Source of the DNA: an uncultured Anaerotignum sp.
GTDB lineage: Bacteria; Bacillota; Clostridia; Lachnospirales; Anaerotignaceae
Direction: 5' to 3'
Length of the DNA: 37,303 nt
Assembly: GCA_944381385.1 (NCBI GenBank)
Contig: CALWKZ010000078.1
Location: forward strand, 1-37,303
In this document: piece by piece, positions 1 through 37,303 of the stretch
Position numbering within the stretch: position 1 is the stretch's first letter
Layout: each line of letters opens with the position of its first letter
The notes under the pieces: model-generated
The model's database searches: none
Seen by the model: only the letters and a program-made list of their open reading frames with translations
Told to the model about the DNA's origin: nothing
Program-made: the position numbers and the translations under genes

Positions 1-303
1 GGCGGATTGATCCGAACACCGCAGAATTTTCTGGAAGCGGTGAAAAAGGCGGGCGTTCCCCTTTGGATACGTCATGTGGTGGTGCCTGGCCTGACGGATA
101 GCCAGCGGCACATAGAAAGCCTGGGGGAATACATCAGAACCATTCCCCATGTGGAGCGGATCGAACTGCTGCCCTATCATGTGATGGGCGTGGAAAAATA
201 CCATGTGATGGGTATCCCCTATACACTGGAAGGCATACCGCCTATGGGAAAAGAGGAAACAGAGCGCTTACAGGCGCTGATTCGGAAAACGGCAGGAAAA
301 TAA
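1..303 (+). CDS. pflA: Pyruvate formate-lyase activating enzyme, C-terminal fragment
   Basis: This is the 3' end of a gene that starts before the window; frame 1 is open from base 1 to the TAA at 301-303. PflA is a radical-SAM enzyme that installs the glycyl radical on pyruvate formate-lyase. The visible 100 residues match its C-terminal part: IRHVVVPGLTD, then HVERIELLPYHVMG and a terminal LEGIPP segment. The CxxxCxxC cluster motif lies in the missing N-terminal half. pflB starts 37 bp downstream on the same strand, which supports the call. The pflA-pflB order is the reverse of the pflB-pflA order in E. coli. Confidence 0.88.
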   Translation, partial: GGLIRTPQNFLEAVKKAGVPLWIRHVVVPGLTDSQRHIESLGEYIRTIPHVERIELLPYHVMGVEKYHVMGIPYTLEGIPPMGKEETERLQALIRKTAGK

Positions 304-339
304 CAAAAATGTGGTTGAATCGCGAAAGGATGATATAAA

Positions 340-2574
340 ATGCAGAATGCGGCATGGAAGGGTTTTCACGAAGGAAAATGGATGGAAGAAATCGACGTTA
401 GAAATTTTATTCAGAAAAATTACACACTGTATGAAGGAGATGACTCCTTCCTGGAGGGTGTTACAGATAAAACAGAAAAAGTATGGGGCAAATGCCATGA
501 GCTGATCCTGGAAGAAATGAGAAAGGGCGGCGTTCTGGATGTGGAAACAAATATCGTTTCCGGCATCGACAATTTCGCTCCCGGCTATATCGACAAGGAA
601 AACGAGGTCATCGTGGGCTTGCAGACAGACGCGCCCCTGAAACGCATCGTCAATCTGTACGGCGGCATGAAAATGGCCAAAAGCGCGCTGGATCAGTATG
701 GCTATCAGCTGAACCCTCAGCTGGAAAAGGATTTCCACGCTTACCGCAAGACCCATAACGAAGGCGTTTTCGACGCATATCCCAAGAGAACAAAAGTAGC
801 CAGACACGTGGGCCTGCTGACGGGCCTGCCCGACGCATACGGCAGAGGCCGTGTCATTGGGGACTACCGCAGAGTATCCCTGTACGGCATTGATATCCTC
901 ATTGCGGAGAAGGAAAAGGAACTGGACAATCTGGACGGTATGATGACAGATGAACTGATCCGCCTGAGAGAAGAAGTACGGATGCAGATCCGCGCCCTGG
1001 AGGAAATGAACTCCATGGCGAAAAAATACGGCGTAGATATGAGCGCGCCTGCCAAAAACGCCAAAGAAGCCGTACAGTTCCTGTATATGGCATACTTGGC
1101 GGGGGTAAAGGAAAACAACGGCGCGGCTATTTCTCTGGGCCGTACCTCCACTTTCCTGGATATTTATCTGGAAAGAGACCTGAGAGAAGGCATTATCACA
1201 GAAAAAGAGGCCCAGGAATTGATCGACCAGTTCATCATCAAGCTGAGACTGGTGCGCCATCTGAGAACACCGGAATACAATGAGCTTTTTGGCGGTGACC
1301 CTACCTGGGTAACAGAGGCCATCGGCGGCGTCAGCATCAATGGCAAGCCTCTGGTAACGAAAAACTCCTTCCGTTATCTGCATACCCTGACCAATCTGGG
1401 CACAGCGCCGGAACCCAATATGACAGTTCTGTGGAGCCGTGACCTGCCGGAAGAATTCAAAAAATACTGCTCCAAAATGAGCATTTTGACAGACTCCATC
1501 CAGTATGAGAACGACGATGTGATGCGTCCTCTGTATGGTGATGATTACGCTATTTCCTGCTGCGTATCCGCGATGCGCGTAGGCAAGCAGATGCAGTTCT
1601 TTGGCGCCAGAGCCAATATCGCAAAATCCCTGCTGCTGGCACTGAACGGCGGTGTGGACGAACTGCAGAAGGTGCCTGTTGTGCCGGACATCGCTCCTGT
1701 AACAGAGGGCGTGCTGAAATACGACGAGGTTTGGGATCGGTATAAAAAGGTTCTGGATTATGTGGCAGAGTTGTATGTGGATACCATTAACATCATCCAT
1801 TACATGCACGATAAATACGCTTACGAAGCAAGCCAGATGGCATTGCATGACGCTAATGTGGAGCGTCTGACGGCTTTCGGGATGGCGGGGATCTCCGTTG
1901 CGGCCGATTCCTTGTCTGCCATCAAATACGCGAAGGTTACCCCTGTCCGTGACGAAAACGGCGTGACCGTGGACTTTAAGGTGGAGGGAGAATTCCCGAA
2001 ATACGGCAACGATGACGACAGAGTGGATGATATTGCCGTGGAAGTGGCTACTTACTTCTCCAACGCTTTGAAGAAACATCCTATTTACAGAAACGCAAAA
2101 CATACCCTGTCCGCTTTGACCATTACCAGCAACGTAATGTACGGCAAAAAGACAGGCACAACGCCTGACGGCAGAAAGTACGGCGAGCCTCTGGCACCCG
2201 GCGCGAACCCTATGCATGGACGTGACGAAAACGGCGCGCTGGCTTCCCTGAATTCCGTAGCGAAGATCCCTTACAGAAATGTGTGCCAGGACGGCGTTTC
2301 CAATACCTTCTCCATCGTGCCTACCGCTTTGGGCAAGACAGAGGAACAGAGAATCGAGAACCTGATCCATATCCTGGACGGCTATTTCTATCAGGGCGCG
2401 CACCATCTGAATGTAAACGTAATGAACCGCGAGGTTCTCATTGACGCTATGGAGCACCCCGAAAAATATCCTACCCTGACCATCCGTGTTTCCGGCTATG
2501 CTGTAAACTTCAACCGTCTGTCCAAGGATCAGCAGAGAGAGGTTATCATGCGTACCTTCCATGAGGCAGTATAA
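340..2574 (+). CDS. pflB: Formate acetyltransferase (pyruvate formate-lyase)
   Basis: PflB converts pyruvate and CoA to acetyl-CoA and formate in anaerobic sugar fermentation, in the cytoplasm. The 744-residue product has the usual length. The adjacent catalytic cysteines are at about residues 407-408 in [11 protein letters not shown]. The glycyl-radical loop RVSGYAVNF is near the C-terminus, with the radical glycine at about residue 719. The ATG at 340 follows an AAAGGATG ribosome site. A terminator hairpin at 2619-2651 closes the unit. It is likely co-transcribed with pflA; the promoter lies outside the window. Nothing looks damaged. Confidence 0.97.
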
Positions 2575-2618
2575 TTAAGGATAGATTTCATTTTACAACT
2601 TCAAAAAATACGCTCAGA

Positions 2619-2651
2619 AGCACGAGCCTGCAAAACAGGCCCGTGCTTTTT
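2619..2651 (+). terminator. Rho-independent terminator after pflB
   Basis: AGCACGAGCCTG (2619-2630) and CAGGCCCGTGCT (2636-2647) form a stem around a CAAAA loop, followed by a T run. It separates the pfl genes from the ferredoxin-cupin-Hcp unit. Confidence 0.85.
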
Positions 2652-2687
2652 CTGTGGGGAAAAGACAATGGATATTCTTTTAAAAAC

Positions 2688-2729
2688 GTTGTTTTTGCAA
2701 CATAAATTTTTCGAAAACTAAAATATACT
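2688..2729 (+). promoter_or_regulatory. Candidate CRP/FNR-type activator site and -10 box for the ferredoxin-cupin-hcp operon
   Basis: A 14-bp dyad, GTTGTTTTTGCAAC, occupies 2688-2701. A -10 hexamer TATACT is at 2724-2729, with no good -35 hexamer at the normal spacing. Counting +1 at about 2736, the dyad centre (2694.5) falls at -41.5, the position used by class II CRP/FNR-family activators. HcpR, a CRP/FNR-family regulator, controls hcp in several anaerobes, so an HcpR-like protein is a reasonable guess. The half-sites match one another at four of five positions. No regulator gene is visible here. Confidence 0.45.
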
Positions 2730-2794
2730 GACCTCAGAAACAAAGAATAAATCAAATAAAACAGGGTATCCAAAGATGGAAAGGAGTGTTTTTT

Positions 2795-2980
2795 ATGAAA
2801 TATAAGGTAAATGACAGCTGTATTGGATGTGGTATGTGTACTTCTGTATGTCCCGCTGTTTTTCATATGGGGGATTCCGGACTGGCCCAAGCCATAGACG
2901 GAGAGGTAAAGGCGGAGGACGCCGCGGCGGCGGAGGAAGCCATGGGCGGCTGTCCTGTAGGCGCCATCGAACAGGCATAA
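2795..2980 (+). CDS. Monocluster [4Fe-4S] ferredoxin
   Basis: This small cytoplasmic electron carrier has 61 residues. The N-terminal CIGCGMCTSVCP gives C9, C12 and C15 (plus C19), and the distal GCPVGAIE gives C53. This is the pattern of single-cluster ferredoxins such as those of Thermotoga and Desulfovibrio. The middle (about residues 37-51) is Ala/Glu-rich. ATG 2795 was chosen over GTG 2786 because AAAGGAG (2780-2786) is correctly spaced for 2795 and overlaps 2786. It is the first gene of a tight group with the cupin and Hcp genes, so it may donate electrons to Hcp; that role is inferred. Confidence 0.92.
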   Translation: MKYKVNDSCIGCGMCTSVCPAVFHMGDSGLAQAIDGEVKAEDAAAAEEAMGGCPVGAIEQA

Positions 2981-2993
2981 AGGAGGAGAGAAA

Positions 2994-3338
2994 ATGGAAT
3001 ATATCAAAAATATCCCTCACGAAAGTGTCAGAAAGCTGGCGGAAGAGGTTCGGGCGGAAAAAGGCCAGATCGTTTCCAAGACTCTGGCCCAGAATCCTTA
3101 TGTGAGCCTGACGTTGTTCGCTTTTTCCAAGGGAGAGGAGATCGGCACCCATGATTCTCAGGGGGACGCCATGGTATATATATTAGAAGGAACAGGAAAG
3201 TTTGTGGTAGATGGCAGGGAGTATCTTCTGCAGGCGGGGGAAAGTCTGGTCATGCCGGCCAAAAAGCCCCATTCCGTTTTCGCGGAGGAGGATTTTAAGA
3301 TGCTGCTGACGGTGATTTTCCCGTTGGAGAAAGAATAG
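2994..3338 (+). CDS. Small single-domain cupin protein
   Basis: The 114-residue product is a one-domain cupin (cupin_2 type). The first motif is around [24 protein letters not shown] (about residues 51-74) and the second around [19 protein letters not shown]. One metal-ligand histidine remains in each motif. AAAGGAGGAG precedes the ATG. It starts 13 bp after the ferredoxin stop and ends 13 bp before hcp. The substrate is unknown. The position suggests a role in metal or redox stress linked to Hcp, but the sequence alone does not prove it. Confidence 0.85.
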
Positions 3339-3351
3339 GAGGAGAAAAGAG

Positions 3352-4986
3352 ATGGAAATGTTTTGTTATCAGTGTCAGGAAACGGCGGGCTGCAAGGGCT
3401 GTACCAGAGTAGGCGTATGTGGGAAAACCCCTGATGTGGCCGCTATGCAGGACCTGCTGGTGTTTGTGTCAAAGGGACTTTCCGCTGTGACGACGCAGCT
3501 GAGAAAGGAAGGAAAGCAGGTATCCAAAGAAGTGAATCACCTGATTACCCTGAATCTGTTTGTGACCATTACAAACGCCAATTTTGATCTGGAGGCCATT
3601 GTGGCGAGAATCAAGGAAACACTGGCGGTCAAGAAAGAACTGCTGGCGCAGGTGGAAAAGAAAGAGAATTTGCCTGCGGCGGCTCTTTGGGATAGCCCGG
3701 AAAGCGGATTTATGGAAAAAGCGGCCCAGGTGGGGGTGCTGTCTACGGAAAATGAGGATATCCGTTCTCTGCGGGAGCTGATTACGTATGGTCTGAAAGG
3801 GCTTTCCGCTTATTCCAAGCATGCCAACGCCCTGCTGGAGGATAATGAGGAAGTGGACGCCTTTTTGCAGCGGGCTTTGGCGGCGACCTTGAACGACAGC
3901 CTTTCCGCGGAGGAGCTGGTAGCGTTGACGCTGGAAACGGGGAAATACGGCGTAGACGGTATGGCGCTGCTGGATCAGGCCAATACAGGAGCATATGGCA
4001 ATCCGGAAATTACAAAGGTAAAGATCGGCGTTGGCAAGAATCCTGGGATTCTGGTTTCCGGTCACGATCTGCGGGATCTGGAAATGCTGCTGGAGCAGAC
4101 CCAGGGCACTGGCGTGGATGTATATACCCATTCGGAAATGCTGCCTGCCCATTACTATCCTGCTTTTAAGAAATATTCTAATTTCTACGGGAACTACGGC
4201 AACGCCTGGTGGAAGCAGAAAGAGGAGTTCGAGTCCTTCCAGGGGCCAATCCTTATGACCACCAACTGCATCGTGCCGCCGAAGGACAGCTATAAGGACA
4301 GAATGTTCACCACCGGCGCGGCGGGCTATCCCGGATGCAGACATATCCCCGGCGGTATCGGCGAGAAGAAGGATTTTTCCGAGATCATCGAATTGGCGAA
4401 AACCTGTCCGGCGCCTGTGGAGATCGAGCAGGGAGAAATCGTCGGCGGTTTTGCCCACCATCAGGTGCTGGCGCTGGCGGATAAAGTGGTGGACGCCGTA
4501 AAATCCGGCGCCATCAAAAAGTTTGTCGTAATGGCAGGCTGCGATGGACGGGCGAAAAGCAGGGAATATTATACGGAGTTTGCCAAGGCCCTGCCCAAAG
4601 ACACTGTGATCCTGACGGCAGGATGCGCAAAATATAAGTACAACAAGCTGGAACTGGGAGACATCGGCGGGATTCCCCGTGTGCTGGATGCCGGTCAGTG
4701 CAACGATTCCTATTCTCTGGCGGTAATCGCTCTGAAGCTGAAGGAGGTCTTTGGTCTGGAGGATATCAATCAGCTGCCGATTATCTACAATATTGCCTGG
4801 TATGAACAGAAGGCGGTCATTGTGCTGCTGGCGCTGCTGTATCTGGGCGTGAAGAATATCCATCTGGGGCCGACCCTGCCTGCCTTCCTCAGTCCCAATG
4901 TGGCGAAGGTGCTGGTGGAAAACTTCGGCATTGCCGGCATCGGTACTGTAGAGGAGGATATGCGGCTGTTTTTCGGCGAAGCATAA
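3352..4986 (+). CDS. hcp: Hybrid cluster protein (hydroxylamine / nitric oxide reductase)
   Basis: Hcp carries an unusual Fe-S-O hybrid cluster and reduces nitric oxide or hydroxylamine under anaerobic nitrosative stress. The 544-residue length is typical. The N-terminal cluster ligands are C5, C8, C17 and C23 (C-x2-C-x8-C-x5-C), the class I pattern of strict anaerobes. Hybrid-cluster motifs are visible at [35 protein letters not shown] and [10 protein letters not shown]. The ATG at 3352 follows AGGAGG. It is the last gene of the ferredoxin-cupin-hcp unit; no clear T-tailed terminator follows, only the dispersed repeat at 5016. Confidence 0.96.
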
Positions 4987-5015
4987 ATATAAACGTATGG
5001 AGCATGAGTTTTAGG

Positions 5016-5187
5016 GCATCTTCATAAGAAAACAAATATTGCTAGAATCCTTGTAACTAAGAGGATTCCATCCATTTAATCCTGATTGGAATTGTTTTCT
5101 TATGAAGACAGCCGTTGCAGTTCCCCTTGAGAAATCAAGGAATAAGAAAATATTTGTTTTCTTAAGGGGAACCTGCTTTTTCTCATG
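5016..5187 (+). repeat. Dispersed inverted-repeat element, copy 1
   Basis: This fills most of the 358-bp gap between hcp and htrA. Its left stem pairs CTTCATAAGAAAACAA (5020-5035) with TTGTTTTCTTATGAAG (5092-5107). A second dyad pairs about 5116-5138 with 5155-5178 (GTTCCCCTT / AAGGGGAAC). The inverse orientation of the same sequence is at 24064-24257, sharing blocks such as GCTARAATCCTTGT, GATTCCA, TTTTCTTATG and GAAATCAAG. The rest of the gap, up to 5344, holds a possible TATACT -10 box for htrA at 5297-5302 without a convincing -35. Confidence 0.75.
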
Positions 5188-5344
5188 CTCTTTTCTTTTT
5201 TTGCATAAGATAAGGGTGCAGAAAAATGAACAGTTTATGAAAGGCATTTTCAAAAAATGTTTATGCAGTGTTCATACTTTGTTCAAAATGATGGATTATA
5301 CTGGTTTCATAAAGAAAAAGAAATTACGGATGGAGGTAATCAAT

Positions 5345-6799
5345 ATGTATGATCCGAATGATAATAATGAAATGAAAAACAACGACAGAGAAGAACAGAA
5401 AAAGGAATATCCCACATATTGGGAAAATCCCGCTCTGGCAAAAAAAGAGCAGGAAACAGACTATACGCCGGAGGATGTGCCTGTAACAGGTACTTATTCC
5501 ACGGCTTCCCAGGAGGAGGCTCGGGAAACATATCAGACAGAGACGAGAAGAGAAGAGCAGCAGACAGAAGAGAGAAAAGCGGAAGGAGCCGATGGCCGCC
5601 AGGATGCGGAAGGTGTCAGAGAAGCACACCGCAAGGCCTGCTATGAGGAAAGAATCAAGCATCATAAGCCCAGATCCAATGGATGGGCGAAGCTGATTGC
5701 TGGGTGCCTGATCGTAGGCCTGGCCGGCGGCACCAGCATCGGCGCTGGCTATGGTATGATTGAGCACCATTATGGCAGCGATTCCAAAGAAATTTCTACA
5801 GGTATCACGCAGGTATCTACGGTTTCTTCCAGCACAGGCCTGTCGGCAGTGGATATCGTGAAAAACGTAAAGCCTTCCGTTGTCAGCATTTCCACCGTTA
5901 TCGAAGGCACCACAGAGTATATGAGAGGCATTTATATCCCTTATGAGGGCGAAGGCGCCGGCAGTGGTATTATCTTTTATCAGGATGATGATAAAGTAGC
6001 CATTGTTACAAACAATCATGTTATTGAGGACGCGACAGAGGTTTATGTAACCTTTGATGGAGATGTTTCCGTGAAAGCTCAGGTAGTAGGTACAAAAGCG
6101 GATTCTGATCTGGCGGTACTGACTGTATCCAGAAGTGATTTGAAGGAAGCTGGCATTGACAGCGTATCTGTTGCCACATTCGGCAATTCCGATGAACTGG
6201 AAGTAGGCGAAGGTGTAATTGCCATCGGCAACTCCATGGGTCTGGGCCTGTCTGCTACAGACGGCATCGTTAGCGTAACGGAGCAGACCATCAGTGTGGA
6301 CGGCAATACATTGAATGTAATCCAGACCAGCGCGGCCATCAACAGCGGCAACAGCGGCGGCGCACTGGTAAATAGTGCCGGCGAGGTCATCGGTATCAAT
6401 ACGGCGAAGTATAATTCTACGATGACGGAAGGCATGGGCTATGCCATCCCCAGCAATGAAGTCATCCCTGTTATGGAATCCCTGCTGACAGAGGGTACGG
6501 CACCCTCTCCCTACATTGGCGTAATGGGTACCAATATTACAGAGGATAAGGCATCTTTGTATAAACTGCCTGTAGGCGCGCTGATCATGGAAGTGACAGA
6601 AGGCGGTCCTGCGGATCAGGCAGGGATCGAGGCAGGCGACATCATCACAGAATTCAATGGCAAGACCGTTATGGATATGGATACCTTATCCGAAATCATC
6701 AGTGGCATGGAAGTGGGTCAAACAGCATCTGTGCATATTATCCGGAATGGGGAAACAGGCATGGATCTGACCATTACCATTGCGGACAAAAATGCGTAA
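5345..6799 (+). CDS. htrA: Membrane-anchored HtrA/DegP-like serine protease with one PDZ domain
   Basis: This protein handles misfolded proteins outside the membrane. The 484-residue product has a charged, Glu-rich cytoplasmic N-terminus (about 1-112). One membrane segment follows at 115-138 (AKLIAGCLIVGLAGG). The trypsin-like domain has the triad H225 (TNNHVIED), D255 (ADSDLAVL) and S337 (GNSGGA). One PDZ domain spans about 389-482. ATG 5345 was chosen because GGAGG (5332-5336) is 8 bp upstream; frame-compatible upstream starts lie in the repeat and lack this site. A terminator follows at 6829. It appears to be a single-gene transcription unit. Confidence 0.95.
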   Translation: MYDPNDNNEMKNNDREEQKKEYPTYWENPALAKKEQETDYTPEDVPVTGTYSTASQEEARETYQTETRREEQQTEERKAEGADGRQDAEGVREAHRKACYEERIKHHKPRSNGWAKLIAGCLIVGLAGGTSIGAGYGMIEHHYGSDSKEISTGITQVSTVSSSTGLSAVDIVKNVKPSVVSISTVIEGTTEYMRGIYIPYEGEGAGSGIIFYQDDDKVAIVTNNHVIEDATEVYVTFDGDVSVKAQVVGTKADSDLAVLTVSRSDLKEAGIDSVSVATFGNSDELEVGEGVIAIGNSMGLGLSATDGIVSVTEQTISVDGNTLNVIQTSAAINSGNSGGALVNSAGEVIGINTAKYNSTMTEGMGYAIPSNEVIPVMESLLTEGTAPSPYIGVMGTNITEDKASLYKLPVGALIMEVTEGGPADQAGIEAGDIITEFNGKTVMDMDTLSEIISGMEVGQTASVHIIRNGETGMDLTITIADKNA

Positions 6800-6828
6800 C
6801 GCACGGCATTACAGTGCTTTTCTATACT

Positions 6829-6862
6829 GGGCAGACGCAAAAGCGTCTGCCCTTTGTGATTT
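6829..6862 (+). terminator. Rho-independent terminator after htrA
   Basis: GGGCAGACGC (6829-6838) pairs perfectly with GCGTCTGCCC (6843-6852) around AAAA and is followed by a T-rich stretch. It isolates htrA from the division cluster. Confidence 0.85.
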
Positions 6863-6912
6863 TAAAATCATTTTTTGCGGGAAATTGTCAGCGCAGAAAA
6901 TACGTCATCCTA

Positions 6913-6941
6913 TTTACCATAATAAAAAAATGTATTATAAT
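6913..6941 (+). promoter_or_regulatory. SigA-type promoter of the hlyD-like/yggS/sepF cluster
   Basis: TTTACC (6913-6918), a 17-bp spacer and a perfect TATAAT (6936-6941) lie 44 bp before the first gene. No other good promoter is apparent between closely spaced genes until about 11572, so it may serve a long operon. Confidence 0.65.
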
Positions 6942-6984
6942 AAAATGATGTTATGGAAAAAAACAAAAAGACAGGAGGATTCCC

Positions 6985-8640
6985 ATGAAAAAAGGTTCCT
7001 CAGGAAATAGGAAAAAACGGCTTCGGAATCAGGAGCCCAATCCTGCGAGACATCAATACCCAACTCGGGATAATGTATATGAATTCAGAAAGTATCAGCA
7101 GCGTGCCAGAGAAAAGGAAAGCAGGCATTATCGTCCTGCGCAGCCGCAGACAAGGCCGGTTTCTGTGCCAAGACAGAGAAATCATACCAGAAAAAGAAGA
7201 ACCGGTTCCGGCAGAGTGCTGCCCATGTTCGTTTTTGTGGTCATCGCGCTGTATTTGATCGGCCAGATTTTTTCTATGGCTGTCCGGAAGCCGGAGATCA
7301 GTGTGGAAACGGTGACCTACGGTACTATTGATACGCCGGAAAGCTTTCAGGGGCTGATCGTACGGGATGAAGTTGTGGTGACGGCTAACCGGGCGGGAAC
7401 GCCTTTTTATCAGTATGCCGAAGGAGACAATGTAAAAAAATCGGCTGTGATATGTAACATCAAGGACACGGATTCCACTGATGTTCTGGAGGACAAGCTG
7501 GCCAATATTGACGCAGATATCCTGGAAAGCCAGAAGGAACGGGCAGATCTGTCCGCTTTTGCAGAGGATATTCAGCGGCTGGAGCATAATATAAAAAGCA
7601 CTGTGGACGCTTTTGCCGGCAAGTCTATGTCGGAAAGCATGTCCTATCTGTATTCCATGCGTACCCAGCTGGAAAGCAGCATCAACCAGAGAAATGAGAT
7701 CTGGCTGTCAGAAAACGTAGAGGGCCTTTCCCAGCTTAATGAGGAAAAAAATGCTTATGAGCAGCAGCTTTCCCAGAGCATGAGCTCTTTAACGGCGCCG
7801 GAAAGCGGTATCCTGGCTTTTACTTATGACGGGCTGGAGGAAACGCTGACACCGGAAACGATCCCGGAAATCTCTGTGGATCAGATCAGCGGAAATGAGA
7901 AAATGACCTCCATTTCCAAAGTGGGCAATGTGGTGGAAGGCGACCCTGTATTCCGTATCGTCACCAGCAACCGCTGGTATATCATTACTTCGCTGCCTGC
8001 GGCGGATGTGGCGGACTGGGAAGTAAATACATGGAAGAAGATCAATCTGATTGGAGAAGAGGGGACTTATCAGGCGACGGCCACGGTGGAAAGCGTGGAA
8101 AAAGGCGAAAGCGAAAGCAGAGTGGTGCTGTCCTGCAACGCATATCTGAATGAGTTCATCAATAACCGCCTCATTACCATCCAGCTGGAAAGCACAGCGG
8201 TACAGGGGCTGAAGATCCCCAATAACGCCATTGTGGAAAAATCCCTGCTGAAGATCCCCGTGGAATGCCTGACGGAAAGCGGAGGCAATCAGGGCTTCCT
8301 GCTGGTCAATGGTTCTAATTCCAAATTTGTGACGGCACAGATCGTTTCCAGCGACGAGTCTTATTGCTATATCGAGCAGGAAAACGGCTCCATCTCGCTG
8401 GGAGATGTGATCCTGCAGGGAACAGGCGAAACGGCATCGGAATATACCGTATCCGAAGTAGCGTCCTCGCCGGGGGTATATGTGGCAAACAGTTCCATGG
8501 CAAAATTTGTTTCCATCCGTATCCTGGAGCAGAATCAGGAGTATGCGATTGTGGAATCTGCCAGCACCTATGGCCTGCAGGCTTACGATACCATTGTATC
8601 CGACGCGAAAAACATTACGGAGGGTCAGTCGATCTATTGA
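6985..8640 (+). CDS. HlyD-like membrane-fusion/periplasmic-adaptor type protein
   Basis: The 551-residue protein has a very basic cytoplasmic N-terminus (about 1-77, Arg/Lys/Gln-rich) and one membrane segment at about 78-98 (RVLPMFVFVVIALYLIGQIF). The large external part has the barrel-sandwich/lipoyl-like signature of HlyD-type adaptors around VTYGTIDTPESFQGLIVRDE and a helical middle (about 165-260). AGGAGG precedes the ATG. No partner transporter lies nearby. Its place at the head of the yggS-sepF-divIVA cluster suggests an envelope or division role rather than drug efflux; this is inference. Confidence 0.75.
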   Translation: MKKGSSGNRKKRLRNQEPNPARHQYPTRDNVYEFRKYQQRAREKESRHYRPAQPQTRPVSVPRQRNHTRKRRTGSGRVLPMFVFVVIALYLIGQIFSMAVRKPEISVETVTYGTIDTPESFQGLIVRDEVVVTANRAGTPFYQYAEGDNVKKSAVICNIKDTDSTDVLEDKLANIDADILESQKERADLSAFAEDIQRLEHNIKSTVDAFAGKSMSESMSYLYSMRTQLESSINQRNEIWLSENVEGLSQLNEEKNAYEQQLSQSMSSLTAPESGILAFTYDGLEETLTPETIPEISVDQISGNEKMTSISKVGNVVEGDPVFRIVTSNRWYIITSLPAADVADWEVNTWKKINLIGEEGTYQATATVESVEKGESESRVVLSCNAYLNEFINNRLITIQLESTAVQGLKIPNNAIVEKSLLKIPVECLTESGGNQGFLLVNGSNSKFVTAQIVSSDESYCYIEQENGSISLGDVILQGTGETASEYTVSEVASSPGVYVANSSMAKFVSIRILEQNQEYAIVESASTYGLQAYDTIVSDAKNITEGQSIY

Positions 8641-8662
8641 AAATATGAAGGAGATGACTAGG

Positions 8663-9367
8663 ATGCAGAGCATCAGAGAAAATATCCTCAAGGTAGAGGA
8701 AAAAGTCGCCGCTGCGGCGGAAAGAAGCGGCAGAAAACGGGAGGACGTGCTCCTGCTGGCTGTCAGCAAGACAAAGCCGGTGGAGGTGATCCGGGAAGCC
8801 GTAGACTGCGGCTTGACTTCTCTGGGAGAAAACAAGGTCCAGGAGATCATGGAAAAATATGAACCTATGGGTCCCGGCGTTCATTGGCATTTGATTGGAC
8901 ATTTACAGACAAATAAGGTAAAATATATTATTGACAAGGTGGATATGATCCATTCTGTAGACAGCTTGCGTTTGGCGGAGGAAATCGACAAGCGGGGCGC
9001 CGCAAAGGATATTGTGATGCCGGTGCTGATCGAGGTAAATATGGCGGATGAGGAAAGCAAATTCGGCGTAAAGCCAGAGGAGGTAGAAAACCTTCTGCGG
9101 CAGCTTTCCCAGCTGGAGCATATTTCGGTCAAAGGTTTGATGACCGTAGCGCCTTTTGTCGAGGAACCTGAGGAAAACAGGGTATATTTCCGTAAAATGC
9201 GAGAATTACTGGTTGACATGAACGCCAAAAAAATTGATAATATAACCATGGACCAGCTGTCTATGGGCATGACCGGCGATTATGAGGTTGCCATCGAGGA
9301 AGGGGCGACCATCGTGCGTGTCGGAACCGGTATTTTTGGTGAGAGATTTTATCCTGACCGCGGCTGA
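8663..9367 (+). CDS. yggS: PLP homeostasis protein, YggS/PROSC family
   Basis: YggS family proteins bind pyridoxal phosphate in a single barrel domain and maintain PLP and amino-acid balance; no enzyme activity is established. The 234-residue length is standard. The PLP lysine is K36 in LLAVSKTKP. Conserved HWHLIGHLQTNK, SVDSLRLAEEI and LSMGMTGDYEVAIEEGAT... motifs follow. ATG 8663 was preferred over ATG 8654 because AAGGAG (8648-8653) directly abuts 8654 but is well spaced for 8663. It stands just upstream of sepF, a common arrangement in Gram-positive bacteria. Confidence 0.95.
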   Translation: MQSIRENILKVEEKVAAAAERSGRKREDVLLLAVSKTKPVEVIREAVDCGLTSLGENKVQEIMEKYEPMGPGVHWHLIGHLQTNKVKYIIDKVDMIHSVDSLRLAEEIDKRGAAKDIVMPVLIEVNMADEESKFGVKPEEVENLLRQLSQLEHISVKGLMTVAPFVEEPEENRVYFRKMRELLVDMNAKKIDNITMDQLSMGMTGDYEVAIEEGATIVRVGTGIFGERFYPDRG

Positions 9368-9426
9368 GAAAGCAGAATACATACTGCGGCAAATGCAAGG
9401 AATTACATCTAGGAGGATATGGAACA

Positions 9427-9951
9427 GTGGCTAAGATTTTTGACAAAATGAAAGACTTGATGTTTGGTGAATATGAGGACGACGACGATTACTATGAAGA
9501 CGATTACGAATACGAAGCGCCTGCCAGAGAAACGGCAAGCAGCAGCTATGGTCTGAGAGAAGTTCCCAGAGAACGGGAATACACCGCTCCGGCGCCCCGC
9601 AAAACAACGACCACATCGAGAAACAACCCGCAGGTATACAGCATCAATACAAATGTGCAGATGCAGGTTGTGATCATTAAGCCAGAATGTTACGAGGACG
9701 CGCAGGAGATCTGCGACCAGATCAAAACAAAGAAACCCGTTGTTGTGAACCTGGAAAAAGTGGAATTCCCCATTGCCCAGAGGATCATGGACTTTTTGAG
9801 CGGTACCTGCTACTCTCTGGAAGGCTCTATCCAGCGTGTGGCAAACAACATTTTTATTATCGCGCCGGAAAATGTGGATATCAGCGGTGACTTTAAGGAA
9901 GAATTAAAGACCAAAGGCATCCTGATGCCATGGGCAAGCAACGGCAGATAA
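9427..9951 (+). CDS. sepF: Cell division protein SepF
   Basis: SepF binds FtsZ and the membrane and helps assemble the Z-ring. The 174-residue product starts with an amphipathic membrane-binding helix (MAKIFDKMKDLMFG). An acidic, disordered linker with many Asp/Glu/Tyr residues follows, then Ser/Thr/Pro-rich sequence to about residue 70. The globular SepF domain (about 75-165) contains VVIIKPECYEDAQEICDQIK and RIMDFLSGTCYSLEGSI. The start is GTG at 9427, preceded by AGGAGG; a nearby ATG at 9419 is in another frame. Confidence 0.95.
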   Translation: MAKIFDKMKDLMFGEYEDDDDYYEDDYEYEAPARETASSSYGLREVPREREYTAPAPRKTTTTSRNNPQVYSINTNVQMQVVIIKPECYEDAQEICDQIKTKKPVVVNLEKVEFPIAQRIMDFLSGTCYSLEGSIQRVANNIFIIAPENVDISGDFKEELKTKGILMPWASNGR

Positions 9952-9966
9952 GGAAGGAAGGAACGA

Positions 9967-10257
9967 TTGAATACAATACAGATATTATTGGTAAAGGCAA
10001 TCTATAATTTTTTCTATGTACTGGAAATTCTGATTTTTGTCCGCATTGTGTTCTCCTGGGTACCCAGAATGGGGTACCAGAGCGCCATCGGACGCCTTGT
10101 CTATAATTTGACGGAGCCTATTCTGGGGCCTTGCCGGCGGATGCTGGACAAATCCCCGCTGGGCGGCGGGATGATGCTGGATTTTTCTCCCATTATCGCG
10201 CTGATCCTGATGGCTCTGGTTTCCCGTCTGCTGGTAAGTCTGGTTTCGATTTTATAA
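9967..10257 (+). CDS. yggT: YggT-family small membrane protein
   Basis: The 96-residue protein has two membrane segments (about 5-27, around ILLVKAIYNFFYVLEILIFV, and about 68-92). Between them is the YggT signature: VFSWVPRMGYQSAIGRLVYNLTEPILGPCRR. The start is TTG at 9967, with GGAAGG (9952-9957) 9 bp upstream. The molecular function of the family is unsettled; in Gram-positive genomes it lies with sepF and ylmH, as here, and is linked to division or envelope biology. Confidence 0.92.
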   Translation: MNTIQILLVKAIYNFFYVLEILIFVRIVFSWVPRMGYQSAIGRLVYNLTEPILGPCRRMLDKSPLGGGMMLDFSPIIALILMALVSRLLVSLVSIL

Positions 10258-10279
10258 TAGACGGGGACGGTAAGAAAGG

Positions 10280-11068
10280 ATGGACAGACAAGGATTATTA
10301 AAAGCAGTGACACAGCCTGACGAAAGACTTTTGTTTGCGAAAGTGCTGGATCAGGCTGCTTTCAGTTTAAAGAGGCATACGCCGGTTTTTACGGATTTTC
10401 TGGATATGGCCAAAAGCGGAAAATTCCTGGAGCTGCTTTCCTATGAAAGAGATCTTCAGGTTATGGCCTTTGGCGGCACAGAGGATACGGAGCGGCGGAT
10501 GCTGGGCTTCGCGCCGGATTATATGGAACTGACGGAAAAGGATTTCCCGATCTGCGCCCTGCGGATACGGAAAAATAAGAAATTCGGCCAGACGGATCTG
10601 AGCCATCGGGACTATCTGGGCTCCATTCTGGGGCTGGGGATCGACCGGGGAAAGATCGGCGATATTTTTGTGGGCGAGGAAGAGACCATCTGCTTTGCGG
10701 AGCAGGAGATCGCTCCTTATATCGCGGCGAATCTGAAAAAGGTCTCCCGTACACCGGTGGAGGTGGAGGAGACCCAGGCGGAAGAAGCTACAGTGGAAAA
10801 AGAAATGGAAACGCGGCAGGTGAGTGTAGCCTCTTTGCGTCTGGACGCGGTGGCAGGAGCGGCCCTTCGGCTTTCCCGCGGAAAGATACAGGATTACATA
10901 TCGGCGGAAAAGGCAAACGTAAACTGGAGCGTTACAACAAATCCTTCCTGCATGCTGAAGGAAGGGGATATGGTTTCTGTTCGGGGCTTTGGAAGGTTTC
11001 GCGTGCTTTCCATTGGCGGCAGGACCAAAAAAGACAGAATCATTGTGGAAGTGGGTATTTATATTTAG
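10280..11068 (+). CDS. ylmH: RNA-binding S4-domain protein YlmH
   Basis: YlmH family proteins bind RNA and act in ribosome-associated quality control in Bacillus; here this is known only by homology. The 262-residue protein has the family N-terminal region (PVFTDFLDMAKSGKFLELL). The central part contains DLSHRDYLGSILGLGIDRGKIGDIFV, followed by an acidic linker (about 160-180). A C-terminal S4 domain (about 183-260) contains LRLDAVAGAALRLSRGKIQDYI. The AAGAAAGG string abuts the ATG at 10280, an awkward ribosome site; GTG 10306 is an alternative start. Confidence 0.93.
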   Translation: MDRQGLLKAVTQPDERLLFAKVLDQAAFSLKRHTPVFTDFLDMAKSGKFLELLSYERDLQVMAFGGTEDTERRMLGFAPDYMELTEKDFPICALRIRKNKKFGQTDLSHRDYLGSILGLGIDRGKIGDIFVGEEETICFAEQEIAPYIAANLKKVSRTPVEVEETQAEEATVEKEMETRQVSVASLRLDAVAGAALRLSRGKIQDYISAEKANVNWSVTTNPSCMLKEGDMVSVRGFGRFRVLSIGGRTKKDRIIVEVGIYI

Positions 11069-11091
11069 CGGTTGTTTAAGGAGGTTTTTTC

Positions 11092-11571
11092 GTGGTTACA
11101 CCCAATGACATTGCAACGAAGGATTTTAAAAAAGTGGCGGTTGGCTATTCTCCCGAGGAAGTAGACACCTTTTTGGATGAGATCTATGAGGACTACGAAA
11201 AACTGTACCGGGAAAGTAAGCAGGAAAAAGCGAAGGTGGAAACAGTTACGGAAGATACGGACCGGCTGCGCAATCTGGAAAAAACACTGGAGCGTACCCT
11301 GACCCTGGCGGAAGCGGCAGCGGAGGAAACAAAGGAAGCGGCGCGGGCGGAAGCGCAGCAGATCCTGGAGCGGGCCAAGCTGGAAAGAGAGCAGATCCTT
11401 TCCGCGGCCAGAACGAAGGTCTTTGAGATCCAGCAGGAGATCGAAGCCCTGGAGAACCGCTATGAACTGATGCGTACCAGAGTAAAACTGCTGCTGTACG
11501 CGGAAATTGAGCTTTTGGATAAAAATGAGATTTTGGCGGAAAAAGAAGCCGCGCAGGAAGAAAAACAATAA
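11092..11571 (+). CDS. divIVA: DivIVA-domain cell-division/polarity protein
   Basis: DivIVA proteins bind negatively curved membrane at septa and poles and recruit partners. The 159-residue product starts with the signature MVTPNDIATKDFKKVAVGYS, then PEEVDTFLDEIYEDYEKLY. A long Glu/Lys/Ala/Arg-rich coiled coil runs from about residue 30 to 130. GTG at 11092 is the start, with AGGAGG 8 bp upstream. It closes the yggS-sepF-yggT-ylmH-divIVA run found in many Firmicutes. Confidence 0.93.
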   Translation: MVTPNDIATKDFKKVAVGYSPEEVDTFLDEIYEDYEKLYRESKQEKAKVETVTEDTDRLRNLEKTLERTLTLAEAAAEETKEAARAEAQQILERAKLEREQILSAARTKVFEIQQEIEALENRYELMRTRVKLLLYAEIELLDKNEILAEKEAAQEEKQ

Positions 11572-11597
11572 TAGACGGATAACAAACGGCTGTAACG

Positions 11598-11624
11598 AAG
11601 AACCTTCTCCCGAGAGGGTTCTTT
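11598..11624 (+). terminator. Hairpin between divIVA and lspA (weak terminator)
   Basis: AAGAACCTTCTC (11598-11609) pairs with GAGAGGGTTCTT (11612-11623) with one wobble. Only a short T run follows (TTT), so it may act as an attenuating hairpin rather than a full stop. No separate promoter for lspA is obvious. Confidence 0.45.
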
Positions 11625-11668
11625 GCTGCGGCTGCTTTTGTTATGTGCGAAGATGGAGATGAGAAGAA

Positions 11669-12145
11669 ATGTGGATCGCAGTGATCGTGGCTGTGCTGCT
11701 GGTAGGCTTGGACCAGGTTACAAAGTATCTGGCGCTGATGCAATTGAAGCCCGTAGGCAGTGTGACATTTGTGGAAGGATTTATGGATTTCACTTTTGTG
11801 GAGAACCGGGGCGTGGCCTTTGGAATGTTTTCCGGTCAGAAATGGTTCATACTGCTGCTGACAGGCATTATTGTGGCAGTGATGATATATTATTTCGTCC
11901 GCCTGCCCCACAGCAGGCAGTATCAATGGGTCAGAGGGGCCATAGTGCTGGTATTGGCCGGCGCTGTGGGCAATATGATCGACCGTATTTTTCGCGGGTA
12001 TGTGGTGGACTTTTTTGAATTTACCTTCTTTGACTGGCCCGTATTTAATGTAGCGGATATTTATGTCGTTGTGGGTGTGATCCTGCTGGCGATTTTGATA
12101 TTGTTTGTAATCAAAGAAGAACCAAAGGAAAAAAAGGAAGATTGA
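11669..12145 (+). CDS. lspA: Lipoprotein signal peptidase II
   Basis: LspA cleaves the signal peptide of prolipoproteins in the cytoplasmic membrane after lipidation. The 158-residue protein has four predicted membrane segments. The two catalytic aspartates are D114 (GYVVDFFEF) and D130 (FNVADIYV). Conserved VENRGVAFGMF and GNMIDRI motifs are also present. The ATG follows GGAGATGAGAAGAA. The rluD ATG begins one base after the lspA stop, so the two are almost certainly translated from one mRNA. Confidence 0.97.
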   Translation: MWIAVIVAVLLVGLDQVTKYLALMQLKPVGSVTFVEGFMDFTFVENRGVAFGMFSGQKWFILLLTGIIVAVMIYYFVRLPHSRQYQWVRGAIVLVLAGAVGNMIDRIFRGYVVDFFEFTFFDWPVFNVADIYVVVGVILLAILILFVIKEEPKEKKED

Positions 12146-12146
12146 T

Positions 12147-13061
12147 ATGGAATATTTAACTTTTGGGGCGGAGAAAGAGGATGTTGGTTGCCGCATCGAC
12201 CTGTTTCTGGCGGAAAATGTGGAAGATCTTTCCCGCAGCGGGGTACAGAAGCTGATTGCCTCCGGGCATATCCGCCTCAACGGCGGCAGCGTCAAAGCCA
12301 ATTATAAACTGCGGGAAAAGGATATCATCGACGTGGAGATCCCCGATGCTGTGGAACCGGAAATTTTGCCGGAGAATATCCCTCTGGATATCCTTTATGA
12401 GGATCAGGATGTCATTGTGGTGAACAAGCCCCAGGGCATGGTGGTCCATCCTGCGCCGGGCCATATGTCCGGCACTTTGGTAAATGCGCTACTATATCAC
12501 TGCGGCGGGGAATTATCGGGCATCAATGGGGAAAAACGCCCTGGCATTGTCCACCGTATCGACAGAGATACCTCCGGGGTACTGATGGTAGCCAAGAACA
12601 ATGCGGCGCATCAGTCTCTGGCGGAGCAGCTGGCGGTACATAGTATTACCAGAAAATACAATGCCATTGTGTATAACGGCTTTCCGGAAGAGGAGGGCAC
12701 TGTAGACCAGCCCATTGGCCGGAATCCCCAGGACAGGAAGAAAATGGCCGTGACCCAGAAGCACAGCCGCAGAGCCGTGACCCACTACAAAGTGCTGGAG
12801 CGGCTGGGGAATTTTACTCTGATAGAGGCGCAGCTGGAAACAGGACGTACCCATCAAATCCGTGTCCATATGACCTATATCGGCCATCCGCTTCTGGGGG
12901 ATACGGTGTATGGGCCGAAAAAACAGCCTTTCCCTCTGGAGGGACAGGCTCTTCACGCCAGAGTATTGGGATTTCGCCATCCCTCCACGGGAGAATATAT
13001 GGAATTTGAGGCGCCTTTGCCGGCCTACTTTGAGAAGCTGGTGGAACGGCTGAGAGGATGA
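12147..13061 (+). CDS. rluD: RluA-family 23S rRNA pseudouridine synthase (RluD-like)
   Basis: This enzyme isomerises specific uridines in large-subunit rRNA. The 304-residue protein has an N-terminal S4 RNA-binding domain (about 15-60: RIDLFLAENVEDLSRSGVQKLI) and a catalytic domain with HRIDRDTSG at 137-145, which holds the active-site aspartate. TGRTHQIRVHM is a further family motif. In Bacillus the same lspA-rluD(ylyB) pair is followed by pyrR-pyrP-pyrB-pyrC; here a pyrB-like/pyrC-like pair follows directly. Exact RluA/B/D specificity is not certain. Confidence 0.93.
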   Translation: MEYLTFGAEKEDVGCRIDLFLAENVEDLSRSGVQKLIASGHIRLNGGSVKANYKLREKDIIDVEIPDAVEPEILPENIPLDILYEDQDVIVVNKPQGMVVHPAPGHMSGTLVNALLYHCGGELSGINGEKRPGIVHRIDRDTSGVLMVAKNNAAHQSLAEQLAVHSITRKYNAIVYNGFPEEEGTVDQPIGRNPQDRKKMAVTQKHSRRAVTHYKVLERLGNFTLIEAQLETGRTHQIRVHMTYIGHPLLGDTVYGPKKQPFPLEGQALHARVLGFRHPSTGEYMEFEAPLPAYFEKLVERLRG

Positions 13062-13074
13062 AGGGAGGTTCATC

Positions 13075-14004
13075 ATGTCTTTATATCGCAAGGATTTTTT
13101 TGGACTGCGGGATCTGACGGCAGAGGATATCAGCTATATCCTCAGTACAGCGGAGACTATGAAATATATTTTGAACCAGAAAAATAAAAAAGCACCCCAT
13201 TTGCAGGGGAAATCCGTTATTATACTTTTTTATGAGCAGAGTGCCCGTGCAAAGCTGTCTTACGAGCTGGCGGCTCAGCATCTGAGCGCCAATGTGGTGG
13301 ATATGACCAATTCCGCTCATACCATGGAACGGGAGAGCTTGCAGGATATGGGTCAGCTGGTGGACCAGATGGGTGCTGACTTTATCATCCTGCGCCATCC
13401 TATGGCGGGAGCGCCTCGGCTGCTGGCGGAATGTGTAGAGGCCTCTGTCATCAATGCCGGCGATGGTTATAATGAAAACCCCGGTCAGTCTCTGCTGGAT
13501 CTGCTGACGATCAAGGAACGCAAAGGCGGCTTTGAGGGCCTGAAGGTGGCTATCGTGGGGGATTTGATCCACAGCCGTGTTTCCAAGAGCAATATCTGGG
13601 GTCTGACGAAGCTGGGGGCGGAGGTATGCGTTTCCGGCCCGCCGACGCTGCTTTTGCCGGAGATTGAGAAATTCGGCGTGGAGGTCCATTATGACGCCAG
13701 AGAGGCGGTCAATAACGCTGACGTTATTTTGACTACCCGGATGCGCCTGGAAACCCATGATAAGACCTTTCTGCCTTCTTTGGACGAATACAAGCGGTTC
13801 TTCCGTATTGACCACAATCTGCTGAAATACGCCAAAAAAGATGCTATCGTCATGCATCCCGGCCCGATTCAAAGAGGGATCGAGATTTCTGACGGTGTGA
13901 TTGACAGCCCACAGTGCATCATTAACGACCAGATCGCCAACAGTGTGGCGGTACGTATGGCGATGTTCTATATTCTTTCGCAGATGGGAGGCGGTCTTGT
14001 ATGA
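13075..14004 (+). CDS. Aspartate carbamoyltransferase-like protein with substituted active site
   Basis: The 309-residue product has the full ATCase fold length and scaffold: ILRHP (105-109), INAGDG (126-131), the R168 region HSRVSKSN and HPGPIQRGIEI (261-271). Several substrate-binding positions are changed. The carbamoyl-phosphate motif STRTR is SARAK (56-60). The 80s-loop lysine (KGE) is replaced in MERE (84-87). HPTQ is NPGQ (135-138). The RxQxER motif is TRMRLET (221-227). It therefore may not form carbamoyl-aspartate. It sits in the pyr position after rluD and overlaps the pyrC-like gene by 4 bp (ATGA), which argues for a joint complex. AGGGAGG precedes the ATG. Confidence 0.85.
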   Translation: MSLYRKDFFGLRDLTAEDISYILSTAETMKYILNQKNKKAPHLQGKSVIILFYEQSARAKLSYELAAQHLSANVVDMTNSAHTMERESLQDMGQLVDQMGADFIILRHPMAGAPRLLAECVEASVINAGDGYNENPGQSLLDLLTIKERKGGFEGLKVAIVGDLIHSRVSKSNIWGLTKLGAEVCVSGPPTLLLPEIEKFGVEVHYDAREAVNNADVILTTRMRLETHDKTFLPSLDEYKRFFRIDHNLLKYAKKDAIVMHPGPIQRGIEISDGVIDSPQCIINDQIANSVAVRMAMFYILSQMGGGLV

Positions 14005-15272
14005 AAACCATTCTGAAAAACTGTAAATTAGTGACGGCGCCTTATTCCCCGGAAAAACTGTACGATATTCTGATCGAGCAGGGAACCATTTCCCGGATCG
14101 GCGAACGTATCCGGGAGGAAGAAGCCAAAGTGATAGATGTGGGCGGCCATATGGTACTGCCTGGGTTTATTGATATGCACTGCAATATCTGCGAGCCTGG
14201 CTATGAAAATATCGAGGATATCGAAACGGTGTCCCGCAGTGCCATCCGCGGCGGATTTACCACCATCACCTGCGAGCCCAATACAAAGCCGGTCATTGAC
14301 AACAAGACCGTTGTGGAATATATCATCTCCAAATCCAAGGCGCAGGCGTTGGTGAATATCTATCCCTACGGCAGTATGTCCATGGGATGCGAAGGCAGAT
14401 CTATCGCGGAGATCGGGGAAATGTATGAGGCCGGTATTGTAGGCGTTTCCGACGGCGACGAGTTTCTGGACAGCGCGGCGCTGCTGTGCAATGTTATGCG
14501 GTACTCCAAGATGTTTGACCTGCCCATTATGACCCATTGTGAGGACCGGAGCCTTTCCGGCAAAGGCGTTATGAACGAAGGATATACGGCTACCTGCCTG
14601 GGACTGGCGGGAATGCCCAGAGAGGCGGAGGAGATTCAGGTTTCCCGGAATCTGATTCTGGCGGAGATTACAGGGGCCAGACTCCACATCGCCCATGTGA
14701 GCACGGCGGGCGCCGTTTCCATGATACGGGACGCCAAGAAAAAAGGTCTGGCGGTCACCTGCGAGACCTGTCCCCATTACTTCTCCTTAACGGAGGAGGC
14801 TGTGGAGGATTATAATACCTTTGCCAAGGTGAACCCGCCCCTGCGGACGGCAGAGGATGTGACAGCCATACTGGCTGGTATTGCTGATGGTACTATTGAC
14901 GTTATCGCCACAGGCCACAGCCCTACCAGCCTGACGGAAAAGAACAGAGAATTTGACCAGGCGGCCTATGGGATTTCCGCTCTGGAAACGGCTTTTTCCA
15001 TCTGCTATACCCGTTTGGTGGAAACGGGCGTGATTTCTATGGCGCGGCTGACGGAAATGCTGTCATCAAATCCGGCGAAAATATTGAATCTGGTCCATAA
15101 AGGACGGATCGCCGAGGGATACGACGCGGATCTGACGGTCATCGACTGTTCGGAATATTATCATATTGAGCCGAAGCATTTTGCTTCCAAGGCGAAATTC
15201 TCGCCTTTTGCCGGACAGCAGGTGAAGGGCAGGACCGTTTACACCATGGTAGGCGGGAAGATACTGCCGTAA
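14001..15272 (+). CDS. Dihydroorotase-like amidohydrolase lacking zinc and catalytic residues
   Basis: The 423-residue protein aligns end to end with type I dihydroorotase: PGFIDMH, EPG, GGFTTITCEPNT, THCED (H179), HIAHVST (H232), TCPHYFSLTEE (H259) and NPPLR. The zinc motif HxHxR is HCNIC (60-64), so the second His and the Arg are gone. The FTDDG metal site reads VSDGD (149-153). The ATDHAPH loop with the catalytic aspartate reads ATGHSPT (303-309). It resembles, by analogy, the inactive PyrC' subunit that supports ATCase in Pseudomonas. The 4-bp overlap with the preceding gene implies translational coupling. An intact frame argues against simple decay. Confidence 0.85.
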   Translation: MKTILKNCKLVTAPYSPEKLYDILIEQGTISRIGERIREEEAKVIDVGGHMVLPGFIDMHCNICEPGYENIEDIETVSRSAIRGGFTTITCEPNTKPVIDNKTVVEYIISKSKAQALVNIYPYGSMSMGCEGRSIAEIGEMYEAGIVGVSDGDEFLDSAALLCNVMRYSKMFDLPIMTHCEDRSLSGKGVMNEGYTATCLGLAGMPREAEEIQVSRNLILAEITGARLHIAHVSTAGAVSMIRDAKKKGLAVTCETCPHYFSLTEEAVEDYNTFAKVNPPLRTAEDVTAILAGIADGTIDVIATGHSPTSLTEKNREFDQAAYGISALETAFSICYTRLVETGVISMARLTEMLSSNPAKILNLVHKGRIAEGYDADLTVIDCSEYYHIEPKHFASKAKFSPFAGQQVKGRTVYTMVGGKILP

Positions 15273-15301
15273 CATGGTTCCCCATTGGAACGAGGTGTGA
15301 A

Positions 15302-18300
15302 ATGTATTTAAAAAGATTGGATATACAGGGCTTTAAATCCTTTCCTGAGAAAGTGAAGCTGGAATTTAATCCGGGAATCACGGCGGTGGTAGGCCCTAAC
15401 GGCAGCGGAAAGAGCAATGTCTCCGATGCTGTGCGCTGGGTGCTGGGGGAACAGCGGGCCAAGAGCCTGCGCGGCGACAAGATGGAGGATGTCATCTTTG
15501 CCGGTACGGAAAACCGGAAGCCCCAGGGCTTTGCGGAGGTAACCATCGTCATAGACAATCAGGATGGAAAACTGCCCATTGATTATACAGAAGTGCAGGT
15601 GACCAGACGTGTATTCCGCTCCGGCGAGAGTGAATACCGCATCAACGGCACTGCCTGCCGCCTGAAGGATATACAGGAGCTTTTTATGGATACAGGGGTG
15701 GGCCGGGAAGGCTACTCTATTATCGGACAGGGCAGGATCGATGAGATCCTTAACGCCAAAGGAGAGGAACGCCGCCGTATCTTTGAGGAGGCCACCGGTA
15801 TCGTAAAATATAAAACAAGAAAGAACGAGGCTGTGGCAAAGCTGGAAAAGGAGCAGCAGAACCTGACCAGAGTAGAGGATATCATTTCCGAACTGGAAAG
15901 CCAGCTGGGGCCTTTGGAGGAAGAGAGCCGCGTGGCGGAGGAATACCTGCGCCTGAAGGAACAACTGAAGGACGCGGAAATCTCCATGTTCCGGACCGAC
16001 GCCCAGCGGATGGAAACGGATCTGGAACGGCTGACCCAGCAGAAGGAAAACGCCCGAAGCCAGAGCACGGAAGCAGCGGAGGCCCAGGAAAGGGCCAAAG
16101 GGGACGTGCAGCGTCTGCGGGCGGCAAATGAGGAAAAAACCGCCGCTCTGCGCCGGATCAATGAGGATGTGGCCCAGGTGAAAGCGGATATTGAGAAAAA
16201 CGAGGGCCTGATCCGTCTGACGAAGGAACAGATGCAGCACGATGCCGACAATATGAGCCGTGTGGAGAAAGAGATTCTGGAGCGGATGCGCCAGCAGGAA
16301 GAGTCCCAAAAGGAACAGGGCGTCTGCCGCAGCCGCATTACGGCTCTGCGCATGACCATGAACCAGCAGCAGGAGCGTCTGGATCGGCTGGAGGAGGAAG
16401 GCCGCAGTCTGGAGGACGCCCTCAGCCAGAAGGAAACCAAGGCGGAGAGCTTTAAAGATGAGATCTTTGAGCAGATCCGAATCGGTACGGAGGCAAAAGG
16501 CGAGATCGCCAAGCAGGAGGCCATGAAGGAGCAGTTTCTGGCCAGAAAAGAACAGCTGGACGAGGAACTGGCCCATGGCAGGGGACGGCTGGAGGAACAG
16601 ACCGTTCATTTGCAGGTGCTGGAAAAGCAGGAAAAAGACCGCCGGGAATACATGGATTTTCTGACGAAGGAGATGGGGACCCTGGAAAAGGACAGCCAGC
16701 AGGCAGGCGAGATCAAGGAAAACGCCGAGCGGCAGCTGTCCAGACAGGAACGGCTCATTTCTGAGAAGCAGTCCAGACTTTCCCTGCTGTCGGAAATGGA
16801 AAAGGACCATGAGGGCTTTTTCAACAGCGTCAAAAACCTGCTGAATCTGCCGGATAAGGAAAAACGCGGCATCCACGGCGCCGTAGGCCAGCTGCTGCAG
16901 GTGGAAGAAGCCTACGAGACAGCCATTGAGGCGGCTTTAGGCGGCGCTATGCAGAACGTGGTGACCCAGACGGAGGAAGACGCCAGAGATGCCATTCAGT
17001 TTTTGAAGGATCACCGTATGGGCCGGGCGACTTTCCTGCCCATTACGGCGGTAAAAGGGAAACCGCTGGAGGGCCATCAGCCTATTCTGGACGAGAAAGG
17101 CGTTATCGGCACAGCGGATACGCTGGTGGGCTTCGCGGAGCAGTACCGAGGCATTGTGACTTATTTGCTGGGGCGTATCCTGGTGGTGGATCACTTGAAC
17201 GAAGCCGTAAGGCTGGCAAAGAAATACCAGCATAAGTATAAAATGGTCACTTTGGAAGGGGATATCATGAATCCCGGCGGCGCTATGACCGGCGGTTCCC
17301 GTTCCAATAAGACCACAGGCATTTTCGGCAGAGCCAGAGAGATCACGGCCCTGCGCCAGGAAATGGAAAAGCTGAACCAGCAGGCGGCCCAGATGAGGGA
17401 ACGTCTTCAGCTGGCGGAAGAGGACCAGCAGGAGATCGCCGAGCAGATCGTAGAGAAGAAACTGGAACAGCAGAAGCTGCTGGTGACCCTGCATGCCGCG
17501 CAGGAGCAGAAGGAAAAGAGCCAGACAGAGTGGCAGGAAACAAAAGAAAAGGTTCGCCTGATGGAAATCGAGGAAGAACAGCTGAAGGAACAGTTGGAAG
17601 TGGCGGAGCATGACATGGAAGCGGGCAGGAAGCGCCTGGCGGCTTCGGAGGCTCTGATGGCGGAGGTCAACGCCGCGCTGTCCTCCTATCAGGACGATCT
17701 GACGGAGGAGAGGGAAAAACGGAGCGCTTTGCAGGAGGAGATCACCGCTGTGAAGATCTCCATTTCCCAGAGCGGCCAGAGCGTTGCCGCCGCTGAGGAA
17801 AGCCTTCTGCGGCTGGAGCAGGAAGAGAAAAAAGCCGCCGCTGAGGCGGAAAGCCTGCGGGCGCAGAAGGAAGAACTGGAAAAAAGCGGCGGTCTGCGGC
17901 AGGATCAGCAGATTGATTTGCAGAAGGAAGGTCAGGAACTGCGGCAGAAGGAAGAGAACCTGAGCCGGCTGCTGGAAGAAACGACGGCGCAGATCTCCGC
18001 ACTGGCGGAGGAAATGGCGCAAAAGGAAGAAACAGCGCAGGAGCAGGCGGAAACAGTTTCCCGTCTGCAAAACGAGATCTTCCGTCTGGAGACCAGAATG
18101 GAAAAGGTTGCGGAGGAGCGGCAGAGGATCTATGACCGGATGTGGGAGGAGTATGAGATCACCTTCCAGACGGCGAAGGAATATGCCGAGGCCGATGTGC
18201 GCAGCTATTCCCAGCTGAGCCGCCTCGCCAAGGAATGGAAGGCACAGATGCGTGCCATGGGCGATGTGAATACAGGCTCTATTGCCAGGTACCAGGAGGT

Positions 18301-18871
18301 TAAGGAACGGTATTCCTTCCTTTCCGCCCAGAAAGAGGATATTCTGGCGGCGGAGGAAAAGCTCCGCCTGATTATTGAGGAGCTGTCCCAGCTGATGGAG
18401 CGGCAGTTCAAGGAGCAGTTTGCCGTGATCTCGGAGAATTTCAGCCATGTTTTCCAGGAAATGTTCGGCGGCGGCAAGGCTTATCTGCGGCTGAGCGAGG
18501 AGGACAGGGTGCTGGATTCGCCCATTGAGATCGTAGCGCAGCCTCCGGGCAAGAGTTTACAGAATATGCAGCTTTTATCCGGCGGGGAGCGGGCGCTGAC
18601 GGCGATTTCCATACTGTTTTCCATATTGAAGATGAAACCGTCGCCCTTCTGTATCCTGGACGAGATCGAAGCGGCGCTGGATGACGCCAATGTAAGAAGA
18701 TACGCGCAATTCCTGCGGCGTTTCTCCAAGGAGACGCAGTTTATCGTCATTACCCACCGAAAGGGTACAATGGAGTTCGCTGACGTTATGTATGGCGTAA
18801 CCATGCAGGAAAAAGGCATTTCCAAGCTGATTTCCGTGAATTTTACGGAACAGCAGGAGTATGTAGAATAA
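15302..18871 (+). CDS. smc: Chromosome segregation ATPase SMC
   Basis: SMC forms the condensin-like complex with ScpA and ScpB and organises and segregates the chromosome. The 1189-residue length is typical. Walker A is GPNGSGKS (31-38). Coiled coils span about 165-500 and 690-1010, around a hinge (about 520-680) with GAVGQLLQVEEAYETAIE and NPGGAMTGGS. The ABC signature LLSGGERALTAISI is at about 1090 and Walker B CILDEIEAALDD at about 1116. The ATG follows an AGGTG site. ftsY comes next, the usual smc-ftsY order; rnc, often upstream, is absent here. Confidence 0.98.
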   Translation: MYLKRLDIQGFKSFPEKVKLEFNPGITAVVGPNGSGKSNVSDAVRWVLGEQRAKSLRGDKMEDVIFAGTENRKPQGFAEVTIVIDNQDGKLPIDYTEVQVTRRVFRSGESEYRINGTACRLKDIQELFMDTGVGREGYSIIGQGRIDEILNAKGEERRRIFEEATGIVKYKTRKNEAVAKLEKEQQNLTRVEDIISELESQLGPLEEESRVAEEYLRLKEQLKDAEISMFRTDAQRMETDLERLTQQKENARSQSTEAAEAQERAKGDVQRLRAANEEKTAALRRINEDVAQVKADIEKNEGLIRLTKEQMQHDADNMSRVEKEILERMRQQEESQKEQGVCRSRITALRMTMNQQQERLDRLEEEGRSLEDALSQKETKAESFKDEIFEQIRIGTEAKGEIAKQEAMKEQFLARKEQLDEELAHGRGRLEEQTVHLQVLEKQEKDRREYMDFLTKEMGTLEKDSQQAGEIKENAERQLSRQERLISEKQSRLSLLSEMEKDHEGFFNSVKNLLNLPDKEKRGIHGAVGQLLQVEEAYETAIEAALGGAMQNVVTQTEEDARDAIQFLKDHRMGRATFLPITAVKGKPLEGHQPILDEKGVIGTADTLVGFAEQYRGIVTYLLGRILVVDHLNEAVRLAKKYQHKYKMVTLEGDIMNPGGAMTGGSRSNKTTGIFGRAREITALRQEMEKLNQQAAQMRERLQLAEEDQQEIAEQIVEKKLEQQKLLVTLHAAQEQKEKSQTEWQETKEKVRLMEIEEEQLKEQLEVAEHDMEAGRKRLAASEALMAEVNAALSSYQDDLTEEREKRSALQEEITAVKISISQSGQSVAAAEESLLRLEQEEKKAAAEAESLRAQKEELEKSGGLRQDQQIDLQKEGQELRQKEENLSRLLEETTAQISALAEEMAQKEETAQEQAETVSRLQNEIFRLETRMEKVAEERQRIYDRMWEEYEITFQTAKEYAEADVRSYSQLSRLAKEWKAQMRAMGDVNTGSIARYQEVKERYSFLSAQKEDILAAEEKLRLIIEELSQLMERQFKEQFAVISENFSHVFQEMFGGGKAYLRLSEEDRVLDSPIEIVAQPPGKSLQNMQLLSGGERALTAISILFSILKMKPSPFCILDEIEAALDDANVRRYAQFLRRFSKETQFIVITHRKGTMEFADVMYGVTMQEKGISKLISVNFTEQQEYVE

Positions 18872-18890
18872 GTTTGAGGTGAATAGAACC

Positions 18891-20399
18891 ATGGGTTTAT
18901 TTGATTTTTTCAAGAAAAAAGAAGAAACGCCCGCTTCTGTGGAGAAGCAGGAGGATAAGATGGAGATCGGCGGTCTCACCATTGATACCCCAGAGGAGGA
19001 GGGAGAGATCGTCCTGAATGTGGACGAGAATCTTTCCACGACAACGGCCATCAATCAGGCGGTCCATGAAATCATGGATGAAGAGGATATCGAGTTCCAT
19101 GAAAAGGCAGGCGGCACGCTGTACCGGGAAAACGACGACCTGGCGGCGGAAGCGGAGCCGGAGGTGGAGATCGAGTTTTCCGAGGATGTGATGGTGCCGG
19201 AAAACGCCGAAGAAGCAGACCAGCTGCTGGAGGAAGTAACAGAAGCGGTGCTGGAGGGCATGGAAGCGGCGGCTGACGAGGAACGTCAGATCAAGGTGGA
19301 AACGTCCGACGAGGAGGTTTATATCGCCGATACGGAGGAAGAAGGCGCCCAATTTGTGGAAGAGCTGGCGGAGCTGGTAGAGGAACAACTGGAGGAAGCT
19401 GAGGAAACGCCGGAGGAGGCCGCTCCCGAGGAAACAGAGCCGGAAAGCGTAGCTGCGGAAGAACCGGCGGCGGAGAAAAAGGGCTTTTTTGCCCGCCTGA
19501 AGGCCGGACTGGATAAAACGAGAAAGAATATCCTGGGCGGTGTAGACAGTGTTCTGGGCAGCTTTACCAAGATCGACGAGGATTTGTTTGAGGAACTGGA
19601 GGAAGCCCTTATCATGGCGGATATGGGCGTACAGACCACCATGGACATTGTGGAGAATCTGCGCCAGAGAGTCAAACGGGAACGGGCTACAGACCCTTCC
19701 CTTATCAAAGGGATGCTGATCGATGAAATCACGGCCATTCTCCAGGAGGATGTGGAAGAGGCGGAAACACTGCCTTCTCCTTCCGTGATGCTGGTGATCG
19801 GCGTCAATGGTGTAGGCAAGACCACTACCATCGGCAAACTGGCCCATAATTTCAAGTCAGAGGGGAAAACCGTCCTTCTGGCGGCGGCGGATACCTTCCG
19901 GGCGGCGGCCATTGACCAGCTGGAGATCTGGGGAGAGAGAGCGGGCATTCCCGTTATCAAGCATGAGGAAAACGCCGACCCTGCCGCAGTGGTTTTTGAC
20001 GCGGTCCATGCCGCCAAAAACAAAAAGACGGATCTGCTGATCTGCGATACGGCGGGACGTCTCCATAACAAAAAGAACCTGATGGAAGAACTGCGGAAGA
20101 TTTCCCGTGTCATCGAAAAGGAATATCCCGGCGCCCATAGAGAAACTTATCTGGTGCTGGATGCCACCACGGGCCAGAATGCCCTGCAGCAGGCCAAGGT
20201 ATTTATGGAGGTGGCCGATATTACCGGCATCATCCTGACAAAGCTGGACGGTACGGCCAAGGGCGGTATCGTTGTGGCTATCAAAAGCGAGCTGAAAATC
20301 CCTGTGCGCTATATCGGCGTAGGGGAAGGCATCCAGGACCTGCAGAAATTCAACGCGGCGGAATTCGCCAAGGCTTTGTTTGGCGAAGGAGAGGAATAA
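18891..20399 (+). CDS. ftsY: Signal recognition particle receptor FtsY
   Basis: FtsY is the SRP receptor GTPase that brings ribosome-nascent chains to the membrane. The 502-residue protein starts with MGLFDFFKKKEE. A very acidic A region runs to about residue 190, followed by the NG domain. Key motifs are GVNGVGKTTTIGKLA (about 304), DTFRAAAIDQLEIW, DTAGRLHNKKNLMEEL (about 385) and TKLDGTAKGG (about 450). ATG 18891 was preferred over GTG 18879 because GAGGTG (18876-18881) is correctly placed for it. It follows smc by 19 bp and is probably in the same transcript. Confidence 0.97.
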   Translation: MGLFDFFKKKEETPASVEKQEDKMEIGGLTIDTPEEEGEIVLNVDENLSTTTAINQAVHEIMDEEDIEFHEKAGGTLYRENDDLAAEAEPEVEIEFSEDVMVPENAEEADQLLEEVTEAVLEGMEAAADEERQIKVETSDEEVYIADTEEEGAQFVEELAELVEEQLEEAEETPEEAAPEETEPESVAAEEPAAEKKGFFARLKAGLDKTRKNILGGVDSVLGSFTKIDEDLFEELEEALIMADMGVQTTMDIVENLRQRVKRERATDPSLIKGMLIDEITAILQEDVEEAETLPSPSVMLVIGVNGVGKTTTIGKLAHNFKSEGKTVLLAAADTFRAAAIDQLEIWGERAGIPVIKHEENADPAAVVFDAVHAAKNKKTDLLICDTAGRLHNKKNLMEELRKISRVIEKEYPGAHRETYLVLDATTGQNALQQAKVFMEVADITGIILTKLDGTAKGGIVVAIKSELKIPVRYIGVGEGIQDLQKFNAAEFAKALFGEGEE

Positions 20400-20409
20400 G
20401 GAGAATAAG

Positions 20410-21147
20410 ATGGAAGAACAAAATTCTGTTTATCGTTATGAGGAACCGAAGCAGCCGGAAAAACAGCGGCCGGTGCATACGACCCCCTATGGCCAGGAAA
20501 TACAGAAGCATATGCAAAAATGCTTCCCCGATCGGCAGGAAAAGGTCTTTTATGATAAGCGCAGCGATTTCCTGCAAATCGACATTCATCTGCTGGAAGC
20601 GCCTACCAAAAAGGATTTTCATGTGCTCTATACCGTAGGCATGAGCGCCCTGCCTATGACGCTGCCGGAAAATTTCTATCCGGAGTACCAAATGCTGGAG
20701 CGGGCGGAAATGATGGTGCTGCTGCCAGCGGAATGGAAGCTGGAGGAGCCGGCGGAAGGAGAGGAGTGGAACAATTCCCTCTGGTGGCCGGTGGATCTGC
20801 TGCAATATCTGGCCAGATTCCCTCATGAGTACGGCTCATGGCTGGGCTGGGGACATACCATTCCCAATTCTGACCAGTATGTGTCATATGACGAAAAGAC
20901 CACAAAGCTGTGCGGTACCATGCTGTCCTCCCTGAATGAGACGATTTCCATGTTTCATGCCAAGGACGGCACACTCATCAGCTTTTATACCCTTTTGCCC
21001 CTGTACCGGGAGGAGATCGACTTCCAGCAGAAAGAGGGCAGCGAGGCTCTTTTAAAGAAAATGGCGGACATCAATGGCTTTGGGATGATCGTATTCCCTG
21101 ACCGCCCCAACGTCTGCCTGGAGGAAAAGGAAGAGCCTGAGGAATAA
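20410..21147 (+). CDS. Suppressor-of-fused (SUFU) domain protein
   Basis: The 245-residue protein has a SUFU-like core at about residues 15-235. It shows FHVLYTVGMSALPMTLPE, ERAEMMVLLPAEWKL, the Trp-rich WWPVDLLQYLARFPHEYGSWLGWGHTIPN and a terminal FGMIVFPDRPNV. The bacterial function of this domain is not established; relatives are sometimes linked to toxin immunity. ATG 20410 has AAGGAG (20398-20403) overlapping the ftsY stop, which suggests coupling to ftsY. No toxin gene is nearby. A shared terminator follows. Confidence 0.75.
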   Translation: MEEQNSVYRYEEPKQPEKQRPVHTTPYGQEIQKHMQKCFPDRQEKVFYDKRSDFLQIDIHLLEAPTKKDFHVLYTVGMSALPMTLPENFYPEYQMLERAEMMVLLPAEWKLEEPAEGEEWNNSLWWPVDLLQYLARFPHEYGSWLGWGHTIPNSDQYVSYDEKTTKLCGTMLSSLNETISMFHAKDGTLISFYTLLPLYREEIDFQQKEGSEALLKKMADINGFGMIVFPDRPNVCLEEKEEPEE

Positions 21148-21153
21148 AAAAGT

Positions 21154-21183
21154 AAGCCGAAAACGTTCTGTTTTCGGCTTTTT
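21154..21183. terminator. Bidirectional terminator between SUFU gene and dinB
   Basis: AAGCCGAAAAC (21154-21164) pairs with GTTTTCGGCTT (21170-21180), flanked by A and T runs. It can end the ftsY/SUFU transcript and the convergent dinB transcript. Confidence 0.85.
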
Positions 21184-21188
21184 CCATG

Positions 21189-22427
21189 TCACAATATTTT
21201 ATGCTGTATCTTTACCTTGCCGCCGTCAAAGGCTTTGTCCTCGTTCCCGGCGAAGGTGGAACGCTGTACGGCTTTTTTTCCGTATTTCAGCTTCAGCTGG
21301 TCCATGGCGGCATCGGCCTTTTTCTGGCGGGACCAGTCCGCATCCATAAGGGACAGCTGCATGCATCCTTCCTGACAGAGTTTCCCGGCTCGGATACCCA
21401 GCAAGCGGATAGGCTCCTTTTTCCAGGCGGCGTCAAAAGCCTGCACGGCCGTTTCGTAAAGGGCGTTGGTGCAATCTATGGCGTTTAGCAGCTGTTTTTG
21501 ATGGGAGTATACGCGGAAGTCCGCCGTTTTGATGGTAACAGCGATTTCCTGGGCACAAAGTCCGCTGCACCGCAGGCGCATCCCTACGGTTTCCGAAAGC
21601 GCCAGGAGGATCTTGTGGGCCGTCTCCCGGTCTGTTACGTCATAAGGCAGGGTAGTGCTGTTGCCGATGCTTTTTGTCTCTCTGACGTCCTCTGCCGCCG
21701 CCACAGGGCTGTTGTCTATGCCGTTGGCATAGGCATGGAGGGTCAGTCCATAGCTCTTGAATTCTTTGGTCAGCAGGGCCACTGGATATTTCGCAAGATC
21801 GCCGATGGTATAGATGCCCATTTTATGGAGCCTGGGGGAGGTTTTGCGTCCCACCATGAATAATTCTTCCACGGGAAGGGGCCACAACTTTTGCGGCATT
21901 TCCTCCGGGAACAGTGTGATGAGCTTATCGGGCTTTTCCAGCTCTCCGGCCATTTTTGCCAGCAGCTTGTTGGAGCTGACGCCGACATTGACCGTAAAGC
22001 CAAGCTCTTTGGATATACGGTCCTTGATCTTCTGAGCGCATTCCAGAGGCGGCCCAAAGAGGGCCTCCATGCCTGTATAGTCCAGGAAGCCTTCGTCAAT
22101 GCTGAACCGCTCCAGACGGTCGGAGTATTCGGAAAGTATGCGGAACATATTTTCCGAGGAACGGGCATATAATGGAAAATCGGGAGGGATGCAGACAAGC
22201 TGGGGACATTTCCGCAGGGCCATGGCAATGGGCTCTCCGGTCTGCACACCGTATTTCTTTGCCGGTGTGCTTTTGGCAAGGATAACGCCCCGGCGGCTTT
22301 GGTCGTCTCCGGCAATGGCGGAGGGAATCGTACGCAGATCCAGAGGATCGCCCTCCCGGAGACGGTGTACCGCTGTCCAGCTCAAAAACGCGCTGTTGAC
22401 GTCAATATGAAATATGATTCGTTCCAT
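21189..22427 (-). CDS. dinB: Y-family DNA polymerase (DinB/Pol IV type)
   Basis: This polymerase copies damaged DNA with low fidelity. The 412-residue protein has the palm motif FHIDVNSAFLSW (metal Asp D9) and SIDEGFLDYTGM (D111, E112). A fingers region with RGVILAKSTPAKKYGV and a little-finger C-terminus follow. The usual MDAFFASVE is DVNSAFLSW, a variant form known in clostridial relatives. ATG 22427 was chosen because AAAGGAGG lies just upstream; longer in-frame starts lack a site. A TTGAGC-17-TATAAT promoter (22462-22490) precedes it. No SOS box was recognised. Confidence 0.93.
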   Translation of the reverse strand: MERIIFHIDVNSAFLSWTAVHRLREGDPLDLRTIPSAIAGDDQSRRGVILAKSTPAKKYGVQTGEPIAMALRKCPQLVCIPPDFPLYARSSENMFRILSEYSDRLERFSIDEGFLDYTGMEALFGPPLECAQKIKDRISKELGFTVNVGVSSNKLLAKMAGELEKPDKLITLFPEEMPQKLWPLPVEELFMVGRKTSPRLHKMGIYTIGDLAKYPVALLTKEFKSYGLTLHAYANGIDNSPVAAAEDVRETKSIGNSTTLPYDVTDRETAHKILLALSETVGMRLRCSGLCAQEIAVTIKTADFRVYSHQKQLLNAIDCTNALYETAVQAFDAAWKKEPIRLLGIRAGKLCQEGCMQLSLMDADWSRQKKADAAMDQLKLKYGKKAVQRSTFAGNEDKAFDGGKVKIQHKIL

Positions 22428-22461
22428 AGGGGCCTCCTTTCCTGCAGGTATCTTTTGGGAT

Positions 22462-22490
22462 ATTATACTACGTTTCGGATTTTGGCTCAA
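22462..22490 (-). promoter_or_regulatory. SigA-type promoter of dinB
   Basis: On the minus strand TTGAGC (22490-22485) and TATAAT (22467-22462) are separated by 17 bp. It is divergent from the promoter at 22518-22546, with only 27 bp between the two -35 boxes. Confidence 0.75.
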
Positions 22491-22517
22491 TGTGGGAAAT
22501 TTTAAAAAAATCTTTCA

Positions 22518-22546
22518 TTGTCACGGCGGGGAAATGCTTTTATAAT
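22518..22546 (+). promoter_or_regulatory. SigA-type promoter of the metallophosphoesterase gene
   Basis: TTGTCA (22518-22523), a 17-bp spacer and TATAAT (22541-22546). A short dyad GGAATC-TATGA-GATTCC (22564-22580) lies in the 5' leader and could be an operator or leader hairpin. Confidence 0.78.
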
Positions 22547-22608
22547 GATATTGTATAAAAAACGGAATCTATGAGATTCCATATGCAAAAAAGAAATCAG
22601 GTGATGCT

Positions 22609-23430
22609 ATGAATAAGAACGGCGGGAAACTGCTGCTGGCTGCCGCGGCGGCAGGCGCTTTTTTATATTGGCAGGACAATGGGCTGACGGTCAGCCAGCA
22701 GTTTTATAAAGGGGAGGTACCGGAGGCATTTCATGGGTACAAGATACTGCATATTTCCGATTTGCAGAATAAACGGTTCGGGAAAAAGCAGAAAAACCTT
22801 ATTTACCGGGTGGAATGCACTTCACCGGATATGATTGTCATTACCGGTGATTTGATCGACAGGAACCGTACAAATTTGGACGCGGCCATGGAATTGATCG
22901 ACGCTATTGTGGATCTGGCGCCGGTGTACTATGTTTCCGGGAACCATGAACATCAGTCGGGCTGTTTCGAGGAATTGGCAGAGCGGCTGACAAAGGCCGG
23001 CGTAAAGGTCATGAATAACGGAAAGACGGTGATCGAGCGGGATGGAGATATCATGGTGCTGTTGGGTCTGACGGATAAGAAGGCGAACCCTTATTACCGC
23101 AGTATCCTGCATATGCTTTGTCAGGGGCAGGAGGACAATTTTAAAATACTGCTCTCCCATCGGCCGGAGCTTTTCGAGGAGTATGTGGAAGAGAATATTG
23201 ATCTTGTATGCAGCGGACACGCCCATGGGGGACAGATTCGCCTGCCGGGGCTTGGTGGGTTGTTTTCGCCCAACCAGGGATTTTTCCCCACCTATTCAGC
23301 CGGAATGTATCAGGCAGGGAAAACGGCTATGGTAGTCAGCCGGGGGCTGGGCAACAGTGTGTTCCCATTCCGGCTCAATAATCGGCCGGAGCTGGTGGAG
23401 ATCACGCTGATGCGGCAGAGCGGCAAGTAA
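22609..23430 (+). CDS. Membrane-anchored metallophosphoesterase (YkuE/YaeI-like)
   Basis: The 273-residue protein has a short hydrophobic N-terminal anchor (about 7-20, LLLAAAAAGAFLYW) followed by a calcineurin-like phosphoesterase domain. Metal motifs are ISDLQN (D51), TGDLIDR (D81), GNHE (112-115), LLSHRPE and CSGHAHGGQ. The usual first motif DxH is DxQ here (Q53), so one metal ligand differs from most relatives. Substrates are unknown; YkuE-like enzymes may act on lipid or nucleotide phosphates. AGGTGATGCT precedes the ATG. It has its own promoter. Confidence 0.88.
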   Translation: MNKNGGKLLLAAAAAGAFLYWQDNGLTVSQQFYKGEVPEAFHGYKILHISDLQNKRFGKKQKNLIYRVECTSPDMIVITGDLIDRNRTNLDAAMELIDAIVDLAPVYYVSGNHEHQSGCFEELAERLTKAGVKVMNNGKTVIERDGDIMVLLGLTDKKANPYYRSILHMLCQGQEDNFKILLSHRPELFEEYVEENIDLVCSGHAHGGQIRLPGLGGLFSPNQGFFPTYSAGMYQAGKTAMVVSRGLGNSVFPFRLNNRPELVEITLMRQSGK

Positions 23431-23509
23431 GTCTGTACAGACGGGCTGTTTTTTGATAAAATAATGCCTATAGGCAAAATCGTACGAAAAAGAAAGGATG
23501 AAAGAAACT

Positions 23510-24031
23510 ATGGCAAAAAATCCTGTGGTTACATTTCAAATGAAAGACGGCGGTGTGATCAAAGCGGAGCTGTACCCTGAAATCGCGCCGAATACGGTAA
23601 ATAATTTTATTTCTCTGGTGCAGAAACATTTTTATGACGGCTTGATCTTCCATCGTGTTATCCGTGGTTTTATGATCCAGGGCGGATGCCCCGACGGTAC
23701 TGGTATGGGCGGTCCTGGCTACTGCATTCGCGGGGAATTTAGCTACAACGGTTTTCAAAACGACCTGAAGCATGAGCCTGGCGTACTGTCCATGGCTCGG
23801 GCAATGCATCCCAACAGCGCAGGTTCTCAGTTCTTTATCATGCATGAGACTTCTCCACATCTGGATGGTCAATATGCCGCTTTCGGCAAGGTCATTGAAG
23901 GGATGGATGTCGTGAACCGCATCGCGGAAACAAAGACCAGCCGCGGCGACAGACCTTTGGAAGAACAGGTGATGGAAAGTGTAACAGTGGATACTTTTGG
24001 GGAAACTTATCCTGAACCGGAAAAGATGTAA
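23510..24031 (+). CDS. Cyclophilin-type peptidyl-prolyl cis-trans isomerase
   Basis: The 173-residue enzyme speeds proline isomerisation during folding. It has the cyclophilin core FHRVIRGFMIQGGCPDGTGMGG, SMARA, NSAGSQFFIMH and LDGQYAAFGKVIEGMDVV. There is no signal peptide, so it is cytoplasmic. ATG 23510 was preferred over ATG 23498 because AAAGGA abuts the latter. Two perfect 12-bp palindromes lie just upstream (23431-23442 and 23465-23476). A strong terminator follows at 24037. Confidence 0.95.
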   Translation: MAKNPVVTFQMKDGGVIKAELYPEIAPNTVNNFISLVQKHFYDGLIFHRVIRGFMIQGGCPDGTGMGGPGYCIRGEFSYNGFQNDLKHEPGVLSMARAMHPNSAGSQFFIMHETSPHLDGQYAAFGKVIEGMDVVNRIAETKTSRGDRPLEEQVMESVTVDTFGETYPEPEKM

Positions 24032-24036
24032 AAAAG

Positions 24037-24065
24037 AAAGGGAAGTGTGTTCACTTCCCTTTTTC
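24037..24065 (+). terminator. Rho-independent terminator after the cyclophilin gene
   Basis: AAAGGGAAGTG (24037-24047) pairs with CACTTCCCTTT (24052-24062), followed by T residues. Copy 2 of the dispersed repeat starts here. Confidence 0.88.
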
Positions 24066-24257
24066 CATGAGAAAATATGATTCTAAAAGGGATTTTCTTT
24101 TAAAAAAACCTTGGATCTTCTGTTTCTTGATTTCTTAAGGAAATCTGTAATGGCTGCCTGCATAAGAAAATCATACGATTTAAAAATGAGATTGCTGGAA
24201 TCTTTTACGCGCCACAAGGATTTTAGCGATATTTTTTTTATGAGAGTGTTCCTGATG
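24064..24257 (-). repeat. Dispersed inverted-repeat element, copy 2
   Basis: Read on the minus strand this aligns with 5016-5187: GCATC, CTCATAA, ATATCGCTAAAATCCTTGT, AGATTCCA, GATTTTCTTATG, GCAGCCATTACAG, CCTTAAGAAATCAAG and TTTTCTCATG occur in the same order. The pairing of its stems is less perfect than in copy 1. Both copies can be read as similar short peptides containing IRK....KD.S.I, a common artefact of repeat families. It occupies the gap between the cyclophilin terminator and the tRNA-Leu terminator. Confidence 0.72.
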
Positions 24258-24272
24258 CAAGATATTCTTCAT

Positions 24273-24305
24273 AAAAAAAGAACCTTGAAATATCAAGGTT
24301 CTTTT
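24273..24305 (-). terminator. Terminator of tRNA-Leu
   Basis: On the minus strand AAAAGAACCTTGA and TCAAGGTTCTTTT pair around a short loop and continue into a T run, directly after the tRNA 3' end. Confidence 0.85.
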
Positions 24306-24307
24306 AA

Positions 24308-24391
24308 TGCGGCTGGTGGGACTCGAACCCACACGGTATCACTACCGCCAGATTTTGAGTCTGGTGCGTCTGCCAGTTCCGCCACAGCCGC
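24308..24391 (-). tRNA. tRNA-Leu (anticodon CAA)
   Basis: The 84-nt class II tRNA begins GCGGCTGTGGCGGAACTGG and ends CACCAGCCGC plus discriminator A. The anticodon stem CCAGA/TCTGG encloses the loop CTCAAAA, giving anticodon CAA (reads UUG). The variable arm is long (CGGTAGTGATACCG), as expected for Leu. GGTTCGAGTCC is the T-loop. CCA is not encoded. A TTGCAT-17-TATTAT promoter precedes it and a terminator follows, so it is a single-gene unit. Confidence 0.97.
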
Positions 24392-24409
24392 GAATCAAAC
24401 TGCTTGAAT

Positions 24410-24438
24410 ATAATATCATAATCTGATATGAAATGCAA
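24410..24438 (-). promoter_or_regulatory. Promoter of tRNA-Leu
   Basis: On the minus strand TTGCAT (24438-24433), a 17-bp spacer and TATTAT (24415-24410), about 19 bp before the first tRNA base. Confidence 0.75.
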
Positions 24439-24653
24439 GAGTTTTTTTCGAAAAACAATTTTCTGTCAGAGAGGATATTCTTGCAAAGAGTATGCAGGCA
24501 CGATAATAGCACAAAATATGAAAATGGAGAGGTGACATGGAAATCCACCTTGATTTAATGTGAAACCGCAAGCGGCGGATGATCCTGTCAGCGCGAAAAG
24601 ACGGCGTGGAAACAGCGGAAAATCCATGGTAAACGGCTATGACGAAGAGAATT

Positions 24654-25109
24654 TCATAGAAAAATATGTACAGTGTTGTCAGTCTGTTCAGGTCTATCAG
24701 GCTGTAATGCGGAAAGTTCCTGTATGAATTTTTTCCATCCGATAGATGCGCCTACCACTTCCAAAAAAATATGTTCGTAAATCTCACGCAAAGACAGATA
24801 AGATATGACAACAAATATTTTAGAGTTGATTTTTTTCTTGCGAAAAACAGATGGAGAAACCGCGTTTCCAAATTGGCGCAGATCGGCGCCGGACAGACAG
24901 CGGACTTTTTTGATGCGGGAAAGAGCCAAAGAGGCAGTTCGATGCTGATACAAAGCGCTGCGGAAAAACAATACACCTTGTCGATGGTCAATGGTAACGT
25001 CGATGACTTCACCAGGTATTTTGCAAAGGCCCGGAATGCCTCCGGCATAAGAAAAACGAACATTACGACAGCCATTTTTATTTTTGCTGGTGAATTTAAG
25101 AAAAGTCAA
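24654..25109 (-). CDS. Uncharacterised 151-residue protein, possible PH-like/beta-rich domain
   Basis: No function is recognised. The start is TTG at 25109, supported by a very strong AAAGGAGG 6 bp upstream; this is the main evidence that the gene is real. The protein has a Gly-rich N-terminal strand pattern (VRFSYAGGIPGL), alternating segments VIDVTIDHRQGVLFF and ALSRIKKVRCLSG, a basic stretch FRKKKINSKIFVVISYLS and a terminal amphipathic helix (GWKKFIQELSAL). This order resembles small PH-like proteins in which a presumed strand domain precedes a KKxxK segment. The gene is AT-richer than its neighbours and lies between nrdG and tRNA-Leu. Confidence 0.6.
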   Translation of the reverse strand: MTFLKFTSKNKNGCRNVRFSYAGGIPGLCKIPGEVIDVTIDHRQGVLFFRSALYQHRTASLALSRIKKVRCLSGADLRQFGNAVSPSVFRKKKINSKIFVVISYLSLREIYEHIFLEVVGASIGWKKFIQELSALQPDRPEQTDNTVHIFL

Positions 25110-25158
25110 GAGAGACCTCCTTTTTTTAAACAGATTTCTATCTTTATCATAACAACAG

Positions 25159-25205
25159 AAAAAGCGTTTTTATACAGCCCCAAAAGCCGTGTAAAAACGC
25201 TTTTT
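25159..25205 (-). terminator. Terminator of nrdDG
   Basis: A roughly 20-bp stem pairs 25186-25205 with 25159-25178 (AAAAAGCGTTTTTA and TAAAAACGCTTTTT arms, with wobbles) around a short loop. On the minus strand it ends in a T run. The last base of the nrdG stop codon (25205) is part of the stem. Confidence 0.82.
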
Positions 25206-25699
25206 TATGCGTCCCAGAGAACGATCTCACCGCTTTCCAGGGATTTTTTCACGTCTATGGTACGCTGGTTCCGGCTGCCCTTAAAACGCAGCTCCAGAGA
25301 CCGTTCCTTTTCCAGAAAGGGGCCGTCTACCAGAATATCGGTAGCCTCCAGCAGTTTCTGCCTGTCCCCGCCTTCTGCCAGCAGAGCCTCCCAAGTATAG
25401 CCTGTGTAGGTCCATACATTCAAGCCGATCTCATGGGCACCCTTTGCCAGCTCTGTACAGGGCAGCGGCTGCTCAAAGGGATCGCCGCCGGAAAGGGTGA
25501 TTCCGTCCAGCAGGGGATTTTCCTTCGCTACCCGCAGGATATCCTCCGTATCAGACCAGAAGCCGCCTTCGGGATCATGGGTCTGCGGATTATGACAGCC
25601 GGGACAATGGTGAGGGCATCCCTGTGTAAATACAGTCAATCGGAATCCGGCGCCGTCAACGATAGAATCGTTGACGACACCGCTGATCTTAATTCTCAT
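25205..25699 (-). CDS. nrdG: Anaerobic ribonucleoside-triphosphate reductase activating protein
   Basis: NrdG is a radical-SAM protein that generates the glycyl radical on NrdD. The 164-residue length is standard. The CxxxCxxC cluster motif is TQGCPHHCPGCHNP with C28, C32 and C35. SGGDPFEQP is the SAM-binding GGE-like motif. It lies 6 bp after the nrdD stop and is co-transcribed with it. A terminator overlaps its stop codon. Confidence 0.96.
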   Translation of the reverse strand: MRIKISGVVNDSIVDGAGFRLTVFTQGCPHHCPGCHNPQTHDPEGGFWSDTEDILRVAKENPLLDGITLSGGDPFEQPLPCTELAKGAHEIGLNVWTYTGYTWEALLAEGGDRQKLLEATDILVDGPFLEKERSLELRFKGSRNQRTIDVKKSLESGEIVLWDA

Positions 25700-25705
25700 G
25701 ATTTA

Positions 25706-28054
25706 TCAATCTTCCTTCGGTTCCAGTTTTACTTCCGTAACGATGGAATGTTTTACTCTGTCACGGACCTCGGCGCGCTTGGCGTTGTTAAAACGATCCA
25801 GAGTGCCTACCAAATAACCTGTGATACGGCGGATTCTCTGGAAGCCCATATCGCCGTCTGTTTCAGCTCTGCCGCATTTCGGGCAGGTATCGCCGATAAT
25901 GCCGTTGTAGCCGCAGATGGGGTCACGGTCTACGGGATGATTGATGGAGCCGTAGCCAACGCCCTGGGACTTCATGTAACGGATGATTTTTTCAAAAGCG
26001 TCCAGATTTGTAGTAGGGTCGCCGTCCAGTTCCACATAGGTGATATGGCCCGCATTGGTCAGCGCGTGGTAAGGGGCCTCCAGCTGGATCTTCTTATAAG
26101 CGCTGATGGGGTAGTATACGGGAATATGGAAGCTGTTGGTATAGTATTCTCTGTCGGTGACGCCTTCGATGGAGCCAAAGCGTTTCCGGTCGATTTCCAC
26201 AAATCTGCCGGAAAGGCCTTCTGCGGGCGTTGCCAGCAGAGTAAAGTTCAGTTTCATTTTCTGGGAAATATCGTCCAGACGGTTACGCATATGTCCAATG
26301 ATATCCAGACCCAGGTTCTGCGCTACTTCGCTTTCTCCGTGGTGTACGCCGATAAGTGCCTTCAATGTTTCCGCCAGACCGATAAAGCCTACGGAAAGGG
26401 TGCCGTTTTTCAGGACTTCTCTGACCTCATCATTATATCCCAGCTTATCGCTGTTGATCCAGATGCCTTCGCCCATCAGGAAAGGATAGTTGTGTACTTT
26501 TTTCTTTGCCTGGATCTCAAAGCGTTCCAGCAGCTGCTCTACCACCAGATCGATCTTATGATCCAGTTCGTTAAAGAACCAGTCTACGTTTTTATTTGCC
26601 ATGATGGCGATACGGGGCAGGTTGATGCTGGTAAAGCTCAGGTTGCCTCTGCCGGGGGTGATGGCGTTTTCGGGATCATACACATTTGCCATAACGCGGG
26701 TACGGCAGCCCATGTAAGCGATCTCTGTTTCCGGATGGCCTTCCTTATAGAATTTCAGGTTGTAAGGCGCGTCCTGGAAGGAGAAATTAGGGAACAGCCG
26801 TTTCGCGCTGACACGGCAGGCCAGCTTGAACAGGTCGTAGTTTGGTTCCCCGGGATTAAAGTTGACGCCTTCCTTTACACGGAAGATCTGGATGGGGAAA
26901 ATAGCGGTCTCGCCGCTGCCCAGACCTGCTTCCGTTACCAGCAGCATGTTTTTCATGACCATTCTGGCCTCTGTAGAGGTATCCATACCATAGTTGATGG
27001 AGGAGAAAGGCGTCTGCGCGCCGGCACGGCTGTGCATGGTGTTCAGATTATGCAGCAGGGCCTCCATAGCCTGATATGTTTCCTTGTCTGTTTCTTCTGT
27101 GGATTTTTTTACAGTGAAAGCCTGTGCCTTCTGGTAAATTTCCGCAGGGATACCGATTTCTTCCGCCAGCTTCGCTTCGGCGTTGTCATAGGTCTCATTT
27201 TTATCCAATGTAGGGGTCAGACCCATGGCCTCCAGTTTCTGGAAGGCTTCCCGCATAGCGTTGGCGTGCTCCTCGCAGTCCATAACCTCAATCAGGGAGG
27301 TCAGGTTGGAACGATACCGTTTTTTGTATGTTTTTGCTACGCCGGGCGCCATACCGTAGTCGAAATTAGGGATGGACTGGCCGCCGTGCTGGTCGTTCTG
27401 GTTGGACTGGATAGCGATGCAGGCAAGGGAAGCGTAGCTGGAGATGCTGTTGGGCTCCCGCAATACGCCGTGGCCCGTGGAAAAACCGCCGTTGAACAGC
27501 TTGGTCAGGTCGATCTGACAGCAGGTGGTGGTCAGTGTATAGAAATCCAGGTCATGGATATGGATGTCGCCGTTTCTGTGAGCTTCGGAGTGTTTGGGAT
27601 TCAAAACATAGGACTCATAGAAATGCTTTGCGCCCTCGGAGCCATATTTCAGCATGGAACCCATGGCTGTATTGCCGTCGATATTGGCGTTTTCCCGCTT
27701 GATATCGCTGTCCGTTGCGTCTTTATAGGTGATGTCCTCAAAGGTTTTCATGAGGCGGTCATTCATATTGCGGATGCGTGTGCGTTCTGCCCGGTACAGG
27801 ATATAGGCTTTTGCTGTGCGTACAAAACCGTGCTCGATCAGTACCTTTTCCACAACATCCTGAATATCCTCTACGGAAGGGGATTCAATACCCTTTTCCT
27901 CAAAATAGTTGGAAACCTCCTGGGCCATTTCCAGACAGGTAGCGTAGCTTTTGGCGCCGCTGGTGGCCTCAAATGCTTTTTCAATGGCATTGGCGATTTT
28001 GTTGATATCAAAATATACCGTTCTGCCGTCTCGTTTTTTGATCGTTGTTATCAT
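25706..28054 (-). CDS. nrdD: Anaerobic (class III) ribonucleoside-triphosphate reductase
   Basis: NrdD makes deoxyribonucleotides from NTPs without oxygen. The 782-residue protein has an N-terminal ATP-cone (about 1-90, KKRDGRTVYFDINKIANAI), the catalytic barrel, a C-terminal four-cysteine zinc site (CGYNGIIGDTCPKCGR) and the glycyl-radical loop ITGYLVGTLDRF with the glycine at about residue 746. ATG 28054 follows AGAGGG with good spacing; the longer in-frame start lacks a site. Its promoter overlaps NrdR boxes, and nrdR lies nearby on the opposite strand. Confidence 0.97.
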   Translation of the reverse strand: MITTIKKRDGRTVYFDINKIANAIEKAFEATSGAKSYATCLEMAQEVSNYFEEKGIESPSVEDIQDVVEKVLIEHGFVRTAKAYILYRAERTRIRNMNDRLMKTFEDITYKDATDSDIKRENANIDGNTAMGSMLKYGSEGAKHFYESYVLNPKHSEAHRNGDIHIHDLDFYTLTTTCCQIDLTKLFNGGFSTGHGVLREPNSISSYASLACIAIQSNQNDQHGGQSIPNFDYGMAPGVAKTYKKRYRSNLTSLIEVMDCEEHANAMREAFQKLEAMGLTPTLDKNETYDNAEAKLAEEIGIPAEIYQKAQAFTVKKSTEETDKETYQAMEALLHNLNTMHSRAGAQTPFSSINYGMDTSTEARMVMKNMLLVTEAGLGSGETAIFPIQIFRVKEGVNFNPGEPNYDLFKLACRVSAKRLFPNFSFQDAPYNLKFYKEGHPETEIAYMGCRTRVMANVYDPENAITPGRGNLSFTSINLPRIAIMANKNVDWFFNELDHKIDLVVEQLLERFEIQAKKKVHNYPFLMGEGIWINSDKLGYNDEVREVLKNGTLSVGFIGLAETLKALIGVHHGESEVAQNLGLDIIGHMRNRLDDISQKMKLNFTLLATPAEGLSGRFVEIDRKRFGSIEGVTDREYYTNSFHIPVYYPISAYKKIQLEAPYHALTNAGHITYVELDGDPTTNLDAFEKIIRYMKSQGVGYGSINHPVDRDPICGYNGIIGDTCPKCGRAETDGDMGFQRIRRITGYLVGTLDRFNNAKRAEVRDRVKHSIVTEVKLEPKED

Positions 28055-28105
28055 ACCCAACCCTCTTTCTGCGTCCGTCGCGCTGTATTTGCTGTTTCTT
28101 ATGCA

Positions 28106-28121
28106 ACACAAGATATAGTTC
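28106..28121 (-). promoter_or_regulatory. NrdR box 1 (nrdD-proximal)
   Basis: ACACAAGATATAGTTC resembles the 16-bp NrdR box (ACACWATATMTWGTGT). Its AGATAT core (28111) is 32 bp from the core of the second box, the three-turn spacing typical of paired NrdR sites. Confidence 0.72.
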
Positions 28122-28137
28122 CTGTATTTGTGTTCAG

Positions 28138-28153
28138 TGTATAGATATTGTAG
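28138..28153 (-). promoter_or_regulatory. NrdR box 2 (over the -10 box)
   Basis: TGTATAGATATTGTAG is the second NrdR-box-like site. It overlaps the -10 hexamer of the nrdD promoter (28147-28152), as expected for a repressor. Confidence 0.72.
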
Positions 28154-28175
28154 TATATTCCCTATGGTACGTCAA
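28147..28175 (-). promoter_or_regulatory. SigA-type promoter of nrdDG
   Basis: On the minus strand TTGACG (28175-28170), a 17-bp spacer and TACAAT (28152-28147). The -10 box lies inside NrdR box 2. Confidence 0.8.
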
Positions 28176-28261
28176 TGGCAAAAGTCACAAAATTGTAGAA
28201 ATGCAAAAATTTTCTGTAAAAGTTCGCATAAAATGAAACAGGAGGGGAGGGAGGACAAAAT

Positions 28262-28519
28262 ATGGAGAAATTCTCGCAGCTACAGGAAAAGGAGGTCATC
28301 AATATCTGTGACGGGAAACGTCTGGGATATGTCTGTGATCTGGAACTGGATCTGGCAACAGGAAAGATCTGCGGCCTGATCGTGCCGGAAGAAGGCAGCC
28401 GGTGGAATCTATTTTGCAGAAACGGATATTATTATGTGCCCTGGCGCTGTATCAAGCGGATCGGGGATGATATCATCCTGGTGGACGTGGATGTTTCGGA
28501 GATCAGCCGGGAGGGATAG
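28262..28519 (+). CDS. YlmC/YmxH-family PRC-barrel protein
   Basis: The 85-residue protein is a small PRC-barrel: FSQLQEKEVINICDGKRLGYVCDLELDLATGKICGLIVPEE, then a short hairpin and the strand IILVDVD. Members of this family in Bacillus and Clostridia are associated with sporulation, and their exact role is unknown. GGAGGGAGG precedes the ATG at 28262. A CATAAAAT string at 28227-28234 resembles a SigE -10 box, but the -35 match is poor. nrdR follows on the same strand but has its own promoter. Confidence 0.88.
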   Translation: MEKFSQLQEKEVINICDGKRLGYVCDLELDLATGKICGLIVPEEGSRWNLFCRNGYYYVPWRCIKRIGDDIILVDVDVSEISREG

Positions 28520-28523
28520 GCTA

Positions 28524-28552
28524 TTGACCGGAAAATGTTTCTGATTTATACT
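28524..28552 (+). promoter_or_regulatory. SigA-type promoter of nrdR
   Basis: TTGACC (28524-28529), a 17-bp spacer and TATACT (28547-28552), about 40 bp before the nrdR start. Confidence 0.78.
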
Positions 28553-28592
28553 TTACTGTAGAAAAAACATGATTTACAAAGGAGGAACGGGC

Positions 28593-29057
28593 ATGAAATG
28601 TCCTTTTTGTTTGAACCCGGATACAAAAGTGATCGATTCCAGAGCGCAGGATGAAAATTCTGTCATCCGCCGCCGCAGGCTCTGCGAGAAATGCGGCAAA
28701 CGCTTTACCACATATGAACGCATTGATATGATCCCTATTACTGTCATCAAACGGGACGGCACCAGAGAGATTTTCGATAAAAACAAGCTGCTGGGCGGGA
28801 TCATGAAATCCTGCAATAAACGGCCGGTGACCGTAAAGCAGATGGAAAAACTGGTGGATGATATCGAGAATACACTGGCAGGCAGCGGCGAGCGGGAAGT
28901 GGAAAGCAAGGTCCTGGGTAATATGGTCATTGACCGGCTGAAGGATCTGGATGAGGTGGCCTATGTGCGCTTCGCCTCTGTTTACCGCCAGTTCAAGGAT
29001 ATCAACAGCTTTATTGACGAGCTGGAAAAAATGCTGCATGAGAAAAAAGGAGAATAA
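28593..29057 (+). CDS. nrdR: Transcriptional repressor of ribonucleotide reductase genes
   Basis: NrdR senses ATP/dATP through an ATP-cone and represses nrd genes. The 154-residue protein has an N-terminal zinc ribbon with C3, C6, C31 and C34 (MKCPFC ... CEKC), the RRRR basic patch and an ATP-cone (about 48-140: [20 protein letters not shown]). ATG 28593 follows AAAGGAGG; the earlier in-frame ATG at 28569 has no site. The paired NrdR boxes on nrdD, about 450 bp away, are its probable target. Confidence 0.97.
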
Positions 29058-29072
29058 GAAAGGCGGCGCGCC

Positions 29073-29354
29073 ATGGAGCAGAAGGTAAAGGCATTATTTT
29101 CCGCGGCGGCGGAAGGCAGGGCCCAGGCGGAACGGCTGGCGGAGCAGTATCGTACTGCCGGCTGGCAGATCCATCTGCATCATACAGAAGATCTGGAGGA
29201 AAGCAGACGGTGGGCAGAGGAGCGTTTGATGACGCATCTTTTGTATTTTCATGACGAGGAACAGGTCACCCTGGTCAGCTTTGCTGACGAAATGGGCGGG
29301 TACAGCGTGGAGATCAAAGTCAGCGACCTGATCCTGCCGGACAGAGAAAAATAA
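29073..29354 (+). CDS. Uncharacterised 93-residue protein
   Basis: The product is not recognised. It starts with a helix-rich, Ala/Glu/Arg-rich part (about 1-50, with RAQAERLAEQYRTAGW) and ends with alternating strands (LMTHLLYFHDEEQVTLVSFADEMGGYSVEIKVSDL). It is soluble, with no signal peptide. The ATG follows AAAGGCGGCGCGCC, a modest ribosome site, 15 bp after the nrdR stop, so it is probably in the nrdR operon. Codon use is like its neighbours. Confidence 0.65.
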   Translation: MEQKVKALFSAAAEGRAQAERLAEQYRTAGWQIHLHHTEDLEESRRWAEERLMTHLLYFHDEEQVTLVSFADEMGGYSVEIKVSDLILPDREK

Positions 29355-29371
29355 AAAAATAGAGACAGGCA

Positions 29372-29397
29372 ATATTTTACAAAATACCTCATAGGAT
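29372..29397 (+). promoter_or_regulatory. Possible SigE-type sporulation promoter of the Cys-rich peptide gene
   Basis: ATATT (29372-29376), a 13-bp spacer and CATAGGAT (29390-29397) resemble the SigE consensus (KMATATT, about 14 bp, CATACAnT). The -10 matches at six of eight positions and the spacer is one base short, so this is tentative. Confidence 0.3.
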
Positions 29398-29445
29398 AAA
29401 AATGTAAGTCAATACATCATTTTTATTCCAAGGAGGTATTTTATT

Positions 29446-29637
29446 ATGTGTGGATTTGGTGGCTGCGGTAACGACAACTTTATTTGGATCATCCTGCTGC
29501 TGTGCCTGTGCGGCAACAACAACAGCGGCAGCTGCGGCTGTGGGAATGAAAATTCCTGGCTGTGGATTCTGATCCTGCTGTGCTGCTGCGGAAACAACAG
29601 CTGCGGCGGACAGCTGAATAACTGCGCTTCCTGCTGA
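29446..29637 (+). CDS. Small Cys/Gly/Asn-rich membrane peptide with internal duplication
   Basis: The 63-residue peptide has 14 cysteines. Two hydrophobic segments, FIWIILLLCL and WLWILILLCC, are each followed by a CGNN-type turn, so the protein is an imperfect tandem duplication. AAGGAGG with good spacing precedes the ATG, and a terminator follows, which supports a real gene. Similar clostridial peptides are sometimes labelled chorion-class high-cysteine proteins; no function is established. It could be a spore-coat or membrane-stacking peptide, and the possible SigE promoter would fit; both points are inference. Confidence 0.75.
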   Translation: MCGFGGCGNDNFIWIILLLCLCGNNNSGSCGCGNENSWLWILILLCCCGNNSCGGQLNNCASC

Positions 29638-29671
29638 TACCCGTCCAGGGATCAGACTGTATAAGCGCGAA

Positions 29672-29701
29672 AAGGGGCGCCTTCGGGCGTCCTCTTTTTT
29701 T
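29672..29701 (+). terminator. Terminator after the Cys-rich peptide gene
   Basis: AGGGGCGCC (29673-29681) pairs with GGCGTCCTC (29686-29694), with wobbles, around a TTCG tetraloop. Seven T residues follow. Confidence 0.88.
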
Positions 29702-29779
29702 GGAGGGGAACGGCGCCTCTATACTTTTTCTCCGCTCTGTGATATGATGGACGAAAAGCTATGAATAGGGGGAAAAGAT

Positions 29780-30748
29780 ATGAGAGTTGGTATTATGGGA
29801 CCTGGCGGTATCGCGGAAAAGATGGCCTATACCCTGAGCAAAATGGAGGATGCCCAGTGCTATGCGGTGGCCTCCAGAAATCTGGAGCGGGCAAAGGCCT
29901 TTGCGGAGAAATTCGGCGTGGAAAAGGCCTATGGTTCCTATGAGGAATTGGCGCAGGACCCGGATGTGGAACTGATCTATATTGCGACGCCTCATTCCCA
30001 TCATTATGCCTGCGCGAAGATCTGTCTGGAGCACAACAAGCCCATTCTCTGTGAAAAGGCTTTTATGGCCAACGCGAAGCAGGCGAAGGAAATTCTGGAT
30101 TTATCCAAAGAAAAGGGCGTTTTCGTAACGGAGGCTATCTGGACCAGATATATGCCTTCCGCGAGGATCATGATGGACGCCATCCGCGCCGGGAAGATCG
30201 GCGAGGTGAACTTTGTGACGGCGAATCTGGGCTATGACCTGAAGCATGTACAGCGGCTGGTGGACCCTGCTCTGGCCGGCGGAGCTCTGCTGGATGTGGG
30301 CATTTATCCTTTGACGTTTATTGCCATGGTGCTGGGAGATGATGTGGCGGAGATCACTTCCTCCTGTGTGAAAACGGAGACCGGCGTAGACGCCCAGAAC
30401 GCCATTGTGCTGAAATATGCCAACGGCACCATGGGCATCGCCCACAGCGGTATGCTGGGGCCTACAGAACAGTATGGCATCGTGTACGGCACGAAAGGGT
30501 ATTTGATCGCGGAGAATATCAACAATGTAGACCGTATCTGCATTTACTCTCCCGACAGAAAGCTGGTGGAGGCTATCCCCATGCCGGAACAGATCACCGG
30601 ATTTGAGGATGAGGTGCGCGCTTCCATGAAAGCCATCAGGGAAGGGCGTATCGAGTGCCCGGAGATCCCTCATAAGGAAATTCTGCGGATGATGGAGCAG
30701 ATGGACGGCCTGCGGGCTGCCTGGGGCATTCAATATCCTTTTGAATAA
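29780..30748 (+). CDS. Gfo/Idh/MocA-family NAD(P)-dependent oxidoreductase
   Basis: The 322-residue protein has an N-terminal Rossmann fold (MRVGIMGPGGIAEKMA) and ATPHSHHYACAKICLEHNKPILCEKAF. The catalytic motif is EKA (E92, K93) instead of the usual EKP. The C-terminal substrate domain includes GGALLDVGIYPL, as in trans-dihydrodiol dehydrogenase-like members. The substrate is probably a sugar or cyclitol but cannot be named from sequence. AGGGGGA precedes the ATG. It stands alone between two terminators. Confidence 0.9.
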   Translation: MRVGIMGPGGIAEKMAYTLSKMEDAQCYAVASRNLERAKAFAEKFGVEKAYGSYEELAQDPDVELIYIATPHSHHYACAKICLEHNKPILCEKAFMANAKQAKEILDLSKEKGVFVTEAIWTRYMPSARIMMDAIRAGKIGEVNFVTANLGYDLKHVQRLVDPALAGGALLDVGIYPLTFIAMVLGDDVAEITSSCVKTETGVDAQNAIVLKYANGTMGIAHSGMLGPTEQYGIVYGTKGYLIAENINNVDRICIYSPDRKLVEAIPMPEQITGFEDEVRASMKAIREGRIECPEIPHKEILRMMEQMDGLRAAWGIQYPFE

Positions 30749-30764
30749 AAAAGCGGCGAAAAAA

Positions 30765-30812
30765 AAGAAGGTTTGAGATTTTTTGAAATCTCAAACCTTC
30801 TTCTGTTTTTCA
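30765..30812. terminator. Bidirectional terminator between the oxidoreductase gene and kbl
   Basis: AAGAAGGTTTGAGATTT (30765-30781) pairs perfectly with AAATCTCAAACCTTCTT (30786-30802) around TTTG. The T run is strongest on the minus strand, so it mainly serves kbl. Confidence 0.9.
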
Positions 30813-30828
30813 GATCATGTTCGGCCGA

Positions 30829-31941
30829 TCAGATGATGCCCATTTCTTTTGTGATCTCAATGATGGCGTCAGCTGCTTTTTCCAGATCTTCTCTGGTATG
30901 AGCTGCGGAGATCATGACACGCAGACGTGCTGTGCCTCTGGGTACAACGGGGAATTTGATAGCCTGTGCGTATACGCCTTTGTCATACAGACGCGCGCTC
31001 AGTTCTTCCGCTTTTTCCGCGTCGCCAACGATAACGGGGATAACGGGTGTTACGGTGGAGCCGGTGTTCAGACCAGCGTCCTGCATCCGTTTTGCGAAAT
31101 ATTCTCTGTTTTCCCACAGACGTTTTACCAGGGTATCGTCATGAGCGATTTTGTTGATGCCGGCCAGAGCCGCTGCGGTCAGGCAGGGTGCCAGAGGAGA
31201 AGCTGTGAAGATAAAGCTGCGGGCCTTGGGACGCAGTTCTTCGATAAATTCCTTTGTGCCTGCTACAAAGCCGCCGGCTGCGCCGAATGCCTTGGACAGA
31301 GAGCCTGTTTCTACGGTTACTTTGTCACGCAGGCCGAAATGCTCTACCGTACCTTTGCCGTAAGGGCCCATAACGCCGTCGCCGTGAGCGTCGTCTACCA
31401 TGAACATAGCGCCGTATTTTTCAGCCAGAGCGGCCATTTCGGGCAGGGGAGCCAGATCGCCGTCCATGCTGAATACAGCGTCGGCTACCAGCAGTTTTTT
31501 GCCTTCTGTGGGCTCTTTGAGCATTTCTTCCAGTTTTGCCAGATCCATATGCGGATATACCTTTACTGTGGCACGGGACAGACGGCAGCCGTCGATGATG
31601 CTGCCATGGTTCAGCTCGTCGCTGTAAATGGTATCGCCTTTGCCTACCAGTACGGGGATAACGCCGGTGTTGGCAGCTACGCCGCTGTTGAATACCAGAA
31701 CGGCTTCTACGCCTTTGAATTCGGCCAGAGCTTTTTCCAGTTCATCGTGTACAGCAAAGTTGCCGACGATATTACGGCTGGCGCTGGGGCCTACGCCGTA
31801 TTTGTCGATGGCTTCCTTTGCCGCCTTTACCAGATCAGGGTCATTGGCCAGGCCCAGGTAGTTGTTGGAGGCCATATTGATGATGTCTCTGCCGTCCAGA
31901 TTGATGTGGGCGCCCTGAGGACCGTAAAGAGTTCTGTACAT
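30829..31941 (-). CDS. kbl: Glycine C-acetyltransferase / alpha-oxoamine synthase
   Basis: This PLP enzyme condenses glycine with acetyl-CoA to 2-amino-3-ketobutyrate. The product is about 370 residues, roughly 20-25 shorter at the N-terminus than typical Kbl. Visible motifs are [30 protein letters not shown] (Asp/His for PLP) and the PLP lysine K217 in [15 protein letters not shown] 31941 was preferred over ATG 31950, which abuts the AGAAGG site. A perfect consensus promoter precedes it. No threonine dehydrogenase gene is nearby, so BioF-like or other oxoamine synthase activity remains possible. Confidence 0.85.
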
Positions 31942-32030
31942 GATACTCATCCTTCTTTCTGATTGATACGTTTCGATATGTAACCGCGGCGGGCCAAAGG
32001 CTTTTTGGTCTGCCGTTTGCCTTTAAAACC

Positions 32031-32059
32031 ATTATAAACCAATGAAAAATGTATGTCAA
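32031..32059 (-). promoter_or_regulatory. Perfect consensus SigA promoter of kbl
   Basis: On the minus strand TTGACA (32059-32054), a 17-bp spacer and TATAAT (32036-32031), just after the parC stop. The leader of about 80 nt contains a GGCAGACCAAA / TTTGGCCCGCC hairpin. Confidence 0.88.
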
Positions 32060-32067
32060 TGAAGGAC

Positions 32068-34287
32068 TTAAAGACGAATTTGTCCAGGGACCTGATTATT
32101 CGCCTTATCCTTTTCCTGGATAAAGTGGCCGGTCGTGGGGATCTTTCTGGTACGGTAATACTCCGGGTCATCCGTCTGGAATTTTTCGGCAGGAAGCACA
32201 CGGCTGACAGAGCTGTTTTTCTTTAAGGTATACAGCTGTACCCCGGCGGCGCTTTTGGAAGCGGCAGCGGGCAGCAGCTCTGTATTCAGCAGGGTGGCCT
32301 TGTCGTTATTGCGCATCAGCAGATAGTCTCTGTCCTCCTCCAGTTTTTCCATATAAATAAGCGGAGAACGGGAGGAATAGGCGTTGACCAGCTTTTTTCG
32401 ATTGGTCTTTGTGGCGTAGGAGGAGAGGGGCACCTTTACTCCTTTGCCGTTTTCAAAGAAAAATACCATAAAACCGCTGTAATCTGTGGTTGCCGTCATA
32501 TAGAGGATTTTTTCGTTTTCCTCCATGCCCAGAAGATTCGGCAGGTATTCCCCCAAAGCGCTGGCCTTGGTATCCGGCGCGTCGTTGGCCTTCAATTTAT
32601 ACACATTGCACTGGTCGGAGAAGAAGAGCAGATCTGCCCGGTTGGTGCTTTCCAGCTCCAGAAGCAGACTGTCATCCTCTTTCAGCTTCTGCTCCCCGGC
32701 AGAACGCAGGGAAACCAGAGAAATCTTTTTGAAGTAATTCTGTTCTGTCAGGAAAAGACGGATGCCATAATCCTCGATAAAGTCGTCTTTGTCCAGAGCG
32801 GGAATCTCTTCCTCCTGAACGATTTCCGTTTTGCGGGGCTGGCCGTATTTTTTGGCAATGGCCTTTAACTGGCGGCAGATGATATTCTTGATTTTGGTAT
32901 CACTGCCCAGGATATCCTGCAATTCCTGGATTTCTTTTTTCAGCTCGTCCAGTTCCGCTGTCCGTTTCAGGATGTATTCTTTATTGATATTGCGCAGACG
33001 GATTTCGGCGATGTATTCCGCCTGTACTTCGTCGATGTCAAATCCTGTCATCAGGTTAGGCACGACCATGGATTCCAGCTCCGTATTCCGGATGATGGAA
33101 ATGGCTTTGTCGATGTCCAGCAGTATTTTGGCCAGTCCTTCCAGCAAATGCTGCTTTTCCGTCTTTTTCCGGATGTCAAAGGCCGTCTGCCGCCGGATGG
33201 CGTCCATGCGGAACTGAGTCCAATGCTCCAGAATGCCGTCAATGCCTAAGGTCATAGGGTGTCCGTGGATGAGCACATTAAAATTACAGCTGAAACTGTC
33301 GGAAAGCGGCGTCAGGGAATAGAGCTTGTGCATCAAAAGCTCCGGGTTGGTACTGCGCTTCACATCAATGGCGATCTTCAGGCCGTTCAGGTCTGTTTCG
33401 TCCCGAATGTCGGTGATTTCTTTGATTTTTCCGCTCTTTACCAGAGCGATGATCTTGTCAATGATGGTTTCGATATTGGTAGTATAAGGGATCTCATAAA
33501 TCTCGATGCAGTTGTTTTTGGCGTCATAGCGGTATTTGGCCCGCAGCTTGACACTGCCCCGCCCGGTGCGGTAGATCTGCTCCAGTTCCTTCCGGTTATA
33601 GATCAGCTGTGCCCCTGTGGAAAAATCCGGTGCAGGCAGCAGCTCACAAAGATCAGCGGAGGGGTTTTTGATAAAGGCGGCTGTGGCCTCGCAAAGCTCC
33701 GCCAGATTAAAACTGCAAATGGCGCTGGCCATACCTACGGCAATGCCCAGGTTAGGGTTCGCCAGAATATTGGGGAAGGTGGTAGGCAGCAGAAGAGGCT
33801 CCTTCATGGAGCCGTCATAGTTGTCCGTAAAATCCACTGTGTTTTTGTCGATGTCGGCAAAGATCTCCGCGCAGATAGGCGCCAGCTTGACTTCCGTATA
33901 ACGGGAAGCGGCATAGGCCATATCTCTGGAATACTGCTTGCCGAAATTCCCCTTGGAATCTACCAAAGGCGTCAGAAGAGCGCCGTTGCCCTCCGTCAGA
34001 CGGACCAGTGTTTCGTAAATAGCCGCGTCGCCATGGGGATTCAGCTTCATGGTCTGACCTACCACGTTGGTGGATTTTGTCCGGTCTCCCCGTAAAAGCC
34101 CCATCTGGTACATGGTGTAGAGGAGCTTTCGGTGGGACGGCTTGAAGCCGTCGATCTCCGGGATGGCACGGGAAACAATGACGCTCATGGCGTAGGGCAT
34201 ATAGTTTTGCTCCAGTGTGGTGGTGATAGGCTGTTCCTGTATGAAATTTTCTTTCCGCTCTATAGTTGTTTTCTTTTTTCTAGCCAT
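32068..34287 (-). CDS. parC: Topoisomerase IV/gyrase-type subunit A
   Basis: This is the DNA-cutting subunit of a type IIA topoisomerase. The 739-residue protein has the winged-helix region YAMSVIVSRAIPEIDGFKPSHRKLLY and the catalytic tyrosine Y130 (AASRYTEVKL). A coiled-coil tower and a C-terminal beta-propeller-like part follow from about residue 500. The GyrA box (QRRGGKG) is not seen, which favours a ParC-like decatenase. AAAGGTGG precedes the ATG. It lies 16 bp after the parE stop on the same strand. Confidence 0.92.
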   Translation of the reverse strand: MARKKKTTIERKENFIQEQPITTTLEQNYMPYAMSVIVSRAIPEIDGFKPSHRKLLYTMYQMGLLRGDRTKSTNVVGQTMKLNPHGDAAIYETLVRLTEGNGALLTPLVDSKGNFGKQYSRDMAYAASRYTEVKLAPICAEIFADIDKNTVDFTDNYDGSMKEPLLLPTTFPNILANPNLGIAVGMASAICSFNLAELCEATAAFIKNPSADLCELLPAPDFSTGAQLIYNRKELEQIYRTGRGSVKLRAKYRYDAKNNCIEIYEIPYTTNIETIIDKIIALVKSGKIKEITDIRDETDLNGLKIAIDVKRSTNPELLMHKLYSLTPLSDSFSCNFNVLIHGHPMTLGIDGILEHWTQFRMDAIRRQTAFDIRKKTEKQHLLEGLAKILLDIDKAISIIRNTELESMVVPNLMTGFDIDEVQAEYIAEIRLRNINKEYILKRTAELDELKKEIQELQDILGSDTKIKNIICRQLKAIAKKYGQPRKTEIVQEEEIPALDKDDFIEDYGIRLFLTEQNYFKKISLVSLRSAGEQKLKEDDSLLLELESTNRADLLFFSDQCNVYKLKANDAPDTKASALGEYLPNLLGMEENEKILYMTATTDYSGFMVFFFENGKGVKVPLSSYATKTNRKKLVNAYSSRSPLIYMEKLEEDRDYLLMRNNDKATLLNTELLPAAASKSAAGVQLYTLKKNSSVSRVLPAEKFQTDDPEYYRTRKIPTTGHFIQEKDKANNQVPGQIRL

Positions 34288-34303
34288 GTTCGCACCACCT
34301 TTC

Positions 34304-36280
34304 TTAACTGATGTCTGTCAGATCCAGATATTTATAGCCTTCCTCGGCGATGAATTCTTTTCTGCCCGCCAGGTTTTCTCCCAGCAGCAGTTCAAAAACT
34401 TCCTGCGTCCGCTGGACATCATCGGGGGTCACTAAAATCAATCTTCTTGTTTCCGGATTCATGGTGGTTTCCCACATCATTTCCGGCTGGTTTTCCCCCA
34501 GACCTTTGGAGCGGTTGATTTTAACTTTTCCCTTTAATTTGCTGACGATATTGTTTTTCTCGCTGTCAGAATAGGCGAAATAAGTATTTTTGCCGTTGAT
34601 GATCTCGTAGAGGGGAGATTCGGCGATATAGACCTTTTTCTCTTCGATGAGCGTGGGCACCAGACGGTAAAGCATAGTCAGCAGCAGCGTCCGTATCTGG
34701 AAGCCGTCTACGTCGGCATCGGTACAGAGGATGACCTTGCTCCAGCGCAGCTGGCTCAGGTCAAAGGAGTTGAGACCAGTGTTATGCTTGGATTTGATTT
34801 CCACGCCACAGCCCAGAACCTTTAAAAGGTCTGTAATGATGTCGTTGCTGAAAATGCGGTTGTAATCCGCCTTCAGACAGTTGAGAATCTTCCCGCGGAT
34901 AGGGATGATGGCCTGAAATTCCGCATCCCGTCCCTGTTTGCAGGAGCCCAGAGCAGAGTCGCCTTCCACAATATACAGCTCCCTGCGGGAAACGTCCTTG
35001 GTACGGCAGTTGACAAATTTTTCCACTCGGTTGTTCATATCCAGCGAGCCGGTCAGCTTCTTGCGGATGTTGATTCTTGTTTTTTCGGCCGTTTCCCGGC
35101 TGCGCTTGTTGGCCAGTATCTGTGCGGCGATCTTTTCCGCCTCCATCTTGTTTTCGATAAAATAGATTTCCAGCTGCTGGCGGAAAAATTCCGTCATGGC
35201 TTCCTGTATGAATTTGTTGGTGATGGACTTTTTTGTCTGGTTTTCGTAGCTGGTCACCGTGGAGAAGGAATTGATAACCAGAATCAGACTGTCCTCAATA
35301 TCGGGAAAGGTGATCTTTTTTTCCTCTTTTTTATAGAGATTATTTGTTTTCAGATATTTATCAATGGCGGAGACAAAGGCGCTTTTCACAGCCTTGTCCG
35401 GCGCGCCGCCATGCTCCAGAAAACTGGAATTGTGATAGTATTCCAGCAGATTGACATGATTATGGAAACAGAAGGCGGATTCAAATTTCAGGCGGTATTC
35501 AGGCTTGTCCTCACGGTCTCTGCCCTGGGTCTCCGTCTGCAAATAATGTACGGAGGTAAGGGCGTTGTCTCCCGCCAGCTCCGCCAGATAATCCCGAATG
35601 CCGTTCTTATAAAGATAAGTGAAGTTTTCTCCGCTTTCCTCGTCAAAGAGTGTAAAGGTCAGGCCGGCGTTTACAATGGCCTGACGGCGCAGAATATCCT
35701 GAAAATAGGAAAGAGGGACAGCAATATCCGTAAAAACATCCCGATCCGGCAGCCAGCGGATCTGGGTGCCTGTGGGATGCTTTGGCGCCGCTTCTTTCAT
35801 CAGTCCGCCGATATTTTCCCCTTTTTCAAAATGCAGCTGATAGCACATACCGTCACGATAGATCATAGCGTCCATATAGGCGGAGGCGTACTGTGTGGCA
35901 CAAGTGCCAAGGCCGTTGAGACCAAGACTGAATTCGTAGTTTTCCCCGGTATTGTTCTGGTATTTCCCGCCGGCGTACAGCTCACAAAAGACCAGTTCCC
36001 AGTTGAAGCGGTCTTCCTTGGGGTTGTAATCCACAGGGATGCCGCGGCCGTAGTCCTTTACCAGAATGGAGTTGTCCTTATAGCGTACCACCTCGATTTT
36101 GCTGCCAAAGCCTTCTCTGGCTTCGTCGATGGAGTTGGAAAGAATCTCAAATACGGCATGCTGGCAGCCATCCAAACCGTCGGAGCCAAAAATGACGCCG
36201 GGACGCAGGCGGACACGGTCCGCCCCTTTTAAGGAGGTAATGCTTTCATTATTATAGTTGGAATTGGATTTCTGCTGCAT
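34304..36280 (-). CDS. parE: Topoisomerase IV/gyrase-type subunit B
   Basis: This is the ATPase subunit partner of ParC. The 658-residue protein has a GHKL ATPase domain with EILSNSIDEA (about 45-54) and DYGRGIPVDYN (76-86). A transducer follows, then a TOPRIM domain with EGDSALGSCKQGRD (about 440) and TDADVDGFQIR (about 522). ATG 36280 (MQQKSNS) was chosen; an in-frame start at 36331 gives an atypical hydrophobic extension with no site. A TTGACA-17-TAAAGT promoter lies upstream. Confidence 0.92.
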   Translation of the reverse strand: MQQKSNSNYNNESITSLKGADRVRLRPGVIFGSDGLDGCQHAVFEILSNSIDEAREGFGSKIEVVRYKDNSILVKDYGRGIPVDYNPKEDRFNWELVFCELYAGGKYQNNTGENYEFSLGLNGLGTCATQYASAYMDAMIYRDGMCYQLHFEKGENIGGLMKEAAPKHPTGTQIRWLPDRDVFTDIAVPLSYFQDILRRQAIVNAGLTFTLFDEESGENFTYLYKNGIRDYLAELAGDNALTSVHYLQTETQGRDREDKPEYRLKFESAFCFHNHVNLLEYYHNSSFLEHGGAPDKAVKSAFVSAIDKYLKTNNLYKKEEKKITFPDIEDSLILVINSFSTVTSYENQTKKSITNKFIQEAMTEFFRQQLEIYFIENKMEAEKIAAQILANKRSRETAEKTRINIRKKLTGSLDMNNRVEKFVNCRTKDVSRRELYIVEGDSALGSCKQGRDAEFQAIIPIRGKILNCLKADYNRIFSNDIITDLLKVLGCGVEIKSKHNTGLNSFDLSQLRWSKVILCTDADVDGFQIRTLLLTMLYRLVPTLIEEKKVYIAESPLYEIINGKNTYFAYSDSEKNNIVSKLKGKVKINRSKGLGENQPEMMWETTMNPETRRLILVTPDDVQRTQEVFELLLGENLAGRKEFIAEEGYKYLDLTDIS

Positions 36281-36348
36281 AACGACACCTGCTTTTCTAA
36301 TGATAAACTTAATAAAATATTGATTTCTCAATAAAATACACTTCTTTT

Positions 36349-36377
36349 ACTTTACAGGAGTTCGGCTTTTGTGTCAA
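36349..36377 (-). promoter_or_regulatory. SigA-type promoter of parE-parC
   Basis: On the minus strand TTGACA (36377-36372), a 17-bp spacer and TAAAGT (36354-36349). The leader is about 65 nt and AT-rich. Confidence 0.78.
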
Positions 36378-36438
36378 GAGAACAGGGGAAAAGGTGTTCG
36401 TCTTTTTTGGAAAATAATCGCAATCAGGAAAGAAAACG

Positions 36439-36467
36439 TTGCTTTTTTATGAAATGGCTGGTATACT
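36439..36467 (+). promoter_or_regulatory. Promoter reading into the 191-bp array and tRNA-Ser
   Basis: TTGCTT (36439-36444), a 17-bp spacer and TATACT (36462-36467). Transcription would start at about 36474, run through both repeat units and reach tRNA-Ser(CGA). It may be the original tRNA promoter, now separated from the tRNA by the insertions. Confidence 0.6.
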
Positions 36468-36523
36468 ATATAGGCGATTTTATGAAAAAACTCTGGCTTG
36501 AAAGTATGGTTTCAGTATGATTT

Positions 36524-36714
36524 GACTTGAAATCGAGGCGGCAAATTCCGTCCCCGATGCCGGAAAGTCAGGAAACATCAGGCTTTCCGCCGAAGCAGCC
36601 AAACGAAAAAAGCGGAAATGCTAACAAATTGCTAACAAAAGAAAATTTACTGAAAATTTGAAAATACTTTCATACGTTAATACGGAGACGTACCGAAGTG
36701 GTCATAACGAGGCT
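36524..36714 (+). repeat. 191-bp tandem unit A upstream of tRNA-Ser
   Basis: The unit begins with GACTTGAAATC and ends with a copy of the first 31 nt of tRNA-Ser. Inside it are the sequence AAAGTCAGGAAACATC (36564-36579), a TTTCCGC/GCGGAAA hairpin (36584-36590 and 36612-36618) and two TGCTAACAAA boxes 11 bp apart (36619 and 36630). With unit B it fills the 594-bp gap between parE and tRNA-Ser. Confidence 0.9.
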
Positions 36715-36725
36715 GACTCGAAATC
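36684..36725 (+). pseudogene. Partial tRNA-Ser(CGA): 5' half through the anticodon arm
   Basis: GGAGACG at 36684 begins a copy identical to the first 42 nt or so of the tRNA at 36875, up to GACTCGAAATC. After that, sequence changes to GAGGTGG and never recovers the T-arm or acceptor, so no functional tRNA can form. Confidence 0.85.
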
Positions 36726-36905
36726 GAGGTGGTGAATTTCGTCCCCGATGCCAGAAAGTCAGGAAACATCAGGCTTTTAGCCGAAGCAGCCAAACGAAAA
36801 AAGCTGAAATGCTAACAAATTGCTAACAAAAGAAATTTTTCTAAAAATTTGAAAATACTTTAATACGTTAATATGGAGACGTACCGAAGTGGTCATAACG
36901 AGGCT
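36715..36905 (+). repeat. 191-bp tandem unit B upstream of tRNA-Ser
   Basis: This is the second unit, exactly 191 bp after unit A and differing at about 14 positions by eye. It begins with GACTCGAAATC and ends with the 5' half (36875-36905) of the intact tRNA-Ser. Its hairpin arms are TTTTAGC (36775-36781) and GCTGAAA (36803-36809), and its TGCTAACAAA boxes are at 36810 and 36821. Confidence 0.9.
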
Positions 36906-36962
36906 GACTCGAAATCAGTTGACGGGTCAAACCGTCCGTGGGTTCGAATCCCACCGTCTCCG
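36875..36962 (+). tRNA. tRNA-Ser (anticodon CGA)
   Basis: The 88-nt class II tRNA has acceptor arms GGAGACG and CGTCTCC plus discriminator G. The anticodon loop is CTCGAAA (anticodon CGA, reads UCG). The long variable arm is GACGGGTCAAACCGTC and the T-loop is GTTCGAATC. CCA is not encoded. Its first 31 nt lie inside tandem unit B. A terminator follows, then an integrase gene facing the tRNA, which marks this tRNA as an integration site. Confidence 0.97.
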
Positions 36963-36967
36963 CTCTG

Positions 36968-36998
36968 GAAACCTTGATTTTTCAAGGTTTCTTTTTTT
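36968..36998 (+). terminator. Terminator of tRNA-Ser
   Basis: GAAACCTTGA (36968-36977) pairs perfectly with TCAAGGTTTC (36982-36991) around TTTT, followed by seven T residues. Confidence 0.9.
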
Positions 36999-36999
36999 C

Positions 37000-37021
37000 G
37001 TGTTGCATTTTGTGTTGCATT
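37000..37021 (+). repeat. Paired direct repeats GTGTTGCATT near the integrase
   Basis: GTGTTGCATT occurs at 37000-37009 and 37012-37021, a 12-bp period. The position between the tRNA 3' end and the integrase gene is where arm-type integrase-binding sites are expected. The motif differs from the TGCTAACAAA boxes upstream of the tRNA. Confidence 0.5.
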
Positions 37022-37109
37022 ATTGGAAATGTCCTGAAAAAAAGTGATTTCCAAAGACGGTTCAATTTGATTTTTTATGCACATATTCAGCATGTCTCCG
37101 TAAAATCGG

Positions 37110-37303
37110 TCAATCTTTTTTACTCTGCAATGCATTACCAATAGCGGCGGCGGACTGCTGTTTTGCGTGATAGTCGATATGAGAATAGATGTCCGCTGTG
37201 GTAGAGAAGTTGGAATGTCCCAGCCATTCCTGAATGGATTTCATGGGGATGCCTTCTGCTACCAGCATACTGGCACAACTGTGACGCAGTTCTTTGAATG
37301 TGA
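37110..37303 (-). CDS. Tyrosine recombinase/integrase, C-terminal fragment
   Basis: The gene runs off the right edge; 64 C-terminal residues are visible before the TGA at 37112-37110. They contain the catalytic C-terminus of the phage-integrase family: LRHSCASMLVAEG (Arg and His), WLGHSNFSTTADIYSH (second His and the nucleophile Tyr) and a short polar tail ending SKKD. It points toward tRNA-Ser, about 150 bp away, the usual layout at the end of an integrated element. A TTGGAAAT/ATTTCCAA dyad (37023-37054) may be its terminator. The rest of the element is outside the window. Confidence 0.92.
   Translation of the reverse strand, partial: TFKELRHSCASMLVAEGIPMKSIQEWLGHSNFSTTADIYSHIDYHAKQQSAAAIGNALQSKKD

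Follow-up and report, generated by a model that had tools for sequence, protein, structure and literature searches.

The question raised by this locus is what two adjacent genes resembling pyrB and pyrC do in a genome that has canonical copies of both elsewhere, when the active sites of both encoded proteins are altered. The window, meaning the whole 37,303-nucleotide stretch of DNA that was analysed, comes from contig C78 of a 1.9 Mb genome that is 81% complete. On its plus strand, the gene of a putative ATCase-fold pseudoenzyme of 309 amino acids (ATC', 13075..14004) overlaps by 4 bp (ATGA) that of a putative type-I dihydroorotase-fold pseudoenzyme of 423 amino acids (DHO', 14001..15272). 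The pair lies 3' of the conserved genes lspA (11669..12145, plus strand) and rluD (12147..13061, plus strand, 13 bp ahead of ATC'), the latter marking an ancestral lspA-rluD-pyr locus, and 5' of smc (15302..18871, plus strand, 29 bp after DHO') and ftsY. The motifs, intact frames and 4 bp overlap quoted in the earlier note were all confirmed in these two ORFs, and sequencing noise was excluded by the presence of identical altered motifs, as intact ORFs, in same-genus genomes and throughout the family.

Family profiles and structure models agree on the identity of the two folds. ATC' scored 266.9 bits against the ATCase profile TIGR00670 (cut-off 236.95), and its single-chain AlphaFold model (mean pLDDT 87.9) best matched, among PDB entries, the B. 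subtilis ATCase and chain 3d6n_B of Aquifex (TM ~0.86, Foldseek). DHO' reached 397.3 bits against the dihydroorotase profile TIGR00857 (cut-off 279.05), with a single-chain model (mean pLDDT 93.4) closest to the B. anthracis and Aquifex DHOases (TM 0.95-0.96). The best structural relatives found by sequence were likewise ATCases and type-I DHOases, respectively, and by these scores and matches both folds are whole. Because both proteins pass the curated family cut-offs, misannotation is likely; about one fifth of the sampled genomes of the order carry such a second 'pyrB' and 'pyrC', which distorts metabolic models.

Canonical pyrB and pyrC, for which the earlier note had proposed a search of the rest of the genome, were both located on contig C21. 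There, a pyrB of the E. coli type, its motifs complete (STRTR, SASKGES, HPTQ, RVQRER), stands beside pyrF and pyrE, and pyrC has HTHLREP, SDDG and ATDHAPH; argF is on contig C18. ATC' is 32% identical to this PyrB and DHO' 36% identical to this PyrC. Since canonical pyrB and pyrC are in the same genome, ATC' and DHO' are extra copies, and a role of ATC' as the only ATCase of the cell is ruled out. In same-genus genomes, PyrI is encoded beside this type of pyrB, at the point where the contig of the present assembly stops. Between C21 (L002, L006) and contig C46 of the related genome G006 (L183), canonical pyrB and pyrC have pS values of 0.21-0.24, about half of those of the window genes (0.42-0.62); the pyr cluster may possibly have been exchanged recently within the genus.

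Other genomes with the altered pair have a second, canonical class-A pyrB-pyrC pair elsewhere instead. A canonical ATCase motif was found elsewhere in 73 of the 80 altered-pair genomes, and HMM searches of the remaining seven recovered a canonical ATCase in G021 and G098. The same searches detected none in the fragmented assemblies G033, G059, G159 and G216, all four of which have a canonical pyrC. In the last genome, G067 (93% complete), pyrB, pyrC, pyrE and pyrF were not detected apart from the altered pair. Both altered genes are still there, with an open ATC' and a DHO' interrupted by a 0.8 kb insertion scoring as a group II intron. The insert of this small genome (L214, 7195-7960) matches RF02004 and RF00029 within DHO', and both exon parts are open, the second meeting the contig end.

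Every same-genus genome and the greater part of the family have adjacent pairs with the same altered motifs, and within one order of Clostridia such pairs span many families. Among the named carriers are Anaerotignum sp. MSJ-24, Clostridium sp. MD294/ASF356, a Tyzzerella sp. MAG, Vallitalea and a Defluviitaleaceae MAG. The diagnostic DNA pattern for GDGx(N/H)xNP matched 95 of the 392 genomes sampled from the order, with about 85 matches believable by sequence, and a stricter form matched none of the 188 genomes sampled from the other orders in this class. Wherever one contig holds both genes they lie side by side, which is the adjacency of ATC and DHO genes typical of class A. The frames are intact in nearly all relatives, with a frameshift or insertion in DHO' of two genomes only. 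One of these, Clostridia bacterium UC5.1-1D10 (G001, L035/L042), has a frameshifted DHO' next to an intact ATC', a single case that may be a sequencing error.

In trees of ATC, of DHO and of both combined, one branch separates the 39 altered from the 40 canonical rows (SH-aLRT 99-100, short search), and the same bipartition persists with 90 diagnostic columns removed. Because all 39 altered pairs fall on one side of this branch, these trees point to one ancient origin of the altered pair within the order and not to repeated decay; repeated independent loss is contradicted by the bipartition, also without the diagnostic columns. An extremely divergent pair at the same rluD locus in G045 (L170, 7145-8062 and 5854-7155) has a branch length of ~1.7-1.8 and more pocket residues changed, which could reflect either drift or a second change of function.

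The suggestion of the earlier note that the pair occupies the old pyr locus is well supported, because in other Clostridia the canonical pair sits in the same slot, in the order lspA-rluD-pyrR-(uraA)-pyrB-pyrC (pyrR and uraA being assigned there by our own reading of the sequences), and basal members of the altered clade retain pyrR and uraA. Specifically, pyrR-like and uraA-like genes lie between rluD and ATC' in L067 (Vallitaleaceae) and G055, and have been lost in the family of the window. Rfam searches identified a PyrR RNA element at the canonical locus in L057 and L068. None was detected in the window, nor at gathering score in L067, L080 and L177, even though pyrR-like genes lie ahead of the pair in L067 and L177. 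For lack of such an element, PyrR control of the pair in the window was discarded, and in this family the pair would probably be made together with rluD and smc.

The active site of ATC' departs from that of ATCases in four segments, all on the plus strand. SARAK (13240..13254, residues 56-60) replaces STRTR/K, with T53 and T55 lost and S52 and R54 kept. The 80s loop, S80...K84GES in ATCases, reads SAHTMERES (13312..13338, containing MERE) and lacks both the catalytic Lys84 and Ser80. NPGQ (13477..13488, residues 135-138) stands for HPTQ, His134 being changed to Asn and Gln137 kept, and TRMRLET (13735..13755, residues 221-227) stands for (L)RxQxER, with Gln231 lost and Arg229 kept. Across 38 altered sequences, counted with the very divergent L170 set aside, H134 is Asn in every one, S52 is found in 33, and R54, R105, Q137, R167 and the HPG turn are kept in at least 90%, with losses at T53, T55, S80, K84 and Q231.

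These losses affect motifs of wide validity. SxRT, in the form Fx(E/K/N/D/A/Q)xSxRT, and HPxQ occur in all known transcarbamylases (PMC4581275), and every known ATCase depends on a Ser and a Lys that the adjacent subunit contributes (PMC7053772). In the window, the phosphate-binding motif is FYEQSARA (T55 is present in only 2/38 sequences), HPxQ is NPGQ, Ser80 and Lys84 of the 80s loop are absent (Lys in only 4/39 rows), and the aspartate-binding RxQxER motif is RMRLET (Q231 kept in 11/39 rows). Canonical invariants that are lost or relaxed in ATC' were enriched for active-site positions (Fisher p 0.036, with our own choice of sites and the sequences treated as given). Judged by residues only, ATC' is not a competent ATCase chain of the class A2 type. 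It would retain a modified anion pocket and is very probably unable to carbamoylate aspartate, and since H134 is replaced by Asn in 38/38 sequences while R54, R105, Q137 and R167 stay, the pocket looks re-tuned rather than dead.

In DHO', HCNIC (14178..14192, plus strand, residues 60-64) replaces HxHxR, removing the zinc ligand His63 and the substrate-binding Arg65 and creating a new CxxC. SDGD (14448..14459, plus strand, within VSDGD, 149-153) replaces S(D/E)DG and places a Gly at zinc ligand Asp153 when aligned ungapped; a one-residue shift against SDDG would keep the zinc Asp, with H63 and R65 lost either way. ATGHSPT (14907..14927, plus strand, residues 303-309) replaces ATDHAPH, with loss of Asp305 and the last His. 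The zinc ligands of the Aquifex enzyme are His61, His63 and Asp153, with His180 and His232 dispensable (PMC3880350). At the three ligand positions the window has H, N and G, and no altered sequence has all three ligands, the call at Asp153 again requiring the ungapped alignment. Position 305 is Gly in 30 of 38 sequences and Asp in three, the substrate-Arg position (R64) is Arg in none of the 38, and the remaining metal residues vary (H60 in 27/38, H179 in 25/38, H232 in 21/38). Lost or relaxed canonical invariants were again enriched for active-site positions (Fisher p 0.001 at a 90% threshold, with our own choice of sites and the sequences treated as given). From these residues we infer that DHO' is metal-free and inactive, and the view of the earlier note that both active sites are altered holds: T53, T55, K84, H134 and Q231 are lost from ATC', and H63, R65, D153 and D305 from DHO', which would imply loss of catalysis.

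The new CNIC segment (window 14181-14192; C61 and C64), together with C91, C180, C254 and C257, lies near the former metal pocket and could represent a redox or other metal site. As a new cysteine metal site it was rejected, for C61 is present in 38/38 sequences but C64 in only 28/38.

A single origin, long ago, and the strong selection that has maintained the pair in many families make a new role probable, one that is non-enzymatic or at least different. We propose that an ancient duplicate or displaced pyrB-pyrC pair of class A (Aquifex/Pseudomonas-type ATC with type-I DHO) lost catalysis in both chains a single time, in an ancestor belonging to this order, and may have been retained as a non-catalytic, Aquifex-like ATC-DHO complex. 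With its metal site gone, DHO' would be a structural subunit, for which the pDHO of the Pseudomonas ATCase is a precedent (PMC7053772). ATC' would form a trimer with an altered anion or carbamoyl-phosphate pocket, in which R54, R105, Q137 and R167 are kept, H134 is Asn and the Lys84 loop is gone. The fixed Asn at one catalytic position and the retained phosphate-side arginines argue for a kept ligand, and the complex may bind a phosphorylated metabolite without turnover and act as a sensor or scaffold. That the pair forms such a non-catalytic complex, derived from a class A pair and serving in ligand sensing or scaffolding, we rate at even odds. The narrower proposal, namely that the two subunits of a former enzyme complex became non-catalytic together and were repurposed across many families of the order as a sensor of a metabolite (e.g. 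carbamoyl-phosphate or phosphate), kept even where the pyrimidine pathway appears gone, is more tentative, and we would hold it to be somewhat improbable as it stands.

Two other readings must be weighed against a non-catalytic, ligand-binding complex, and we regard each as unlikely. The first is a new enzyme, in which the pair, or ATC' alone, acts through its remodelled site on another phosphorylated or carbamoyl substrate. The retained pocket residues, the invariant H134N change and the very strong constraint on ATC' would suit such an enzyme, but the SxRT and HPxQ motifs common to all known transcarbamylases (PMC4581275) are missing, and DHO' lacks zinc ligands while its former metal residues vary freely. 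For the same reasons, namely the loss of these motifs and of the DHOase zinc ligands (PMC3880350), the idea of the earlier note that the complex acts on another carbamoyl or ureido substrate found no support. It counts against a fully non-catalytic complex, however, that part of the active-site residues persist; they would allow weak or altered catalysis, above all in Vallitalea-like members, which retain an RxQxER-like motif. The second reading is a pure scaffold, that is, a hollow ATC'-DHO' dodecamer that binds no ligand and assembles or stabilises other proteins, such as the active pyrimidine enzymes or the products of neighbouring genes. It is consistent with the preserved fold and glycine/proline framework and with the known Aquifex ATC-DHO dodecamer (PMC3880350, PMC7053772). 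A bare scaffold, however, would not be expected to conserve the pocket arginines and Asn135 so strongly, the downstream neighbours vary between families, and the pair is kept in G067, where pyrB, pyrC, pyrE and pyrF were not found.

That the pair is an active isoenzyme with unusual residues, having residual or conditional ATCase/DHOase activity, is very improbable: NCBIfam scores for both enzymes exceed the cut-offs and ATC' keeps S52, R54, R105, Q137 and R167, but the catalytic residues listed above are lost from both chains, the 80s loop that should supply Lys and Ser to the adjacent subunit in every known ATCase (PMC7053772) is scrambled, and a canonical set is present in the genome.

Selection on the pair was assessed from dN and dS (Nei-Gojobori), with synonymous sites near saturation in the wider comparisons. 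Between the window and G006, ATC' has a dN of 0, with no amino-acid change in 309 codons at a pS of 0.49, and dN/dS is 0.05 for DHO', 0.034 for RluD, 0.072 for Smc, 0.071 for FtsY and 0.044 for canonical pyrC. In five of six other comparisons within the genus or family, dN of ATC' was at or below that of the active pyrB, the exception being G002. Purifying selection on ATC' is thus very strong. Where the active set of a genome is class A as well, its members diverge more slowly than ATC' and DHO' do (e.g., identities of 71% for ATC' vs 84% and of 56% for DHO' vs 75%); therefore, in those lineages the pair is constrained, but less so than the class-A enzyme. A decaying relic of the old pyr operon, to which the DHO' frameshift in L035/L042, the group II intron in G067 and this faster divergence might point, is the least credible reading, given a single ancient origin, maintenance in ~85 sampled genomes of many families and dN/dS values of 0.00 (ATC') and 0.05 (DHO'); simple decay, which the earlier note had named among the outcomes that would refute its view, is contradicted by these ratios, the single origin and frames intact in nearly all relatives.

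Several known systems resemble a non-catalytic ATC'-DHO' complex in part. The class A2 ATCase of Pseudomonas (PyrB with the inactive PyrC'/pDHO; PMC7053772) likewise combines an ATCase-fold chain with a type-I DHO-fold chain devoid of DHOase residues and encoded together with it, but its ATCase is active and is the cell's enzyme, whereas in the window the alteration extends to the ATCase partner, and the work falls to a separate canonical ATCase. The class A1 ATC-DHO dodecamer of Aquifex aeolicus (PDB 3d6n, 4bjh; PMC3880350) is the closest quaternary template for both chains, which were modelled singly and for which class A would predict a 6+6 complex; in Aquifex, however, both subunits are catalytically active, with a full set of zinc and substrate ligands. 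The canonical pyrB-pyrC of the rluD-pyrR-uraA-pyrBC operon in other Clostridia (e.g., L057, L062, L068) is the positional and sequence counterpart of the pair, but has STRTR, HPTQ, RxQxER, HxHxR and DHAPH intact and pyrR present, with the RNA element noted above in two of these loci. Lastly, the inactive DHO-like domain of fungal CAD-like Ura2 and the pseudo-dihydropyrimidinases CRMP/DPYSL share an amidohydrolase fold without metal site in a structural or signalling role, although they are eukaryotic, of independent origin and without an inactive ATCase partner.

In the open-access literature, no described pseudo-ATCase was found, nor a pair with both partners altered, in agreement with the earlier note, which knew of none; searches for Anaerotignum with ATCase and for ASF356 proteomics returned nothing of use. 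Inactive DHO subunits are already known, but these searches found no described pair whose ATCase partner is altered too and which exists alongside a working set. With its one event, its conserved modified pocket and the strong selection on it, the pair would be a clean example of an entire enzyme complex converted to another use, and the same cells offer related active copies for comparison.

As to the surroundings of the pair, smc is the downstream neighbour in the family of the window and not in more distant members, and a functional link to smc/ftsY is unsupported because the downstream genes differ outside the family. Further along the window, two ORFs at 24771-25400 (209 aa) and 25433-28144 (903 aa) had no Pfam match, and a SUFU-domain protein, an unusual neighbour, is encoded at 20380-21147, directly 3' of ftsY.
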